A stretch of 64,000 nucleotides of DNA from Cystobacter fuscus (GTDB lineage Bacteria > Myxococcota > Myxococcia > Myxococcales > Myxococcaceae): NCBI RefSeq assembly GCF_002305875.1, contig NZ_CP022098.1:9610001-9674000 (forward strand), read 5' to 3'. Below are positions 1 through 64,000 of this stretch, piece after piece. The first letter of the stretch is position 1, and the number at the start of each line of letters is the position of its first letter. A program made the position numbers and the translations under genes. The notes under the pieces are model-generated. The model did no database searches and was not told the DNA's origin. It saw only the letters and a program-made list of their open reading frames with translations.

Positions 1-396
1 AACGGCGACGGCACGCTCGACATCCTCTCGAACGGCGCGGCCGGCCGGTACCTCTTCTTCTTCAAAGGGAACGGCAACGGCACCTTCGCGAGCGGCGTTC
101 AGTCCGCCGCCGCGACCACTACGGCCACCAACTCGGCGCTGGGCGTCGTGGCCGATGACTTCAACGGCGATGGCAAGCTCGACGCCTACATCCTCGTTAC
201 AACGGCCTCGGGCGGCGTCCGCCCGATGACCGGCAACGGCAACGGAGGCTTCACCTCGGGCACCGTCGTCACGACCGGCGCCTCGCCTGGCCTCAACGCC
301 ATCGCCACCGCGGACATGGACGCGGACGGGTACGCCGATCTCATCCTGACCAACAGGGGATCCGGCACCGTGACCGTGGTCCCCAACGGACTCTGA
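1..396 (+). CDS. FG-GAP/VCBS repeat protein, C-terminal part (5' end outside window)
   Basis: The frame is open from base 1 to the stop at 394-396, so only the C-terminal ~131 residues are visible. They contain successive FG-GAP/VCBS-type repeats with Asp/Asn/Gly calcium-binding loops: NGDGTLDI near residue 1, DFNGDGKLDAYI near residue 53 and DMDADGYADLIL near residue 106. These repeats fold into integrin-like beta-propellers and are typical of secreted or surface myxobacterial proteins. An ATG at 148 is internal to a repeat and not a credible start. The function is unknown beyond an extracellular binding or structural role. Confidence 0.8.
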   Translation, partial: NGDGTLDILSNGAAGRYLFFFKGNGNGTFASGVQSAAATTTATNSALGVVADDFNGDGKLDAYILVTTASGGVRPMTGNGNGGFTSGTVVTTGASPGLNAIATADMDADGYADLILTNRGSGTVTVVPNGL

Positions 397-441
397 GTAG
401 CCCGGCGGGGGCAGACGGAGCTGCGCCGCGGGGGCGACCTT

Positions 442-609
442 GGCCGCGTCGCGGCGCACCGTGAGCACCGCGATGCGATGACCCGCGCCCGGGCCCGTGG
501 CTGCGGGATGATGCAACTCACCACCGACAAGCGCCGCACCGACGCCCACCGTTTCTACACACGGCTGGGCTTCGAGGCGAGCCACGAAGGCATGAAGCGC
601 GCGCTTTGA
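442..609 (+). pseudogene. GNAT N-acetyltransferase remnant, C-terminal piece only
   Basis: The frame reads ...ARARGCGMMQLTTDKRR and then a YTRLGFEASHEGMKRAL-type ending before TGA at 607-609. This is the usual C-terminal half of a GNAT acetyltransferase: the end of the acetyl-CoA binding helix, the beta5 QLTT strand and the closing FYxRLGF motif. The N-terminal ~90 residues of a normal ~145-residue protein are missing upstream, where the FG-GAP gene ends. It therefore looks like a truncated leftover rather than a working enzyme. Confidence 0.6.
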
Positions 610-718
610 GCCCGCGCTTCCATGCGTGTCCTCCTGCTCGGTCTCGCCCTGCTCCCTCTCGAGCTGAAGACGCGCTGCACCTCGCGCACTTCCCGCGAAC
701 TGCTCCGCGAAATCCTGG

Positions 719-1381
719 CTAGCGAGTACTGCCGGGCGGTGCGCCCAATCGCTGCTCGTAGGCGTCGAGCGTGCGTTGCCAGGCGGGTCGGGCCTCGCAC
801 CGCTGCTGGTAGGCCCGCACGCGTGGGTAGCGGGCGAGCACGTCACTGCCACGCACCTCGCGCAGCACGGTGGTCATCAGGACGTCCGCCACGGTGAAGT
901 CCTCACCGACGAGGTACGGGCGAGCCGACAGCCACTCCTCGAGCCCGCCCAGCGCGCGGTCCGCCCACTTCACGAGCCCGGGGCGGCGCGCCTGCTCGGA
1001 GGGGTCGCCGGCGCTGAACAGATCGATCATCGCGATCTGGAAGAGCGGGGGCTCGACGGTGTTGAGCGCGGCGAAGCACCAGCGCGTCACCTGGGCGCGG
1101 CCCTGGAGATCCGAGGGGATGAGGCGGCCCGACTTCTCCGCCAGGTAGAGCAGGATCGCGCCCGTCTCCGTGAGCACGAAGCCGTCGTCCTCGAGCACCG
1201 GAATCTGGGCGAACGGGGTCAGCCGCCGGTACGCCTCGGAGTTCAGCTCGCCCGCGGAGTGGTCGAGGCCGCGCACCTGATAGGGCAGGCCGCACTCCTC
1301 CAACATCCACAGCGGGCGCAGGTCGCGCGTGACGCCAATGACCTTCGCGTGGACACATCCAAAAGCATAGAGCGTGAGCAT
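719..1381 (-). CDS. Glutathione S-transferase family protein
   Basis: This 220-residue protein has the two-domain GST layout. Residues 1-80 form a thioredoxin-like domain with the cis-Pro and glutathione-binding stretch (IPVLEDDGFVLTETGAILLYL). Residues ~95-205 form the all-helical C-terminal domain with the N-capping signature FTVADVLM. It would conjugate or reduce hydrophobic electrophiles with glutathione or a related thiol in the cytoplasm; the substrate is unknown. The frame is open 112 codons further upstream, but the start at 1381 is chosen because a GAGGAGGAAG ribosome-binding site lies just before it and the protein then begins with the normal first strand. It is a single gene. Confidence 0.9.
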   Translation of the reverse strand: MLTLYAFGCVHAKVIGVTRDLRPLWMLEECGLPYQVRGLDHSAGELNSEAYRRLTPFAQIPVLEDDGFVLTETGAILLYLAEKSGRLIPSDLQGRAQVTRWCFAALNTVEPPLFQIAMIDLFSAGDPSEQARRPGLVKWADRALGGLEEWLSARPYLVGEDFTVADVLMTTVLREVRGSDVLARYPRVRAYQQRCEARPAWQRTLDAYEQRLGAPPGSTR

Positions 1382-1647
1382 CCGGGTGCTTCCTCCTCGT
1401 GAGGGCGGAACCCTCCCATACGGCGGGCGGACGAGGAAGCAGTTGTCGAGCGGGCCAGCCCCAGTGAGACAAGGAAGATGGGATTGGGTGGTCTCCGCAC
1501 CGAAAAACCAGACGTCCTGTCTGGGAAAGGGAGAGCACCGTGGGTCGCATTGACAACCGTACCACCCGGCAGACGCCGTCCCAGACGCCGCGTCCCGTGT
1601 CAACGCCCCGCCCCGTGGCTTCCGAGGCCCCGCTCTAACGAATGGCT

Positions 1648-2526
1648 TTACATGTCCGGCTGGCACGTCCAGGCGTACTCCTCGGAGTAGCGGTGACACT
1701 TGTAATGGAGACCGCAATCATTGGGGACGGCCGGGTCACAGGATTTCCTGCAGTACTTCATCCGGCAAATGAAGCCCTCGGGGCATGCAGGCGAGTGCTC
1801 CTCACCACAACGGATGAGACACGTCCCCCAGGCTTCGCGCGGGTGGTCGTAGACATTCCACATGGAGCACTTCTGGCCATCAGGGCAGGGCGTCTCCTGG
1901 CAGTTCTGGCCATACACCTGCGCGCACACCGACACTCCCTCATCGAGGTCGGGCCGAATGCAGTGCTGGCCCTCGGGACACGCACGGCCCTCACACGTTG
2001 GCAGGCAGGAAGGCCCATCCAGGCCCTCGCGACAGAAGAAGCCCTCCGGACAGCTCCCAGGCTCGTCCATCCGGCACGGCCGGCCGCACCGGTAGTTCTG
2101 GCACATGAGGCCCCGTTCACATGACGCTTCACGTGAATCGGACATGTCCAAGCAGGGCTCCCCTTCCTTGCGCACACCCACCAGCGTGCATTGGCGGAGC
2201 CGAGGCCCCCCCTTCACCGTTTCCATCGTGCGGCACACCATGTCCTCGGTGCAGTGTTCGTCCGTCATGCACCGGCTGTCGGTGCAGTACGTCCACATCG
2301 AGCGCGCATTGAAGAAGCACGCGAGCGGTGGCTCGCAGTCCTCGCGGCCCGAGCAGGGGCGCTCGTAGGACATCAAGCTCTGACGCGCTCCAGGCGACAG
2401 CATCGGGACGAGCGGCGCTTCAGGAGCCGGACGCAATCCCCTCAGCATGGCTGTATGGATGGCCCAGGCCAACGGCAGGAGGAGAAGAAGGGCCAGCAGG
2501 GGGGCCAGAGTCATGCGCCAACGCAT
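1648..2526 (-). CDS. Cys-rich secreted or membrane-anchored protein (myxobacterial type)
   Basis: The product is about 292 residues. It starts MRWRMTLAPLLALLLLLPLAWA, an N-terminal hydrophobic segment that can be a signal peptide or anchor. The rest is a regular Cys-rich ladder (C-x-xx-DCEPPLACF, DSRCMTDEHC, GPSCLPTCEGRAC, CPDGQKCSMW, CPEGFICRMKYC) like the short disulfide modules common in secreted myxobacterial proteins. The start is set at 2526 because its ATG overlaps the stop of the upstream frame (TGATG), implying translational coupling with the small gene at 2526-2761. The function is unknown; an extracellular or periplasmic role is inferred from the cysteines. Confidence 0.75.
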   Translation of the reverse strand: MRWRMTLAPLLALLLLLPLAWAIHTAMLRGLRPAPEAPLVPMLSPGARQSLMSYERPCSGREDCEPPLACFFNARSMWTYCTDSRCMTDEHCTEDMVCRTMETVKGGPRLRQCTLVGVRKEGEPCLDMSDSREASCERGLMCQNYRCGRPCRMDEPGSCPEGFFCREGLDGPSCLPTCEGRACPEGQHCIRPDLDEGVSVCAQVYGQNCQETPCPDGQKCSMWNVYDHPREAWGTCLIRCGEEHSPACPEGFICRMKYCRKSCDPAVPNDCGLHYKCHRYSEEYAWTCQPDM

Positions 2527-2761
2527 CACGGGCCGGCCCTGAACTGACACGCATGAGGGCAATCATCCCGCTCCCACCGAGCCGCAATCGCACATGTCCT
2601 CTTCCACTCCGCCTCGCTCAAGGAGCAGTCGTGCCGGTGCAGTTCCTCAGCCAGGTCCTTCGACATCGCCCGGTCGATGGTGCCGCCTTCCCTCCATGTC
2701 TCCGGGCACCCGTTCCCACCGCCATCAACACCGTGAACGCAAACACCCTTCGCCAGCTCAT
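2526..2761 (-). pseudogene. Small exported Cys-containing protein, apparently frameshifted
   Basis: A strong ribosome-binding site (GGGAGAAGG) sits 4 nt before an ATG at 2761 that opens with a signal-like MSWRRVFAFTVLMAVGTGA. That frame soon stops. The next frame continues with a Cys-containing segment (HDCSLSEAEWKRTCAIAARW, DDCPHACQ) to a stop overlapping the downstream start at 2526. A one-base change near the GGGAACGGG run would join the halves into a ~78-residue protein with a lipobox-like VGTGC. Either a real frameshift or a sequence error is possible. It is translationally coupled to the Cys-rich gene that follows. Confidence 0.4.
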
Positions 2762-2897
2762 GTGTCCTTCTCCCGGGAGCGGCACTCGTCCCACTCGCCG
2801 ACAACATAGCTCTTCGTCACTCCGGCACGGTGAGGCCGCCGGACTTCGCTGGAAGCACTACGATCCGGACGCTGACGGCTTCGGCGGCAAAAGAAAA

Positions 2898-2964
2898 CCC
2901 CGGGTCGCCTGATGGCGCCCGGGGCTCTTGCTACATCCAGTGGAGGCAGCGGGAATCGAACCCG
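2898..2964 (-). repeat. ssrA-derived attachment-like repeat 1: terminator hairpin plus tmRNA 3' end
   Basis: Bases 2941-2964 match the last 24 nt of the tmRNA gene at 38191-38214 except for one base (gcagc for gcggc). To its left lies a GC-rich hairpin at 2898-2924 (CCCCGGG...CCCGGGG with a TGAT loop) bordered by AAAAGAAAA, a U-rich tail for leftward transcription. The same composite recurs at 7862-7927, and the hairpin also lies beside the intact gene at 38103-38129. No tRNA or tmRNA 5' part is present here, so this is a displaced fragment, best explained as an att site of an element that integrates at the 3' end of ssrA. Confidence 0.75.
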
Positions 2965-3698
2965 TGAGCAAGGCGATAGAAAACCCTAAGCAGGACGCGC
3001 TGTTACCCGCTATCGCCTTGATTCTCCTCGGGTTCGTCATCCCGTCCCGTCCCACCCCGTGCCCTCGCGTTCCACCCCTTTCCCCGCTGGCGGGGCACAC
3101 TGTCTACCCCTCCAGCACCGCTGGGCCAGAGATCGACCGCCGCCCGGAGTGGCTCGACGCTCAGCGGGAGTACGAGGCGCGACTGCTGGACGTAGCGGAG
3201 GAGTCACGGCGGCTCATGGAGGTATTTGAGCGTCAGGAAGCAGAGGAGGTCGTGCCGGACTTTGATTCGGATCCGGTTGCGGCAGTCAAGGCTCCCACCT
3301 CTTGGCGGACTGCGACCAATCCGGCGACGGGCAAGCCCTACACCAGTGTGGAGGAATATGACCGGATTCCTCGCCATGCGAATCAGACCTGCAAGAACAG
3401 TCTGCTCGACACACTTCAGGCGGAGAAGGATAAGCTCAGCGCGTCAGTTCCCCCCTTCAATCCGAAGGCGCCCAACTCAAAACAGATGGATAAGGCGCCG
3501 TGCTCTGCCATCCGGCTGCGTATCGAAGCTCTGAAGAAAATTGTAGATAAGCGATGGGAAATTCAGAAAAAATGCTTTGGAGGAAAGCCCGATGAGGGCC
3601 ACAAGAAAATAATGCTCCAACTCGAACGGGCAGTCACAAAGGCCGAGAAGCTCGAAAAGGAGAATTGCGCTCCGGGTCATCCGATGGCGGATAAATAA
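2928..3698 (+). CDS. Polymorphic-toxin-like C-terminal domain protein (5' end truncated or uncertain)
   Basis: The convincing coding part begins around 3100. It has a helical, charged region (residues ~65-110), a GKPYTSVEEYDRI segment, and a C-terminal block with PCSAIRLRIEALKKI, RWEIQKKCFGGKPDEGHKK and KLEKENCAP. The last block resembles the 'novel toxin 16' class of polymorphic toxin C-termini, a moderate match made from memory of the family. The first ~40 codons are just a reading of the ssrA-like repeat, so the original N-terminus is lost or starts downstream at a non-ATG codon. It is followed 3 bp later by an ankyrin gene, a plausible immunity partner. Base composition is less GC-rich than the core genes. 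Confidence 0.6.
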   Translation: MLHPVEAAGIEPVSKAIENPKQDALLPAIALILLGFVIPSRPTPCPRVPPLSPLAGHTVYPSSTAGPEIDRRPEWLDAQREYEARLLDVAEESRRLMEVFERQEAEEVVPDFDSDPVAAVKAPTSWRTATNPATGKPYTSVEEYDRIPRHANQTCKNSLLDTLQAEKDKLSASVPPFNPKAPNSKQMDKAPCSAIRLRIEALKKIVDKRWEIQKKCFGGKPDEGHKKIMLQLERAVTKAEKLEKENCAPGHPMADK

Positions 3699-3701
3699 AT
3701 T

Positions 3702-4334
3702 ATGTCGCAAGAACTCATCGCAGCGATCAAGAGGCACGATACGGTCCAGGTCAGGGCGCTGCTGGCCGGAGGGGCCGATCCAAACGAGCCGCAGTCGAAG
3801 TGGCCGGGGTTGCGTCCGTTGCAGGTGGCTATCAACGAGCTCTCCGATGGAGGCGAATTCGACGTGGTCCTGGCGCTCATCGAGCACGGCGCGGACGTCA
3901 ACGCCTGGGACGTCGAGCGGGATATGACTCCCTTGTTGATAGCCGTCTGCGAAAACGAGCTGGCGGCAGTTGAAGCGCTCCTGAAGGCGGGGGCTGAGCC
4001 CAACGTGTGCAGCAGCGAGGGGGACACGCCGCTGCGGGCATGCGTAGAGAGGGGCAATGTGGGCATGGCCACTCTTCTCCTGGCCGCCGGGGCGACTCGG
4101 ACGATCAACGACTGGGGCGGGCTGACCGGATATACCGCGCTCGGGCACGCGGCACGTCGGCTGGACCTTCCGATGATCAAGCTGCTTCTCGACGCGGGCG
4201 CCGATCCGAGGGCCCCGGACGAGGACGGTCGACCCGCCCACTACCGTCTGCCGCCGCGCGCTGAATCCGATTCACAGACGTGGGACGCCGCGTTCGAGCT
4301 GCTCGGAGGAGCGAAGGACCGCATGCCGTTGTAG
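3702..4334 (+). CDS. Ankyrin-repeat protein, putative immunity partner
   Basis: This 210-residue protein carries about five ankyrin repeats (for example VRALLAGGADPNEPQ, LALIEHGADVNAWD, VEALLKAGAEPNVCS, GNVGMATLLLAAGATRT, IKLLLDAGADPRAPD). Ankyrin repeats are protein-binding scaffolds without catalytic activity. It begins 3 bp after the stop of the toxin-like gene, on the same strand, which is the usual toxin-immunity arrangement. It could neutralise that toxin by binding, but an independent role cannot be excluded. No strong ribosome-binding site is visible, so it may depend on translation of the upstream gene. Confidence 0.75.
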   Translation: MSQELIAAIKRHDTVQVRALLAGGADPNEPQSKWPGLRPLQVAINELSDGGEFDVVLALIEHGADVNAWDVERDMTPLLIAVCENELAAVEALLKAGAEPNVCSSEGDTPLRACVERGNVGMATLLLAAGATRTINDWGGLTGYTALGHAARRLDLPMIKLLLDAGADPRAPDEDGRPAHYRLPPRAESDSQTWDAAFELLGGAKDRMPL

Positions 4335-4558
4335 AACGGAGGTCGCGCGCCTCGGGCTCACGGGCGCGCAGTTCGACCTGGACAACCCCGTGCACTTGAA
4401 CCCGCTCCAACGGGCCTACGAGCGCTTGCCGGAGATCGGCGGGCGCGCAGCCTCTTGCGGTTCGGCACGGCTGGCGGTGGCGGTGCTCAGGGCCCCTCCT
4501 GCTGGTTCACCGGGAACTCGACGTTCCCGAGGGTGACGGTGCGAGGCCCGGCGTCTAC

Positions 4559-4914
4559 GTTGCACCACTCGGACCGGGGCAGCCAGTACGCCAGCACCGA
4601 CTACCAGCAGGCACTGGCTGCTCGGGGCATCCAATGCAGCATGTCGCGCAAGGGCAACTGCTGGGACAACGCCGTGGTGGAGAGTTTCTTCAACAGCTTG
4701 AAGCAGGAACTCGTCTACACCACCGCCTTCGCCACGCACGAGCAGGCTCGGCTGGCCCTCTTCGAATACATCGAGGTCTTCTACAACCGCCAGCGGCGGC
4801 ACTCTTCGCTGGGCTACGTCAGTCCAGTGGATTTTGAGCTTGCGGCCTTACCGCAAAAGTTGGCATCTTAATCCTACTGTCCACGTAATCGGGGCAAGCC
4901 CACTCAAGCGGGGA
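4559..4914 (+). pseudogene. IS3-family transposase (OrfB) fragment with right IS end
   Basis: From 4559 the frame reads [11 protein letters not shown] and continues to a stop at 4869-4871. It contains the second Asp region, the [12 protein letters not shown] segment with the catalytic Glu, and the [12 protein letters not shown] ending of IS3 orfB. It is closely similar to the complete IS3 element at 36792-38054. After the stop the same right-end sequence (tactgtccacgt...aagccca) follows. The first two thirds of orfB, all of orfA and the left end are absent. The 4335-4558 sequence between this and the ankyrin gene holds no recognisable gene; a short frame ending [20 protein letters not shown] may be another remnant. 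Confidence 0.85.
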
Positions 4915-5390
4915 CGGAGGCGGGCCCACAGAAGGAGAGCCTCTGCTTGGCCGCGACGGTGGAGGAGCCGAGGAATCAGAGGACGGCGCGGGTGATTGGG
5001 CCGGGCTGCTCCGCAGGACGTTCGCACTGGACGTGTTCGCCTGTCCGCGGTGTGGAGGCAGGCGAAAGGTGCTGGCGTATGTGACGGCCCCCGCTGGGAT
5101 GCGCTCGATATTGGAGCACCTGGGACTGCCCACGCAGGCTCTGAAGCGGGCCCCGGCCCGGGGACCACCCCAGCAGGCGCGGTGCTGAACCTGGCGCAGC
5201 CGCTGTCAATACGCCCCAACTCCCTGCCTCTCTCCTCAGCGAGGGCGGCCAGGGCAGGGGTGTGCCCCAAGGGGTTGTACCGTCCCGTGTACCGGCGCGG
5301 CGCTCGGCCTTGCTGGCCCCGGCTGCGGCCCTTCTCGGCCCCTCCGCTCCAGCCCTCACCCTCTACATGGCTTCTATCCCGCCTATACGC
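4903..5390 (+). mobile_element. IS91-like terminal module, copy A
   Basis: It contains the C-terminal end of an IS91-family transposase (FALDVFACPRCGGRRKVLAY and SILEHLGLPTQALKR, a Cys-x2-Cys zinc element). A ~200-bp non-coding tail follows, ending in cttctatcccgcctatacgc. Five copies of this tail end at exactly the same base while the left boundary differs from copy to copy. This copy directly follows the IS3 remnant and ends inside a truncated host gene (5391-5577). The reading frame is slightly diverged from copy D (a stop-free but altered segment near 4975-4990). Rolling-circle (Y2/HUH) IS91 elements move by one fixed origin end, which would fit this pattern. Confidence 0.75.
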
Positions 5391-5577
5391 CGCGAGGCAG
5401 TTCCAGCACGTGGGGGCCTTCTACTCGGACGGGAACGCGAACGGGCTCCTGGACGCGGACGATCTCGTCCTGCATGCAGGCCCCGAGGCGCTCCATCTCT
5501 CGCGCCTGGGAGAAGGAGCGTTCGACGGAGAGGTGGCCATCTTGCGCCCGGAACGCAGCCGCCCGCGGGGACGCTGA
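5391..5577 (+). pseudogene. Truncated host gene, C-terminal ~60 codons
   Basis: Directly after the IS91-like end, an open frame continues with HVGAFYSDGNANGLLDADD, an Asp/Asn-rich calcium-binding-like loop, and ends at 5575-5577 with RPRGR. Its beginning has been replaced by the IS module, so only a C-terminal fragment survives. The family is not recognisable from this piece; loops of this kind occur in secreted myxobacterial proteins. Confidence 0.45.
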
Positions 5578-5638
5578 CGCGAATGGGCGCACCTCGGGTG
5601 CGTATGGCCCGCGAGATAGGACCCCGCCGGGGTCCGAT

Positions 5639-6064
5639 TCACGGCCCGATGCCGCGCGTGTTTTGCAGCACCACGCGCCAGCCGTCGGGATCCTCCACGG
5701 TGACGCCCTGCCGGGCCCAGTAGGGATTCTCGGGCTCGACGGGCGGGTAGCCCATGGCCGAGAGCCGCGCGACGAGCGCATCGCGCGCGACCGCATCCGG
5801 CACGTAGAGGACGAGCAGGTTGTCGCGTGTGGGGGCCGGGCACGGGCTGCCCGACGCGTGCCGGGTGAATTCCAGGTGCACGCCATACCCGGGGAGCCCG
5901 ATGAACACGCCGTCGTAACCGGCGTGGCCCTCGAAGCCGCCGAGATGCCTCAAGCCGAGCCCCTCGACGTAGAAGCGCACGAGCTCCTCCAACTTGTCGG
6001 TGGGGCGGGCGATGCGCACCTGCGTGACGGGAAGTCCCTCGGGCCAGGTCTCGGGGTTGTCCAT
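5639..6064 (-). CDS. VOC-family (glyoxalase/dioxygenase fold) protein
   Basis: The product is 141 residues with two beta-alpha-beta-beta-beta halves typical of the vicinal oxygen chelate fold: TQVRIARPTDKLEELVRFY at the start, GYGVHLEFTRH ending the first half, DNLLVLYVPD opening the second, and VTVEDPDGWRVVLQNT at the end. In this superfamily a divalent metal is held by His/Glu side chains. The ligand set here is incomplete-looking, so a resistance or binding role is as likely as catalysis. The start at 6064 (MDNPETW) gives the family's usual length; a longer in-frame extension lies in the flanking IS-derived tail. Confidence 0.8.
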   Translation of the reverse strand: MDNPETWPEGLPVTQVRIARPTDKLEELVRFYVEGLGLRHLGGFEGHAGYDGVFIGLPGYGVHLEFTRHASGSPCPAPTRDNLLVLYVPDAVARDALVARLSAMGYPPVEPENPYWARQGVTVEDPDGWRVVLQNTRGIGP

Positions 6065-6089
6065 GGGGCGCGTTCTACCAGTTGGCCCC

Positions 6090-6187
6090 AGTGCTGGCGC
6101 ACGGCTCGGCGGCACCCGTCAGCGGCTCTCCTCGGCCCCTCCGCACCAGCCCTCACCGTCAACATGGCCTTTATCTCGCCTATACGC
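6090..6187 (+). mobile_element. IS91-like terminal tail, divergent copy F
   Basis: This ~100-bp stretch ends in cgcctatacgc like the main IS91-like modules, and shares ctcggccggcacccgtcagcggc-type sequence with the divergent copy G (35246-35763). Only the non-coding tail remains; no transposase residue is recognisable. The following 6188-6306 bases show no gene. Confidence 0.55.
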
Positions 6188-6306
6188 CGAGGTTGGCTCC
6201 AGGGGACGCCGTCACGTCGGCAGCGAGCTCGGGGAAGCTTGCCGACACAACCGCGAGAGGCACGTCACGTGCTCTGCCATCTCGGGTCCATTCTTGAAAC
6301 GAGCTC

Positions 6307-7620
6307 TTACGGGAGCCGGTGGTACAGAGGGAGTCCAGCAGGGGCGGGATAGAGGGAGAACCAGCCGGTATAGGCGACATCGGGGCTGGTGATGATGACC
6401 TCGGGCGTCTTGCTGCCGGAGCTGGTGAGCTGGCTCGGGCCCAGACGCCCGAACTGCCCCGCGCTGAGGGCGAACCAGAGGTTCCCCGACTCGTCGAACA
6501 CAAGCCCGTCCGGAAGCGCGGTGACGGAGAGACCCACCTGCACCGTGGGCGTCACGGTGATGGAGCCGGAGCCCACCTGTTCTCCAGGGGTGAGGCGGGT
6601 GAGCGTCCCATTGAAGTTCACCCACAGGTTCCCCGAGACATCAAACGCCAGCCCCGTGGGCGCGCGCAGGGTGCCGATGACGGGCGGCGGAGTCTGCGCC
6701 TCGATAACGAGGTCCGGCGAGGCCATGGAGGAGGCCCCGAGGCGGCTCGCGTTGTAGCGGGCCACGCGGTCCGCACCCATGAAGGCGACCCACAGGTTGC
6801 CCGCCGAGTCGAACGCGAGTCCCGAGGGGCCCTCGAGCCCGCTGAATTCGACGGAGGGAGTCGGGCTACCGCTGGTGGCGAGCTGTTCCGACGTGTAGCG
6901 GACGATCTTGTTGTTGAAGACCACGGACACCCAGAGGTTCCCGCTCGCATCGAAGGCGAGCGCGCGGGCTCGGGGGAAGCCGCCCTCCAGGGGGCCATCC
7001 GTGAGGGAGATGTCCGCCGTCTTCCGGCCCGAGGTTCCCAGCGCGGAGGCGGGGAGCCGGAGCACCGGCGGATCCGCCGCCGTTGCACCCACCACCCACA
7101 GGTTGCCCTCGCGATCGAACGCGGAGCCCTCCGCGCCAGCCGTGGTGGCCGCCACCGTGGCGGCCGGGCTCCCACTGGTGCCCAGCACGTCCGCGGAGAA
7201 CCCGAGCAGCGGTGCGCTCCCGCCCGAGCCATTGCTCGTCCACAGCTTCCCGCTGCTGCCAATGGGGGCATAGGCCACGGCCACCGTGGTGTTCTGCCCC
7301 TCGTGCACGCAGACGGGGTTGGGCGTGGCATCCGCCCGGAAGGCCGTCCTCACGAGGGGGTGGCTGGCGGCGACAATTCCCGCGGTGAGGGTGTAGCTCC
7401 CGCTCGTCACGGTCAGCGTCCGCGAGCTGGTGAGCTCCTGGGGGCCTCCCGGTCCGGTGACCGTCACCTTCCCAGGCGTGGAGGCAGGCAGTCCCGTCAC
7501 ATTCACCTGGAGTGTGCCAGAGCCTCCCGTGAGGCACTCAGTGCTCTCACCTCCGGAGCCGCAGGCGCTGAACAGCACTGCGGAGGTCAGCACGGCAAGA
7601 ACGAGCAACCTGTGCATCAT
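6307..7620 (-). CDS. Lipoprotein with NHL-like beta-propeller repeats
   Basis: The product is 437 residues. It begins MMHRLLVLAVLTSAVLFSACG, a lipoprotein signal with the lipobox FSAC. Residues ~25-100 look like an Ig-like domain of short beta strands. From ~115 onward there are at least six repeats of the form LAFDxSGNLWV (AFDREGNLWVVG, AFDASGNLWVSV, AFDSAGNLWVAF, AFDVSGNLWVNF, VFDESGNLWFAL), the NHL/SMP-30-like propeller blade. It should sit in the envelope and bind a ligand; no catalytic site is visible. The start at 7620 follows an AGGAGA ribosome-binding site and is preferred over a start 18 codons upstream. Confidence 0.85.
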   Translation of the reverse strand: MMHRLLVLAVLTSAVLFSACGSGGESTECLTGGSGTLQVNVTGLPASTPGKVTVTGPGGPQELTSSRTLTVTSGSYTLTAGIVAASHPLVRTAFRADATPNPVCVHEGQNTTVAVAYAPIGSSGKLWTSNGSGGSAPLLGFSADVLGTSGSPAATVAATTAGAEGSAFDREGNLWVVGATAADPPVLRLPASALGTSGRKTADISLTDGPLEGGFPRARALAFDASGNLWVSVVFNNKIVRYTSEQLATSGSPTPSVEFSGLEGPSGLAFDSAGNLWVAFMGADRVARYNASRLGASSMASPDLVIEAQTPPPVIGTLRAPTGLAFDVSGNLWVNFNGTLTRLTPGEQVGSGSITVTPTVQVGLSVTALPDGLVFDESGNLWFALSAGQFGRLGPSQLTSSGSKTPEVIITSPDVAYTGWFSLYPAPAGLPLYHRLP

Positions 7621-7754
7621 TTCTCCTGGTGAGGATGGAGGCACACTCCACGGCACAAACCGCCTCACCGTCAATGATGGAGGAGTCCCACCAGCTCTCA
7701 GGGCGTTGGACGCCCCGCGTCGAGCCTCGCCGAGTCACCCCTACGAGTCGTCTG

Positions 7755-7840
7755 AACGTTGAGGCTTACGCCACCACAGAGCCAACAGGCCCAGTCCCCT
7801 ACCGCGCCCCCATGGGAGGGCGGCCTGGGCAGGCTCAGGC
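7755..7840 (+). mobile_element. IS91-like tail fragment beside attachment repeat 2
   Basis: The sequence ttgaggcttacgccaccaca...catgggagggcggcctgggcagg matches, with some differences, the interior of the divergent IS91-like tail at ~35560-35640 (ttgaggctgacgccgccaca...catgggagggccgcctgggcagg). It ends immediately before the att-like repeat at 7862. No open frame is supported here. The rest of 7621-7860 shows no gene. Confidence 0.45.
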
Positions 7841-7861
7841 GGTCTCGGCGGAAAAAGAAAA

Positions 7862-7927
7862 CCCCGGGTCGCCTGATGGCGCCCGGGGCTTTGCTTCATC
7901 CAGTGGAGGCGGCGGGAATCGAACCCG
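7862..7927 (-). repeat. ssrA-derived attachment-like repeat 2: terminator hairpin plus tmRNA 3' end
   Basis: Bases 7904-7927 are identical to the last 24 nt of the tmRNA gene (38191-38214) and then diverge. A hairpin at 7862-7888 with the same arms and TGAT loop as repeat 1, flanked by AAAAAGAAAA, lies to the left. The tmRNA fragment contains only the T-arm and 3' acceptor strand, so it cannot be a functional RNA gene. It probably marks the far end of an element occupying ~7.9-38.2 kb. Confidence 0.8.
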
Positions 7928-8034
7928 CCGCCGGAGGCGTCCAGAGAAAGCGCTTCAGAGCGGTCGAGAGCGGTTTTCGTAGGAGTTCCAGCCGCTTACG
8001 CTGCTCGCTGCTCCGCGCCGACGTGTGTTGAGAG

Positions 8035-8151
8035 CGCTCCAGCGCGGGTCTGCTGTAGCAATGTAGCAAAGCACGTCGCGTCGGCCCTGGCGGCCCTGGA
8101 AGCAGGCAACCCGGCGCGGGCCGCGACCCTCCTGCGCCTTCTACTCTCGTA
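8035..8151 (+). pseudogene. Unidentified C-terminal fragment next to the attachment repeat
   Basis: A short frame with alpha-helical character ([20 protein letters not shown] then [11 protein letters not shown]) ends in TAG at about 8149-8151, just before the IS91-like transposase region. It has no start codon in a sensible place and is cut off at the left. Its position beside the att-like repeat makes a recombinase remnant possible, but no catalytic motif of a tyrosine or serine recombinase is visible. The identity is left open. Confidence 0.3.
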
Positions 8152-8214
8152 GGCCTCGCCCCCCACAAGCAGGCAGGGGCTCCGCGAAGACCTGTGGGAG
8201 GCGGACGGTAGCGT

Positions 8215-9401
8215 GTGCCCTGGCGAGGTGTGGCTGGGGAGGGGCAGGTGGGGACGCACGGGTGGGTGTACCGGCGAAGGCAGCCGGAGGGGACGGTGCT
8301 GTACGAGGCGGTGAGGGACAACCTGGCCACATTGCTGGCGGAGGCCAGCGAGGTAGGGCGCGGCCTGCCCCGGTACGTGGAGCGGGACTTCGCCAAGTAC
8401 CTGGAATGCGGAGTGCTGGCGCACGGCTTCGCGCGGGTGCGCTGCGAGAGTTGCAAGGACGAGCTGCTCGTCGCCTTCTCGTGTAAGGGCCGAGGGGTGT
8501 GCCCGTCCTGCAACGCGAAGCGGGCGCATGTGACGGCGGTGCATTTGGTGGAGGGGGTGCTGCCGCACGTGCCCTACCGGCAGTGGACGCTGTCCTTTCC
8601 GCATCGGGTCCGGTGGGTGCTGCTCAAGGACGTGGGACTGCTCTCGGACGTCCTCACCGTCTTCCTGCGCGCGGTGTTTGCCCTTCAACGCCGAAGGGCA
8701 CGGCGGCAGGGCCTGCGGGGTGGGCAGGTCGGGGCCGTGTCGTTCATCCAGTTCTTCGGCTCCGCCTTGCAGGTGACGCCGCACTTCCACTCGCTGGTGC
8801 CGGACGGCGTCTTCGTGCCGCGGGAGGGCGGCGTGCGCTTCGAGACGTTGCCGCCGCCCACGCAGAGTGAGGTGGAGAGGCTGCTGAGGGTGGTGCGTCA
8901 TCGGGTGCTGCGCCTGCTGGAGAAAAGAGGGGCCCTGCCCGCGCAAGGACCCGAGGACGCGCTGCAGGCGTACCAGGCGCACTCCCTGCAGCAGCGGCTG
9001 CGCTGGGCGGAGGTGGACGTCCGGCCCCCTCCCCGAAAGCAGCCCCGGTGCGCCTTCCTGGAAGGATTCTCCCTGCATGCCAATACGCACCTCCATGCCA
9101 ATGACAGGCAGGGGCCGGAGCGGCTGTGCCGCTATGGGGCGCGTGGCGCGCTGGCGCTGGAGCGCCTGTCGCGAATGGAGGATGGCCGCATCGCCTACCG
9201 CATGAGGCGCCCGCTGCCGGACGGCACCACGCACCTGCTCTTCACCGGGCTGGAATTCTTACGACGTGTGGCGTCCCTCGTACCTCCGCCTCGGGCAAAC
9301 CTCACGAGGTTTCATGGCGTCTTCGCTCCAGGCGCGAAAGTGCGGCCATTTCTGCTCCCCCAAGCAGGTGCGGAGGAGAGGAGCGTGACGCGCCCCCAGG
9401 T
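8215..9401 (+). pseudogene. IS91-family transposase, N-terminal two thirds; C-terminus replaced
   Basis: The frame opens at a GTG (8215) and encodes an IS91/IS801-type Y2 rolling-circle transposase. It has the N-terminal zinc-binding segment ([18 protein letters not shown] then VCPSCNAKR), the HUH-like region with [11 protein letters not shown], and the downstream [13 protein letters not shown] motif. At ~9401, in a ccaggtag microhomology, transposase sequence gives way to DNA copied from the 32-33 kb gene cluster. The frame happens to stay open to 10476, but that part is antisense sequence, not protein. The missing C-terminal zinc element reappears in other copies (A, D). Confidence 0.85.
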
Positions 9402-9754
9402 AGGTAGTAGCCAAACTCGCCGAGCACCACGAGCTCGAAGGTCCCCTCGGGCCACGAGTCCGGCAGCAGCCGCTGCTCCACCCGAACATGCGGCCAGGGC
9501 GCCAGGCGCCTCCGGGCCACGCGCACCGCCGCCTCGCTGCCGTCACCCACCAGCAGGGCGTCACAGCGCGCCGCCAGCTCCGCGCTCAGCTCGCCAATCG
9601 AACACCCCGGCTCGAACGCACGCGCATAGCGGGCATGCGGCAACATCGCCAACGTCAGCGCCCGCTTGCGCCGCTCGTACCAGCGCCGCCGGTACTCCCA
9701 GGGGTCCTCGCTGTCGGCGTACATGCGCTCGAAGTGCGCCATGGGCACGCTCAT
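9402..9754 (-). pseudogene. NodS-like SAM-dependent methyltransferase, duplicated 5' part
   Basis: Begins [20 protein letters not shown] at 9754 and is identical to the first ~117 codons of the intact methyltransferase at 31753-32352. It includes the SAM-binding [15 protein letters not shown] motif. It is cut at 9402, where IS91-like transposase sequence begins, so the C-terminal ~80 residues are missing. Its start overlaps the stop of the neighbouring PIG-L copy by ATGA, as in the intact operon. It is almost certainly non-functional. Confidence 0.9.
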
Positions 9755-10460
9755 GTGAACACCACCTCGAAGGGCCGCATCAACCGCTCGAGCGCGTAAG
9801 GGGGCACGATGGGCGGGTTTCCCGTGGTGGAATCCGGCTCCAACTGGCTCACGTACGCCTCCATGGCCCGGCGCTTGAGCGCGAGCGTGGCCTCGTCCAA
9901 CTCGATGCGCCGCGCCCGGGACCAGGGCACCCGCGTGTCTCCGGGCCGGGCCCAGTGCCACATCCAGATGGGGAACTCCACGCAGCGGCCGTCCAACGCC
10001 GCACACGCCCGCGACGCCGCCCGCCCCACCGCCTCATGGTCCGGGTGTCCATCCAGGCGCCACGTGGCCAGCACCACGTCGTCCGGACGAAGCCGCGCGC
10101 CCAACCACTCCACCAGCCGCTCCTCGTTCTCGGTGACGGCGCCATCGGGAATCCCCACCCGCTCCACCCGCGCCCCGCCCAGCCCGAGCCGTTGCAGCGC
10201 CTCCTGCGTCTCCCGGGGCCGCGTCCGCGCGAGCCGCTCCACCGGCCAGGAGGTGGACCCCGGATGGCTCGCCGTCCCATCCGTGACGGCGAGAACCAAC
10301 ACGTCCCGCCCGAGCCGACCAAGCCGCGCGAGCAGCCCTCCGGTCCCGAGCACCTCGTCATCCGGATGGGGCGCGACGATGACGGCACGCCGGCCCTCGG
10401 GCACCAGCAGGGCGGGCTCCAGGGAAGGCAGGACGTCCAGGCCACTCCAGGCCTCCCAGT
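9751..10460 (-). pseudogene. PIG-L family deacetylase, duplicated copy lacking its N-terminus
   Basis: The frame matches the intact gene at 32349-33110 from residue ~18 to the stop. It includes the zinc-binding [17 protein letters not shown] motif and the GHPDHEAVG motif. The beginning (MEPVNSRRIFDEG and the next few residues) is missing because IS91-like tail sequence starts at 10461. In the reading direction the frame continues upstream into IS sequence ([13 protein letters not shown]). I see one difference in the 1059-bp duplicated block, G to A at 10318, which leaves the glycine codon unchanged. Confidence 0.9.
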
Positions 10461-10680
10461 GCGGGCGTGGTGCTGAACCTGGCGCAGCCGCTGTCAACAC
10501 GCCCCAACTCCCCTGCCTCTCTCCTCAAGCGAGGGCGGCCAGGGCAGGGGTGTGCCCCAAGGGGTTGCACCGCCCCGTGTACTGGCGCGGCGCGCGGCCT
10601 TGCTAGCCCCGGCAGCGGCCCTTCTCGGCCTCTCCGCTCCAGCCCTCACCCTCAACATGGCTTCTATCCCGCCTATACGC
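10461..10680 (+). mobile_element. IS91-like terminal module, copy B (right end of the capture element)
   Basis: The module starts at the transposase stop region (gcgggcgtggtgctgaacc) and runs to the common end cccgcctatacgc. It is nearly identical to copies C, D and E. With the transposase part at 8215-9401 it brackets the captured 9402-10460 block. The overall arrangement is an IS91-like element whose transposase middle and C-terminus were replaced by host DNA. Confidence 0.8.
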
Positions 10681-10713
10681 CGAGGCGCGATAGAGGGTGG
10701 CGGCTCAGCACAA

Positions 10714-10747
10714 CCTGCCGCCGCAGCGTCACTTCTGCGGCGGCAGG
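10714..10747. terminator. Perfect 13-bp inverted repeat (hairpin)
   Basis: CCTGCCGCCGCAG at 10714-10726 is followed by an 8-nt loop and its exact complement at 10735-10747. No U-tract follows on either strand. It may act as a transcription or mRNA-structure barrier between the IS91-like end and the amidohydrolase gene. The 10681-10985 stretch otherwise holds no gene, only this hairpin and the putative operator at 10848-10866. Confidence 0.5.
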
Positions 10748-10847
10748 CTCTCTCGCAAGTTTACTTGCCGAATGGAAGGCGCGCAGCTGGGCCGAGCGCC
10801 TCTGGGGCTGGGCCGCGAGCTTGTTGCCGACCCAGCTCTGAACCGCA

Positions 10848-10866
10848 GCATGCCCGATAGGCATGC
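10848..10866. promoter_or_regulatory. Palindromic site, candidate LysR-type operator
   Basis: GCATGCC-N5-GGCATGC is a perfect 7-bp inverted repeat and contains a T-N11-A LysR box (T at 10851, A at 10863). It lies ~120 bp upstream of the amidohydrolase start. The decamer GGCATGCTAG (10860-10869) recurs at 13751-13760, just upstream of the lysR-type gene. The regulator probably binds both sites, controlling itself and the enzyme. This is an inference from motif sharing. Confidence 0.5.
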
Positions 10867-10985
10867 TAGTCCCTACCAACAAGTAGTGTTCCGGGATTTT
10901 CTTCCGTACGAGACTCTCACCCAAGGCAGATCACTTGGCCCTCTGCTGGCCTCCCCATGCAACCCTCTGCCGTGAAAAAGGACCC

Positions 10986-12785
10986 ATGTCTGCACTCCGA
11001 CTCCTGGCTCTCTCGCACCTGTTGCTCGCCGGCCTCCCTGCGCGTGGAGACGAGCTTCGTCCCGGGGCCGATCTGATCGTTTTCAACGCGAAGATCACCA
11101 CTCAGCACCTGGCGCAGCCGGCGGCTTCCGCGGTCGCGATCAAAAGAGGGCGGATCTACGCAGTGGGCGACGACGCCGAGATCCTCGCCCTCAAGAACAG
11201 CAAAACCCAACTGATCGATGCGGAGGGGCATCGCCTGATCCCGGGCCTCAATGAAGCCCACGTCCACGTGCTGAATGAGAACAACTACAACTACAACGTG
11301 AGGTGGGACGGGGTTCCCACCTTGAGCCGCGCCCTCGAGATGTTGAAGGAACAGGCCAAAAGAACGCCCAAGGGCCAATGGGTCAAGGTGATCGGGGGTT
11401 GGTCGCCGTATCAGTTCAAGGAGAACCGGTTCCCGACCCCGGAGGAGCTGAACGCCGCGGTACCTGACCGGCCGTACATCGTTCAATACGCCTACAACCA
11501 GGCGTTCTTGAACGAGTTGGCGATGAAGGAGATCGGCGTGGGAACCCCCAAGTTCCAGATGCCGCCCGGCACGGAGTTCGAGAAAGACAAGCAAGGCAAG
11601 TACACCGGCGTCGTGCGAGGGTTCACCTGGACCTTCGTGGCGCTCGAAGCGGTGGTCCCGTTGCCTTCCTTCGAGGAGAAGGTGAACTCGCTCGCCTACG
11701 CGATCAACGACTTGAACCGGTTCGGAGTGGTATCAGCGCTGGAGTCCGGCAGCATCATCCCCTACCCGGAAGGGCACAAGCCCATTGAAGCCCTGATCAA
11801 GGATCAGCGTTTGAACGTTCGTTTGCCTTTCATGGATCTCCAGCTCGTCGAGCCCGGCGCTTCGATGGTGGACGCCGAGATCGATGCCATCACCCAGAAG
11901 TCTCCGACCAGCCCCGGGGACAACACGCACCCAACCCTGGCGCATGGTCACGAATACCAAACCAACGGAGAAGTGCTGAACGCCCAACTCCACGACCATG
12001 AGAACTTCGACCGGCCGGCGGTGGTGATCGATCGGGAACTCATGCGAAAGACCGTCGAAGAGGACGTGGGCAAGCTGGTGAAGCGGCGAAGCCCGTTCCG
12101 GATGCATGTCAGCTACGACGAGAACATCTCTCCATTCCTGGATGCTCTGGAATCGCTGAACAAGAAAATGCCTTTCGACGGCCTGCGGTGGAGCATCGAG
12201 CACGCCGAAACGATCAGCCCGAAAAACATCGAAAGGATCAAGAAACTGGGCGGCGGAATCGCGCTGGACGACAAGATGGCGCTCCACGGAGACGGCTTCA
12301 TCAAGACCCACGGCCGCGAGGTGGCCCTGCAGACGCCTCGCTTGCGTCAGCTCGTCGACAGCGGGATCCCGCTGGCCATGACCACCGACGGATTCAGGGC
12401 TTCTTCTTACAACCCGTGGGTGGCTATCCAGTGGATGGTCACCGGCAAGTCGGTGTCGGGCTCGGAGATCCTGGCCAAGGACAACCGCCTGAGCCGGGAA
12501 GAGGCGCTCAAACTCTATACTTTGGGTGCCGCGTGGTTCACCAAGACCGAGAACGAGAGCGGGAGGATCGCGCCGGGCAACCTAGCGGACTTCGCGCTGC
12601 TGAGCACCGACTACTTCTCGGTGCCGGAAGGGGAGATCCAGCACATCACTTCCGTGATGACCGTCGTGGACGGGAAGGTCGTGTTCGGTGCGGGCAAATA
12701 CAGCAAACTCGCTCCGGAACTGCCGAAGATCATCCCGACGTGGTCCCCGATCAAGTACTTCGGCGGCTACTCTGGCGCGAAATGA
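10986..12785 (+). CDS. Exported amidohydrolase (YtcJ-like metal-dependent hydrolase)
   Basis: The product is 599 residues with a signal peptide (MSALRLLALSHLLLAGLPARG). A composite domain follows (DLIVFNAKITT, KRGRIYAVGDDAEI), then the first metal motif HVH at residues 92-94 (LIPGLNEAHVHVLNEN). Later come a His in WSIEHAE and an Asp in MTTDGF, and the C-terminal beta domain (GNLADFALLSTDYFSVP) closes the protein. These are the marks of the YtcJ branch of the amidohydrolase superfamily, which hydrolyses amide or related bonds; the substrate is unknown. The start at 10986 follows AAGGA. Codon use is less GC-biased than in neighbours, suggesting acquisition. It converges with the LysR gene. Confidence 0.88.
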   Translation: MSALRLLALSHLLLAGLPARGDELRPGADLIVFNAKITTQHLAQPAASAVAIKRGRIYAVGDDAEILALKNSKTQLIDAEGHRLIPGLNEAHVHVLNENNYNYNVRWDGVPTLSRALEMLKEQAKRTPKGQWVKVIGGWSPYQFKENRFPTPEELNAAVPDRPYIVQYAYNQAFLNELAMKEIGVGTPKFQMPPGTEFEKDKQGKYTGVVRGFTWTFVALEAVVPLPSFEEKVNSLAYAINDLNRFGVVSALESGSIIPYPEGHKPIEALIKDQRLNVRLPFMDLQLVEPGASMVDAEIDAITQKSPTSPGDNTHPTLAHGHEYQTNGEVLNAQLHDHENFDRPAVVIDRELMRKTVEEDVGKLVKRRSPFRMHVSYDENISPFLDALESLNKKMPFDGLRWSIEHAETISPKNIERIKKLGGGIALDDKMALHGDGFIKTHGREVALQTPRLRQLVDSGIPLAMTTDGFRASSYNPWVAIQWMVTGKSVSGSEILAKDNRLSREEALKLYTLGAAWFTKTENESGRIAPGNLADFALLSTDYFSVPEGEIQHITSVMTVVDGKVVFGAGKYSKLAPELPKIIPTWSPIKYFGGYSGAK

Positions 12786-12807
12786 CGAGCTGTTCCGATG
12801 AGAGGCG

Positions 12808-13731
12808 TCAGACGATGAGCAGACCTGCCGCCGGACGAAGCGACTTCAGCTTCACGGCGGCCAGGGTGGCCAGGAAGTCGGTCCCTGCCGAGGACAGCTT
12901 GGCTTGATCGTAGATCACCACGACGGGCAGCCTGGGCGGGGCCGGCAGCACCGGACGGAAGTTGAGCCGGCTGCCCGCGAGCTTCGCCATCGTCTCGAAG
13001 CCGATCGCGACGCCTTTGCCGGACTCGACGGCCGCGAAGAGACTGGAGATCCCGTCGCACTCCATCACGATGTTCGGCTCCTCGGTGAACCCGGAGAGGA
13101 TCTTCCGGATCGCCGAATGAGCCTCCGGGTGCTCGCTCTTCGTGAAGGTGATCAGCCCTTCCTTCGCGACTTCGGCCAACGGCACTTGCTTCAGCTTCGC
13201 GAAACGGTGCTCTTTGGGGAAAGCCACGGTGACGCCGTAGCTTCCGAGCTCTTTCATCGCCAGCCCCTCGAATGACTGGGGAGCGACGCCGATGGTGATT
13301 CCGAGATCCAGCTTCAGATCCCTCACGCCGCGGACGATCCCGTTGCTCGACAGGTCTTTGAGCTCGATCTGGATCGATGGATGCTGCTTGTGGAAAACCC
13401 GCATCGCTTGCTTCAGGATTTCCACGGCCGGCGTGGCGGCGAATCCGATCCTCAGGATGGACCGATGCGAAGGCGATTTCCGTCGCACCTTCTCGACGGC
13501 GTCTTCGACCCGACGGAGGATGACCTTGCATTCGGCGAGAAACACCTTGCCCGCTTCCGTCAGAGCGATGGAATTGGGATATCGCTCGAGGAGATCGACT
13601 CCGAGTTCCTCCTCCAAGTCGCGGATTTGCCGGCTGAGCGCAGGTTGAGAAACATGAAGCAGTTGCGCCGCGCGGGTCACGCTGATCTGCTCGGCAACCG
13701 CCGCGAAATACCTCACGTGTCTGAGTTCCAT
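12808..13731 (-). CDS. LysR-family transcriptional regulator
   Basis: The product is 307 residues. The N-terminal winged helix-turn-helix (residues 1-60: MELRHVRYFAAVAEQIS, AAQLLHVSQPALSRQIRDLE) is followed by the co-inducer-binding domain (~90-300). The start at 13731 gives the canonical MELRHVRYF opening. It converges with the amidohydrolase across a 22-bp gap, and the two promoter regions share the decamer GGCATGCTAG, so it probably controls that gene. The GC content is similarly moderate, which suggests that the pair entered together. Confidence 0.9.
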   Translation of the reverse strand: MELRHVRYFAAVAEQISVTRAAQLLHVSQPALSRQIRDLEEELGVDLLERYPNSIALTEAGKVFLAECKVILRRVEDAVEKVRRKSPSHRSILRIGFAATPAVEILKQAMRVFHKQHPSIQIELKDLSSNGIVRGVRDLKLDLGITIGVAPQSFEGLAMKELGSYGVTVAFPKEHRFAKLKQVPLAEVAKEGLITFTKSEHPEAHSAIRKILSGFTEEPNIVMECDGISSLFAAVESGKGVAIGFETMAKLAGSRLNFRPVLPAPPRLPVVVIYDQAKLSSAGTDFLATLAAVKLKSLRPAAGLLIV

Positions 13732-13750
13732 GATCGCAGCATAACCAAAA

Positions 13751-13760
13751 GGCATGCTAG
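13751..13760. promoter_or_regulatory. Second copy of the GGCATGCTAG half-site
   Basis: The decamer is identical to that at 10860-10869 and lies 20-29 bp upstream of the lysR start on the complementary strand. It fits an autoregulation site, though only half of the palindrome is present. Confidence 0.35.
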
Positions 13761-13784
13761 CGGCACCCAAAGGTATTTACCGGC

Positions 13785-14842
13785 TCAGCGCGTGAGGGCC
13801 ATGACGAAGATGCGCTGGCTCTGGGGTGTCTCCTCGCACGTGCCATCCACGGCAGGCACGTAGCCTAGCCCCACCACCCGCACTCCGTATCGGGCGTGGG
13901 AGGCCACGGAGTGCACCTTCGGCAGGCACAGCTCCGGGACCATGTCTTTCACGGCGCGCTCCCACTGCTTGCTCCCCGTCCAGGACAGGGCCACCACCGA
14001 GTTCGCCTCGCCTCCTGCCACAATCATCCCCAGAGCGTCCGTGGTGATGGCTCTGGGCTGACCGGGGATCTCCCGGGTAGGAATCCCGGTGGCCACCGCG
14101 CCGAGCGGCTTGCCTTGGCCCGAGAACCGCACCATGACGAAGTCATCGCCGAGCGGGATGACACTCGTTCCGAAGGTGAAGCCCTCGGAACGGCTCCGGC
14201 GTCCCACCACTCCCAGCTGTCCATCCGGAAGCTCCGCGGGATTCTCCTGTCCGAAGATGGGGAGGACGTGCGACCAGAGCGGCTCGAAGGACTCGGACCG
14301 CCGGCTGAGCTTGCCGTCTCCCCAGCTCAGCAGCGTGGACTGGCTGACGTGCGTCAGGTACGGCGGAGGAGGATTCACCATCACATCGGTCAGCACCTGG
14401 TTCATGGCGTCGCGGCGCTGCATGGAGGGCCACTGGACTCCCGCGCCATGATAGAGGCAGCGCGAGATCCAGAAGTCCTCGCCCGAGGTGGCGACTCCTG
14501 TAGGCACGTATTCGATGCCCAGGCTGCGGGTGCAGGCGCCCTGCCCATCCATCAGAAGCAGCCGGTTGGCTTGCTTGCCGTCGAGCACCTCGGCGCAGCC
14601 GAAGTCGATGCTGGTGGTGCCATATTCACGCTCCCAGGAGTTGACGATGAGGAAGCCCTCACCCCGGGGATGGACCTCGTAATACCAGGGGAACTCCCCG
14701 TTGCGGACGTTGGGCGCGACGCCGGGAGCACGGTGCTGCCACAGCATCTGGCCGTCGGGACTCCACCCCCTCCACTCCAGGGTGGACAGAAAGCGCGTAT
14801 CGGGCGCGATGTTCAGATCGATCTGCGTGAGCACCCCCGTCT
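13785..14842 (-). pseudogene. Secreted/propeller-like protein lacking its N-terminus
   Basis: The frame encodes ~350 residues with repeated W/G-rich segments (LEWRGWSPDGQMLWQHRAPG, IGIEYVPTGVATSGEDFW, GLGYVPAVDGTC), similar in style to myxobacterial PQQ- or propeller-like secreted proteins. It runs open to the edge of an IS91-like module at 14843. Signal peptide and beginning are therefore missing; ATG at 14834 (MLTQIDLN) is only the first internal Met. Probably non-functional. The exact family is not recognised. Confidence 0.6.
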
Positions 14843-15033
14843 GCTGTCAACACGCCCCAACTCCCCTGCCTCTCTCCTCAAGCGAGGGCGGCCAGGGCAG
14901 AGGTGTGCCCCAAGGGGTTGCACCGCCCCGTGTACTGGCGCGGCGCGCGGCCTTGCTAGCCCCGGCAGCGGCCCTTCTCGGCCTCTCCGCTCCAGCCCTC
15001 ACCCTCAACATGGCTTCTATCCCGCCTATACGC
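14843..15033 (+). mobile_element. IS91-like terminal module, copy C
   Basis: Only the non-coding tail from gctgtcaacacgccccaac to the common end cctatacgc. It lies between two minus-strand genes, one missing its 5' part (13785-14842) and one missing its 3' part (15034-15743). That is what a deletion between the IS end and a distant site would leave. Confidence 0.8.
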
Positions 15034-15743
15034 TCCACGTTGTTGTAGTCGAGGTTCGTCCAGATCTCGCCGACACAGAAGTCCGGCTTCATGTCGTCTT
15101 GATAGAGCTTCGCGTAGCCGGGGGCATAGCCCTTGGAATAGTCAAAGCGGATGCCGCTGAAGCCCACGCCCTTGAGCCGGCTGGACAGCCAGCTCTTGAT
15201 GTCCGCCTGGACGGTGGCGTTGCTGTGATCCAGGTCCCGGGCGGCGCTGTAGCCATCTCCCGAGTCCGCGGCGCCCGTGGAGCAATTGCACTCATCGCCA
15301 GCGGCGATGGAGTACGTGCCCCAGGTCGGGTTGGTGAAGTCATACCAGCCGGTCGACCCCACACGGTGGTTGATCACCACGTCCGCGACCGACTTGATGC
15401 CGGCGTTGGAGAAAGCGGTGATGGCGTTCTTCAGGTCGGTCTCGCTGCCATAGCTGGAGTTGAGGACGTTCAGCTGGCGCGGCAAGTAACCCTGCGTGGA
15501 GGCCGCGTCGGAGGGCGGCGGGAGCCACACGTGGGTGAAGCCCATGGCGCCCAGGTCGCTCGCCTTGCCCTGCAGGACGTTGTACCAGTTGGGATTGGCG
15601 TAGCTGGCCGAGTTCCAATGGAAACCCTGCACCAGGATGGCCGTGCTGGCCTGGGTCTGCTGGGTGGCCGCGACGGCCTCCCGGGCAGGTACCACACAGG
15701 CCAGCGCCAGCGCGGCGTACGACATCCACTTCGAGCGATTCAT
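15034..15743 (-). pseudogene. Alpha-amylase (GH13), N-terminal ~236 residues only
   Basis: It starts with a signal peptide (MNRSKWMSYAALALACVVPA). Recognisable GH13 elements follow: ILVQGFHWNS, VWLPPPSDAAS, conserved region I DVVINHR, region II GIRFDYSKGY with the nucleophile Asp, and region III VGEIW with the acid/base Glu. It is cut at 15034 by the IS91-like tail, so region IV with the third catalytic Asp and the C-terminal beta domain are lost. The closest type is a maltooligosaccharide-forming extracellular amylase. It should be inactive. Confidence 0.85.
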
Positions 15744-15959
15744 CTTGTTTCTCATCGGTGGGGGGGTCCGAGGGCGAGGGGTCCCCTTCAACCACTTTCG
15801 CCGGGTACGACTTGATTTCCCCACTATCGGTGAAGTCAAGAAGCGGTGCGGCATCCCGGTGATGGCCCGAGACCGGCTTGCGCCGCCCGGAGACCGGCTG
15901 GCGACAAGCGCATGGAGCCTGGGAGGACCGGGCCCCATCGTGGCTCTCCAGGAGGGACC

Positions 15960-17132
15960 ATGAACCCGATACCGCGACCCGCCACCGAGCGCCGCCCCGA
16001 CCTGGACTGGCTCCGGGTGGTGGCGATCCTGCTGCTCCACCTCTTCCACACCGGAATGATGTTCAACTCCTGGGACTGGCACCTGAAGGCCCCCGAGCTC
16101 CTGCCCGTCCTGGAGCCCCCCATGGAGTTCCTGCACCACGTGCGCATGCCCCTGCTGATGCTCATCTCGGGCGCGGTCACGGCCATGGCCCTGAGACGGC
16201 GGGGGCTCGGGGCGTTCGTGTGGGACCGGACGAAGCGCCTGCTGTGGCCGCTCGTCTTCGGCATCTTCGTCATCGTCCCCCCGCAGATCTACGCCGAGCG
16301 CCTCTTCCGGGGCACCTTCCACGGCGGCTACCTGGACTTCTACCCGTCCGTCTTCCAGTTCGTGTCCTACCCCGCGGGCAGCTTCAGCTGGCACCACCTC
16401 TGGTTCGTGGCCTACCTCTTCATCTACTGCCTCCTGGCCGCGCCCCTGTTCGCGTGGCTGGAGACAGCGCGAGGCCGGGCCTTCTTCGAGCGCGCCGAGG
16501 CGTGGCTCGCGCGGGGCTGGAACCCCTGGCTCCTCTTCCTGCCCCTGGCCCTGGGCCGCATCCTGCTGCGGCGCTTCCCCGAGACGCACGCGCTCACCGA
16601 CGACCCCAACACCTTCGTCTACTACGGCCAGCTCTTCCTGCTCGGGCACATCCTCGGCCGGGGCTCCCGGCTCCAGGAGCGGCTGGTGGTCATGCGCCAC
16701 CGTTCCCTGGCAATCTCCGGGGTGCTCTTCGCGCTCATGGTGCCCTCCTTCGAGTACCCCTTCCCCTTCGAGCACCTCGGCACCTACGCCCTCGTGTGGT
16801 GCCTGCTGCTCACCGCCCTCGGCTACGCGCGGGCCCACATCCCCACGCGCAGCGCCTGGGTGACGTACGCCCAGGAGCTCGCCTATCCGTTCTACATCTT
16901 CCACCAGACCGTCATCGTGCTCGTGGGCTTCGCGCTCCTGCGGCCGGCCGTGGGCCCGTGGACCCGCTTCGGACTGGTGCTCACCCTGTCCTTCCTCGTC
17001 ACCTGGGCGCTCTGCGAGTGTGTGAAGCGCGTGCCCTGGCTCCGCCCCTGTTTCGGCATGGCGGGCCGGAAGCCGGTGGCGCCAGGTGCGGTTCCCACCC
17101 CGAGCCCCCTCGAGGCCAGGTCCGGAGCCTGA
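15960..17132 (+). CDS. Acyltransferase-3 family integral membrane protein (OpgC/OafA-like)
   Basis: The product is 390 residues with about ten hydrophobic helices. The opening RRPDLDWLRVVAILLLHLFHTG is the hallmark first helix of acyltransferase-3 proteins, with the conserved His in HLFHTG. HHLWFVAYLFIYCLL and the YPFYIFHQTVIVL segment near the end are also typical. Such proteins transfer acetyl or succinyl groups to glucans or other envelope glycans. The start at 15960 follows CAGGAGGGACC. It is the first gene of a probable operon with the sensor kinase 6 bp downstream. Confidence 0.88.
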   Translation: MNPIPRPATERRPDLDWLRVVAILLLHLFHTGMMFNSWDWHLKAPELLPVLEPPMEFLHHVRMPLLMLISGAVTAMALRRRGLGAFVWDRTKRLLWPLVFGIFVIVPPQIYAERLFRGTFHGGYLDFYPSVFQFVSYPAGSFSWHHLWFVAYLFIYCLLAAPLFAWLETARGRAFFERAEAWLARGWNPWLLFLPLALGRILLRRFPETHALTDDPNTFVYYGQLFLLGHILGRGSRLQERLVVMRHRSLAISGVLFALMVPSFEYPFPFEHLGTYALVWCLLLTALGYARAHIPTRSAWVTYAQELAYPFYIFHQTVIVLVGFALLRPAVGPWTRFGLVLTLSFLVTWALCECVKRVPWLRPCFGMAGRKPVAPGAVPTPSPLEARSGA

Positions 17133-17138
17133 GTCCCC

Positions 17139-18311
17139 ATGGAAGCGACCCCCACGCGCCAGCCCGCCCTGGAGTCCCGCCCCTGGCGTTGGCCCGTCCT
17201 CCGCGCCCGCGAGGCCCTGGCGCTGCTGGGGTTCGGCGTGGCGGTGGGCCTCTGGCTGGGCAGCACGGTGTGGCTCACGATGAGGGCGGACGGCAGCACC
17301 GTCCCCTGGACCCGCCCCTTCCTGTGGGAGCTCACCGGAGCCCTCGCGGCCTTCCCGCTGCTTCCCATGGTCCAGACCGCCATCCTGAATGCCCCGAGCC
17401 CTCGTGCCTCCGGGAGGAGCCGTGGCGCGGCCTGGGGGCGGTTCCTCGGCATCCACCTGGGCACCTGGCTGCTCTACACGTCCCTGCACATCCTCTTGAT
17501 GGTGGGATCGCGGAACCTGCTCTACGCGCTCCTCGGGTGGGGCTCCTACGATTACGGGCACCTGGGCTTCCGGGTGCCCATGGAGGCCCAGAAGGATCTG
17601 ATCGTCTACGTGCTCGCCTACGCGGGCCTCACCGTCTACGCGGCCTGGAAGGAGCGCCAGGAGAACGCCCTGCGCGAGGCCCGGCTCGAGGGGCAGCTCA
17701 AGGCGGCCCAGCTCCGCACGCTCATGGGCCAGCTCAACCCGCACTTCCTCTTCAACGCGCTCAACACCATCAGCTCCGTGATGTACGAGGACTTGGCGAA
17801 GACGGACCGGCTCCTGAGCGACCTGGGGCTGCTGCTGCGCGAGAGCCTCGAGCGCGGCACCGGTCCCACCTGGCCACTCGCCGACGAGCGCAAGCACACC
17901 GAGCGGTTCCTCGCCCTGATGCAGGCCCGTTTCGGAGAGCGGCTCCGCGTCCGCTGGGAGCTGGAACCCGGCCTGGAGCCCCTCCCCGTCCCCCGCTTCG
18001 CGCTCCAGCTCCTGGTGGAGAACGCCCTCAAGCACAACCAGGAGCAGCTCACCGGGCTGGAGGTCCGACTCCGCGCCTGGAGCGAGGGGGGCGCCCTGCT
18101 GCTGGAGGTCGAGGACACCGGCCGGGGCCTCGCGCGCCCCTCCCTGGCGACGCACGGCGCCGGCCTGGGCCTCACCGGGCTCCGGCAGGCGCTGGAGCTG
18201 CTCCACGGGCCCGAGGGCCACCTGGAGCTGGGAGCGGGCCCCGAGGGTGGCGCCCGCGTCCGCATCCGGGTCCCCGTGACGAGGGCCCGCTCCGAGGAGG
18301 CCCTGCCATGA
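17139..18311 (+). CDS. LytS/YehU-type sensor histidine kinase
   Basis: The product is 390 residues. Four or so membrane segments lie in residues ~25-170. A his_kinase domain follows with NPHFLFNALNTISS (phospho-accepting His ~202), then an HATPase-like region: LVENALKHNQ as N box, VEDTGRGL as G1 and GAGLGLTGLRQ as G2. This family senses cell-envelope or nutrient signals and phosphorylates a LytTR response regulator. The stop overlaps the start of that regulator by ATGA. Co-transcription with the acyltransferase suggests control of envelope glycan modification; that link is inference. Confidence 0.9.
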   Translation: MEATPTRQPALESRPWRWPVLRAREALALLGFGVAVGLWLGSTVWLTMRADGSTVPWTRPFLWELTGALAAFPLLPMVQTAILNAPSPRASGRSRGAAWGRFLGIHLGTWLLYTSLHILLMVGSRNLLYALLGWGSYDYGHLGFRVPMEAQKDLIVYVLAYAGLTVYAAWKERQENALREARLEGQLKAAQLRTLMGQLNPHFLFNALNTISSVMYEDLAKTDRLLSDLGLLLRESLERGTGPTWPLADERKHTERFLALMQARFGERLRVRWELEPGLEPLPVPRFALQLLVENALKHNQEQLTGLEVRLRAWSEGGALLLEVEDTGRGLARPSLATHGAGLGLTGLRQALELLHGPEGHLELGAGPEGGARVRIRVPVTRARSEEALP

Positions 18312-19078
18312 CGACGCCCCTCTCCGTGCTGGTGGTGGATGACGAGGCCCCCGCCCGGGCCAAGGTGAAGCGCTTCCTCGCGGACGATGCGCGGTTCACC
18401 CTGGCCGGCGAGGCCCAGGACGGCGCCGAGGCGGTGGCACGCATCGAGGCGCTGAAGCCCCACCTGGTGCTGCTCGACATCCAGATGCCGGGGCTCACCG
18501 GCTTCGAGGTGCTGGAGACCCTGGGGCCCGAGCACTGCCCCGAGGTCATCTTCTCCACGGCCTATGATCAGTTCGCCCTGAAGGCCTTCGACGCCCACGC
18601 CGTGGACTACCTGCTCAAGCCCTACGACGCCGAGCGCTTCCGGAGGGCACTGGACAAGGCGTGGACCCGGCTCGACGAAGGGCGCACGGACACGGAGCGC
18701 CTGAAGGCGTTGCTCTCCAGCCTGGAGCCTCCCCGGGAAAAACCCCTGGAGCGCCTGCTGGTGAAGACCGGGGAGGCCTGGGTCGCCCTGCGCGTGGACC
18801 GGGTGAGCCGCTTCTCCGCCGAGGACAAGTACGTGCGCGTCTTCTCCGACGAGGGCCAGCACCTGGTGCGCCAGACGCTCAAGCACCTCGAGGAGCGCCT
18901 GGATCCGCGGCGCTTCGTGCGCGTCCACCGCAGCGAGCTCGTCAACCTCGACGCCGTGGTCCGGCTGGAGCCCTGGAGCCATGGCGATGGTCTGCTGATG
19001 CTCCGGGACGGAGGCTCCGTGGTGCTCAGCCGCACCTACCGCGAGGCCTTCCTGGAGCGCTGGGGCGTGGAGGGATAG
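18308..19078 (+). CDS. LytTR-family response regulator (AlgR/LytR type)
   Basis: The product is 256 residues. The receiver domain (1-120) carries the acidic pair DDE at 11-13, phospho-acceptor Asp57 (LVLLDIQMPG) and Lys104 (YLLKPYDAER). The DNA-binding LytTR domain (~150-252) carries KYVRVFSDEGQ, RRFVRVHRSELVNL and the closing LSRTYREAF. It starts within the kinase stop codon (ATGA), so the pair is translationally coupled. Targets are unknown. Confidence 0.92.
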   Translation: MTTPLSVLVVDDEAPARAKVKRFLADDARFTLAGEAQDGAEAVARIEALKPHLVLLDIQMPGLTGFEVLETLGPEHCPEVIFSTAYDQFALKAFDAHAVDYLLKPYDAERFRRALDKAWTRLDEGRTDTERLKALLSSLEPPREKPLERLLVKTGEAWVALRVDRVSRFSAEDKYVRVFSDEGQHLVRQTLKHLEERLDPRRFVRVHRSELVNLDAVVRLEPWSHGDGLLMLRDGGSVVLSRTYREAFLERWGVEG

Positions 19079-19108
19079 GCTCCCTCGAGCCCCGCAAAGA
19101 CCGCCTCC

Positions 19109-19599
19109 CTCAAGCGGGGACGGAGGCGGGCCCACAGAAGGAGAGCCTCTGCTTGGCCGCGACGGTGGAGGAGCCGAGGAAGCAGAGGACGGCGCGGGTG
19201 GATTGGGCCGGGCTGCTGCGCAGGACGTTCGCACTAGACGTGTTCGCCTGTCCGCGGTGCGGAGGCAGGCGAAAGGTGCTGGCGTATGTGACGGCCCCCG
19301 CTGGGGTGCGCTCGATATTGGAGCACCTGGGACTTCCCACGCAGGCTCTGAAGCGGGCCCCGGCCCGGGGACCACCCCAGCGGGCGTGGTGCTGAACCTG
19401 GCGCAGCCGCTGTCAACACGCCCCAACTCCCCTGCCTCTCTCCTCAAGCGAGGGCGGCCAGGGCAGGGGTGTGCCCCAAGGGGTTGCACCGCCCCGTGTA
19501 CTGGCGCGGCGCGCGGCCTTGCTAGCCCCGGCAGCGGCCCTTCTCGGCCTCTCCGCTCCAGCCCTCACCCTCAACATGGCTTCTATCCCGCCTATACGC
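19109..19599 (+). mobile_element. IS91-like terminal module, copy D (longest intact C-terminus)
   Basis: It begins ctcaagcggggacgg. The frame continues with RTARVDWAGLLRRTFALDVF, then ACPRCGGRRKVLAYVT and SILEHLGLPTQALKR, ending AWC-stop at ~19395. This is the C-terminal zinc region of an IS91-type transposase. The tail ends at the common cctatacgc. It starts 30 bp after the response-regulator stop, so it abuts the two-component operon. Confidence 0.8.
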
Positions 19600-19770
19600 A
19601 AGGCTGGGCTTGCCCCGCTGTAGGCTCCGGGTCACATGGCTGTTAGTGGGCATTCGCCCCTGAGAGGCAGGGGTCGGGCATCTGTCAGGCGGAGCCATTG
19701 CACACTGGCAGGACCGGGGCCCGAGTCCAAGTGTCTAGCGATCCGAAGCGGCCGGGCTATCCTGAGGCTT

Positions 19771-20381
19771 ATGACGCGCACTGCAGAGATTCTAGGCTCG
19801 GAATTCGACGCTCCTGCTCAGCTGCCAGAGCGGTTGGAGCATTACGAGCCTAAGAGGGGCCTAGCCCTGGCGGCACTGAAGCGTGCGGAGGCAGAGGGCG
19901 ATTCGGCTGCCGTCGAAGTCATGTACTGGGAGCTGGGCCTGCTCGATTTGTGGCTCTCGCCCGCAAAGGACGTGTCACCCTATTTCGGTGGCACCTATCA
20001 GGCCTACGCCGAACACTACCGAATCTCGGAGCGCACGATGGCCTACGGCCTCGAGCGGTCCAAGGAGACGCGAGATATCATCCTCAAGCTTCACTACTTA
20101 ACCTTTGTTCTACTTCGCTCAGAGCCACGGGGCAAAACGTGGATGGAGCTCCAGCGGGAGCTTCTGACGTCTTACCGCGAGTATGTGAGTGGGTGCCTCC
20201 AGGGCAGAAAGAGCGCTCCGGCACACACTATAGGAGTATGGATCGAAGGCGCGCTCTCGGCGGCTGGGCCTCTTATGGCCCGCCCAGGTATCATTAGAAA
20301 CGATGCGTATGCAGAATGGGCGCAATGGATCTTTGGCTTGGCGGAGGAGTCGCTGACGTTTCCACGAGAGGAGAAGAAGGA
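19771..20381 (+). pseudogene. DUF4209 protein, 5' part (interrupted by IS66)
   Basis: The frame starts at ATG 19771 (MTRTAEILGSEFDAPAQLP) and encodes ~204 residues of helical sequence (YFGGTYQAYAEHYRISERTM, IGVWIEGALSAAG). It then runs into an IS66 element; the apparent stop at 20410 is inside that element. Removing the IS and one copy of its 8-bp target duplication joins it in frame to 22104-23349, giving a 618-residue protein. The ancestral function is unknown; see the 3' part. Confidence 0.85.
20374..20381. repeat. IS66 target-site duplication, left copy (AAGAAGGA)
   Basis: An 8-bp direct repeat, identical to 22096-22103, immediately outside the GTAC-initiated inverted ends. Eight base pairs is the duplication length expected for IS66 elements. 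Confidence 0.9.
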
Positions 20382-22095
20382 GTACGCGTTCACCGGCTCA
20401 GGCCGGAGGTAAAGTCTGAGCGGTAGTCGAGAAGGGGAGGAGGGAAGGCAATGGCAGCCCGCGTCGATGTGCATAGAGGAGGTCGGTCAGGAACTCCAGC
20501 ACGTTGCGTTGTTGCAGGTCGAGTGTCGTCACGGCTGTCAAGATTCGCTCCACGAAGCGACTGCCTTCGGGCGACTGCGTCCCCAAGCTCGTCTTCCTGT
20601 ACATGACGCAAGGGCGGAGCAGTCTCTCGGCGAAGTTGTTGGTCGGCTCGAGGCCTTCCACCTGGACGAATGTCCACAGGGCCTCCTCGAGCTGGAGAAT
20701 CTTCGCCGCGGTGCCGGCCGTCTCGTCCTCGGCGCACACCGAGGCCTGTCGGAGCAGACGTCCCACCTCCTGCTCCACCTCGCTCATCCGTCGCGCGAAG
20801 TCTTCACGTGACATCGTCCCATCCCGCACCTGGTGCCACCACTTGAACATCCGGTTGCGCTCCTCCATCAGCGCCTGCCCTATTCGGGCGCTTTCTCCTC
20901 CCCTGTCGATGAAGCCCTGGAAGTCCCGGGTGAGGTGGCTCCAGCACAGCTGTCGCAGGGCAGTCTCGTACCAGTTGTACGCGCTCCACCGGTCCGTGAT
21001 GAGAAAGCCCGCGAAATCCTCCCCCAGCAACGCCTTGGCCACTTCGCCGCCATGGCTCGAGGAGATTCGGAAGACGGCTACCAGTGCGGTGGCCGCCAAC
21101 CACAGCCAGGCACGTCGGTGGTGCCCTTGCACCTTTCCCTCGTACCAGCCCGTCTCATCGAGGTGGGCCGCGTCCTGGTCACGCACGTACTGCTCCGCCT
21201 GGGCGACAGGCCCCGACAAGGCTGCGCTCATCTCTTTCTCGCGGTTGCCGATGGCGCCCAGTGACAAGCGCACTCCCAGCAGGTCCGAGAGCGCATCGCG
21301 CACCAGCCGCTTGGAGAGTCTGTACTTTCCCACCAGCAGGCACACCATCGCCGACAAGCGCTCGCCAAACACATGTCCGACGGCCTCGGGTGCGAGCGCC
21401 CGGTTCAGCGTGCCGCAGTGCGCGCACTCCACCGCGTGGCACCGCACCTCGGTCACCAGCGGCTGGAGCGGTGGTATCTCCACCATCTGGTGCCGGTGCA
21501 CTTCGCGCTGCCCTCCCTCCAACTTCTCATTACAGCTGTGGCATCGCTCCGGGGCGGGCACCTCGATGACCCGGTTGACCTGCTCCGGCGGCAGCAGCTC
21601 CCGCTCGTGGAACTCGTGGCCGGGCTGGCCACCCGCACGGCGCCCCGTGGGCTCTCTGGGGGGGCGTCGCACTCCTGGTGGGTCCGACGACGGCGGCTTG
21701 GAGGAATTGGTGGAATTGCGCCTCAGCTGCGCCTCCAACTCCGCCACTCGGCGGGTGAGCGCCTTCACCTGTGCTTCCAGCTCCGCGATGCGGGCATCCC
21801 GCGCGGCCACCTGTGCTTCCAGCTCCGCGATGCGGGCATCCCGCGCGGCCACTTGTGCTTCCAGCTCCGCGATGCGGATGCGGGCGTTTCTGGGCATCAC
21901 CTCCAACATGGAACTGATACACCACGCCTCACGTCACTGCGTCCAGCCCCACTTTCGCGGTCGGCTCTCTCCTGTCCAAACCTCAACCCATCCCACCGCA
22001 TCCCAAGGTCAGCTCAACTACGTCCAGCAGTCGACGGACTCTCCCATTCGAGTTGCTCATCCCCGTCCGGGCTCATCAACCCGGTGAACGGGTAC
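20382..22095 (-). mobile_element. IS66-family insertion sequence, complete (1714 bp)
   Basis: The terminal inverted repeats are GTACGCGTTCACCGG (20382-20396) and, on the other strand, GTACCCGTTCACCGG (22095-22081). An intact transposase gene lies inside on the minus strand. Perfect 8-bp flanking duplications show a direct insertion without later rearrangement, so it is probably recent. The IS66 accessory genes tnpA and tnpB are absent; this is a single-orf (ISBst12-like) type. The ~150 bp between the transposase start and the right end hold no gene. Confidence 0.9.
20398..21909 (-). CDS. IS66-family transposase
   Basis: The product is 503 residues and full length. The N-terminus is a leucine-zipper/coiled coil with three near-identical 14-residue repeats (ARDARIAELEAQVA, 42-nt direct repeats). 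An IS66 zinc finger (CHSCNEKLEGGQ; CAHCGTLN) follows, and then the DDE core: AHLDETGWYEGKVQGHHRRA, ITDRWSAYNWYE, CWSHLTRDFQG and the Glu region TNNFAERLLRPCVMYRKTS. It catalyses its own element's transposition. The start is taken at 21909; internal Met 5 is an alternative. Confidence 0.92.
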   Translation of the reverse strand: MLEVMPRNARIRIAELEAQVAARDARIAELEAQVAARDARIAELEAQVKALTRRVAELEAQLRRNSTNSSKPPSSDPPGVRRPPREPTGRRAGGQPGHEFHERELLPPEQVNRVIEVPAPERCHSCNEKLEGGQREVHRHQMVEIPPLQPLVTEVRCHAVECAHCGTLNRALAPEAVGHVFGERLSAMVCLLVGKYRLSKRLVRDALSDLLGVRLSLGAIGNREKEMSAALSGPVAQAEQYVRDQDAAHLDETGWYEGKVQGHHRRAWLWLAATALVAVFRISSSHGGEVAKALLGEDFAGFLITDRWSAYNWYETALRQLCWSHLTRDFQGFIDRGGESARIGQALMEERNRMFKWWHQVRDGTMSREDFARRMSEVEQEVGRLLRQASVCAEDETAGTAAKILQLEEALWTFVQVEGLEPTNNFAERLLRPCVMYRKTSLGTQSPEGSRFVERILTAVTTLDLQQRNVLEFLTDLLYAHRRGLPLPSLLPFSTTAQTLPPA

Positions 22096-22103
22096 AAGAA
22101 GGA
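22096..22103. repeat. IS66 target-site duplication, right copy (AAGAAGGA)
   Basis: Identical to 20374-20381. Excision between the two copies regenerates codons for EEKKEYLRYRW across the junction. Confidence 0.9.
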
Positions 22104-23349
22104 ATACCTGCGTTACCGCTGGCTTGCCGACTTCCTTGAGCACCTTACGGAACTGCCAGCCTCCGCAGCGTCCCTAACTCTCCAGATGAGGGCGCTTAGT
22201 CTCCTCGGGGAGGCCGCAGTGTTCTACGAGGCTGATCCGCTTGCGGACCGGGGCTCGATCCGCGTGGCTGAGGCCGAGGCCAAACTTCGGAAGCACTGGG
22301 GCGAGAAGGGCGACAAGGTCCATGAACGCAAAGTTCGACGGACATTTGATGCAATCGTGCGTCGAGCCGAATTTTTCCAGAAGACGGGTAACGGATCCAT
22401 CACCGCAGGCGTCTTTCGCGAGGCACGGCAACTTGTTGAGCGTGAGCGACGGTTTTTCACCGCTGACGACATTGCTCGGTTGCAGGGCGCAGAGCAGGCG
22501 GCCCTCAATCGGGCTCTAGAGGCGGGGGAGTTCGTTCCCTTCACGGTTTCATTGAAGGTGCCGAGCCAGTTCATGGACTATACGCAAGAGACGCCGGAGA
22601 AGACGGCCGTGGAGCTCGCTGAGCAGGCCGTTCGTGAGATTCCTAATCGTAAGGAGATTGCTGAGAACGTGAAGGAGACAAGCGCCCAGACGCCTCTGCT
22701 GGCAATGGTCAAACGAACTTTGATTAGCCCAGGGAAGGTGGTAGGCGAGAGCAATTCCTTGCAGACGAACCTAGACCGGGACATCGAGAATCGCGCGATG
22801 TCACAGGCTAGCCTATTTGGTGCTGCCGTCAGCATTACGGCGGCGCGCGCAGCGAAAACCGTCGGGCTAACAGAAGAGCATCTGATCATTCCACTCCATC
22901 CGCTCGCGTTAGATGAAGACTCGCTTCTATTCATTCGGCGGGGATGCGAACGTCTCATCGCACAGGACTTCATTTCGGCCACGCACATTCTAATCCTGCG
23001 GGTTGAGGATGTCCTGCGTCGGCATCTCCGCAGGCTCGGAGTAGACACGACGGAATTCAAGGCGGACGTTGGAGACGGAACATCTCGAACCGACGATGTT
23101 CCGTTTGGAAAGCTGATGCGCCTGACGCTTTCGGATGGGCGGACTGTTAAAGATTATCTTGGGAGCGACCTATGGGAGCATCTTGATTCGGTGCTGAATT
23201 CTCAGACGGGGCTGAATCTCCGGAACGAGATTGCCCATGGGCTGGCGCGTCCTCAGCATTGCACGGCAGAGTCCGCAGGGATCGCTCTCGCGCTCCTCTA
23301 TCAGCTGGCCTTTACTGTTTGGCTTGCATCACAATCAGAAACCGATTAG
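22104..23349 (+). pseudogene. DUF4209 protein, 3' part with RNxxxHG motif
   Basis: Encodes 414 residues that continue the frame of 19771-20381. The C-terminal ~90 residues hold LRNEIAHGL, matching the conserved RNxxxHG signature of DUF4209, preceded by LILRVEDVLRRHLR and followed by a hydrophobic helix (IALALLYQLAFTVWLA). An R-N-x3-H motif resembles HEPN-type RNases, so an RNA-directed role is possible but unproven. As it stands the gene has no start of its own and is split by IS66. Codon use is less GC-rich than the core. Bases 23350-23674 downstream hold no recognisable gene. Confidence 0.8.
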
Positions 23350-23674
23350 CTGTTGAAAAGCACCAGCAGCTTCCGCTCGGCGAGCGGCCGCTCCACCGTC
23401 CCCATCGTACTCAGTGATGTAGACAGCATTCCCGCCCGCATTAATGTTGGAGCATCGTTCCAGGCCACCACGCCCCCTTTCGGAGGTGTGCTGCGTTTCC
23501 ATGAGGGCGGAGAGCAGTTGGTGGCGGCTGCCCTCACACGCTACGACGTGAGCCCATGTGCGGGGGCTGTCAAGGGGGATGAGTTGTTTCTCGTCCCGCT
23601 CAGGCGCCCCCCCTGTTTGGTTGGCCGTCCCGCATTCTATCCTTCGGGGCTGATGCTCCTGGGGGGCCAGCGCC

Positions 23675-25315
23675 ATGTCGAAGAAGCAACCGAATCCTGC
23701 GGTGGGGAAGAGTGGAGGAACGCAGCTCGAGGTCCGGCGGGGCCCGCCACCGTGGGCGCCGGCCGGGGCCCTCTGGCTCATTGTCCTGATTTTCCATGCG
23801 GCCTGCGCGTCGCAGGGGCCCGCGTCAAGCAGGGGGGCTGGGGGCGGCCGGACAGGTGACGAGGCCGCGGAGAGCGAGGCGCGAGCGGCGCCGAGGGAGT
23901 TGCAGCCGGTGCTTGTTGTGTACGCGGCCGAGGTGGAGGCGCGCGGCAGCACGCGGGTGGTGGCCGTCACGCGGGAGGAGTACCAGCGCGCGGTGGCGCA
24001 TCTCCTCCAGCGCCACCAGGTGCACGGGACGCCTCAGGAGGCCGCCCAGGGGCTGCTCCAGGCCATGCCCGAGGAGGAGTTGCTCGCCGAGGTGTACCGG
24101 GACAAGGTGCTCACGCTGGTGCCGCTCAACGACAAGGGCACGCTCGTCCCCGAGGCCGAGGCGGCACTCAAGGCAAAGTACCTGCGGTGGTGCCAGCCAC
24201 GGGGCGGCGGGGACTGCCTGGGCCTCTTCACGGATGGGCCCTACCTGCGCACGGACGACAGGCGCACCCTGGCGCTCGCCCTGGCTTTCGGGGGCGTGCT
24301 CGACGAGACGCGAGCGGCCCTCGGGCGCGAGCTCAGCCCGCAGGCGCTGCTCTCCTCCCTGGTGTGGGCGGCGGGCCTGTACCTGGCGCTCTGGCTGCTA
24401 CCGGAGCCGAGCACGAAGGCGGCTGCCGCCGCGCTTTCCGTGGTGCTGCTGGCCTGGTTGGGCGTGGACGCCCTGTGGGGCCTCATGGACGGGTGGGCCA
24501 GCATGGCGCACGCGGCGCACGAGGCCACCACGTTCGAGGAGCTGCGCGACGCCGGCGAGGCCTTCGGCAAGCGCATCGGCACGCACGCGGCCCGGGCCCT
24601 CATTCTCTCGGTGGCCACTCTCACCGGGCGGACCCTGGGCGAGGTGGCCACGCACGTGCGCTCGCTGCCCAGGTTCAACCAGGTGCAGGCGCAGTGGGCC
24701 GCCCAGGGCATGGAGGGCTCGGTAGCGGTGGCCATGGAGGAGGCGGCCGCGGTGGAGGTGGTGGTGGAGCAGGGCCGCGCCCTCGTTGTTCTCACGTCCC
24801 CGCAGGCAGCTGTCGCCATCAACGTCTTGGCGAGGAGCGGCAGCTCGAGAGCATCTGGAGGGCACTCAGGCACCGTGGCCATCCGGCACCGCGGTGGCAA
24901 CATGCAGGTCATCCTCAGCAATGGCGAGCGGTGGCACCTCCCGCGAGGCAAGAGCTACAGGGACATTCCGGCGAAGGACCGGCTGGGCGACGAGCTGCAG
25001 GCAGCGGTGAAGGAGTTTGCGGCGAAGTGGTCCCAGGCGTTTCTGAGGGACGAGGAGCGTAGGGCCATCGACGCAGTGCGAAGCCGCGGTCTCGAGTACC
25101 GCGCGAATCTCCTGGAGCGGCAGGCGCGCGGGCGGTGGGTGGAGCTCCAGATGAAGCAGCGGTTCCCGAGCCTGTCGTGGAACAGCCGCGGTGTCGACAT
25201 CACGGGCCCGGGGGGACAGAGTTACCACTACGAGATCCTGTCTGGCACGGAGTCGAACTTCGCGTTGCACGGGCGACGGATGGCGAGCACCTTCTTTCGT
25301 ATGATCTTCTTCTGA
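23675..25315 (+). CDS. SitA5-like polymorphic lipoprotein toxin
   Basis: The product is 546 residues. The signal ends in a lipobox (LIVLIFHAACAS). The long conserved middle includes VTREEYQRAVAHLLQRH, PEEELLAEVYRDKVLTLVPL, YLRWCQPRGGGDCLGLFTDG and two membrane segments (~235-275), the body shared by Myxococcus SitA5-family toxins. The C-terminal ~110 residues carry the effector: KQRFPSLSWNSRGVDITGPG, YHYEILSGTESNFALHGRR. A GVD...YEI arrangement hints at a nuclease fold but is not proof. SitA toxins pass between kin cells by outer-membrane exchange and kill those lacking the cognate SitI. The gene downstream is the likely immunity gene; no sitB is visible. Confidence 0.82.
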   Translation: MSKKQPNPAVGKSGGTQLEVRRGPPPWAPAGALWLIVLIFHAACASQGPASSRGAGGGRTGDEAAESEARAAPRELQPVLVVYAAEVEARGSTRVVAVTREEYQRAVAHLLQRHQVHGTPQEAAQGLLQAMPEEELLAEVYRDKVLTLVPLNDKGTLVPEAEAALKAKYLRWCQPRGGGDCLGLFTDGPYLRTDDRRTLALALAFGGVLDETRAALGRELSPQALLSSLVWAAGLYLALWLLPEPSTKAAAAALSVVLLAWLGVDALWGLMDGWASMAHAAHEATTFEELRDAGEAFGKRIGTHAARALILSVATLTGRTLGEVATHVRSLPRFNQVQAQWAAQGMEGSVAVAMEEAAAVEVVVEQGRALVVLTSPQAAVAINVLARSGSSRASGGHSGTVAIRHRGGNMQVILSNGERWHLPRGKSYRDIPAKDRLGDELQAAVKEFAAKWSQAFLRDEERRAIDAVRSRGLEYRANLLERQARGRWVELQMKQRFPSLSWNSRGVDITGPGGQSYHYEILSGTESNFALHGRRMASTFFRMIFF

Positions 25316-25322
25316 GGCCCGA

Positions 25323-25934
25323 GTGACTCCCAACATCCACTACGAAAAGCGAGAGATTGTCGGTGAGCGGCTGGAGCTGGCTAAGGGCCCGATCTACTGG
25401 CTCGGCCCCGACCTCACGGTGCGCGACTCCACTGTCATCATCAGTGCGGCTGGGCGGTCGGTGGTGCCTATGTCGGGCCAGTTCATCAACTGCACCATCC
25501 AGGCGAAGGGCCAGCTTACGGGCCTGCCTTGGGCACCGATGAAGCTGACCGGGTGCCGGTTCAAGGGTCGCTTTACCGGCAATGACTTCGGCTTCCGCGA
25601 GGATGTGGACGAGAGGTGGAAGGGCGGTGGAATTGAGGACTGCGACTTCACGGAGGCGCAGCTCAACGGCTGCCGGTTCTTCAACTGCGACATGGGCACC
25701 ATTCGACTGCCACGCTGGCCGTGCTTCAGCTTCCTGGACGCACGCGGGCACGCGGCGGAGCTGGCGCGGCGGGCGTGGCCTGGGTCCTTCGACTCGGTGG
25801 TCAGGACGGTGTGCGATCCGCCCAAGGGCACGGTCGCGTCGGTGTGGCACGCGCATACCGTTGCCAAGAAGAGTGACACGACAGTCGAGGAACTGCGCGC
25901 GGCGCTGGAGACGGCCCCGGGAATTTTCATGTAG
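25323..25934 (+). CDS. Putative SitI-type immunity protein
   Basis: The product is 203 residues from a GTG at 25323, 7 bp after the toxin stop, with TGAGG upstream. The centre has pentapeptide-like beta-helix repeats (VRDSTVIIS, FINCTIQAKG, LTGCRFKGRF, IEDCDFTEAQLNGCRFFNCDM). The C-terminus is an alpha/beta region ending VEELRAALETAPGIFM. There is no signal peptide, as expected for a cytoplasmic antitoxin. Its position, orientation and the shared terminator support toxin neutralisation. The repeat type could also act as a general scaffold. Confidence 0.72.
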   Translation: MTPNIHYEKREIVGERLELAKGPIYWLGPDLTVRDSTVIISAAGRSVVPMSGQFINCTIQAKGQLTGLPWAPMKLTGCRFKGRFTGNDFGFREDVDERWKGGGIEDCDFTEAQLNGCRFFNCDMGTIRLPRWPCFSFLDARGHAAELARRAWPGSFDSVVRTVCDPPKGTVASVWHAHTVAKKSDTTVEELRAALETAPGIFM

Positions 25935-25970
25935 GGCGGGGCCCCAGCTCGCGCAGGTGCTAAAGAATAA

Positions 25971-26000
25971 CCCCGGCCCGAGGAGACCTCGGGGCCGGGG
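25971..26000 (+). terminator. Hairpin after the toxin-immunity pair
   Basis: CCCCGGCCCGAG and CTCGGGGCCGGGG form a 12-bp GC-rich stem with one bulged G and a short loop, 37 bp after the immunity stop. No clear T-run follows. It probably ends the two-gene transcript. Confidence 0.6.
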
Positions 26001-26044
26001 CTGTCGTCGGCAGTGCGTTTGAGACTCCGGGACTGCGCGAGGGA

Positions 26045-26165
26045 CGCCCGCCCTGTAGAATTGGTGTTCCCGCCTCCGACTCTCCGGGGCGCATTCTCCT
26101 TCAGGGAGGCCAGAGGCACGACGAAGAAGCACCCGAGTCCTGCGGTGGGGGGGGGCGGTGGAACG
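26045..26165 (+). repeat. Decayed copy of the SitA gene's upstream region and start
   Basis: The sequence cgaagaagcacccgagtcct followed by gcggtgggg resembles the SitA start region at 23675-23712 (cgaagaagcaaccgaatcct then gcggtgggg). The preceding ~80 bp align loosely with 23600-23674. The coding frame is lost after ~12 codons. It looks like the leftover start of a second, deleted toxin gene. Confidence 0.5.
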
Positions 26166-26260
26166 CGGTTCGCGGACAGAGTGCGCATTCGGGGCTGGCC
26201 CTGGCAGGGCCTGCGAGCGCCGCCAGTCGGGTTGCCGCCGGACCCAGAGCCTTGGACCTA

Positions 26261-26371
26261 TTAGCAGGCGCAGCCCGAGGGCTTCCTGCATGTGTAGCTG
26301 GAGCTGATGCAACTGTCGCCACAGGGTCTGCTACGGAGCCCGCAGTGGTTGTAACAGGACCTGGTGGGCGT
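26261..26371 (-). pseudogene. Cys-rich protein, C-terminal fragment
   Basis: The minus-strand frame reads SCYNHCGLRSRPCGDSCISS and ends CRKPSGCAC before TAA at 26263-26261. This is a disulfide-type ending found in small secreted or lipid-anchored myxobacterial proteins. It is cut at its 5' side by the IS630 fragment that starts about 26372. Confidence 0.5.
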
Positions 26372-26380
26372 ACTTGAAGT

Positions 26381-26557
26381 CCCGACTTCAATCCCATCGA
26401 ACTGTGGTGGGCGGACCTCAAGCGGCAACTGCGCCGACTCGAGCCACGTGCCCTTGCCGAGCTGGCCCAGGTCGTGCGGCAACTGCGCGCGGCCACGCCC
26501 CTCACGAAGCTGGCCGCTTGGCTTCGCCACTGCCTCGCCTTCCCTCAACTCAACTGA
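26381..26557 (+). pseudogene. IS630-family transposase fragment (C-terminus)
   Basis: The frame PDFNPIELWWADLKRQLRRL, then ELAQVVRQLRAATP, runs to TGA at 26555-26557. PDFNPIE is the signature around the catalytic Glu/Asp of IS630/Tc1-type DDE transposases. Only the last ~58 residues remain and there is no start codon. The adjoining 26558-26710 bases, up to the lipoprotein gene, hold no gene. Confidence 0.8.
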
Positions 26558-26710
26558 TCTCGGCGTTAGTGAGTCTTCGACATGGCCCCTCCGTGGTAGG
26601 GCGGCCTCGCCGCCACTCGCGAAATTCTGTGTACACAGACTCCTGGGCATGCGCAACTTGCCGCTGGATCGGGGATTGAGCCCCTCCAAACCAAGGAGCA
26701 ATGCACGTCC

Positions 26711-29035
26711 ATGTATCTGTTACGACTGTCCATCCTCCCGCTGATGCTGGCGCTGTTCGCCGGCTGCCGGTCTTCCGAGCCCCCTGCAGTATCCGCTACC
26801 GGTTCCGTGAGCCTAGTTGCATCCACAGGCCAGGCACTCGCGGTCAGCGACATCGCCCGCGTCACCGTCACCACCTCCGCAGCGGACATGCCCACCATCA
26901 CCATCGAGCTGGCGCAGATCGATGGGGCGTGGGGCGGAGTCATCGGTGACATTCCCTCCGGCACCAACCGCACCTTCCTGGCCCAGGCATACGACTCGAC
27001 GGGCACCCTGCGCTACGAGGGGCGCGTGGAGAACGTCACCGTGAGGGCTGGAGTTCTGACGCTCGTCACCCTCACGCTTCAGAACGTCTCCCCCTCAACG
27101 CCCTTCACCAATGAGGCTCCCATCATCGACTCGGTGACTGCCACTCCGCTGGTGGTGGCGCCAGGGGCCAGCGTGACGCTGGTGGCCAGCGCCCACGACC
27201 CCAACCCAGGTGACACCCTGACCTACTCCTGGACGGCAGCTTCTGGCAGCTTCTCGGCACCCTCGAAGCCCAGCACCAACTGGACTGCACCGGCTACCAC
27301 GGGCCCTGTGTCCCTCAGGCTCACGGTGAGCGACTCGCGCGGAGCGGCTTCCTTGGTGACTCTCATGGTGCGCGTCTCAGCAGGGGAGGGCGGGGCGGTG
27401 GTGGACGTAAGCTTCAACAACCCACCGAAGGTGATCAGCCTCACTTCCTCTCAGTCCTACCTGGACGTGGGCCAGCAGACGACCCTTTCTACTTCTGTCT
27501 CGGATGCGGACGGGGACTCGCTCAGCTACACTTGGAGCGCCACCTGCGCGGGCACCTTTGAGGGCGCCGACACGTCCACCGCGCGCTTCACTCCCACTGC
27601 TCTGCCGACCGCCACGTGCAACAATTGCCAGGTGAGTGTCGCCGTCTCCGATGGCCGCGGAGGACAGACAACCGGCACGGTAACGCTGTGCATCTCGAAG
27701 GACGTAGCCAAGCACCTGCCTCCCACCATCGTGCGCTCCTATCAGTCGACCCTGACAGCCAACCCCGGCCAGCAAGTTACCTTTGAAGTGGTGGCAAGCG
27801 ACCCAGAGAACAGTTCCATAAATTTCACATGGAGCGCATCTACTGGTTCATTAGGAGTCGCTGAAACCACAACCAGCACCAGCCGTCTTACATGGGCAGC
27901 ACCAGCGTGCATCAATCCAGGGACAACGCCTTCGATTGTCGCTACTGCCACAAACAGCTTTAGTTTATCAGTCTCACGAACGTTCGCAGTGTCAAACCTA
28001 CCCACTTGCCTACCTTCAGCTAATACCTGGACACACACCACTCCGATGCTTTCGCGTCGGAGAAATCATTACGCTACACTACTGCCCTCCGGAAAGGTAC
28101 TTTTCGTCGGAGGATACACAAGGCCCGATGATTCATCGTCAGTAGACAATACTGCACCGTCAGAATTGTACGACCCTGTTACCGGTACGTGGACAGCCCT
28201 GACATCCAGAGCCAAAGCGGGCGATGGCTTTGCCGCAGTAACATTGCCTTCAAAGAAAATACTCATCGTAGGCGGGTTCCCAATACTTGGCAGCCCTTTG
28301 AGCACAGCCGAGCTATACGATCCTGATTCTGATAGCTATTCGTCCATCACCATGAGCTCAACTCGTCTATACCCCACCGCAACACTGCTTCAATCGGGGA
28401 AGGTATTAGTGGCAGGAGGAGACTGGTACTATGGGGGCCACAAGATTCCGGAAGTCTACGACCCAATCACTGGCACCTGGACGCCGACCGGCCCAATGAG
28501 TTCGGCACGAACTCATCCCTCAGCAGTTCTACTTAAATCCGGAAAAGTATTGATCTCAGGAGGCGAAAACTCCGATGGCGAGAAACTAAGTACTGCGGAA
28601 ATATACAACCCCGCAGAAGGCACTTGGACTCTCGCCGCTCCCATGCTGAGTGCGCACGTAGGACACACGCTAACCTTGTTACCATCGGGCAAGGTACTGC
28701 TTGTTGGCACTGTTAGCAACGGCACCGGTGGGGCTGAACTATACGATCCAGAAACCAACATCTGGACAAACGCTGACAGCGGAATAATTGGATTCGGCTA
28801 TCACACGTCTACTCTCCTGCCGTCTGGGCGGGTGCTAGCTATTGGAGGATCCAATTCTGCGGGAATCTACAATCCGCTCACTAACTCTTGGATGCCTACT
28901 GGTCCTGAGGTCACCCATACACGTTATTTGCACTCAGCAACACTACTGCCCTCAGGACAAGTGCTTGTGGCTGGCGGTGGCGATAGCTCTATGTATGCGC
29001 ACCCCGTCATTACGGCAGACATTTACACCCCCTGA
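26711..29035 (+). CDS. Lipoprotein with Ig/cadherin-like and kelch-type repeats
   Basis: The product is 774 residues. The signal ends LALFAGCRS (lipobox FAGC). Residues ~140-440 hold three Ig/PKD/cadherin-like domains (APIIDSVTATPLVV, SAHDPNPGDTLTYSW; ISLTSSQSYLDVG, SDADGDSLSYTW; LTANPGQQVTFEVVASDPE). Residues ~450-770 are kelch-type propeller blades (ATLLPSGKVLFVGGY, AELYDPDSDSYSS, ATLLQSGKVLVAGG, AEIYNPAEGTWT). It should be a surface or periplasmic binding protein. Codon use changes near 27770: strongly GC-rich before, much more A/T-ending after, although the frame is continuous. That suggests a chimeric origin. Confidence 0.85.
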   Translation: MYLLRLSILPLMLALFAGCRSSEPPAVSATGSVSLVASTGQALAVSDIARVTVTTSAADMPTITIELAQIDGAWGGVIGDIPSGTNRTFLAQAYDSTGTLRYEGRVENVTVRAGVLTLVTLTLQNVSPSTPFTNEAPIIDSVTATPLVVAPGASVTLVASAHDPNPGDTLTYSWTAASGSFSAPSKPSTNWTAPATTGPVSLRLTVSDSRGAASLVTLMVRVSAGEGGAVVDVSFNNPPKVISLTSSQSYLDVGQQTTLSTSVSDADGDSLSYTWSATCAGTFEGADTSTARFTPTALPTATCNNCQVSVAVSDGRGGQTTGTVTLCISKDVAKHLPPTIVRSYQSTLTANPGQQVTFEVVASDPENSSINFTWSASTGSLGVAETTTSTSRLTWAAPACINPGTTPSIVATATNSFSLSVSRTFAVSNLPTCLPSANTWTHTTPMLSRRRNHYATLLPSGKVLFVGGYTRPDDSSSVDNTAPSELYDPVTGTWTALTSRAKAGDGFAAVTLPSKKILIVGGFPILGSPLSTAELYDPDSDSYSSITMSSTRLYPTATLLQSGKVLVAGGDWYYGGHKIPEVYDPITGTWTPTGPMSSARTHPSAVLLKSGKVLISGGENSDGEKLSTAEIYNPAEGTWTLAAPMLSAHVGHTLTLLPSGKVLLVGTVSNGTGGAELYDPETNIWTNADSGIIGFGYHTSTLLPSGRVLAIGGSNSAGIYNPLTNSWMPTGPEVTHTRYLHSATLLPSGQVLVAGGGDSSMYAHPVITADIYTP

Positions 29036-29059
29036 TTAACACTACTGCGTCAGGGGCCC

Positions 29060-29545
29060 GACGGGTAAACGGAAGAGGCCAGGGGCCCGCGAGATGAATC
29101 CGGGCACCTCCGGTGGCAGGTGGGGCAGCGAGGCAGCCAGGAGGCAATCACCCGAACGATGGCGAGCCGTGCGGTGATGAAACTGTCGTGGAAGTGGCGC
29201 TCAGGCCTGGAGCGGCTGCGCGTGGGCTTCATCCTCCCCTCGAGTCGAGGGGGGGGAAATGCCGCATGCGTTCGGCGATGATGAACGCGTAGCAGCAAAG
29301 GGCGACGGAGACGTGGTGGTGCCAACCAGGGAAGCGGCGGCCCTCGTAGTGGTCGAGCCCGAGCTCTCCCTTCAAATCCTCGTAGACACGCTCGGTTCTC
29401 CAGCGCTGCATGACGAGGCGAATGAGTTACTTCTTTGTCATGCGGCCCGGCACGGAGACAAGGAAGTAGTTGGCTGGATCGGGCTCTTCCTCGCGCCACT
29501 CGATGAGCAGCCAGAGGGGTTCTTGTTGCCCCTAGAGCACCGATC
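29060..29545 (-). pseudogene. IS701-like transposase remnant
   Basis: The minus-strand frame contains EEEPDPANYFLVSVPGRMT, an in-frame stop, then RWRTERVYEDLKGELGLDHY, GWHHHVSVALCCYAFIIAER, and after another frame change FHDSFITARLAIVRVIASWL. The motif with YEDLKGELGLDHYEGR belongs to the C-terminal half of IS701-type DDE transposases. At least one stop and one shift show it is dead. The first half of the gene is absent. Confidence 0.75.
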
Positions 29546-29657
29546 AGGCTGAAAAGCCCGATGGAGTCCATCCGATTGGACGGTCCAGTCGTGTGGACGG
29601 ATCGACAAGAAAGTGAGTGCCGTGCTCTTCGTTCCGCGGAGGTAAAGGAGGAACGCC

Positions 29658-30723
29658 ATGGAGCGCTGGACCCCCGAAGTGAAGAGCAGCGAGCGGGAGA
29701 CGCGACTGCTGCGGCTGGTGGGCAAGAGCCGCAAGCTGTTCGTGTTCCTGCGAGAGCATCGCCACGAGATTTTCGACGAGAAATTCCAGGAGGAACTCGA
29801 GGCGATGTATCGCGACAGCGGACAGGGGGAGGAGCCCCAGCCGCCGGCCCTGCTGTGCATGGGCGTGCTGCTGCAAGGCTACCTCCAGGTGTCGGATGCG
29901 GAGGCGGTACGTCTCTCGGCAACAGACAATTGCTGGCGGATGGTGCTCGCCACGCTGGCGCAGCAAGGCGACGCCCCTGCCTTTTCACAAGGTGGGCTCC
30001 AGCAGTTTCGCGAGCGACTCATCCGCCATGACATGGACCGACGCCTCCTGGAGCGCACGGTGGAGCTGGCCAGACAAACGCGGGCCTTTGACTGGAAGAA
30101 GCTGCCCAAGAGCGTGCGGGTGGCGGTGGATAGTCGCCCTTTAGAAGGGGCCGGGCGGGTTGAAGACACCATCAACCTGCTCGGCCATGCCGGGCGGAAA
30201 ATAGCGGAGTGCATCGCGACCGAGTTGGAGATGAGCTTCGAGGAAGTCTGCCAGGAAGCGGGCGCGCCGCTGCTGGCGGCCAGCAGCACCAAGGCGGCGC
30301 TGGACATCGATTGGAATGATGCGGAGCAGAAGAACGAGGCGCTCAACCGCCTGTGCGAGCAACTCGACAGCCTGAGCGCGTGGGTGCGCGAGAGGCGACC
30401 CGAGACAGAACTGACACCGCTGAGTCATTACATCGAGGCGCTCGTTCAAGTGAAGCAGCAGGACTTGGAATCAACGCCCGAGGGAGAGGTGCAAATCCGG
30501 CAAGGGGTGGCCGAGGACAGACGGGTGTCGATTGAAGACGCCGAGATGCGCCATGGCCGTAAGAGCAAGAGCAAGCGATTCAATGGATATAAGCAGCACC
30601 TCGGCACGCATCTGGACACGGAGCTGGTACTGGCCTGCGCGGTGACGCCCGCGAACCGGCCTGAGGAGGAGGCGGCTCCCCAACTGCAGAAGGACATGGC
30701 CCGAATGGGAGTGGAGCTGGCGG
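29658..30723 (+). pseudogene. IS1182-family transposase, truncated and fused to an IS91-like end
   Basis: It starts MERWTPEVKSSERETRLLRL after an AAGGAGG ribosome-binding site. IS1182 elements visible are the N-terminal helical region with LQGYLQVSDAEAVRLSATDN, the first Asp segment SVRVAVDSRPLEGAGRVEDT, and HGRKSKSKRFNGYKQHLGTH. At ~30724 the sequence switches to IS91-like module E without losing the frame, so an artificial 391-codon fusion runs to 30833. The C-terminal third, including the last catalytic residue, is missing. The ~100 bp before the start (from ~29555) resemble its left end. Confidence 0.85.
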
Positions 30724-31037
30724 ATGTGACGGCCCCCGTTGGGGTGCGCTCGATATTGGAGCACCTGGGACTTCCCACGCAGGCTCTGAAGCGGGCCCCG
30801 GCCCGGGGACCACCCCAGCGGGCGTGGTGCTGAACCTGGCGCAGCCGCTGTCAACACGCCCCAACTCCCCTGCCTCTCTCCTCAAGCGAGGGCGGCCAGG
30901 GCAGGGGTGTGCCCCAAGGGGTTGCACCGCCCCGTGTACTGGCGCGGCGCGCGGCCTTGCTAGCCCCGGCAGCGGCCCTTCTCGGCCTCTCCGCTCCAGC
31001 CCTCACCCTCAACATGGCTTCTATCCCGCCTATACGC
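30724..31037 (+). mobile_element. IS91-like terminal module, copy E
   Basis: It begins at atgtgacggcccccg within the transposase C-terminal region (VGVRSILEHLGLPTQALKR) and ends at the common cctatacgc. It is nearly identical to copies B-D over the tail. It has replaced the 3' part of the IS1182 transposase. Its right boundary is 66 bp from the end of the four-gene operon. Confidence 0.8.
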
Positions 31038-31102
31038 CATTCATGATGAGCGCCTTCTAGCAGCCCGGCGCCCTCCCGCGGCCCATTCGAGCCACGGAGA
31101 CG

Positions 31103-31756
31103 TCAGTCGACCTCCAGTCCGTTCAGGTAGTCACCAAAGCCACCTCGGGCTCGCGCATCGCGTCGTGCGCTCGTCAGCACCCGCGCCCGGGCGCTCCAGG
31201 CGATCCGCGCTCCGGAGCGTCGCAGCGAATCGACGAGCGCCACGTCTTCGTGAGCGGACAGCGGCGGAAAACCCCCTGCCCCCACGTACGCCCGCGTGCG
31301 CACCCCCAGGTTGGCGCCATGGATGTGCGAATGGCCGTCGATGTCCTGGTAGGCCGACTCGTAGCGGCGACGGGCGCGCGCGCTGTGCGGTGACCAATCC
31401 CCCACCTCGACGACGCCACAGACGACGTCCACATCCAGCGCAAGTTGCACCGCCAACCAGTCCGGAAAGACGCGGCTGTCGGCATCCGTGTTGGCCAGCC
31501 ACCGCGCCCCCTGCGCCCGCAGCACCCTACACCCCAGGGCGCGCGCCTGCCCCACGTTGCGCGCCTCCACGCACAGCGTGTTCACCCCCCAGCGCCGGGC
31601 CACGCGCGCACTGCCGTCCGTGCAATCGTCCAACACCACCACGCTCCGCACGTCTTCACCCAGGAGCGCGGGATGTATCGACGCGCGGACCACCGAGGCC
31701 AGGCACTCCTCCAGCAGCGATTCCTCGTTGTGGGCCGGAATCACGACACCAATCAT
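31103..31756 (-). CDS. Family 2 glycosyltransferase
   Basis: The product is 217 residues. It has a GT-A nucleotide-sugar binding start (MIGVVIPAHNEESLLEECLA), VVVLDDCTDGSARVA, the DxD-like DADSR (WLANTDADSRVFPDW) and the later HGANLGVRTRAY and HEDVALVDSLRRSG that line the acceptor site. It would add a sugar to an unknown acceptor at the inner membrane face. The ATG overlaps the stop of the upstream methyltransferase (ATGA), so the start is firm. It is the last gene of the operon read from 34165. Confidence 0.88.
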   Translation of the reverse strand: MIGVVIPAHNEESLLEECLASVVRASIHPALLGEDVRSVVVLDDCTDGSARVARRWGVNTLCVEARNVGQARALGCRVLRAQGARWLANTDADSRVFPDWLAVQLALDVDVVCGVVEVGDWSPHSARARRRYESAYQDIDGHSHIHGANLGVRTRAYVGAGGFPPLSAHEDVALVDSLRRSGARIAWSARARVLTSARRDARARGGFGDYLNGLEVD

Positions 31757-32352
31757 CGCAGGTGCTCCCTCCGGGCCACGGAGTCCGCGCCGGGTGACCA
31801 CATCTCAAGCAGGAAATCCTCCTCCTCGTGTCGCGCCAGGCGGTGCAGTCCCCGGGCGCGGCCGAGCACCTCATGCACCTCGTCTCCGGTGAGAGGGGCC
31901 TCCGCGATGGGCGGGCGCCAATGGCACGCCACCAGGACGCCCTCCGGGGCGAGCGAGCGTACCGCGCGCTCGCGCACCCCCAGGAGCGCCTTCGCGTCCA
32001 GGTAGTAGCCAAACTCGCCGAGCACCACGAGCTCGAAGGTCCCCTCGGGCCACGAGTCCGGCAGCAGCCGCTGCTCCACCCGAACATGCGGCCAGGGCGC
32101 CAGGCGCCTCCGGGCCACGCGCACCGCCGCCTCGCTGCCGTCACCCACCAGCAGGGCGTCACAGCGCGCCGCCAGCTCCGCGCTCAGCTCGCCAATCGAA
32201 CACCCCGGCTCGAACGCACGCGCATAGCGGGCATGCGGCAACATCGCCAACGTCAGCGCCCGCTTGCGCCGCTCGTACCAGCGCCGCCGGTACTCCCAGG
32301 GGTCCTCGCTGTCGGCGTACATGCGCTCGAAGTGCGCCATGGGCACGCTCAT
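31753..32352 (-). CDS. NodS-like SAM-dependent methyltransferase
   Basis: The product is 199 residues beginning [20 protein letters not shown], with the NodS-type opening [19 protein letters not shown]. The class I SAM motif [15 protein letters not shown] is followed by acidic D/GDGSEAAV and the [15 protein letters not shown] motif. NodS methylates the deacetylated amino group of lipo-chitooligosaccharides. Pairing here with a PIG-L deacetylase suggests N-methylation of a deacetylated amino sugar, which is inference. Both ends overlap neighbours by 4 nt. Its first part is duplicated at 9402-9754. Confidence 0.88.
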   Translation of the reverse strand: MSVPMAHFERMYADSEDPWEYRRRWYERRKRALTLAMLPHARYARAFEPGCSIGELSAELAARCDALLVGDGSEAAVRVARRRLAPWPHVRVEQRLLPDSWPEGTFELVVLGEFGYYLDAKALLGVRERAVRSLAPEGVLVACHWRPPIAEAPLTGDEVHEVLGRARGLHRLARHEEEDFLLEMWSPGADSVARREHLR

Positions 32353-33110
32353 GTGAACACCACCTCGAAGGGCCGCATCAACCGCTCGAGCGCGTAAGGG
32401 GGCACGATGGGCGGGTTTCCCGTGGTGGAATCCGGCTCCAACTGGCTCACGTACGCCTCCATGGCCCGGCGCTTGAGCGCGAGCGTGGCCTCGTCCAACT
32501 CGATGCGCCGCGCCCGGGACCAGGGCACCCGCGTGTCTCCGGGCCGGGCCCAGTGCCACATCCAGATGGGGAACTCCACGCAGCGGCCGTCCAACGCCGC
32601 ACACGCCCGCGACGCCGCCCGCCCCACCGCCTCATGGTCCGGGTGTCCATCCAGGCGCCACGTGGCCAGCACCACGTCGTCCGGACGAAGCCGCGCGCCC
32701 AACCACTCCACCAGCCGCTCCTCGTTCTCGGTGACGGCGCCATCGGGAATCCCCACCCGCTCCACCCGCGCCCCGCCCAGCCCGAGCCGTTGCAGCGCCT
32801 CCTGCGTCTCCCGGGGCCGCGTCCGCGCGAGCCGCTCCACCGGCCAGGAGGTGGACCCCGGATGGCTCGCCGTCCCATCCGTGACGGCGAGAACCAACAC
32901 GTCCCGCCCGAGCCGGCCAAGCCGCGCGAGCAGCCCTCCGGTCCCGAGCACCTCGTCATCCGGATGGGGCGCGACGATGACGGCACGCCGGCCCTCGGGC
33001 ACCAGCAGGGCGGGCTCCAGGGAAGGCAGGACGTCCAGGCCACTCCAGGCCTCCCAGTCCCGAGCCGAGGTGCCCTCGTCGAAGATGCGCCGCGAATTCA
33101 CAGGCTCCAT
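32349..33110 (-). CDS. PIG-L family N-acetylglucosaminyl deacetylase-like protein
   Basis: The product is 253 residues. The N-terminal zinc motif [17 protein letters not shown] and the C-terminal GHPDHEAVG are the signatures of LmbE/PIG-L enzymes, which remove acetyl groups from amino sugars. The start at 33110 (MEPVNSRRIF) lies inside the end of the acyl-CoA dehydrogenase gene (13-nt overlap), and its stop overlaps the methyltransferase start. Residues ~18 onward are duplicated at 9751-10460. Confidence 0.9.
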   Translation of the reverse strand: MEPVNSRRIFDEGTSARDWEAWSGLDVLPSLEPALLVPEGRRAVIVAPHPDDEVLGTGGLLARLGRLGRDVLVLAVTDGTASHPGSTSWPVERLARTRPRETQEALQRLGLGGARVERVGIPDGAVTENEERLVEWLGARLRPDDVVLATWRLDGHPDHEAVGRAASRACAALDGRCVEFPIWMWHWARPGDTRVPWSRARRIELDEATLALKRRAMEAYVSQLEPDSTTGNPPIVPPYALERLMRPFEVVFT

Positions 33111-34165
33111 CCACCCGCTCCTTCCTTCACCACGAGTCCCGCCAGGGCCTCCAGGTCCCGCTCCGCGTGGCTCTGGCGCAAGAACACCGGCAGGTCCGCC
33201 ATCCGCCGGGCCACCCGCGCGTCCCGACAGTAGGGACCCGCGCCCACGGCCCGGCCCGTGTGCCGCAGCACGAGCTCCGCCGCGGCCTCCACCCCGGCTC
33301 GCGCCCGCCAGGCGACGAGCGACGCATCCTCCCGGGGATGCGCATCGATCCACGCCGCGGCCTCACGCAACAGCGCCCGCGCTCCACCGAGGGCGGTGTC
33401 CACCGCGCCCAGGTGCGCGCGGGCGTGGGGCTCCTCGCGCCGGGCACAGTGCGCGCGCAGCGTCTCGCCCACCGCCGCCGCCGCGCCATACCAGCACGCG
33501 GCGATGCCCGCGCCGCCCTGCCAGAAACCCGGCCGCGCCGTGTAGCCGCCCGGCGGGCCCACGCGCGTGCCCACCGCGCCCTCGAAGAGCACGTCCACGC
33601 TGGCCGAGGACGCCATTCCCACCGCGTGCCACCCCTCCTTCGTCACGCGCACGCCCGCCTGCTTCATCGCCACCGCCACGAGGCACTGCCGCTCCTCGGC
33701 GTCCCAGGCCGTCACCAGCGCATGGCTGACCTGCGGCGCCCCCGAGCACCACGCCTTACGGCCGGACAGCTCCACCCGACCGTCCGCGCGTCCGCTCACC
33801 CGCACCCGGGCCTGGGGAGGCTCGGAGGCCCAGACGCCCCAACTGCTCCCGGCCGGAGGCGGCTCGGCGCCCAGCTCCGCCAGGATGGCGAGCGCATCCG
33901 TATGACCCTCGAACAGCTTGATGAGGCCCAGGTCCACCGCCGCCACCGCCGCCAGGGCCCGCCACCGCAGCAGGGTCTGGCCCCGCCCGGGCAGCGGCAG
34001 CGCCCCGAAGCCCCCGGAGAGGAGTTGCTGGAGCCCACGCGCCGGAGCGAGCCCCACGGGCTCCTCCGCAGGGCCCTCCAGTCGCCCCAGAAGCAACTGG
34101 AGTGCCTCGATTGAGAAGTGTTCTTCCTGGTGCGCCGACTGCTCGCGAAGACCGCTGGAGTACAT
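33098..34165 (-). CDS. Acyl-CoA dehydrogenase-like flavoprotein
   Basis: The product is ~355 residues. It has an N-terminal helical domain, a central beta domain (VSHALVTAWDAEERQCLVAV, GVRVTKEGWHAVGMASSASV) and a C-terminal helical bundle (HARAHLGAVDTALGGARALL, ARAGVEAAAELVLRHTGRAV). It is typical in layout of the acyl-CoA dehydrogenase superfamily. It heads the operon ACAD / PIG-L / NodS-like / GT2, an association I recall from other bacteria. The pathway product is unknown. The start at 34165 is chosen because further upstream lies only antisense of an IS4 remnant. Confidence 0.75.
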   Translation of the reverse strand: MYSSGLREQSAHQEEHFSIEALQLLLGRLEGPAEEPVGLAPARGLQQLLSGGFGALPLPGRGQTLLRWRALAAVAAVDLGLIKLFEGHTDALAILAELGAEPPPAGSSWGVWASEPPQARVRVSGRADGRVELSGRKAWCSGAPQVSHALVTAWDAEERQCLVAVAMKQAGVRVTKEGWHAVGMASSASVDVLFEGAVGTRVGPPGGYTARPGFWQGGAGIAACWYGAAAAVGETLRAHCARREEPHARAHLGAVDTALGGARALLREAAAWIDAHPREDASLVAWRARAGVEAAAELVLRHTGRAVGAGPYCRDARVARRMADLPVFLRQSHAERDLEALAGLVVKEGAGGWSL

Positions 34166-34405
34166 GTCGGACCAAGGTAGGAATGACCTCCCGAGGGGAC
34201 CATGGGTCAGCGCTGACGAACGGCGCGCCTGGAGCCCCGGGACAATTCCCTCCTCGGGAGGCGCATCCCATCCTGCTCCGACACACGGGGCCACATACCG
34301 CTCCTGAGCTGGACCTGAGCCATCCCCTCGTTTTATCAACCAGGGGATGAGGGGGTTGCCTGGCTGCTTGGCGCAAGAAATCATGTCCTTGATGCTACTG
34401 GAGAA

Positions 34406-34759
34406 GTGAGTTCCAAAGCTATCAACGAGCAGCAAGTCCATGCCTTCCTCTCGGGCCTCTTCGGCCAGGATGTCCACACCATGCGCGTGTTGTCCCTGTC
34501 GCTCGCGACTCTGGGCATCATCCATGCCGCCAGCCGCCTTGGATTGGATTGGACGGACTACGACGATGATGACCAGACGACCCTGGTCGCCTCTCTGATG
34601 ATCCAACACGACGCCCCACGCCGCTCGTCTGGCTCACGATGCAGAAGTCCACGCTCAAGGGGCCGCGCAATGATGCGGTCGAGAGTCCAGGTCACCTTGT
34701 TGGCGGACCGCGGCTTCGCGGATGAGAAGAGCACCACACCGCCCGTGTTCCTCGGGTGA
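34406..34759 (+). pseudogene. IS4-family transposase remnant with frameshifts
   Basis: The frame AINEQQVHAFLSGLFGQDVH, then LGLDWTDYDDDDQTTLVASL, carries the conserved first Asp region of IS4/ISMxa-like DDE transposases. Matching pieces continue out of frame (PLVWLTMQKSTLKG) and back (VTLLADRGFADE, the second Asp region). At least two frameshifts are present, and the C-terminal half is missing. Confidence 0.75.
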
Positions 34760-34943
34760 GCCGGCGATGAAGCAGGCCCCAGTTGGAGCCTCACGAAACG
34801 GCTCGGGCCCGGTCCGTTTTCATTTGGAGACGGCGAAGCGTGTCTATGTCTGGAATGAAACAGCTCCGTCATGAGCAGCCGGGCAGGCGTGAACGACTCC
34901 AGCGGAGCTTGTCTGTGAGAACAGGCTCCCCATCCTTCAGGGC

Positions 34944-35099
34944 ATGAACCTGATCGTCATTCTACTGGTCCTGGCGCTGATCTTCGGAGGAGTGGGTCTG
35001 TTCGTGGAGGGGCTGAAGTGGCTCCTCATCGTCTCGGCCGTCCTCTTCGTGGCGAGTCTCGTGAGTGGCTCGGTGGGCCGCGGTCGTCTGCGCGCCTGA
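34944..35099 (+). CDS. Small hydrophobic membrane protein, 51 residues
   Basis: A short gene starting MNLIVILLVLALIFGGVGLF and ending VGRGRLRA. Two hydrophobic helices flank a short EGLKW turn. Proteins of this size and pattern are widespread in high-GC bacteria without known function. A transcription terminator follows at 35139. The start codon lies after TTCAGGGC, a weak ribosome-binding site. Confidence 0.6.
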   Translation: MNLIVILLVLALIFGGVGLFVEGLKWLLIVSAVLFVASLVSGSVGRGRLRA

Positions 35100-35138
35100 C
35101 GCCGCGAATCAAGACACTCCACACATGAAGCATCCACC

Positions 35139-35170
35139 CAGGGGCTCCTCTCACGAGGGACCCCTTTTTC
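35139..35170 (+). terminator. Rho-independent terminator
   Basis: An interrupted stem (AGGGG with CCCCT, plus CCTC with GAGG) closes on TCAC and is followed by TTTTTCTTGTT. It is placed 40 bp after the small membrane protein gene. This is one of the clearest intrinsic terminators in the window. Confidence 0.75.
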
Positions 35171-35245
35171 TTGTTCGCGCCGGGTGAAAAGGCCTTCACC
35201 GGCGCCCCCCAGAAGTGTCTGCCTTTGCACGTGAAGGAGGACTTT

Positions 35246-35763
35246 CCCCCAAGCAGGTGCGGAGGAGAGGAGCGTGACGCGCCCCCAGGTAGGAGCAGAG
35301 GAGGCGAGCGAGGCGCCGGAGGCAGGGGCGAGGCAGGAGCGGAGGAAGGAGAGGACGCCGCCAGTAGACTTTCGCGGGGCTGCTGCGCAGGACATTCGCG
35401 GTGGACGGGCTTCACCTGCGTCAGGTGTGGAGGCAGGCGGCGGGTGCTGGCGTACGTGAAGCAAGCCAGAGGGGTGCGCGCAATTTTGGAGCACCTGGGC
35501 TGCCCACGGCAGGTGCGAGCCTGACCCCGGCGCGAGCCCCACTCCAAGACGCATGGTGTTGAGGCTGACGCCGCCACAGCCAAGAGACCTGATGCCCCTG
35601 CCGCGCTCCTCATGGGAGGGCCGCCTGGGCAGGCATGCCCAAGGAGGCTGCTTGGCCTCTGCACCGGCCCGGCTCACAGCTCGGCCGGCACCCGTCAGCG
35701 GCCCTCCTCGGCCCCTCTGCACCTGCCCTCCCCCTCAACACGGCCTCTCTCCTGCCTATACGC
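35246..35763 (+). mobile_element. IS91-like terminal module, divergent copy G
   Basis: It begins ccccaagcaggtgcggagg, sequence also found at the truncation point of the transposase at ~9360. It carries a diverged, frameshifted C-terminus (VEAGGGCWRT / VLAYVKQARGVRAILEHLGC), then a tail that resembles copy F and ends gcctatacgc. It belongs to a related but different IS91-like subfamily from copies A-E. Confidence 0.65.
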
Positions 35764-36045
35764 TCGAGTCCCTCGTGCTCCGCGTAGGCGACGATCCGCT
35801 CCAGGGCCTTGGGCGCGAGGTGGACATCCGCGTCGCTGAAGAGAATCCACTCGCCGCTCGCGCGCTCCAATCCCCGCTGCATGGCATGGACCTTTCCCAG
35901 CCAGTCTGCGGGGAGCTGCTCGATGTGGACCACCTGGAGCCGGGGCTCCTCCTGGGCGAAGCGATCGGCCAGGGAGCCCGTCGCATCCGTCGAGCGGTCA
36001 TTCACCAGGACCAGCTCGAGCTCGGGATAGGAGTGGCGCGAGTGC
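35764..36045 (-). pseudogene. Family 2 glycosyltransferase, internal fragment
   Basis: The frame reads SYPELELVLVNDRSTDATGS, then AMQRGLERASGEWILFSDAD, both GT-A motifs (NDRSTD and the DAD metal site). It is cut at 35764 by the IS91-like end and begins abruptly near 36045, where the acetyltransferase gene ends. Both N- and C-terminal parts are missing. Confidence 0.65.
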
Positions 36046-36053
36046 CGGCCGGC

Positions 36054-36722
36054 TCAAGTGCCGGCTCTCGCGGAGGGCAGCGGCCCCGTGAGGCCGTGGA
36101 AGAAGACGAGGTTGTTGTGGTCCGCCTCCGGGAGCCGCGCGAACCCCATCCGCGCGAAGAAGGGCGCCGCCTGGGCGTTCGTTCCCATGTGCACGGAGTG
36201 GGCTCCCGCCGCGGCCGCCGCGAGGAAGAAGGCCTCGAGGAGTCGTCGGCCGTTCCCCCCTCCCCGCGCCTCGGGCAGCAGGTCCAGGTGCAGGTGCGCC
36301 GGATAGGGGGCGATCTCGGGGGTGAGCATTCGCTCGGGATGGTGCAGCGTGGAGACCAACCACTCGTCGGTGGTGCGGGTCGGCTCCACGGGGGGCGGGT
36401 AGCGCGAGGCCACGCGCGGCAACCATCGCTCACGCCACGTCTCGATGAACGCCGCGGTGTTGGCGGTCCCCAGCGTGTACCCCACCACGCGGCCCGCGTC
36501 CTCGACCACGAAGGCCAGGTTCGGCTCGAAGGTCAGGTAGGGACCGGCGTAGATGTCCGGCAACAAGGAGGCGTCGGCGAGCAGGCCCCGCGCGTCCTCT
36601 CCCATGGCACCCGTGCGCACACAGATGTCGTACACCGCGTCCCAGTCTTCTGCCTGGTAGGGACGAATCCGCTGAGACGAGCGCGAGGGACGAGGCGGGG
36701 TGGGAGGGACCTGGGTGGACAT
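36054..36722 (-). CDS. GNAT-family N-acetyltransferase
   Basis: The product is 222 residues. QRIRPYQAEDWDAVYDICVR opens the domain; the acetyl-CoA region includes APYPAHLHLDLLPEARGGGN (Q/R-x2-G-x-G-like) and the end has AAPFFARMGFARLP. It acetylates an unknown amine. The length exceeds minimal GNATs because of an ~70-residue insertion around WRERWLPRVASRYPPP. The start at 36722 (MSTQVPPTPP) is chosen; the frame continues upstream into the IS3 element and is not meaningful there. Confidence 0.85.
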   Translation of the reverse strand: MSTQVPPTPPRPSRSSQRIRPYQAEDWDAVYDICVRTGAMGEDARGLLADASLLPDIYAGPYLTFEPNLAFVVEDAGRVVGYTLGTANTAAFIETWRERWLPRVASRYPPPVEPTRTTDEWLVSTLHHPERMLTPEIAPYPAHLHLDLLPEARGGGNGRRLLEAFFLAAAAAGAHSVHMGTNAQAAPFFARMGFARLPEADHNNLVFFHGLTGPLPSARAGT

Positions 36723-36851
36723 GGACTGGATTGTCGGGTCATTGCCCTTTCGACTCAATGTCGAGCCCACAGGAAAAACCGGTCTGACTTGTGGGCCTGA
36801 TCCGCTTTTGTGGACATACCTCGTAGGTCGGCTACACGGGAGGTAGTGTCC

Positions 36852-37151
36852 ATGGAGAGAAGAAAGAGGCGGAGCTTCAACGCGGAGTTCAAGGCCGAGG
36901 CAATCCGACTGGTGCGCGAGGGAGGCAAGAGCGTCTCCCAAGTGGCCAAGGACCTGGACCTGACGGACTCAGCCCTGCGCAACTGGATGAAGCAGGCGGA
37001 GGTGGACGCGGGCAAGGGCCCCGCGGGCGCGCTCACCACCGCGGAGCGGGAGGAGTTCACGCGGCTGCGCAAGGAGGTGCGCCAGCTGACGATGGAGCGT
37101 GACTTCTTGAAAAAAGCGGCGGCCTTCTTCGCGAAGGAGGGCTCGACGTGA
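36852..37151 (+). CDS. IS3 OrfA (helix-turn-helix transposase subunit)
   Basis: The product is 99 residues: KRRSFNAEFKAEAIRLVREG then VAKDLDLTDSALRNWMKQAE (HTH_Tnp_1), followed by a leucine-zipper-like region (FTRLRKEVRQLTMERDFLKK). The start at 36852 is preferred to an upstream in-frame ATG in the IS end. An A6 run at 37110-37115 (ttgaaaaaagcg) lets ribosomes slip -1 into the frame of orfB, which is open from there, giving the OrfAB fusion transposase. Confidence 0.9.
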   Translation: MERRKRRSFNAEFKAEAIRLVREGGKSVSQVAKDLDLTDSALRNWMKQAEVDAGKGPAGALTTAEREEFTRLRKEVRQLTMERDFLKKAAAFFAKEGST

Positions 37152-38023
37152 AGTTCGAGCTGATGGACGCGCAGAAGGCCCTCTTCCCCGTGAAGTTCAT
37201 GTGCGAGCAGCTGAGCGTGTCGCGCTCGGGCTATTACGCCTGGCAAAGGCGCCCGGAGTCCGCGCGGCAGGCGTCGGACCGGGTACTGGCCGAGGAAGTC
37301 GCGCGGGTGCACCAGGAGAGTCGCCGGACGTACGGCAGTCCGCGAGTGCACGCGGAGCTGCGCACCCGCGGCCAGCGGGTGAGCCGCAAGCGCGTGGTGC
37401 GACTCATGCGTGCGCAAGGGCTGGCGGCGCGCAGGCGGCGGCGCTACGTGACCACGACGGACTCGCGCCACCGCCGGCCCGTGGCGCCGAATGTCCTCGC
37501 GCGGGACTTCTCTCCCGCGCAACCCAACACGAGCTGGGTGACAGACATCACCTACGTGGACACGCGAGAGGGCTGGCTGTACCTGGCGGTGGTGCTCGAC
37601 CTGTTCTCGCGCAAGGTGGTGGGCTGGTCCATGAGCGACACCATCGACCGGCACCTGGTGCTCGGTGCCCTGGACATGGCGCTCAAGAGCCGACAACCGC
37701 CGCGAGGGCTGGTGCACCACTCGGACCGGGGCAGCCAGTACGCGAGAGAGGAGTACCAGCAGGCCCTGGCGGCACGTGGCATGGAGTGCAGCATGTCGCG
37801 CAAGGGCAATTGCTGGGACAACGCTGTGGTGGAGAGCTTCTTCAGCACCCTGAAGCAAGAACTCGTCTACACCACGGACTTCACCACGCACCAGCAGGCC
37901 CGATTGGCGCTCTTCGAGTACATTGAGGTCTTCTACAACCGGCAGCGGCGGCACTCGACTCTGGGCTACGTCAGTCCAGTGAATTTCGAGCTTGCGGCCT
38001 TACCGCAGAAGTTGGCAGCATAG
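37148..38023 (+). CDS. IS3 OrfB (DDE integrase-like transposase)
   Basis: The product is 291 residues from a GTG overlapping the orfA stop. HTH_21-like YGSPRVHAELRTRGQRVSRK comes first, then the DDE core: WVTDITYVDTREGWLYLAVV (D1), [14 protein letters not shown] (D2) and [20 protein letters not shown] (E), with the [15 protein letters not shown] ending. All three acidic residues are present, so the element may be active. Confidence 0.92.
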   Translation: MKFELMDAQKALFPVKFMCEQLSVSRSGYYAWQRRPESARQASDRVLAEEVARVHQESRRTYGSPRVHAELRTRGQRVSRKRVVRLMRAQGLAARRRRRYVTTTDSRHRRPVAPNVLARDFSPAQPNTSWVTDITYVDTREGWLYLAVVLDLFSRKVVGWSMSDTIDRHLVLGALDMALKSRQPPRGLVHHSDRGSQYAREEYQQALAARGMECSMSRKGNCWDNAVVESFFSTLKQELVYTTDFTTHQQARLALFEYIEVFYNRQRRHSTLGYVSPVNFELAALPQKLAA

Positions 38024-38102
38024 CCCTACTGTCCACGTCAGCGGATCAAGCCCACGGCCAGCTCGTCCGGCTGCCCCTCGCGGCTTCAGCGGAAAAAGAA
38101 AA

Positions 38103-38129
38103 CCCCGGCTCGCCTGATGGCGCCCGGGG
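38103..38129 (-). terminator. Shared terminator hairpin downstream of ssrA
   Basis: CCCCGGCTCGCC-TGAT-GGCGCCCGGGG, bordered by AAAAAGAAAA, which is U-rich for leftward transcription. It is almost identical to the hairpins at 2898-2924 and 7862-7888. Confidence 0.75.
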
Positions 38130-38152
38130 CGTTGCTACATCCCTTGCTACAG

Positions 38153-38183
38153 TCTCCCGGAAAGCTGAGTCCTTTCCGGGAGA
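38153..38183 (-). terminator. Perfect 12-bp hairpin just after the tmRNA 3' end
   Basis: TCTCCCGGAAAG and CTTTCCGGGAGA form an uninterrupted stem around a 7-nt loop, 8 bp beyond the tmRNA end. It is absent from the two displaced copies. It may be the processing or termination structure of the current ssrA transcript. Confidence 0.7.
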
Positions 38184-38190
38184 TACGGAG

Positions 38191-38552
38191 TGGAGGCGGC
38201 GGGAATCGAACCCGCGTCCGAAAGCCTTCCGCTCTTCGACCCTACGTGCGTAGTCCGCGCTTTGCTACGTCCCACAGGCTTCCACGGACGGAATCCTGTG
38301 AGCCGGTCCTGGAAGATCTCACCGCCGAGAGCCCAGGCTCCCTCGACGGCCAGCCCGCATTATGACGGTCCTACCCCACCCCACGGGCCGAGAGCGAGGG
38401 GACCGCGCACTGTGAGACTGCTAGTTAGGCAGCCAGCGCGAGCTCAACGTTGTCGTTGGCTTTTGTGTCTGTGTTGGGCGTTTTTACGAGCGACCAACAT
38501 GCTCGGCACGCGTCTCGAACTTCCATGCCCCCGTCGAAACCAGGTCGCCCCC
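38191..38552 (-). ncRNA. ssrA: tmRNA (transfer-messenger RNA)
   Basis: The 5' end GGGGGCGACCTGGTTTCGAC at 38552 and the 3' end CGCCTCC at 38198-38192 plus discriminator A form the 7-bp tRNA-like acceptor stem (one G-U pair), with a T-arm GGGTTCGATTCCC. The CCA tail is not encoded. The internal tag frame at 38460-38425 encodes ANDNVELALAA and a stop, a typical proteolysis tag. tmRNA rescues stalled ribosomes with SmpB. The 3' end is a common integration site for phages and islands, and partial copies lie at 2941 and 7904. Confidence 0.96.
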
Positions 38553-38602
38553 GGTTCTTGGGTACTGCTCACTCACTGCTTCACCACGTCACGGCTTCTC
38601 CT

Positions 38603-38630
38603 ACCTTAACCGCCGACAGGTCCACGTCAA
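38603..38630 (-). promoter_or_regulatory. Candidate ssrA promoter
   Basis: On the minus strand, TTGACG (38630-38625) is followed after 16 bp by TAAGGT (38608-38603), ~50 bp upstream of the mature tmRNA 5' end. That leaves a leader removed by RNase P. The -10 match is only moderate. Confidence 0.45.
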
Positions 38631-38759
38631 TCCTCCTGACAGCCCTCCCCGTTGATTCTCCGGCATCCGCTCCCGCCTGCTCCCTCCCGGGAATAGCGGC
38701 CAGGCCGTAGGGTTCGGGGGCACCCACCTCGTGGGTGCTTCAGCCACATGAGGACCTGC

Positions 38760-40121
38760 ATGCATCATCGATGGCTCATTCCCCTTCTGCTCGTCCTGCT
38801 GGGCACGGCGCTTCCCGTCTCGGCCGCCGAGCAGCCCGCTTCCCCCTTCTTCCCCTACCCCATGAAGGTCGACCGTCTGCCCAACGGGCTCACGGTCATC
38901 CGGGTGCCCTTCAACTCGCCCGGGCTCATCGCCTACCAGACGGTGGTGCGCGTGGGCTCGCGCAACGAGGTGGAGCCGGGCCGCACGGGCTTCGCCCACT
39001 TCTTCGAGCACATGATGTTCAAGGGCACGAAGAACTTCCCCGAGGGTGAGCGCGAGAAGGTCATCGCCGCCTACGGCTACGACGACAACGCCTTCACCTC
39101 GGACGACATCACCGTCTACCACTCGTACGGGCCCACCGCCGGGCTGCTCAAGCTGGTGGAGCTCGAGGCCGATCGCTTCCGCCACCTCGAGTACTCCGAG
39201 CCCTCCTTCCAGACCGAGGCGCTCGCCGTGCTGGGCGAGTACCACAAGAACGCCGCCCTGCCCTGGCTGAAGATCGAGGAGGAGCTCTCGCGCACCGCCT
39301 TCACCCGCCACCCCTACGGACACACCACGCTCGGCTACTACGACGACATCAAGGCCATGCCCCAGGCCTACGCCTACAGCCGGGCCTTCTTCGAGCGCTG
39401 GTACACCCCCGACAACATCCTGCTCATCATCGTCGGGGACTTCGATGACGCCGCGCTGATGGCGGCCGTGCAGAAGCACTATGGCCCGTGGGAAGGCAAG
39501 AGCGCCTCCATCCAACTGCCCAAGGAGCCGCCCCAGAAGCAGGAGCGCTCCGTCCACATCGACTGGCCCCAGAGCACCCAGCCCCAGTTGCTCTACGCCT
39601 GGCGCACCCCGGCGGCTCGGCTCGACACCTCCGACGCCGCCGTCCAGGCCGTGCTCGGCAGCTATCTCGTGGGCAGCACCAGCCCGCTCTTCAAGGAGCT
39701 CGTCCTGGACAAGCAGCTCGCCCAGGACCTGGACGGCAGCACCATGCCCCACCGGGATCCCCACCTCTTCAGCGTCTCCGCCACCCTCCAGAAGGAGGCG
39801 AACCGCGCCGCCGTCCGCGCCTCCCTCAACGCCGCGGTGAAGGAGCTCGTCACCGGCAAGGTGGACGCCACCCGCGTCGAGGCCATCAAGAGTCGGACCC
39901 GCTATGGGCTGCTCATGAACATGGAGACCGCCAAGGACGTGGCCCAGCAGCTCTCCTGGTACGCCGGCATCTACGGCACCCCGGACGCTCTCGCCCGCCA
40001 TGTCCAGAAGATCTCCGAGGTGAAGCCCGGCGACCTCGTCGCCTTCGCCCGCCGCTACCTCACCGCCGCCAACCGCACCGTGCTCTCCCTCACCCCCCAG
40101 CAGGCCGGAGGTCAGAAGTGA
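38760..40121 (+). CDS. M16-family zinc metalloprotease (catalytic subunit)
   Basis: The product is 453 residues with a signal peptide (MHHRWLIPLLLVLLGTALPV). The inverted zinc motif HxxEH is HFFEH at residues 80-84 (RTGFAHFFEHMMFKGT), with candidate third-ligand Glu residues near 153-160 (FQTEALAVLGEY). An M16 C-terminal domain follows. It should cleave peptides in the periplasm. The start at 38760 is chosen for the GAGGA site 5-6 nt upstream rather than ATG 38748. An 8-bp hairpin (38720-38738) lies in the leader. It overlaps the partner gene by TGATG. Confidence 0.9.
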   Translation: MHHRWLIPLLLVLLGTALPVSAAEQPASPFFPYPMKVDRLPNGLTVIRVPFNSPGLIAYQTVVRVGSRNEVEPGRTGFAHFFEHMMFKGTKNFPEGEREKVIAAYGYDDNAFTSDDITVYHSYGPTAGLLKLVELEADRFRHLEYSEPSFQTEALAVLGEYHKNAALPWLKIEEELSRTAFTRHPYGHTTLGYYDDIKAMPQAYAYSRAFFERWYTPDNILLIIVGDFDDAALMAAVQKHYGPWEGKSASIQLPKEPPQKQERSVHIDWPQSTQPQLLYAWRTPAARLDTSDAAVQAVLGSYLVGSTSPLFKELVLDKQLAQDLDGSTMPHRDPHLFSVSATLQKEANRAAVRASLNAAVKELVTGKVDATRVEAIKSRTRYGLLMNMETAKDVAQQLSWYAGIYGTPDALARHVQKISEVKPGDLVAFARRYLTAANRTVLSLTPQQAGGQK

Positions 40122-41737
40122 TGCGTCCGCTCCTCTCCCGCTCCCTCGCCCTCGGCGCCGCGCTGTACCTCGGCGGCTGCGCCACCGCGTCCCGCACCGC
40201 CCCCGCTCCCGAAGCGGCTCCGCCTCCCGCGCCGCCCCCAGCCCAGGCCCAGACTCCCGCCGAGCCTCCCGCGCCCACGTCCGTCCCCGCCCGGCCCCTG
40301 CAACAGCCGGAGCCCGCACGGCTCGTCGTCCAGGCCCACCCGGACAGCCCCATCGTCAGCTTCCGGCTCGTCTTCCACTCGGGCTCGGTGGATGACCCAA
40401 AGGGCAAGGAGGGCCTTGGCGCCCTCACCGCGCAGTTGCTGGCCGAGGGAGGCACCCAGAGCCTCTCCTCCGCTCAGCTCCTCGAGGCCCTCTTCCCCAT
40501 GGCGGCCGAGCTGGACGCCTCCACCGACAAGGAGTTCACGGTCTTCTCCGGCCGCGTCCACAAGGACTTCCTGCCGCGCTTCCTCGAGCTGTTCACCGAC
40601 GTGCTGCTCAAGCCCCGCTTCGATCCCCAGGAGTTCGAGCGGCTGCGCTCCCTCGCCCTCAGCGACCTGCGCAACGGGCTGCGCAGCGAGAACGACGAGG
40701 CGCTGGGCAAGGTGGCGCTCGACGCGCTCCTCTACGAGGGCCACCCCTACGCGCACTTCGTGGGCGGCACCGAGAAGGGCCTCGAGGCCATCACCCTGGA
40801 GGACGTGAAGGCCCACGCCGCGCGCGTCTTCACCCAGGATCGGCTCGTCATCGGTCTGGCGGGTCCGGTGGATGAGCAGCTCCAGCGCACCGTCGTCTCG
40901 CGGCTGTCCGCGCTGCCCGCCACCGGCGCGCCGCGCGTGGAACTGCCCGCCGTGCCCACCACCGGCGGACGCGCCCTCGTCGTGCAGAAGCCCACCCTCT
41001 CCACGGCCATCTCCCTGGGCGCCGTCACCCCGCTGCGCCGGGGGGATCCGGACTTCTTCCCCGTGGCCTTCGCCCTGTCGTACCTCGGAGAGCACCGCCA
41101 GCTGGGCGGCGTGCTCTTCAACGAGCTGCGCGAGAAGCGGGGCCTCAACTACGGCGACTACGCCTACGCCGAGCACTTCATCGAGGAGCGCGGCACCACG
41201 TACAACCGCACCAACATCGCGCGCACCCAGCAGGATCTCTCGCTGTGGATCCGCCCCGTGGTGCCCGACAACGCGATGTTCGCCACCCGGGGCACGCTCT
41301 ACTTCCTCGATCAACTGCTGGCCCAGCCCATCCCCGCGGAAAAGTTCGAGCGCAGCCGCAGCTTCCTCCTGGGCTACACGCGCCTGTGGGAGCAGACGGA
41401 TCAACGCCGCCTGGGCTACGCCATCGACGCGCTCTTCCTCGGCACGCCGGACTACCTGGAGCAGTACCGCGCCGCGCTCGCGAAGATGACGCCCGAGTCC
41501 GTACACGCCGCCGTGCGCCGCCACGTGCGTCCCGAGTCCCTCGACTTCGCCTTCGTCACCCAGAACGCCGAGGGCCTGGTGAAGCAGTTGAAGGAGCAGG
41601 CCTCCTCGCCCATCACCTACGCCTCGCCCAAGAGCCTCGAGTTGCTGGAGCAGGACAAGGCGATTGGCGCGCGGCCCCTGCCCATCCGCCCCGACGCCAT
41701 CCAGATCGTCCCCGCGGACACCTTCATGGAAAAATAG
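40121..41737 (+). CDS. M16-family lipoprotein, inactive partner subunit
   Basis: The product is 538 residues. It begins MRPLLSRSLALGAALYLGGC (lipobox LGGC), then a long Ala/Pro-rich linker (~25-65) and the M16 fold. The region matching HxxEH reads GLGALTAQLLAEGG, so the zinc ligands are missing. The C-terminal half keeps R/Y substrate-binding segments (LNYGDYAYAEHF). Paired M16 proteins normally form a heterodimer in which one subunit is non-catalytic. The ATG overlaps the upstream stop. Confidence 0.9.
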   Translation: MRPLLSRSLALGAALYLGGCATASRTAPAPEAAPPPAPPPAQAQTPAEPPAPTSVPARPLQQPEPARLVVQAHPDSPIVSFRLVFHSGSVDDPKGKEGLGALTAQLLAEGGTQSLSSAQLLEALFPMAAELDASTDKEFTVFSGRVHKDFLPRFLELFTDVLLKPRFDPQEFERLRSLALSDLRNGLRSENDEALGKVALDALLYEGHPYAHFVGGTEKGLEAITLEDVKAHAARVFTQDRLVIGLAGPVDEQLQRTVVSRLSALPATGAPRVELPAVPTTGGRALVVQKPTLSTAISLGAVTPLRRGDPDFFPVAFALSYLGEHRQLGGVLFNELREKRGLNYGDYAYAEHFIEERGTTYNRTNIARTQQDLSLWIRPVVPDNAMFATRGTLYFLDQLLAQPIPAEKFERSRSFLLGYTRLWEQTDQRRLGYAIDALFLGTPDYLEQYRAALAKMTPESVHAAVRRHVRPESLDFAFVTQNAEGLVKQLKEQASSPITYASPKSLELLEQDKAIGARPLPIRPDAIQIVPADTFMEK

Positions 41738-41859
41738 TGTCTGGTGGACACGAGGGGCAGGCGCCTCCCGGGGGTTTTCTTCACCCCTCGGGGAGGCGGT
41801 GGTAAGAGCCGGACGGGTTCCAAGGCCCGAATTTCCGGGCCTCCACCCCGGAGCGGTCC

Positions 41860-43737
41860 TTGCGAAGCACAGCCATCCGACTCGCCGTGATGATCCTCCT
41901 GGTGGCCGGTGTCTCGGCACACGCGGAGGATCCCTTCCTGCGAGGCTTCGACGCCGTCCCCTTGAAGGCGACGCCCGCGCAGAACAGCGGCATCGCGCTC
42001 GAGGGCGCCACCCCGGAAACCGCCCAGAGCTTCCGGGCCGCCCTCCTCTTCGACTACACCCACGGGGCGCTCGCCCTGAAGCTGGGCGAGGAGAAGCTGG
42101 GCAACCTGCTGCCCTACCGGCTCGATGCCCACGCGCTCTTCGCCTGGCAGTTGCACCGTCGGCTGGAGATTGGCGCGGACCTGCCCTTCACCCTCGTGCA
42201 GGGCGACAACTTCCAGTTGCTGCGCGACGCGCTCGCCGCGCAGGACTTCCCGGGCGCCGCCGGCGTGAGGCGCTGGGGGCTCGGCGACATCCGGCTGCAA
42301 CCGCGCGCCTTCCTGCTGCTGCCCGACGAGTTCCCCGTGGGCCTCGCCCTGTCCGCCGAGGTGCGGCTGCCCACCGGGGACGGGCAGAGCTTCCTCGGCG
42401 AGCGCGGCGTGCTCGTCGCACCGAGGCTCGCGGTGGAGCGCGCCTTCGGTCCGGTGCGGGTGCTCGGCAACGTGGGCGTGCGCCTGCGTCCCCGGCCCGC
42501 CCAGTACCTCAACCTCTACGTGGGCAACGAGGTGACGTTCGGCGCGGGCGCCATCGTGGACCTGCCGGACGTGGGCCCCCTCACGAACGTGCAGGGGCTC
42601 GCCGAGATGCACCTGGCCACGCCGATGTCCGCCCCCTTCAACTTCCACCAGGCCGCCTCCCTCAAGACGCCCTGGGGAGTGCTCGTCGGCGCGCGCACCC
42701 GCATCCATGGCCCCTGGGGGCTGGAGCTCGACGTGGGCCGCGGCGTGACACTCGGCAGCGGCTACGGCCGCGAGGACCTGCGCGTGCTGCTCTCCGTGCG
42801 CTACGACCAGGCGTTCGTCGACTCCGATGGCGACGGCGTTCCCGACTCGCGCGACAAGTGCCCCACCGAGGGCGAGGACGTGGATGGCTTCCAGGACGAC
42901 GACGGCTGCCCGGAGCCCGACAACGACGGGGACGGCATCACCGACGGCCAGGACGCATGCCCCAACGGTCCGGACAGCTGCCTGGACTCGGACAACGACG
43001 GCGTGCCGGATGGCCTGGACCAGTGCCCCAACAAGCCTGGCCCTCCGGGCTACGACGGCTGCCCGGATACCGACGGAGACGAGGTGCCCGACAACGTGGA
43101 CAAGTGCCCCGATCAGTCCGGCCCCCCCGAGAACGATGGCTGCCCCATCGACAACCCGCCGTTCGTCATCGTCGAGTCGGATCGCATCCGCATCAAGGGC
43201 AACATCCTCTTCGAGACCGGCTCGGCCAACATCCAGAAGCAATCCCTCAAGCTGCTCGACGAGGTGGCCACGGTGCTCGATCGCAACCCGTCACTCGGAC
43301 CCGTGCTCATCGAGGGTCACACCGACAACGTCGGCTCGGACACCCTCAACCTGAGCCTGTCCCAGCGCCGCGCCCAGTCCGTCATGGACTACCTCATCTC
43401 CAAGAACATCGAGGCCCATCGCCTGCGCGCCAAGGGCTTCGGCGAGTCCCAGCCCATCGCCACCAACGGCACCCCGCTCGGACGCGCGAAGAACCGCCGC
43501 GTCGAATTCCGCCTCATCAAGTCCGAGGTGGAAACGGCCCCGCGCATCGTCCCCCAGGACAAGAAGCCCGAGGGGGACACCAAGGCCAAACCCGAGGGCA
43601 ACTCCAAGCCGGAGACCAAGGCCAGGCCCGAGGCCGCCACCAAGCCGACCACCAAGGCGGAGACCAAGGCCAGGCCCGAGCCCGCCCCCAAGGCAAAGCC
43701 CGCGACCGCCCCCAAGGCCAGTGCCGAAAAGCCCTGA
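41860..43737 (+). CDS. OmpA-family protein with thrombospondin type-3 repeats
   Basis: The product is 625 residues from a TTG start with GGAG 6-7 nt upstream. A signal peptide (LAVMILLVAGVSAHAED) and a ~280-residue beta-barrel-like domain come first. Calcium-binding TSP3 repeats follow (DSDGDGVPDSRDKCP, DNDGDGITDGQDACP, DSDNDGVPDGLDQCP, DTDGDEVPDNVDKCP). Next is an OmpA C-terminal domain (ILFETGSANIQ, IEGHTDNVGSDTLNLSLSQR, GFGESQPIATN) that binds peptidoglycan. A Lys/Pro/Ala-rich tail of ~60 residues closes it. It anchors the outer membrane to the cell wall. Confidence 0.92.
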   Translation: MRSTAIRLAVMILLVAGVSAHAEDPFLRGFDAVPLKATPAQNSGIALEGATPETAQSFRAALLFDYTHGALALKLGEEKLGNLLPYRLDAHALFAWQLHRRLEIGADLPFTLVQGDNFQLLRDALAAQDFPGAAGVRRWGLGDIRLQPRAFLLLPDEFPVGLALSAEVRLPTGDGQSFLGERGVLVAPRLAVERAFGPVRVLGNVGVRLRPRPAQYLNLYVGNEVTFGAGAIVDLPDVGPLTNVQGLAEMHLATPMSAPFNFHQAASLKTPWGVLVGARTRIHGPWGLELDVGRGVTLGSGYGREDLRVLLSVRYDQAFVDSDGDGVPDSRDKCPTEGEDVDGFQDDDGCPEPDNDGDGITDGQDACPNGPDSCLDSDNDGVPDGLDQCPNKPGPPGYDGCPDTDGDEVPDNVDKCPDQSGPPENDGCPIDNPPFVIVESDRIRIKGNILFETGSANIQKQSLKLLDEVATVLDRNPSLGPVLIEGHTDNVGSDTLNLSLSQRRAQSVMDYLISKNIEAHRLRAKGFGESQPIATNGTPLGRAKNRRVEFRLIKSEVETAPRIVPQDKKPEGDTKAKPEGNSKPETKARPEAATKPTTKAETKARPEPAPKAKPATAPKASAEKP

Positions 43738-43749
43738 GGTCGGTCCGGT

Positions 43750-44211
43750 TCAGCGCGTGGGCTTGAGCGTGGAGAGCGAGCGCTCGACGCGCGCTGAACC
43801 CGGGCCGTAGTCCCGCTCGGCGGCCGTGTAGAGGACGAGCACGAAACGATCTTCACGGGGCAGCAGGTAGACGAGCGTGCGGGAAGTGCCCTGCTGGAAC
43901 TCGTAGCGGGCCACGGGACCCGCGGGGAGCGTGCCCTGGGTGGCGTTGAGCCGTCGGCCCGGCACCGGGACGCCCGCGGCCCCCAGCACCGCTTCCGGCT
44001 CCGCGTCCAGCTTGGGCGCGGGCCCCGGCACCGAGCGCACTTCCAGCCCGCCCTCGAACTGGGCCACGGCCGGAGGGCCTGGTTGCTCGGAGCGCAGGGC
44101 CATGCCGGAAGGAGGCTCGTACTGGAGCCCGAGCGCCTGCGACTCCAGTTGGCGCGAGCAGGCGGCGACACAGCCCAGGAGCAAGCACAGCGTCAGAGCA
44201 AAGCGGTTCAT
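43750..44211 (-). CDS. Lipoprotein of unknown function
   Basis: The product is 153 residues. MNRFALTLCLLLGCVAACSR is a lipoprotein signal (lipobox VAAC). The mature part has PSGMALRSEQPG, LEVRSVPGPAPKLDAEP and a C-terminal FQQGTSRTLVYLLPREDRFV strand pair. It converges with the OmpA gene across 12 bp. No ribosome-binding site is obvious before the start at 44211. No family is recognised. Confidence 0.75.
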   Translation of the reverse strand: MNRFALTLCLLLGCVAACSRQLESQALGLQYEPPSGMALRSEQPGPPAVAQFEGGLEVRSVPGPAPKLDAEPEAVLGAAGVPVPGRRLNATQGTLPAGPVARYEFQQGTSRTLVYLLPREDRFVLVLYTAAERDYGPGSARVERSLSTLKPTR

Positions 44212-44439
44212 GGAGGGTAGCGTGCCACACACTCCGCCCTCCCAAGAGTGCGGGCTTGCATCCATCCCACAGCACATTTTTCCGGTTCGGGACTGCGGCG
44301 CCCTCCATGCAGAAGCAACCCGCGCGCGTATCTCCTTGAATTCACAGCGGAGACTCGGATTGAGGGGGTTCGGCACGGCGGATGCTAAAGCCATCCTCGC
44401 GGACGATGTGGGTCCGGTGGATGGGGCAGCACGGGGCAG

Positions 44440-44639
44440 TACGGGGTCGGGCGGGTCGGGGCGGTACGGGGTCGGGCGGGTCGGGGCGGTACGGGGTCGG
44501 GCGGGTCGGGGCAGTACGGGGTCGGGCGGGTCGGGGCAGTACGGGGTCGGGCGGGTTGGGGCAGTACGGGGTCGGGCGGGTTGGGGCAGTACGGGGTCGG
44601 GCGGGTCGGGGCAGTACGGGGTTGGGCGGGTCGGGGACG
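44440..44639. repeat. Tandem repeat, 25-bp unit x 8, G-rich
   Basis: The unit is tacggggtcgggcgggtcgg then ggcag or ggcgg, repeated about eight times with a few single-base changes. It lies within the 690-bp gap between 44212 and 44902, which otherwise shows no convincing gene. Each unit holds several runs of three or four G on the plus strand, so G-quadruplex formation is possible. The open frames across it are low-complexity artefacts. Confidence 0.85.
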
Positions 44640-44902
44640 GACGTAGGTAGCGAGTGGGAGTGACCGCTCGCGGATACGGCTCGGGGAGTAGGGGACGGGG
44701 AAGGTTGGAGCCGGTCCTCGCTGGTGAGTTCAACCGCGAGGGCCGGTGCACCCCTTGAAACGCGACATGCAGAAATCGGGAACGCACCACGGCGCGCGCT
44801 TCGCGCTCACGGCCGTGGTGCGCACGCGGAGAACAAGGACATTGCTCCGGACCCCGCTCGTATCCCATGCTCGGCCCTCTTCGTGATTGGGGGCGGGATC
44901 GC

Positions 44903-45337
44903 ATGCGCAGGACACTCGGGCTCCTCTTGTCGGTGGGGCTGACTGGTTGCACGACGGTGAACGTGGCATCGCTGCCCTCGTCCCGGGACACGCGCGACGT
45001 CTTCGTCACCACCTCCGATGTCCAGGTTCCCTACCAGAGCCTCGGACTGGTGCAGGCCACTCGCAAGGGCGTGCTGCTCTTCGGCTTCGCGGATCCCGCG
45101 GGAACCAGCCTCGAGGACGGATTGAGGGATGCCCTGCTCCCCGAAGTGCGGCGCATGAGCGGCGACGGCATCATGAACGTGCGCTTCCATCAGACGCAGT
45201 ACGCGCTGCCCACGCGCCTGCTCTTCGCCCTGCTCTTCTTCATCCCCCTGCCCACCCAGGTCACCTTCAGCGGCGAAGTGGTGCGGCTCGATCCCGAGGG
45301 TCTTCCGCCACCTCCTCCGAGCAGCCCGTCGCGCTGA
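44903..45337 (+). CDS. Small lipoprotein, paralogue 1
   Basis: The product is 144 residues. MRRTLGLLLSVGLTGCTTVN is a lipoprotein signal (LTGC). The mature domain has VFVTTSDVQVPYQSLGLVQA, GVLLFGFADPAGTSLEDGL and MNVRFHQTQYALPT. It is clearly homologous to the gene at 45798 and shares features with the one between. The fold recalls small YbjQ/DUF4156-like envelope proteins, not firmly. All three genes run in the same direction with small gaps. Confidence 0.8.
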   Translation: MRRTLGLLLSVGLTGCTTVNVASLPSSRDTRDVFVTTSDVQVPYQSLGLVQATRKGVLLFGFADPAGTSLEDGLRDALLPEVRRMSGDGIMNVRFHQTQYALPTRLLFALLFFIPLPTQVTFSGEVVRLDPEGLPPPPPSSPSR

Positions 45338-45360
45338 ACCCCCAACCGCCAGGAACTCCG

Positions 45361-45801
45361 GTGAGACTTCCCCTCTTGTTCTGCTTGCTGCTGTGCGCGG
45401 GCTGCAACGCCGTGTCGCACGGCTCGAGGCTGTCGGACCGTCCGCCCCACACCGGGCGAGGCCTGTATTTCAGCACGGGGGGCTCGCCCTGGCCCTTCCG
45501 CACGATCGGCTTCGCCCAGATCACCGGCTACGGCGTCACCGTGGCGGGGCTCTCGGACGTGGGAAACGCCGCCATCGATCAGACCATCCAGGGCGCGCTC
45601 GCGGACGCGGCACTGAAGATGGGCGGCGATGGCGTCATCTACATCGAGTTCGAGGACCAGAACCCGCCCACGGACGTGGAGCGCGCCTCGGACCTGTCCG
45701 AGTCCATCTCCAACGGGTTGAGCGGCCAGGGCGGAGTGAAGACCCGGGACCGCAATGTGATCGTCACCGGTGAAGTCATCCAGTTCCTCCCCTCCCCGTG
45801 A
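45361..45801 (+). CDS. Small lipoprotein, paralogue 2
   Basis: The product is 146 residues from a GTG at 45361 preceded by AGGA. The signal RLPLLFCLLLCAGCNAV has the lipobox CAGC. The mature part includes PFRTIGFAQITGYGVTVAGL, DQTIQGALADAALKMGGDGV and RDRNVIVTGEVIQF, parallel to the other two paralogues. It sits 23 bp after paralogue 1 and ends at the start of paralogue 3. Confidence 0.75.
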   Translation: MRLPLLFCLLLCAGCNAVSHGSRLSDRPPHTGRGLYFSTGGSPWPFRTIGFAQITGYGVTVAGLSDVGNAAIDQTIQGALADAALKMGGDGVIYIEFEDQNPPTDVERASDLSESISNGLSGQGGVKTRDRNVIVTGEVIQFLPSP

Positions 45802-46232
45802 GACTCCCTCCGATGCGACTTCCCACCGTGCTCGCGCTGCTGGCGCTCACCGGGTGCACCGTCGTCAACACCGCCTCCGTTCCCTCCGGCCGCGACGGCC
45901 AGGACATCTTCGTGACGGCGGGCGACATCTCCGAGCCCCATGAGTCTCTCGGCCTCGTGCAGGTCACGCGCTCGGGGGTGCTGCTCTTCGGCTTCGCGGA
46001 CGTGGTGGGCACCGACCTCGAGGCGGGCTTCCATCAGGCGCTCATTCCCCAGGTGCGGCGCATGGGAGGCGATGGCGCCATCAACGTGCGCTTCCACCAG
46101 ACGCAGTACCTGCCGGTGACGAAGGCACTGGGCGTCCTCTTCTTCTTCATCCCCCTGCCCACCCACGTCACGTTGAGCGCCGAGGTGGTGAAGCTCCAGC
46201 GCGGAGCGGCAGCGCCCGGCGCGTCACGCTGA
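45798..46232 (+). CDS. Small lipoprotein, paralogue 3
   Basis: The product is 144 residues: LPTVLALLALTGCTVVNTAS (lipobox LTGC), then DIFVTAGDISEPHESLGLVQ, GVLLFGFADVVGTDLEAGF and INVRFHQTQYLPVTK. It is ~50-60% identical by eye to paralogue 1. The GTG at 45798 overlaps the upstream stop; ATG 45813 is an equally plausible start. It converges with the thioredoxin gene. Confidence 0.8.
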   Translation: MRLPPMRLPTVLALLALTGCTVVNTASVPSGRDGQDIFVTAGDISEPHESLGLVQVTRSGVLLFGFADVVGTDLEAGFHQALIPQVRRMGGDGAINVRFHQTQYLPVTKALGVLFFFIPLPTHVTLSAEVVKLQRGAAAPGASR

Positions 46233-46256
46233 GGCCCGGGCGCTCCGCGGCGGTCC

Positions 46257-46847
46257 CTACTTGAGGGCCCGCTCGATGCGCTGGCGCAGCGCCGCCTCCG
46301 ACAACATGCCGCGCTGCGCGTCCACCACCTGCCCCTTGCGGTCCAGGAAGTAGAGCGTCGGCAGGGCCGTCACCTGGAAGACCGCCGCCAGCTCATCCGG
46401 CGCGAACACCACGTACGGCGCCAGCTCCGGCATGCGGCTCTGCACGAACTCCTGCACGAACAGCGGCGCGTCCGGCATCTCGTCCCGGCTCGCCGCCACG
46501 AACACCAGGCCCTTGTCCTCGTACTCCTTGGCGAGCTTGATCAGCGACGGCATCTCCGCCTGACACGGCGCGCACCACGTCGCCCAGAAGTCCAGCATCA
46601 CCACCTTGCCCTGGAGCTCCGCCAGCGACATCGTCCCGTTGTCGTACTTCTGCAGCTTCATCACCGGGGCCACGGTGCCGTCGGACGCGAGCCGTGCCCG
46701 CAGCGCCTCGCTCACGCCCAGGTACGACAGTCCCGCCAGCCCCAACAGCCCCGTCACCACCAACAACACCTTGCTCCACCCATGGCGCGGCGGCGGCGGC
46801 GGTGGCTGCTGCTGCTGCCCGGCGTCTCCAGTCTGTGGCTCCGTCAC
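46257..46847 (-). CDS. TlpA-like membrane-anchored thioredoxin
   Basis: The product is 196 residues. A Gln/Pro-rich start precedes a membrane anchor (VLLVVTGLLGLAGLSYLGV) and a thioredoxin fold with the redox motif WCAPC (MLDFWATWCAPCQAEMPSLI) and cis-Pro (TALPTLYFLDRKGQ). It would act on cysteines on the outer face of the inner membrane. The GTG start at 46847 is fixed by overlap with the upstream stop (GTGA) and a GAGGGAG site. Confidence 0.88.
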   Translation of the reverse strand: MTEPQTGDAGQQQQPPPPPPRHGWSKVLLVVTGLLGLAGLSYLGVSEALRARLASDGTVAPVMKLQKYDNGTMSLAELQGKVVMLDFWATWCAPCQAEMPSLIKLAKEYEDKGLVFVAASRDEMPDAPLFVQEFVQSRMPELAPYVVFAPDELAAVFQVTALPTLYFLDRKGQVVDAQRGMLSEAALRQRIERALK

Positions 46848-47929
46848 GTGCGTGACTCCCTCTTCGTCTTCAACAACACCCGATGTACCTGCGTGAGCAC
46901 CCGCCGAACCTCGCGCCTCACCCGCGGCCGGCCCACCACCCAGCGCGCCAGCCCCGGCCCATGCCGGTAGTAGACGCGAATGAACCCGCGCCCCCACGCA
47001 TGGCGGCGCAACACCTCGTCCCGGAACGCCCGGAACGTCACCAACTCCGGCGCGCCCTCTCCGAACGCCGCCGTCACCACGAAGCACGAACTGGCCGGTG
47101 AAATCCACATCAGCCGCTTGTTCGTCTGGTTCATCACCGCCTTGAGTTCGCGCGCCTCGGTGTACAGGAAGACCAGCAAGTCCCCCCGCGTCGACGGGAA
47201 GTCATCTCCACTGGCCTCCTCGAACTCGATGCGCGAGCTGCCCGCGCCCCGCACCTCGTCCACCGTGAACAGGAAACGCTTGGAGCTGGGCTTCGTTTCG
47301 ATCTCCACCGAACTCAGCTCGCCGAAGTAGGCCCGGAAGGGCACCTGGCAGGCGGAACACACATACGCGTGGATGCCGGGCCCCGGCACGTACCCGTACT
47401 CGTTGATGCGCTTGCAGCCCATGTTGGGGCAGGCCAGCCACACCTGCGCCACGGGCTCCACGCGGGGATCGTAGCGCGACGCCCCCGTGCTCCGGTCATA
47501 CACCGGCCCCACCGCCTGCTCCCGGGTGCCGAGCGAACGCGTGGGGTGCGCCACGCGCTCCAGCTCCACCGCGCGCCGCCACGCCTCCTCCGCCTGGGAG
47601 AGCCGTCCGTCCACCGTATGGCACAGCGCTTCCCCGTGCGCCCGCAGCGCCTCGACGAGCCGATCCGTGGCCTCCGCCGGCCCCGCGTCGCGCCGCACCG
47701 CCAGCCCCAGCGCCAACACCTGCTCCAGCTCCGGCAGCAGCTCCTCGGCCGCCTTGCGCGCCGGATCCTCCGCCCGGTGGTACACGGGGGGCTCCGGAAT
47801 CCGGGCGAACAGCGCCAGTGCCTGGGCGCGCAACGGCTCACGCGCCTCGTGCGCTCGCGGAAGGGACATGGCCTCCGCCCGCTTCCGGGCGGCCTGGAAG
47901 AACTCTTCGGGCTGCAAGGCCGCGCACAT
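46844..47929 (-). CDS. CFI-box-CTERM protein with zinc ribbon
   Basis: The product is 361 residues. The N-terminal half is helical. A four-Cys ribbon follows (CPNMGCKRINEYGY and CSACQ). Near residue 287 there is CFVVTAAFGEGAPELVTFRA, then FRDEVLRRHAWGRGFIRVYY: the conserved C-(F/Y)-I-A-T-A box module of CFI-box-CTERM proteins, which may be a membrane-associated or processed tail. The role is unknown. It is translationally coupled to the TlpA-like gene, suggesting joint work on thiols or envelope proteins. Confidence 0.75.
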   Translation of the reverse strand: MCAALQPEEFFQAARKRAEAMSLPRAHEAREPLRAQALALFARIPEPPVYHRAEDPARKAAEELLPELEQVLALGLAVRRDAGPAEATDRLVEALRAHGEALCHTVDGRLSQAEEAWRRAVELERVAHPTRSLGTREQAVGPVYDRSTGASRYDPRVEPVAQVWLACPNMGCKRINEYGYVPGPGIHAYVCSACQVPFRAYFGELSSVEIETKPSSKRFLFTVDEVRGAGSSRIEFEEASGDDFPSTRGDLLVFLYTEARELKAVMNQTNKRLMWISPASSCFVVTAAFGEGAPELVTFRAFRDEVLRRHAWGRGFIRVYYRHGPGLARWVVGRPRVRREVRRVLTQVHRVLLKTKRESRT

Positions 47930-48030
47930 TAGAAGGAGCCCCGTCCGCTGTCAGCGCCCTTCCCCTCCCTCCGCCGGAAACTGGCCTCCTGGCCTGCCCC
48001 GATGTACGACTGGGTAGGAGGGTGTGAACC

Positions 48031-48363
48031 ATGGGTTTCCTGAAGTTCCTGGTGTGGACGGCTTGCGCGGTGGGGCTCGGGGTCTTCCTGGCCACGGCGG
48101 ACTTCAACGGCCGCACGCCGGTGGAGTACGTGCAGCGGGAGTGGAAGCGCCAGGTGCAGCCGAGCCGGGTGGAGCGGGTGACGAACAGCCTGCGTGACGC
48201 GCTCGACGATGCCGAGGACGCGGTGAAGCGGACGACCAGGCAGGCGACCCCGGCGGCCGTGAAGGCCCCGACACCGGCTCCGGCCCCCGAGGCGGGACCG
48301 CGCGAGCGCATCACCCACGAGGATCGCGCGGCGATTGATCGCATCATCGCTCAGAAGAAGTAG
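48031..48363 (+). CDS. Small single-pass membrane protein of unknown function
   Basis: The product is 110 residues. The N-terminal helix MGFLKFLVWTACAVGLGVFL is followed by a basic coiled region (VEYVQREWKRQVQPSRVERV, DALDDAEDAVKRTTRQ), an Ala/Pro linker and ITHEDRAAIDRIIAQKK. A hairpin-forming GC-rich stretch follows at 48376-48412 and may terminate it. No family is recognised. Confidence 0.7.
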   Translation: MGFLKFLVWTACAVGLGVFLATADFNGRTPVEYVQREWKRQVQPSRVERVTNSLRDALDDAEDAVKRTTRQATPAAVKAPTPAPAPEAGPRERITHEDRAAIDRIIAQKK

Positions 48364-48450
48364 TTCCCCGGAAGGGGGCGGGAGGGCCCCGCTTCCGCTC
48401 CGCTCCCGCCCACCCTAGGTTGTCAGAAGGCGGTCTGGGGAGAGGCGGGG

Positions 48451-49632
48451 ATGATGGCGGGTCAACGGTGGTGGACGGGGCTCACGCTGGCCGTGTTGTT
48501 GAGCGCGCCGGCCTGGGCGAGCCCGAGCGCACAAGCGGGCAGGCTGTGGGTGGAAGCCAGGCAACGCTCGGTACGAGAGCAACGCTCGGCGCTCAGCGAG
48601 GTGGCGCGAGCGGCCATGCCCGCGGTGGTCTCCATCACCACGCGCCAGCCCAACCCCACGCCCGGCGCCGAGGGAGAGACACAGAAGGGCATCGGCTCGG
48701 GCCTCATCATCCACCCCGACGGCTTCATCCTCACCAGCGCGCACGTCGTCGAGGGCGCGCAGGACATCAGCATCTCGGTGCTGTCGCCGGCGGGCTACGC
48801 GGAGGAGTACCCGGCGCAGCTCGTGGGCGAGGACACGCGCACGGACTCGGCGCTGCTGAGGATCCACGCCCCGCGCAAGCTGCCCGTGCTCAAGCTGTCG
48901 TCGGCCTCGCGGGTGGAGGTGGGCGACTGGGTGATGGTGATTGGCAACCCGTTCGGACTGACGCACTCGGTGACGGCGGGCGTGGTGAGCGCCAAGGGCC
49001 GCACGGACGTGACGCCCAACGGGCGCGATGGCGACTTCGACTACATGCAGGTGGACGCCTCCATCAACCCGGGCAACTCGGGAGGGCCGGTGTTGGACCT
49101 GAATGGGGAGGTGGTGGCGATCGCCAACGCCGTGAACGTGGCGGGCCAGGGCATCGGCTTCGCCATCCCCGTGGACATCGCCAAGGCGGTGCTGCCGCAC
49201 CTGCAGAAGTACGGACGGGTGCGCCGGGGCTGGATGGGCGTGTCCGTGCAGGACTGCACCCCGGACGTCGTCGAGGCCTACGGGCTGGGACACCCCCGGG
49301 GCGTGGTGGTGTCGGAGGTGGCGGATGGAGGACCCGCCGCGCGCGCCGGCCTGCAGGTGGGCGACGTCATCGAGGGACTGGACACGCTGCACGTGGAGCG
49401 GGCCCACAACCTGCGCTGGCAGGTGGCGGCCCGGGGCGTGGGCGGCCGGGTGATGCTGCACGTGCGCCGGGGAGTGCAGCCCCTGAAGATGCGGGTGCGA
49501 CTGGAGGAGCAGCCAGGCGAGACGGTGCCCGCCACGGCCGTCCTCTCGGCGCCGTCCAAGCACGTCCAACCCGCGGAGAACGAGGGGACGGGGGGCTCCG
49601 GACAGGCGGGCAAGAAGGCGGGCTCGCCCTGA
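48451..49632 (+). CDS. HtrA/Deg-like periplasmic serine protease with PDZ domain
   Basis: The product is 393 residues with a signal peptide (LTLAVLLSAPAWA). The catalytic triad reads His98 (FILTSAHVV), Asp132 (RTDSALL) and Ser210 (INPGNSGGPVLD). One PDZ domain (~260-350: GWMGVSVQDCTPDVVEAYGL, GPAARAGLQVGDVIEGLD) and a disordered tail follow. It degrades misfolded envelope proteins. The start may be ATG 48451 or 48454. Confidence 0.92.
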   Translation: MMAGQRWWTGLTLAVLLSAPAWASPSAQAGRLWVEARQRSVREQRSALSEVARAAMPAVVSITTRQPNPTPGAEGETQKGIGSGLIIHPDGFILTSAHVVEGAQDISISVLSPAGYAEEYPAQLVGEDTRTDSALLRIHAPRKLPVLKLSSASRVEVGDWVMVIGNPFGLTHSVTAGVVSAKGRTDVTPNGRDGDFDYMQVDASINPGNSGGPVLDLNGEVVAIANAVNVAGQGIGFAIPVDIAKAVLPHLQKYGRVRRGWMGVSVQDCTPDVVEAYGLGHPRGVVVSEVADGGPAARAGLQVGDVIEGLDTLHVERAHNLRWQVAARGVGGRVMLHVRRGVQPLKMRVRLEEQPGETVPATAVLSAPSKHVQPAENEGTGGSGQAGKKAGSP

Positions 49633-49750
49633 GCTGGAAGGCGGAGGGGGGCGCCCGCGTCCCCGCCTGCCTCCTTGCGTTCCGCGGCGGCCAGAGCTAC
49701 ACGAGGCTCCTTTCCGCACGATTTTCGCTGCGTTGCATTGAGGAGCTGTC

Positions 49751-50017
49751 ATGCCTGAAGCACAGAAGACCACCCTGAAGAGCTGGCCGCGCACGGCCAA
49801 GGGCGGGGGCAAGAAGGCCTGCACCGTCGAGGGTTGCAAGCGCCCCTACCGCGCCAAGAGCTACTGCTTCTTCCACTTCAAGAAGTGGCGCCAGGGCGAG
49901 CTGCCCCACTCGCGCTACCGCACCTGCTCCAAGGCGGAGTGCCGCACGAAGACCGACAAGGGCGGTCTGTGCGCCAAGCACTACGCCGAGACCTACAAGA
50001 CCGCCGCCGCGGCCTAG
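49751..50017 (+). CDS. Small Cys/Lys-rich protein (vegetative-protein-like)
   Basis: The product is 88 residues with two repeats of C-x3-G/E-C ... (A/S)K-x-(Y/L)C-x2-H: CTVEGCKRPYRAKSYCFFHF and CSKAECRTKTDKGGLCAKHY. This suggests two small zinc-binding knuckles. It is highly basic, so nucleic-acid or ribosome binding is possible. GAGGAG precedes the start. Its stop overlaps the methyltransferase stop by 4 nt on the opposite strand. Confidence 0.75.
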   Translation: MPEAQKTTLKSWPRTAKGGGKKACTVEGCKRPYRAKSYCFFHFKKWRQGELPHSRYRTCSKAECRTKTDKGGLCAKHYAETYKTAAAA

Positions 50018-50799
50018 GCGTTCCGGCGCGGGCCTCGCGAGGGCGCTTCCTGCTCGGAAGGGCCCTTGCCCCCGCCCATCATCCTCCCCACGTGCTTGAA
50101 GGCCGTGAGCCACAGCTCCGCCTCGCGCTGGGTGAGTTCCGCTCGCAACAGACTCCGCTCCAGCTCGCGCAGCACGTGCTCCGGCGCCTGCGGGTTGAGG
50201 AACTGCGCGCGCAGCAACACCTCGCGCATCCGCTCGCCCAGCGCGCTCACCGTGCCCATGCGCGCCCCCTGGTATTCCGGCGCCGGCTCCGCCGCCCGCT
50301 CGGGCGCGCCCCGGCCCTCGCGCGAGCACAGGTAGAGCAGCACCGCCGCCGCCTGCGCCAGGTTCATCGAGGGCTGCACCTCGCTGGTGGGAATGACGAG
50401 GAAGTCCGAGCAGAACGCCAGCTCCTCGTTGGACAGCCCCCGCTGCTCACCCCCCAGCACCAGCGCCACCCTTCCCCGCCGGCTCTGATCCGCCAGCCGC
50501 GCCGCCGCCTCCTCCGGAGTGAGGGCGACACGTCCCTCGATCTGGGTGCGAGACGTGGTGCCAATCGCGTACACGCAGTCCTTGAGGGCCTCGGGCAGGT
50601 TCTGTGCCACGGCCATGCCCTCCAGCACCGCCCCACCCTTCACGGCGAGCCGCTCGGCGCCCCGGAAGGAGTAGGTGGCGGGATCCGACAGGATGAGCCG
50701 CGAGAAACCGAAGTTGGCCATCACCCGAGCCACGGCTCCCATGTTCTCGGGTGATCGCGTCTGGTGGAGGACAACCGTCAAGTTCTCTGCCGGGAGCAT
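50014..50799 (-). CDS. TrmJ-like SpoU-family RNA methyltransferase
   Basis: The product is 261 residues. Trefoil-knot SPOUT motifs: NLTVVLHQTRSPENMGAVAR (motif 1), VALVLGGEQRGLSNEELAFC (motif 2) and IPTSEVQPSMNLAQAAAVLL (motif 3). The C-terminal helical extension is typical of TrmJ, which 2'-O-methylates residue 32 of tRNAs. The start at 50799 gives the usual TrmJ N-terminus. Confidence 0.9.
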   Translation of the reverse strand: MLPAENLTVVLHQTRSPENMGAVARVMANFGFSRLILSDPATYSFRGAERLAVKGGAVLEGMAVAQNLPEALKDCVYAIGTTSRTQIEGRVALTPEEAAARLADQSRRGRVALVLGGEQRGLSNEELAFCSDFLVIPTSEVQPSMNLAQAAAVLLYLCSREGRGAPERAAEPAPEYQGARMGTVSALGERMREVLLRAQFLNPQAPEHVLRELERSLLRAELTQREAELWLTAFKHVGRMMGGGKGPSEQEAPSRGPRRNA

Positions 50800-50848
50800 G
50801 CCTCCGAGTTTAGCTTTCCGTGTCAGAGCCGCATCGGTATATTCCCCC

Positions 50849-51439
50849 ATGATGCGTCGCTGGGTCGCTGGCCTGCTCCTCTCTCTCGTGGTCCTGACGG
50901 GTTGTGGCGTCGGGAGTGCCCCCGTGCGCGCTTCCCTGGGTGCCCGACAGGCGCTCACCAGCTCGCCCGAGCTGCTGGAGTTCGAGAGCCCCTCCATCCG
51001 CCTGGAGCTGTACCGGGAGGTGGCGCGCCTGTCGCAGTTGGAAGCGGGCCAGGCCGCGCAGTCCTCCATGCTCTTCCCCATCACCCTGAACGGGGAGCTG
51101 GTGGCGGCCCCGGGCATCGAGGGGCGCACGGATCTGTTGCAGGCGCCCGACGCGGGGGCCCCCCTGCAGTTGAACTTCGATGGGCGGACGGGCGAGCGCT
51201 GGCAGGAGGATCGCCGCGAGAGCTTCCAGGGTCTGTCCGAGCGCGAGGCGGCCGAGCTGGTGGCGCGCACGCTGCTCGCCCACTGGAAGGTGAATCCCAC
51301 GGGCGTGGTGCAGGTGGATCGGGCGTCGAGCGCGCCCTACGCGGCCGCCTACGTGGACGGCATCCTGCGCATCAACCCCGCGTTCCTGTACATGGCGGCG
51401 GCGTACGGTCCCGCTTCCCTGCCGGGCACGGTCCAGTAG
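50849..51439 (+). CDS. Lipoprotein of unknown function
   Basis: The product is ~196 residues. MMRRWVAGLLLSLVVLTGCG is a lipoprotein signal (LTGC). The mature part has LEFESPSIRLELYREVARLS, GLSEREAAELVARTLLAHWK and a hydrophobic end (INPAFLYMAAAYG). It is divergent from the RNA methyltransferase with ~50 bp between starts. Start 50849 or 50852. Confidence 0.75.
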   Translation: MMRRWVAGLLLSLVVLTGCGVGSAPVRASLGARQALTSSPELLEFESPSIRLELYREVARLSQLEAGQAAQSSMLFPITLNGELVAAPGIEGRTDLLQAPDAGAPLQLNFDGRTGERWQEDRRESFQGLSEREAAELVARTLLAHWKVNPTGVVQVDRASSAPYAAAYVDGILRINPAFLYMAAAYGPASLPGTVQ

Positions 51440-51490
51440 AGTCCGCGCCTCTTTCTGTGCCCCACTTCACGGGGCCGAGGCGCTTCTCTC

Positions 51491-52450
51491 GTGACTACCT
51501 CCGCACTCCACGCCCAGCTCACCCAGACGCTCGGGCGCGTCCACCTGCCTTCGCTCGGCGAGCACTACCAGGGCAAGGTGCGTGACACCTACCGCCAGGG
51601 GGACCGGCTCGTCCTGGTCACCTCGGATCGTCTGTCCGCGTTCGATCACGTGCTGACCACCATCCCCTTCAAGGGCGAGGTGCTCAACCGCCTGGCCCAC
51701 TTCTGGTTCGAGCGCACGCGCCACATCGTGCCCAACCACGTGCTGGACATGCCGGATCCGAACGTGATCGTCGCGCGCGCCTGCCAGCCCTTCGCGGTGG
51801 AAGTCGTCGTGCGCGGCTACCTCACCGGCAGCCTGTGGCGCGACGTGCAGAAGGGCACGCACACCGCCTACGGGGTGGCCTTCCCGGAAGGCATGCGCAA
51901 GGACGAGGCCTTCCCCGAGCCCATCTTCACGCCCTCCACCAAGGCGCAGTATGGCCAGCACGACGAGCCCATCTCCGAGAAGGAGATCCTCGAGCGGGGC
52001 CTGGTGGGCACTCGGGACTGGGCACGCATCACCGAGGCGGCACGCGGACTGTTCCTCGAGGGCCAGAAGTGGGCGCGCACGCGTGGCCTCATCCTCGTGG
52101 ACACCAAGTACGAGTTCGGCAAGGTGGGCGATGACCTGTACGTCATCGACGAGATCCACACCCCGGACTCGAGCCGCTACTGGGTGGCCGACGAGTACGA
52201 GGCTCGCTTCGCCAAGGGCGAGGATCAGCGGATGCTGGACAAGGAGAACATCCGCCAGTGGCTCATCCGCGAGCGCGGCTTCCAGGGCCACGGCACGCCG
52301 CCCGCCATTCCGGACGACGTGCGCGTGTCGCTCGCGGAGAAGTACCTCGCGGCCTATGCGCAGCTCACCGGCACGCCGCTCACGCTGGAGCCGGGCGACG
52401 TGCACGCGCGCATCGAGAAGAACCTCGCGGCGCGCGGCTACCTGAAGTGA
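51491..52450 (+). CDS. purC: SAICAR synthetase
   Basis: The product is 319 residues, matching the long (yeast-type) SAICAR synthetase. GEHYQGKVRDTYRQGDRLVL, LVTSDRLSAFDHVL, VEVVVRGYLTGSLWRD, LVDTKYEFGKVGDDLYVIDE and IHTPDSSRYW are conserved substrate-binding motifs. It joins CAIR and aspartate with ATP in purine synthesis. GTG start. It sits convergent with purB, 22 bp apart. Confidence 0.95.
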   Translation: MTTSALHAQLTQTLGRVHLPSLGEHYQGKVRDTYRQGDRLVLVTSDRLSAFDHVLTTIPFKGEVLNRLAHFWFERTRHIVPNHVLDMPDPNVIVARACQPFAVEVVVRGYLTGSLWRDVQKGTHTAYGVAFPEGMRKDEAFPEPIFTPSTKAQYGQHDEPISEKEILERGLVGTRDWARITEAARGLFLEGQKWARTRGLILVDTKYEFGKVGDDLYVIDEIHTPDSSRYWVADEYEARFAKGEDQRMLDKENIRQWLIRERGFQGHGTPPAIPDDVRVSLAEKYLAAYAQLTGTPLTLEPGDVHARIEKNLAARGYLK

Positions 52451-52472
52451 GCCCCCCGGGCCGCCGCGCCTC

Positions 52473-53786
52473 TTACGCGCGGCGCCCGAACACGCGCTGG
52501 AAGATGTCGTCCACGTGCTTGAGGTGATAGCCGGCCGAGAAGCAGTCCTCGATCTCCGCCGGCGTCATCACCGCGAGCAAATCCTTGTCCTGCAGCAGCG
52601 CCTGACGGAAGGGCACGCCCTGCTCGAACATGCGCATGGCGTTGCGCTGGACGATGACGTAGGCGGCCTGGCGGTCCATGCCCTTGCGCGCCAGCTCCAG
52701 GAGGATGCGCTGGGAGTTCACCACCCCGCCGAGCTGCTCCAGGTTCTTCTGCATCCGCTCCGGATAGACGCGCAGGTTCTCCATCAGCCCGGAGAAGCGG
52801 TGCAGCATGAAGTCCGCCACGATGGTGGCATCCGGGGCGATCACCCGCTCCACCGACGAGTGGGAGATGTCGCGCTCGTGCCAGAGCGCCACGTCCTCCA
52901 GCGCGCTCAGCGCGTAGCCACGCAACAGCCTCGCCAGCCCCGACAGGTTCTCCGAGAGGATGGGGTTGCGCTTGTGAGGCATCGCGCTCGAGCCCTTCTG
53001 ACCCGCGGTGAAGGGCTCCTCGGCCTCGCCCACCTCGGTGCGCTGCAGGTGGCGGATCTCCACCGCGAACTTCTCCAGGGTCGAGCCCAGGAGCGCCAGC
53101 GCGGAGAAGTACTCGGCGTGCCTGTCGCGCTGGATGATCTGACTGGAGGCCGGCGCGGGCGTGAGGCCCAGCTTCTGGCAGGCGAACACCTCCACCGACG
53201 GAGGCAGGTGCGCGAACGTGCCCACCGCGCCGGAAATCATCCCCACGGAGACCACGTCCCGGGCCCGCTCGATGCGCGTCCTCGCGCGGCGCAGCTCGTC
53301 GTACCAGATGGCCAGCTTGTGCCCGAAGGTGATGGGCTCGGCGTGGATGCCGTGGCTGCGGCCCATCATCACCGTGCGCGCGTGCTCGAAGGCGCGCTTC
53401 TCCACCGCGGCCATGGCCCGCTCCACCCCCTGGAGGATGAGGCCCGCCGCGTCGCGCAGCGACATGCCCAGCGCCGTGTCCAGCACGTCCGAGGACGTCA
53501 TCCCCAGGTGCAGCCAGCGCGCGCTCGGCCCGATGCGCTCCTCCATGAAGGTGAGGAACGCGATGACGTCGTGCTTGGTGGTGCGCTCGATCTCCTCGAT
53601 GCGCGCGGCATCCGCCTCGGTGAAGTCACCGGCGCGGGCCAGGCAGTCCTCCAGCGCCTCGCGCGGCGCGATGCCACCCTGCACCATGCCCTCCAGCGCG
53701 GCGAGCTCCACGTCGCGCCAGCGGCGCAGACGGGCCACGTCGGTCCAGAGGGAAGACATCTCCTTGCGGCTATAGCGGGGAATCAC
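52473..53786 (-). CDS. purB: Adenylosuccinate lyase
   Basis: The product is 437 residues. The fumarase/aspartase-superfamily signature SSAMPHKRNPILSEN is intact. HLGMTSSDVLDTALG and GRSHGIHAEPITFG (general acid His) are also present. It cleaves SAICAR and adenylosuccinate, releasing fumarate. GTG start at 53786 overlapping the stop of the upstream gene, so it is translated from the kinase/binding-protein operon. Confidence 0.95.
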   Translation of the reverse strand: MIPRYSRKEMSSLWTDVARLRRWRDVELAALEGMVQGGIAPREALEDCLARAGDFTEADAARIEEIERTTKHDVIAFLTFMEERIGPSARWLHLGMTSSDVLDTALGMSLRDAAGLILQGVERAMAAVEKRAFEHARTVMMGRSHGIHAEPITFGHKLAIWYDELRRARTRIERARDVVSVGMISGAVGTFAHLPPSVEVFACQKLGLTPAPASSQIIQRDRHAEYFSALALLGSTLEKFAVEIRHLQRTEVGEAEEPFTAGQKGSSAMPHKRNPILSENLSGLARLLRGYALSALEDVALWHERDISHSSVERVIAPDATIVADFMLHRFSGLMENLRVYPERMQKNLEQLGGVVNSQRILLELARKGMDRQAAYVIVQRNAMRMFEQGVPFRQALLQDKDLLAVMTPAEIEDCFSAGYHLKHVDDIFQRVFGRRA

Positions 53787-54730
53787 TCGAAAACCCTCAC
53801 GGGGAAGTCTCTCCTGGCGGCGAAGCGCAGCAGGTCCAGGACCACGTTCTTGGAGCCCTGCACCTTGCCGGCGGCGGAGAGGTTGATGGCCAGATCCAAG
53901 CCCTCGGGTTGTGCCACGGCGAGCGCTCCGGGGTCGACCTTCTCGTGGATGATGCGGTTGGCCAGCCGCCCCGCCTGCTGGCCGATGGCCGTGGGACTGG
54001 GCGAGAGCGCCAGCGTGGCGCCCTCGCGCACCTGGCTCGGGGTGAGGCCCACCAGCGGCAGGCGCTGGGCGGTGGCGAAGGCGATGAGCTGCTGCACGAC
54101 GGAGGCGTTGCCCACCGTCTTGTCGGCCACCATGAGCAGGGCGTCCACCTTGTCCTTCGCGCCGGCGAGCACCTTCTCCACCTTGGACTCGGCATCCGTG
54201 TCCAGGGGCACGATGGTGAGGCCGAGCGGCTCCGCGGCGGTGCGCGCCACCGCCACGCTGCCGGAGGAGAAGCGCGCGTCATGCAGGATGCCCACCCGCT
54301 TCACCGTGGGAGACACGGCCTTGAGGGCGGACAGCTCGGGTTGGAAGTCGCTGGTGAGCGCGATGCCGGTGAGGTTGGGCCCCTCCAGGCCATACTTCTC
54401 GTAGTAGGGCACCATGGCGAAGAGCACGGGCACATCCTTGCCCAGCGAGCGACGCGCGGTGTTGGCCGCCAGCGGGCCGATGGCCAGCACCAGCGCCGGC
54501 TTCTGCGCGGCGATGCGCTGGAAGGCGCGCGAGGCCGCCTGGGCACTGTCCTCCAGCGTCACCTCCACCACCTCGGCGCGCACCTCGGCGCCAAAGCCCG
54601 CCATCACCGAGGCGTAGGGCGCGAGCGCCGCGGACTTCACCACCACCGCCCGGGGACGCGCCGGCTCCGCGGCGACGGCCACCCAGGGCACCCACCACGC
54701 CCACCACAGCAGCATCGCCCACCGGCTCAT
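53783..54730 (-). CDS. ABC transporter substrate-binding protein (PF04392-like)
   Basis: The product is 315 residues with a signal peptide (MSRWAMLLWWAWWVPWVAVA). Periplasmic binding fold type I features: FQRIAAQKPALVLAIGPLAA, PVLFAMVPYYEKYGLEGPNL, KRVGILHDARFSSGS, VDALLMVADKTVGNASVVQQ. No permease or ATPase gene is near. The start overlaps the kinase stop (TGATG). It may supply a sensory role instead of transport. Confidence 0.85.
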   Translation of the reverse strand: MSRWAMLLWWAWWVPWVAVAAEPARPRAVVVKSAALAPYASVMAGFGAEVRAEVVEVTLEDSAQAASRAFQRIAAQKPALVLAIGPLAANTARRSLGKDVPVLFAMVPYYEKYGLEGPNLTGIALTSDFQPELSALKAVSPTVKRVGILHDARFSSGSVAVARTAAEPLGLTIVPLDTDAESKVEKVLAGAKDKVDALLMVADKTVGNASVVQQLIAFATAQRLPLVGLTPSQVREGATLALSPSPTAIGQQAGRLANRIIHEKVDPGALAVAQPEGLDLAINLSAAGKVQGSKNVVLDLLRFAARRDFPVRVFE

Positions 54731-56928
54731 CACGGCTCCCCCTTGCAACAGCGAAACCCCACCGACGCGGAGCCCGAATCGGGTTCCGCGCTCAACCGCG
54801 CCGAGCAGCGCACCGAGGGCTGCTGGCGATCGAACGCCCCGCCCTTCTGCACCCGATCGGCGCCTCCCATGGACGACGAGGTCCACTCCGCCACGTTGCC
54901 CGACATGTCCGCCACCCCATACCCCGAGCGGCAGCGGGCGAACGAACCCGAGGCGGCCGGCTCCCCGGCGTTGCCCTGCGTGTTGCACCCCTGGGCATCG
55001 AAGGTGGCACCGTAGGGGTAGCGCAGACTGCCCGGCCCCTTGCAGGCCTTCTCCCACTCGTCCTCGGTGCACAGGCGCTTGCCGAGCCCGGCGCACTCGG
55101 CCCGCGCCTCCTCCCACGTCACGTCCACCCGGGGAACGGCTCCCGCCTGGTTGGGGAACTCGAACTCGTCGATGCAGAAGGTCGCCACCTGCCGGGGCAT
55201 GAGCAGCGGCTCGGCGGCGGTCCCCTCCTCGGCCGTCTCCTTGCCCATCTTGAAGGTGCCCCCGCTCACCCGGCGCATCCCCTTCGGACACTCGCTCGCG
55301 GGCAGCAGCGGATCCGCCCCCGCTTGCTCCCGGGGAGCCGCCATGGAGGGCGCACCCGCCACCGGCGCGGCGGGAGCCTGGGACGCCTGACGCCACTTCA
55401 ACAGGCCGTAGCCCGCCATCGCGCCCAGACCCAGTCCACCCACCGCCAGCAGCGGCATCCACAGCCGGGACAGGAGCGAGGGGCGGGCCACCGGAATCAC
55501 GGGATCCGTGCGCGTGGCGGCCCGGCTCGACGGAGCGGCGGCCTTCGCCGGAGGCCGGGGCTCGGCGCGCGCGGCGGGCTGCGCGCGGGCCTTCGGGGCC
55601 GGAGCGGGAGCCGCGCTCGGAGCGGGCGACTGGGCCGTGTCCATGAGCGCCGCGAGGGCCTCGGAATCCAGCTTCTGGGTGGCGTCCGGCGGGACGATCT
55701 CCTCGGTCACCGACACCTGGGGAAGCTCGAGCGTGGTGCGCTCCGAGACGGGAGCCTCCTGCGTCGGCTTCGGCGCCTCGTCCACCGCCGTGTCATCCTC
55801 GTCGGCATCGGAAGGGGGGCCGTGGCCGACGGTCGGCACCTGCACGGTGGGCGGCCCGAGCGCGGGCAGCTCCGAGGTGGGCACGGGCGGGGGCAGCGAG
55901 TTGGGGCGCGGGGCCGCCGTGGCCAGCTCGGCGGTGAGGCTGAAGGGCACCTGTTGCCGGGCCTTGGAGCGGCCGGGGCCCTGGGGCCTCACCGCCGCCG
56001 GCCGCGGACGCGAGGAGAGCGCCGCGGTGAAGTCGGAGAGGAACTCGCCCGCGGACTTCGGGCGCGCGAGCGGGTTGGCGTTGGTGGCGCGCCGGTAGAG
56101 GGCCTCGATGCCCGAGGGCAGATCGGCCTCGTAGGCGAGCAGCTCGGACACCTCGTCCTCCTCGGGTGTCTGCCCCGTGAGCATCTCGCCCACGATGATG
56201 CCCAGCGCATAGAGATCCATGCGCGTGTCCAGCTCCCCTCCCTCGAAGTACTCGGGAGCCAGGTAGCACCCCATCTTCCACGCCTTCTGGGCCTGGATGT
56301 AGGGCAGGCGCGGGATGCCCAGGGCCAGACCGTAGTCCGTCACCTTGAGCTGATCCGGCAGCAGGAAGATGTTCTCCGGCTTGAGATCCGAGTGCGGCCC
56401 GTAGCGGTGGGCGCTGTCCAGCGCCTCGGCGAGCTGCACCAGCAGCGCCTCCACCTCCTTGAGCGAGAAGCGCTGCCCCTGGGACACGCGCTGCTCGAGC
56501 TTGCGCCGCAGCGTCGTGCCCTCCTCCAGCAGCTGCGTGGTGAAGAAGGGCCGGTTGCGATCCTCACCCTCCTCGTACACGCGCATGTGATGCGGATGGG
56601 TGAGCTTCTTGCCCGCGCGCAGCGCCAGCGAGAACTGGGTGCGCTCCTCCTGCATCTGCACCAGACGGGGGTTGATGATCTTGAGCGCGACCTCGACGTC
56701 CATCTCCAGGTCCTGCGCGCGGAACACATGGCCCACCGGGCCCGGGCCGATCACCTCGCGAATGGCGTAGCGCCGGGCGAAGGTGTCACCGGGCTTGTAG
56801 GGGGCTTCCACCGTCGCCGTGCGACGACGCGGAGCCGCTCCCGCCGAGGCCCCCGCGAGCTTCAGCCCACAGGTGGTGCAGGACGCGCTGTTGTCGGGGA
56901 CAGGGCTGCCGCAGCGTTGACAGAGCAA
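54730..56928 (-). CDS. Ser/Thr protein kinase with zinc ribbon and formylglycine-enzyme-like domain
   Basis: The product is 732 residues. Residues 3-20 form a zinc ribbon (C3, C6, C17, C20). The kinase domain (~53-310) has IGPGPVGHVF, Lys83 (ALKII), HSDLKPEN with Asp181 (HSD for the usual HRD) and TDYG with Asp198 (DYG for DFG). Key residues are kept, so activity is likely. A Pro/Ala linker and a membrane helix (~490-515) follow. Then comes an FGE-sulfatase/SUMF1-like domain (SGGTFKMGKETAEEGTAAEP, TWEEARAECAGLGKRLCTED, MSGNVAEWTS). In this fusion the C-terminal domain probably binds a periplasmic ligand. Confidence 0.92.
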   Translation of the reverse strand: MLCQRCGSPVPDNSASCTTCGLKLAGASAGAAPRRRTATVEAPYKPGDTFARRYAIREVIGPGPVGHVFRAQDLEMDVEVALKIINPRLVQMQEERTQFSLALRAGKKLTHPHHMRVYEEGEDRNRPFFTTQLLEEGTTLRRKLEQRVSQGQRFSLKEVEALLVQLAEALDSAHRYGPHSDLKPENIFLLPDQLKVTDYGLALGIPRLPYIQAQKAWKMGCYLAPEYFEGGELDTRMDLYALGIIVGEMLTGQTPEEDEVSELLAYEADLPSGIEALYRRATNANPLARPKSAGEFLSDFTAALSSRPRPAAVRPQGPGRSKARQQVPFSLTAELATAAPRPNSLPPPVPTSELPALGPPTVQVPTVGHGPPSDADEDDTAVDEAPKPTQEAPVSERTTLELPQVSVTEEIVPPDATQKLDSEALAALMDTAQSPAPSAAPAPAPKARAQPAARAEPRPPAKAAAPSSRAATRTDPVIPVARPSLLSRLWMPLLAVGGLGLGAMAGYGLLKWRQASQAPAAPVAGAPSMAAPREQAGADPLLPASECPKGMRRVSGGTFKMGKETAEEGTAAEPLLMPRQVATFCIDEFEFPNQAGAVPRVDVTWEEARAECAGLGKRLCTEDEWEKACKGPGSLRYPYGATFDAQGCNTQGNAGEPAASGSFARCRSGYGVADMSGNVAEWTSSSMGGADRVQKGGAFDRQQPSVRCSARLSAEPDSGSASVGFRCCKGEP

Positions 56929-57039
56929 AACGGTTCAACTCCGGGGGAGGTGGAGGGCAGGTGGGGAGAGGGGGTCCTCCCGGTTTTACCCGGAGATCTC
57001 TTACCGCGCCGCGACAAGGGGGAGCAAGGAACGCCGCTG

Positions 57040-57495
57040 TCAGCGGCCCGTGGAGCCGAAGCCGCCTTCACCTCGCTCGGTGGAGTCCAGCTCTTCCCAT
57101 TCCACGAGAGAAGCGCGTGACACGGGCGCCACCACGAGCTGTGCGATGCGCTCGCCTCGCTTCACGGTGAAGGGGTGCGAGGAAAGATTCACCAGCACCA
57201 CCTGCACCTCCCCCCGGTAGTCCGCGTCCACCGTACCGGGCGAGTTCAACAGGGTGAGGCCATGACGCAGCGCGAGTCCCGAGCGGGGCCTCAGCTGCGC
57301 CTCGAACCCCGGAGGCAGCGCGATGGCCAGCCCGGTGGGGATCGCCGCCCGCTCGAGCGGCCCGAGCGTCAACTCGCCCTCGATGTCCGCGCGCAGGTCC
57401 ATTCCGGCGGCGAACGCCGTCTCGTAGCGAGGCAGGGGCAGGGGCTCCGGGTGGGTCCGCACCCGGCGAACCCGCACGACGATCGGCGAGGTCAT
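57040..57495 (-). CDS. dut: dUTP diphosphatase
   Basis: The product is 151 residues, usual length. Motifs: [11 protein letters not shown] (1), [10 protein letters not shown] (2), [17 protein letters not shown] (3), [10 protein letters not shown] (4) and the C-terminal [10 protein letters not shown] (5). It hydrolyses dUTP to dUMP, keeping uracil out of DNA. The start at 57495 gives the canonical length; the frame upstream is not coding. Confidence 0.95.
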
Positions 57496-57538
57496 CGCCG
57501 ACGCTGTAACACGCCCCTCGGAGCAAGCGAGTTCCAGG

Positions 57539-58582
57539 TCAGGGCTCGCCCGCCGTCCCCGCGAGCGGTGGCGGCCGGGAGCGGGTACGGAAGCGCAGGG
57601 GATCCACCGGCTGGGAGGACAGGGCGAGTTGATAGTGCAGGTGCGGCCCGGTGGAGCGTCCGGTGTTGCCCGAGCGGGCGATGAGCGCACCACGCGCCAC
57701 CCGCTCACCCGGACGCACCAGCAGCTCCGAATTGTGGCAGTAGGCCGTCGTCACCCCGCGTCCATGGTCGATGATGAGCACGCGACCATTCACGGCGTCC
57801 TCGCTCGCGCGGCGCACCCTGCCCTCGGCCACCGCGAGCACCTCGGAGCCCTCGCGCACGACGAGGTCCACCCCCGTGTGCAGCTTGCGCGTGCCCAGCA
57901 CGGGGTGGAGGCGATAACCGAAGGGACTGGAGACCGGGGTGTGCTCGGGCACGGGCCAGGCGAGCCCGAACGCCGTGGCGAGCGCGAGCGCCTGGGCCGC
58001 GGCCCCCGTGGCCGCCTCGAGACCCGAGGGCCAGTGCCGGGCGAGGTGTTCCAGGCTCGGCGTCCCGCCCTCGGCCGTCACGCGAGCCAGCGCGTAGCGG
58101 GTGGGGATGGGGCCCGCGAAGAGAGCGGCGAGACGAACCTCCTCCTCGGGGAACTCCGGGGCCAGGGCCTCGAGCAATCGCCGGACGGCCTCGGGACCTC
58201 GGGCCTCATCCAGCAACACGCCGGGAGCCAGCCCCAGCTCACCCGCGAGCGCATGGACGGGCGCACGGGCCTCGGCCGGAAGGCCCTTGAGCGCGAGGAA
58301 GGTGCCCTGGGCGAGCGGAGGAGCCCCGGAGACGAGCACGGGAGTAGCTCCCACGAGGGGCGGAAGGGGGCTCGATGGAGAGCCGGGAGGGAACTCGGGC
58401 ACCACGGCGCCCCCCGTGCCCTCGTAGTAGGAGAGCAGGGGCCGGGCGGTGCTCGAGCGGCCGAGCGCCCAGGCCGTGCCGCGCCGGACCAGGGCGCCCG
58501 CGGGCGTGTGGTGCCAGGCGGTCCACAGACAGAGGACGGCCAGGGAGAAGTCGAGCAGGCCGCGGGTGGGGCGCGAGAACAT
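57539..58582 (-). CDS. M23-family peptidase (LytM domain)
   Basis: The product is 347 residues. An N-terminal hydrophobic segment ([15 protein letters not shown]) precedes a linker region and a C-terminal LytM domain with [20 protein letters not shown] (first zinc ligands), [20 protein letters not shown] and [11 protein letters not shown]. It should cut peptidoglycan cross-links or act as a scaffold. It stops 43 bp before dut starts. Confidence 0.9.
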
Positions 58583-58597
58583 GGGCGGGGCCGCTCC

Positions 58598-59332
58598 TCA
58601 GCGCAGGAAGGAGTGCAGGGAGGTGGCATCGAGGGCGGCGGCGAGCGCCAGGGGAAGCACCACCGCGGAGCCGGGCAGCCCATGGGAGAGGGCGCGGAGG
58701 AAGCCCCGTGCATGTTCCGCGGAGGCCGCATCGGCGTGCTGGAGATTGCGGAGCACCGCGCGCGCGCCCAACCGCCACAGGAGCCCTCCGAGCGCCGCGA
58801 GCGCGAGGACCCGGGCCACCCCATCCGCCACCGGCTCACCCAGCAGCTCGCGCCACGAGAGGTACACCGTCCCCTGGACGAGCCGCGCCACGACACAGGC
58901 GCCGGCCACGACGACGAGCGCGGTGGCCAGGGGGCGGATCCACCGCAGGGTGGTGGGGGCGCGCAGGCAGCGCTTGAACACCCCGCGCCACGAGTCTCCC
59001 TTCGATTCGGAGGGCCCCTCGCGGTAGCCGAGCGCGGGCAGCGCGAGCACCACGTCCGCGGAGAGCTCCCAGACGAGGGCGAGGACGCGCGCGAGCAGCG
59101 TGCGGCGCTCCAGCGAGAGCAGGTCCACGAGGGGCTCGGTGAGGGAATGGCGGCTGACGAGCTGATCGAACGCGGCGTCGGCCCCATCCACCAGGGTCAG
59201 CAGCCGATCATCGAGCGTGTCCGCCGCGGCATGGACGCCCACGGCGATGAGCGCCAGCAGTCCCAGCGGCATGAAGGCCCACCGGAAGAGGCCGAGGAAG
59301 CGCGAGAACGCGGTCAACGAGACCTGGGACAC
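58598..59332 (-). CDS. Multi-pass membrane protein of unknown function
   Basis: The product is 244 residues. Hydrophobic helices lie near [38 protein letters not shown] and [17 protein letters not shown]. It lies 15 bp upstream of the M23 gene on the same strand and probably shares its transcript. The start is set at GTG 59332 because GGAG lies 7 nt upstream; the ORF opens 23 codons earlier without a site. Confidence 0.65.
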
Positions 59333-59465
59333 GGGACGCTCCAGACGAGGGGCCCACGCATCAACGCACCAGCCCCGCCGGAAGGTTTGTCCCACCAACA
59401 ATGCCCGCGAAACAAGACGCCCTCCCCCGCCGGAGCGGAGAGAGGGCGTCTGTCACCTCACGGCA

Positions 59466-59484
59466 CCCCGCGGCGGACGCGGGG
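59466..59484 (-). terminator. GC hairpin after pnp
   Basis: CCCCGCG and CGCGGGG pair around a 5-nt loop 18 bp past the pnp stop. A T-run is lacking, so it may serve as 3' protection rather than as an intrinsic terminator. Confidence 0.4.
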
Positions 59485-59502
59485 CGGAGGAATCACACCG
59501 GC

Positions 59503-61686
59503 TCAGGCCTTGGCGCCGGGCTGGGTGGCCTCGGAGGTGGAGGCGGTAGCCTCGACGGGAGCGGCGGCGGGAACACTGCCCTGCTGGGCGGCGGCGCGCT
59601 CGGCCATGGCCTCCTTGCGAGACAGGCGGATCTTGCCCGTCTTGTCGATGCTGACGACCTTCACGAGCACCTCATCGCCCTCCTTGAGGATGTCCGAGAC
59701 GCTCTTGACGCGCTTGTCGGACAGCTCGGAGATGTGGATGAGGCCGTCGGTGCCGGGGAACAGCTCCACGAAGGCGCCGAACTCGGCGATCTTGCGCACC
59801 GTGCCCGTGTAGATCTTGCCGATCTCCGCCTCGCGCGTGAGCGCCTGGATCATCGCGATGGCCGACTTGACCGAGTCCACGTTGGAGCTGGCGATGTCCA
59901 CGCGGCCCGAGTCGTCGATGTTGATGACGGTCCCCGTGCGGGCGATGATGTCCTTGATGACCTTGCCGCCCGGCCCGATGACGTTCTTGATGAACTCGGG
60001 GCGGATCTGCAGCGTGGTGATGCGCGGCGCGTAGGCGCTGATCTCCTTGCGCGGCTCGGCCATCGTCTTGAGCATCTCGCCGAGGATGTGCAGACGGCCC
60101 TGACGCGCCTGCTCCAGCGCGCGGCTCATGATCTCCGTGGTGAGGCCGGTGATCTTGATGTCCATCTGGATGGAGGTGATGCCCTGGGCGGTGCCGCACA
60201 CCTTGAAGTCCATGTCGCCCAGGTGGTCCTCGTCACCGAGGATGTCCGAGAGGATGGCGACCTTGTCGCCCTCCTTCACGAGGCCCATGGCGATGCCGGC
60301 CACGGGCGCCTTGATGGGCACGCCCGCGTCCATGAGCGCCAGGGTGCCGCCGCACACGGAGGCCATGGAGGACGAGCCGTTGGACTCGAGGATCTCCGAC
60401 ACCAGGCGGATGGTGTACGGGAAGCGATCGCTCGCGGGCATCATGTTGCGCAGGGCGCGCTCGGCCAGGGCGCCGTGACCCACCTCGCGACGGCCAGGGC
60501 CGCGCAGGGGCTTGGTCTCGTTCACGCTGAAGGGCGGGAAGTTGTAGTGCAGCATGAACTTCTTGAAGGACTGGCCGTTGAGCAGCTCCAGGCGCTGCTC
60601 GTCCTCGGTGGTGCCCAGCGTGGTGATGACGAGCGCCTGCGTCTCGCCACGGGTGAAGAGCGCGCTGCCGTGGGTGCGCGGGAGCACGCCCACCTCACAG
60701 GCGATGTGACGCACTTCGGCGTGGCCACGGCCACCGATGCGGCCGCCGTCCACGGTGAGCGTGCGCATGTGCTCGTACTTGAGGTCCTCCACCACCTGCT
60801 TGGCGTGCTTCTCCACCTGCGGGGTGAAGCCCTCGGCGAGCTGCTCCTTGAGCTTCGCCACGGCCTCCTTCTTGGCCTTGGAGAGCGAGTCGTAGCGCGC
60901 GTGCTTCTCCTTGATGGTGTAGCCCTGGACGATGCCGTCCCAGGCCAGCGCGCGCACCTTGGCCTTGAGCTCCTCGGCCACCGCGGGGATGCGCTCGTAG
61001 GAGCGCTCGGTCTTGTTGAGCGCGCGGCGCAGCTCGTCCTGGAGATCCAGGGCGGGCTGGGCGGACTGCTTGCCGAACTCGAGCGCGGCCACCATGTCCG
61101 CCTCGCTCACCTCCTCGGCGCCACCCTCCACCATCACGATGGCCTCGCGGCTGACGGCCAGGACGATGTCCATGTCCGACTGCTCACGCTGCTTGGCGGT
61201 GGGGTTGGCCACGAGCTTGCCGCCCACGCGGCCCACGCGGATGCCGGCGATGGGACCGTTGAAGGGGATGTCCGACACCCACAGCGCCGCGGAGGCGCCG
61301 GTGATGCCGTGCACGTCCGCCTCGTGCTCGGGGTCCGAGGAGATGACGCTCGCGATGACCTGGGTCTCGTAGGCGTAGCCCTCGGGGAAGAGCGGACGCA
61401 TGGAGCGGTCGACGATGCGGCTGGCCAGCGTCTCCTTCTCCGTGAGGCGCCCCTCGCGCTTGAAGTAGCTGCCGGGGATGCGGCCGGCCGCGTACAGCTT
61501 CTCCTGGAACTCCACCGTGAGCGGGAGGAAGTCCACGTCCTTCTTCTCACGCGCGCTCACCGCGGTGACGAGCAGCATGGTGTCGCCGTAGCGAACCACC
61601 ACGGCGCCATCGGCCTGCTTGGCCAGGTGGCCCGTCTCGATGCTCAGCTCGGCCTCGCCAATCTTGACGCTCTTCTTCAGGTGCAT
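59503..61686 (-). CDS. pnp: Polynucleotide phosphorylase
   Basis: The product is 727 residues. Two RNase PH cores (residues ~10-220 and ~310-520, with [31 protein letters not shown]), a KH domain (~555-615, [16 protein letters not shown]) and an S1 domain (~620-690, [20 protein letters not shown]). It is a 3'-5' exonuclease of mRNA decay. The start at 61686 ([11 protein letters not shown]) fits the family. The upstream 61687-62053 leader (~370 bp) holds no gene, but has short stem-loops. In enteric bacteria pnp controls its own leader. Confidence 0.96.
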
Positions 61687-62012
61687 AGTCCGTCTTGCCT
61701 TGTGACTGTCTGGTGGCCCCCCGAGCCGCGCGCGCCCCGTCCTCGCGAAGGAAGACCAGGGTCCACGCACCTCGCTGTAGAGGCCGGTGGGGTGGATGCG
61801 GTCGCCAGGCCTGGAACCAGGCACGGAAAGACAACCGCGACTGTGTACTGCGGTGGGGCGCCTCGGAAGCGCCGGAGGGATACGCCGGAGTTTTGATCCC
61901 TGCTCGCGCGGGCCCACCTGGCTGAAGGGTGACTTCAGCGGTCGGCCCGTCCGAACGAAAACCAAAACATCCGTCTCGTCTCCACCGTCCTTCTTGAGCG
62001 CTTACAACAACT

Positions 62013-62041
62013 CGGGGCGCCGGCTCATGCCAGCGCCCCGG
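62013..62041. terminator. Hairpin between pnp leader and rpsO
   Basis: GGGGCGCCGGC and a near-complementary GCCAGCGCCCC flank a short loop, followed on the plus strand by GGGTTTTTC. It lies 12 bp past the rpsO stop. Leftward (rpsO to pnp) it has no T-run, so some read-through into pnp is expected. Confidence 0.5.
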
Positions 62042-62053
62042 GTTTTTCAAGGC

Positions 62054-62326
62054 CTACTTGCGGATGCCGAGGCCCTCGATGAGCTTCTTGTAGCGGTTGG
62101 CGTCCTTGCTGCGCAGGTAGTCGAGCAGGCGGCGACGCTGACCGACCAGCTTGAGCAGACCGCGGCGGGAGTGGTGGTCCTTCTTGTGCGTCTTGAAGTG
62201 CTCGGTGAGCATGGTGATGCGCTCGGAGAGCAGCGCCACCTGCACCTCGGGGGAGCCCGTGTCGGTCTCGTGGGTGCGGTACTTCGAGACGACCTCTGCC
62301 TTGCGGTCCTGATGCAATGCCGACAT
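62054..62326 (-). CDS. rpsO: 30S ribosomal protein S15
   Basis: The product is 90 residues. [60 protein letters not shown] and the [20 protein letters not shown] ending are characteristic. It binds 16S rRNA in the platform of the small subunit. It precedes pnp in the usual bacterial order. Confidence 0.97.
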
Positions 62327-62460
62327 GTGATTCCTTCGCTTCTCTGCCCGCTCCGGAGTGAGGTACTGCGGTCGCCACGGTCCGCGGAGGGGTACAGACC
62401 GGGTCTCCTTCTTCTAATAAACCGGGCGCTTATAAGCGTCGCCCGGATGAGCGGTCAACC

Positions 62461-62781
62461 TTAAGCGCCCGAGGGACCGCTCGGAGGGGGACGCGACAAC
62501 AGGAAGAGGTGGAGCCGCCGTCCAGTCGACAGTCCCGTTCCCCCCAGGGCGAGTTCCTCGAGGGAATGGGAGTCCAGGGCCAGGTGCACGTAGGAGCCGC
62601 CCGTGGCGGGCCTGTCCCCGGCGAGGTGCTGGCGCAGCCGGGGGTAGAGCGAGAGCAGGGTCTCGAGCACGTCGCCCACGCCGGCATCGCCGGGCACGCC
62701 GAGGCTCACCTCGCGGCGGCCCTCGAAGAGGGGGCGCAGGGGCGGGGGAATCACCACGTTGACGTCGAGCGCCCGGGCCAC
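62461..62781 (-). CDS. MoaD/ThiS-like beta-grasp protein lacking the C-terminal GG
   Basis: The product is ~106 residues from a GTG 1 bp after truB: VARALDVNVVIPPPLRPLFE, VLETLLSLYPRLRQHLAGDR, YVHLALDSHSLEEL. The layout is that of a ubiquitin-like sulfur carrier. The usual terminal Gly-Gly is replaced by PSGPSGA, so it cannot be adenylated in the normal way. Its location between truB and rpsO suggests a structural role in the same transcript. Confidence 0.6.
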   Translation of the reverse strand: MARALDVNVVIPPPLRPLFEGRREVSLGVPGDAGVGDVLETLLSLYPRLRQHLAGDRPATGGSYVHLALDSHSLEELALGGTGLSTGRRLHLFLLSRPPPSGPSGA

Positions 62782-62782
62782 G

Positions 62783-63652
62783 CTAGACGAGCACACGCAG
62801 GTAGCGCAGCCGGCCGCGGACCACCTCGGCCACCGCGAGCAGCACGCCCGAGGGTCCCACCACGCGCACCCGGCCCGGATGCGAGGGGGCCTCGACGGGC
62901 ACCCCATGGGACACCCGCTCCGCGTCCGCCGCGCTCACCAGCACCGCGGGCAGGTCCACGAGCGCCTCGGACACGGGCAACAGGCGCCGCACCAGGGCCT
63001 CGGGCTCGCGCACCAGCGCGGGCACGTCCGCCAGGGGGAGCGCGTGGGTGAGGGAGAAGGGCCCGCTCGCGGTGCGCCGCAGCGCCTCCAGATGGGCTCC
63101 GCAGCCGAGCGCCCGGCCCAGGTCATAGGCGAGCGTGCGCACGAAGAAACCCTTGGAGCAGCGCACGGACAGGCGCAGCTGGGTGGCGTTGAAGTCGCGC
63201 AGCACCAGCTCGTACACCGTCACCTGGCGGCTGGCGCGCTCCACCTCCTCACCCGCGCGGGCCAGCTCGTACAGCCGCTTGCCGCCCACCTTCACCGCCG
63301 AATACATGGGCGGCACCTGCTCGAAGGTGCCCCGGAAGCGGCCGAGCACGTCCTCGAGCAACGAGGCGGTGAGCGGGGGCACGGGCGCCTCGGCGACCAC
63401 CTTGCCCTCGGCGTCCTGCGTGTCCGTCTCCGCGCCCAGGCGCACCACGGCGTCATAGGCCTTGTCGCCCTCGGTGATGAAGCCCGCCACCTTGGTGGCT
63501 TCCCCCAGGCACAGGGGCAGCACCCCGGTCGCCATGGGATCCAGCGTGCCGGTATGGCCCACCTTCTTCACCCGGAGCAGACCACGTACCTGTCGAACCA
63601 CGTCGAACGACGTGGGGCCCTTGGGCTTGTCGATGACCAGCACGCCGTCCAT
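62783..63652 (-). CDS. truB: tRNA pseudouridine-55 synthase
   Basis: The product is 289 residues. VLVIDKPKGPTSFDVVRQVR opens it. The catalytic Asp lies in GHTGTLDPMATGVLPLCLGE, and KRLYELARAGEEVERASRQV and the PUA-like end complete it. It makes pseudouridine in the T-loop of tRNAs. ATG 63652 is preferred to a TTG 2 codons upstream. It follows rbfA by a 6-bp gap. Confidence 0.95.
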   Translation of the reverse strand: MDGVLVIDKPKGPTSFDVVRQVRGLLRVKKVGHTGTLDPMATGVLPLCLGEATKVAGFITEGDKAYDAVVRLGAETDTQDAEGKVVAEAPVPPLTASLLEDVLGRFRGTFEQVPPMYSAVKVGGKRLYELARAGEEVERASRQVTVYELVLRDFNATQLRLSVRCSKGFFVRTLAYDLGRALGCGAHLEALRRTASGPFSLTHALPLADVPALVREPEALVRRLLPVSEALVDLPAVLVSAADAERVSHGVPVEAPSHPGRVRVVGPSGVLLAVAEVVRGRLRYLRVLV

Positions 63653-63658
63653 GCTCAA

Positions 63659-64000
63659 CTACCCACCTTCCTTCTCCTTCATCTCGCGCAGCAGCCGCTC
63701 GATGCGGTCACCCCGCTCCAACGACTCGTCGAAGGTGAAGAATACTTCGGGCGACACCCGCATGTTCACCGCCTCGGTGATCTGCCGGCGGATGAAGCCC
63801 TTGGCCGCCTCGAGCCCCTTGTGGGTCTCCTTGCGCTCCTGCTCGCTGCCCATCATCGAGTAGTAGATGCGCGCGGTCTTCAGGTCCGGCGACACCTTGA
63901 CGCCGGTGATGGTGATGTAGCCAATGCGCGGATCCTTCAGCTCGCCCCGGGTGAGCATCCTCCCCATGGCGGCCTGGATCTCCTGTCCCACGCGCTCCGG
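63659..64000 (-). CDS. rbfA: Ribosome-binding factor A (N-terminus outside the window)
   Basis: The visible 113 residues include [16 protein letters not shown] and the KH-type core [28 protein letters not shown], then [20 protein letters not shown] and [17 protein letters not shown], all diagnostic of RbfA. It binds 30S precursors and supports cold-time maturation of 16S rRNA. The first few codons lie beyond base 64000. It heads the rbfA-truB cluster. Confidence 0.95.

What the first reader, a model, noticed from the sequence alone, without database searches (positions are those of the whole stretch)
31103..34165. Tightly overlapped ACAD / PIG-L / NodS-like / GT2 operon
Starts and stops overlap by 4 or 13 nt throughout. 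Deacetylase plus N-methyltransferase plus glycosyltransferase recalls Nod-factor chemistry, and the acyl-CoA dehydrogenase could supply or desaturate an acyl chain. A small acylated amino-sugar product is a reasonable guess. The operon is the donor of the captured block at 9.4-10.5 kb.
Basis: inference. Interest (0 to 1): 0.5.

Follow-up and report, generated by a model that had tools for sequence, protein, structure and literature searches.

The report
Stress-linked amino-sugar tailoring gene cassette
Four overlapping bacterial genes look like a small pathway that strips, methylates and oxidises an amino sugar; in several bacterial groups the same set sits beside genes for surviving drying and oxidative damage, which points to stress protection rather than to plant nodulation signals.

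Summary
In detail: ACAD-like, PIG-L, NodS-like methyltransferase and GT2 genes lie at 34165-31103 (-), overlapping by 13, 4 and 4 nt. This is a widespread but patchy cassette: its ACAD-type gene is in 29 of 398 Pseudomonadota, 21 of 296 Actinomycetota and 4 of 195 Myxococcota genomes searched. Deacetylation, N-methylation and glycosyl transfer are supported: in some actinobacteria a NodB-like CE4 deacetylase takes the PIG-L slot, never both. The acyl-chain idea is not: the 'ACAD' lacks the usual catalytic Glu positions and is nearest to DszC/TdsC monooxygenases by profile. Catalase, trehalose/glucan, LigD/Ku or DtpC-like genes lie near 16 of 40 sampled loci against 0 of 40 control windows, and in A. 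baumannii the four genes fall 31-62-fold together with OtsAB and catalase (PMC5660220). The CE4-type loci and the window itself lack such neighbours. Best reading: a stress-regulon pathway for an N-methylated, oxidised amino-sugar glycoside; product unknown. The donor claim for 9.4-10.5 kb is not shown: a sister species has that fragment but no operon.

The parts
33098..34165 (-). ACAD-fold flavoenzyme, 355 aa; most likely a class D monooxygenase-like oxidase of the pathway rather than a fatty-acyl dehydrogenase
32349..33110 (-). PIG-L/LmbE-family N-deacetylase, 253 aa; PHPDDE and DGHPDH motifs intact
31753..32352 (-). NodS-like SAM-dependent N-methyltransferase, 199 aa
31103..31756 (-). Small GT2 glycosyltransferase, 217 aa; D91, D93, E170 and D171 invariant in the 24-sequence alignment
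9402..10460 (-). Partial duplicate: PIG-L without its first 17 residues plus MT cut after about residue 118
10461..10681 (.). Repeated element end abutting the duplicate; 100% identical to 30818-31038
30818..31038 (.). Copy of the same element end, 64 nt beyond the GT2 stop
34665..35500 (.). 836-nt stretch upstream of the operon, absent from sister genome G001, where the flanks meet with a 4-nt overlap

Best explanation
A horizontally mobile four-gene cassette of the general (dry, stationary-phase, oxidative) stress response that builds a small amino-sugar glycoside. Proposed order: GT2 transfers an N-acetylated amino sugar to an unknown acceptor; PIG-L removes the acetyl group; the NodS-like enzyme N-methylates the freed amine; the ACAD-fold flavoenzyme then oxygenates the product, perhaps at that nitrogen. 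Shown here: gene content, recurring overlaps, intact deacetylase and glycosyltransferase motifs, a CE4 deacetylase in place of PIG-L in some actinobacteria, enrichment of stress genes nearby. Published: co-regulation with OtsAB and catalase in A. baumannii. Inferred: the substrate, the order of steps, oxygenation rather than dehydrogenation, mobility, and the protective role. In this myxobacterium the cassette looks acquired and dispensable: one sister genome has a broken MT gene, another only a fragment.
For: Conservation: ACAD and MT accompany PIG-L in 74 of 80 loci, GT2 in 58 of 80 (loci found through PIG-L). In 50 loci found through the ACAD profile instead, MT is nearby in 48. Deacetylase swap: of those 50, PIG-L 36, CE4 7, both 0, neither 7; over 141 loci, many of them found through PIG-L, 124 / 8 / 0 / 9. 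Oxygenase reading: profile best hits TdsC 3e-11, DszC 2e-9, MsuC 3e-9; Ser141 (58 of 59) aligns with Ser163 of DszC and His88 (59 of 59) with a His of TdsC; a relative of oxygenase ferredoxin/rubredoxin reductases sits in 7 of 8 CE4 loci, the eighth running off its contig. Stress: 16 of 40 against 0 of 40 windows, Fisher p 4.7e-6. OtsA-ACAD-PIGL-MT-GT-OtsB in Comamonas; KatE, DtpC-like, cassette, OtsAB in A. ursingii; Ku/LigD in Bradyrhizobium. PMC5660220 Table 2 (section read): ACICU_02432-02435 down 31- to 62-fold with OtsA, OtsB and a catalase; an A. baumannii locus with all four homologues checked.
Against: No product, substrate or phenotype is known. 24 of 40 sampled loci have no strict marker; only 2 of 11 Actinomycetota do, against 14 of 29 Pseudomonadota. 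The ten weakest actinobacterial hits, which include all 7 CE4 loci of the sample, have none. In the first set 31 of 80 have a strict marker, but no Caballeronia or Variovorax locus; and 2 of the 6 loci with PIG-L but no cassette also have markers, so linkage is not special to the full set. Markers were chosen after seeing the first loci; at least 3 of the 40 genomes were already in that set; related Pseudomonas are over-represented; one control window was 348 nt. None of 29 marker queries hits the window or L120-L122 and L127. Fold comparison ties monooxygenases with true ACADs (Z 32.5 to 31); Foldseek's first hit is 5gj7, a putative ACAD, and 5gj7/5z8t (9e-9) and ColB1, a cysteine dehydrogenase (2e-8), follow closely in the profile search. 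No such reductase is near the PIG-L loci (0 of 124). His333, which I first matched to a DszC active-site His, is in only 37 of 59. The A. baumannii data are from colistin-dependent mutants, not from drying.
Confidence: 0.5

Rival explanations
1. A small lipo-aminosugar: deacetylated, N-methylated sugar carrying a fatty acyl chain made or desaturated by a true acyl-CoA dehydrogenase.
For: Fold comparison does not separate the protein from true ACADs; NodB/NodS-like partners occur; Comamonas carries acyl-CoA synthetase and CoA-transferase genes a few kb away.
Against: No acyltransferase among the ten neighbour clusters scanned; NodA not found in the own genome, though nothing rang in that search's controls; no Glu at the usual catalytic positions; middle-domain score under the Pfam cut-off.
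Confidence: 0.15
2. The ACAD-fold enzyme is an oxidase or dehydrogenase on the N-methylamine or sugar (imine or keto product): the same pathway without oxygen insertion.
For: Fold tie; ColB1, a dehydrogenase of this fold, is near in the profile search.
Against: The three best profile hits are monooxygenases, Ser141 and His88 align with them, and a reductase accompanies the CE4 form.
Confidence: 0.2
3. A low-molecular-weight thiol or redox-buffer pathway (bacillithiol or mycothiol type) using a PIG-L deacetylase.
For: BshB1, BshB2 and MshB are among the NCBIfam hits of the PIG-L; stress neighbourhood.
Against: Scores far under the equivalog cut-offs (52 against 182 bits for BshB1); GT2 instead of the GT4 of BshA/MshA (recalled); no fifth gene recurs in more than 16 of 80 loci, so no constant ligase such as BshC or MshC (recalled).
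Confidence: 0.07
4. Secondary-metabolite or surface-glycan tailoring genes that merely travel in the same genomic islands as stress genes.
For: More than half of the loci lack strict markers; extra glycosyltransferases in sphingomonads; found on plasmids and beside repeated elements.
Against: Linkage recurs in separate lineages with different stress genes, and the genes are co-regulated with OtsAB and a catalase of distant locus numbers in A. baumannii.
Confidence: 0.2

Closest known systems
NodS N-methyltransferase (PF05401; PDB 3ofj) with NodB deacetylase of Nod-factor synthesis
   Same: NodS-family methyltransferase next to a sugar de-N-acetylase and a GT2; in 8 actinobacterial loci the deacetylase is a CE4 enzyme, NodB-like in the two scanned
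   Different: PIG-L instead of NodB here; NodS and NodB equivalog cut-offs not reached (47.8 of 300; 113 and 123 of 240); no NodC hit, NodA search inconclusive; stress context, not symbiosis
PIG-L/LmbE deacetylases (diacetylchitobiose deacetylase, BshB, MshB)
   Same: Family membership, metal-site motifs, probable N-acetylamino-sugar substrate
   Different: Not BshB or MshB by curated cut-off; regular partners are an MT, a GT2 and an ACAD-fold enzyme
Class D flavin monooxygenases (DszC, TdsC, MsuC; nitrososynthases DnmZ and KijD3, which act on amino sugars, recalled)
   Same: Fold, SG motif, His in the N-terminal helical domain, best profile hits
   Different: About 20% identity, shorter (355 against about 400 aa), no reductase of the CE4-locus kind near the PIG-L form, a second DszC active-site His (recalled) not matched across the family
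Acinetobacter desiccation-tolerance genes (KatE, DtpC, trehalose synthesis)
   Same: Shared island in A. ursingii and shared regulation in A. baumannii
   Different: The four-gene cassette has no reported desiccation phenotype in the passages I saw
blsA / AnBLUF65 photoreceptor neighbourhood of Acinetobacter (PMC6240043, PMC9020721; passages)
   Same: Both papers list the same four genes beside the BLUF photoreceptor gene, with a BOF gene, and in PMC9020721 also DUF2171
   Different: Listed as surroundings only; no function given to them in the passages seen
PDB 4isc, methyltransferase
   Same: A direct family member of the MT (1.6e-75)
   Different: No function named in the listing

Membership tests
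Nod-factor (NodABCS) pathway | NodS N-methyltransferase | tested here: inconclusive
   PF05401 over its cut-off (37.6 vs 24) but NCBIfam NodS equivalog 47.8 vs 300
Nod-factor (NodABCS) pathway | NodB CE4 deacetylase | tested here: not met
   PIG-L in the window; CE4 only in 8 actinobacterial loci, the two scanned under the NodB cut-off
Nod-factor (NodABCS) pathway | NodA acyltransferase | tested here: inconclusive
   No PF02474 match in the own genome, but the control genomes did not ring either
Nod-factor (NodABCS) pathway | NodC chitooligosaccharide synthase | tested here: not met
   217-aa GT2; no NodC model among its NCBIfam hits at E up to 0.1
Acyl-CoA dehydrogenase | ACAD fold | tested here: met
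   Model pLDDT 90.7; Z about 31-32.5 to ACADs and monooxygenases alike
Acyl-CoA dehydrogenase | Catalytic Glu at the MCAD/SCAD or IVD site (positions recalled) | tested here: not met
   Motif alignment of 59 sequences: no Glu at positions 332 or 216; no residue-level superposition on a solved ACAD was possible, and position 335 is Glu in 36 of 59
Class D flavin monooxygenase | Best sequence and fold relatives are DszC/TdsC/MsuC | tested here: inconclusive
   Best by profile, tied by fold
Class D flavin monooxygenase | Reductase partner supplying reduced flavin | tested here: inconclusive
   Oxygenase-type reductase in 7 of 8 CE4 loci, in 0 of 124 PIG-L loci; other flavin reductases were not searched for
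Class D flavin monooxygenase | O2-dependent hydroxylation or N-oxygenation | not testable with these tools
   needs an enzyme assay
PIG-L/LmbE deacetylase | Pfam membership and metal-site residues | tested here: met
   PF02585 93.1 vs 28.2 bits; H49, D52, H156, D158, H159 invariant in 25 aligned sequences
Bacillithiol/mycothiol synthesis | BshB or MshB equivalog | tested here: not met
   52 vs 182 bits (BshB1) and 22 vs 224 bits (MshB)
General stress regulon member | Co-regulation with stress genes | tested here: inconclusive
   Published table for A. baumannii mutants; not tested in a myxobacterium; regulator not identified

The most novel reading that the evidence does not exclude
The cassette makes an N-methyl-N-oxygenated amino-sugar glycoside (a sugar hydroxylamine or nitrone) that works as a small-molecule radical trap in dried or stationary cells, a class of bacterial antioxidant that I do not know of (recall), spread by plasmids and islands, in several lineages together with catalase, trehalose and end-joining repair genes.
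Probability: 0.13. Interest if true: 0.85.

Novelty: new variant of a known kind. Interest (0 to 1): 0.55.

Why it matters
ACAD-type, deacetylase and methyltransferase genes occur together in four phyla (Pseudomonadota, Actinomycetota, Myxococcota and, without a GT2 in view, Deinococcota), in part within stress islands. In ten literature searches I found three papers that list the four genes (one expression table, two gene-neighbourhood passages) and none that gives them a function; long listings were seen only in part. If the reading is right, many stress-tolerant bacteria share an unrecognised protective metabolite that can be sought by deleting four genes, and NodB/NodS-type amino-sugar chemistry exists outside symbiosis.

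Tried and rejected
Rejected: nodulation role (no NodC hit, PIG-L in the NodB place, stress neighbours; the NodA search was inconclusive). Acyl supply by the ACAD (see membership tests). Bacillithiol/mycothiol membership (cut-offs). Matching His333 to the DszC active-site His (37 of 59 only). A link between the N-terminal domain of the Deinococcus ACAD fusion and a glycosyltransferase-annotated sphingomonad gene failed (BLASTP E 3.0); that domain gave no confident family (PF07745 at 0.012, under cut-off). Deciding ACAD against monooxygenase by fold alone failed. The pdb_via list shows at most 50 entries, so the nitrososynthases missing from it say nothing. A catalase-domain search in the 19 held genomes behind 20 named loci rang in 19 of 19; I used it only to obtain genome handles and computed no distances. 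PIG-L or CE4 genes elsewhere in the genomes were not looked for, so 'replacement' is meant for the locus.

Literature: ten searches. PMC5660220: section 8 and passages read. PMC13232832: abstract and passages. PMC9020721: passages. PMC6240043, PMC13130816 and PMC4192346: one or two passages each. PMC6181384: a term search without hits, plus the start of its abstract in a listing. The others: listing only.
Full report
Observation. Pfam confirms GT2, NodS-type MT and PIG-L; the ACAD shows only a sub-threshold middle domain. Similar overlaps recur over the family (start codons chosen by script), and dN is below dS in all eight comparisons with G120 and G002.

Distribution and history. A PIG-L scan of genome contigs gave 80 loci, mostly Caballeronia, Variovorax, Pseudomonas, Oxalobacteraceae and Halomonadaceae, with two actinobacteria (a capped best-80 list); ACAD and MT are present in 74 of 80 and GT2 in 58 of 80. 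The ACAD profile finds 4 of 195 Myxococcota (G000, its congeners G001 and G002, and G120 of another genus), 29 of 398 Pseudomonadota and 21 of 296 Actinomycetota. Limits were E 1e-20 for the first and 1e-30 for the others; each count includes the genome the sample was centred on; phyla are taken from the named loci in those centres. The four myxobacterial rows form one supported clade (100/98), which with the patchy distribution suggests acquisition; direction is not shown. The copies are decaying in the genus: G001 has a net 163-nt deletion inside the MT gene (window 32184-32342 missing, 4 nt of overlap at the join), and G003 has only the truncated block. That block lies in the same 5.6-kb colinear stretch in G000 and G003 (window 9402-15034, 99.7%), so it is as old as their common ancestor or was exchanged between them. 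Its other edge abuts an element end identical to one beside the operon (10461-10681 and 30818-31038). The donor claim is plausible for an ancestral operon but not shown for this one.

Enzymes. PIG-L: metal-site motifs invariant in 25 sequences; nearest solved relatives are diacetylchitobiose deacetylases. MT: NodS is the nearest characterised solved relative (9.4e-26), and 4isc is a direct member. GT2: DxD and ED residues invariant in 24, acceptor unknown. ACAD-fold protein: model of pLDDT 90.7. Profile hits run TdsC 3e-11, DszC 2e-9, MsuC 3e-9, then 5gj7/5z8t (deposited as ACAD type 2 domain protein; 5z8t is titled flavin-containing monooxygenase) 9e-9, ColB1 2e-8, a Thermus ACAD 1e-6 and nitrososynthases about 1e-5. 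Fold scores tie. In 59 members (the window, 49 of the 50 sampled loci and 9 annotated loci) His88 is invariant and Ser141 is in 58; the alignments put Ser141 on Ser163 of DszC and His88 on a His of TdsC. Neither usual ACAD glutamate position (recalled) holds a Glu in any of the 59, by motif alignment. I therefore favour a class D oxygenase-like role, at moderate confidence.

A second architecture. In Rubrobacter and 7 other actinobacterial loci PIG-L is missing and a CE4 deacetylase stands upstream of the ACAD-fold gene; the two that were scanned match NodB best, under its cut-off. A flavoprotein related to oxygenase ferredoxin reductases and rubredoxin reductases follows the MT in 7 of these 8 loci; in the eighth the contig ends. 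These loci are distant relatives of the window's: ACAD about 30% identical, MT 39-50%. Among the 50 loci found through the ACAD profile: PIG-L 36, CE4 7, both 0, neither 7. Other actinobacteria keep PIG-L. Two unrelated deacetylase folds filling one slot is the best evidence here that the step removes an N-acetyl group from a sugar.

Neighbourhood. Annotated plasmids show the cassette or part of it beside KatE, a DtpC-like iron redox enzyme and OtsAB (Acinetobacter ursingii), inside an OtsA...OtsB gene run (Comamonas antarctica), beside Ku/LigD/RpoH (Bradyrhizobium), catalase (Sulfitobacter, Novosphingobium, Cupriavidus, Paraburkholderia), and CsbD/YqjD (Pandoraea). Roseomonas, Sphingobium and the two Deinococcus loci show no such markers nearby. 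In the 80-locus set 36 have some marker and 31 a strict one within about 8 kb; no Caballeronia or Variovorax locus has a strict one, and 2 of the 6 loci with PIG-L alone do. In the second sample, all 29 Pseudomonadota hits and the 11 best Actinomycetota hits, 16 of 40 have a strict marker (14 of 29 and 2 of 11) against 0 of 40 windows from the same genomes; one control window had a marker outside the strict set. Caveats: markers were chosen after the first set, at least 3 of the 40 genomes were in it, related Pseudomonas are over-represented, and one control window is 348 nt. The ten weakest actinobacterial hits, with all 7 CE4 loci, were left out of this test and have no marker. None of 29 marker queries hits the window or the stretches around the operon or fragment in G001, G002, G003 and G120.

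Expression and literature. PMC5660220, Table 2, lists ACICU_02432-02435 (glycosyltransferase, SAM methyltransferase, LmbE protein, ACAD-related) as one operon, 31- to 62-fold down in two colistin-dependent mutants together with OtsA, OtsB and a catalase. I matched these by name and order; a locus of another A. baumannii strain (L268) holds homologues of all four in that order, with DUF2171 divergent upstream. PMC9020721 and PMC6240043 (passages) list the same genes beside the BLUF photoreceptor gene blsA or AnBLUF65 in Acinetobacter. DtpC and KatE are reported to protect dried A. baumannii (PMC13232832, abstract and passages).

Verdict. The biology is most likely stress survival, best supported in Pseudomonadota. 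Product, acceptor and exact oxidation remain unknown.

Noticed in passing
L120 8902-8905 (G001), against window 32184-32342: Sister genome G001 has a net 163-nt deletion inside the MT gene of an otherwise 99.6-99.7% identical operon.
   Followed up: partly
L122 4698-10337 (G003), against window 9402-15034: G003 has the truncated PIG-L/MT block at the colinear place, and no ACAD-type gene was found in it, so the block was not made recently in this genome alone.
   Followed up: yes
L121 10725-12056 (G002): A sensor histidine kinase gene ends 33 nt upstream of the ACAD-like gene in G002 (if that starts at its first TTG); it could be co-transcribed or regulatory. The window has other DNA there.
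   Followed up: no
L108 3193-5532 and L109 4448-6820: In two Deinococcus plasmids the ACAD-like protein is 779-790 aa with an extra N-terminal domain of about 400 aa without a confident family (only PF07745, E 0.012, in one).
   Followed up: partly
L106 10488-10721; L268 4486-4716; L112 1947-2378: DUF2171 lies divergently upstream of the cassette in two Acinetobacter loci, and two papers place the cassette beside a BLUF photoreceptor gene; a BLUF-domain gene also lies about 6 kb from it in Bradyrhizobium. ACICU_02436 next to the operon fell 138- to 227-fold in PMC5660220; that it is this DUF2171 gene is inferred.
   Followed up: partly
L118 5057-8185; L119 5162-8224: Two sphingomonad loci carry three extra glycosyltransferase-annotated genes directly upstream of the cassette, suggesting a larger saccharide there.
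   Followed up: partly
window 44394-44668: Tandem array of a 25-nt G-rich unit.
   Followed up: no
window 35610-36005: Fragment of another GT2 gene (PF00535, 2e-14) on the same strand upstream of the operon; a repeated-element-like stretch (35335-35763) overlaps its end.
   Followed up: no
L008 9439-12703: In this Caballeronia locus LacI-type, GlcNAc 2-epimerase-type and PfkB-type genes follow the cassette (without GT2); clusters of the epimerase- and kinase-type genes each occur in 13 of 80 loci.
   Followed up: no
L041, L052: Two loci with a close PIG-L homologue but no ACAD or MT nearby also lie beside LigD or glucan/trehalose genes, so a lone PIG-L may belong to the same stress islands.
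   Followed up: no
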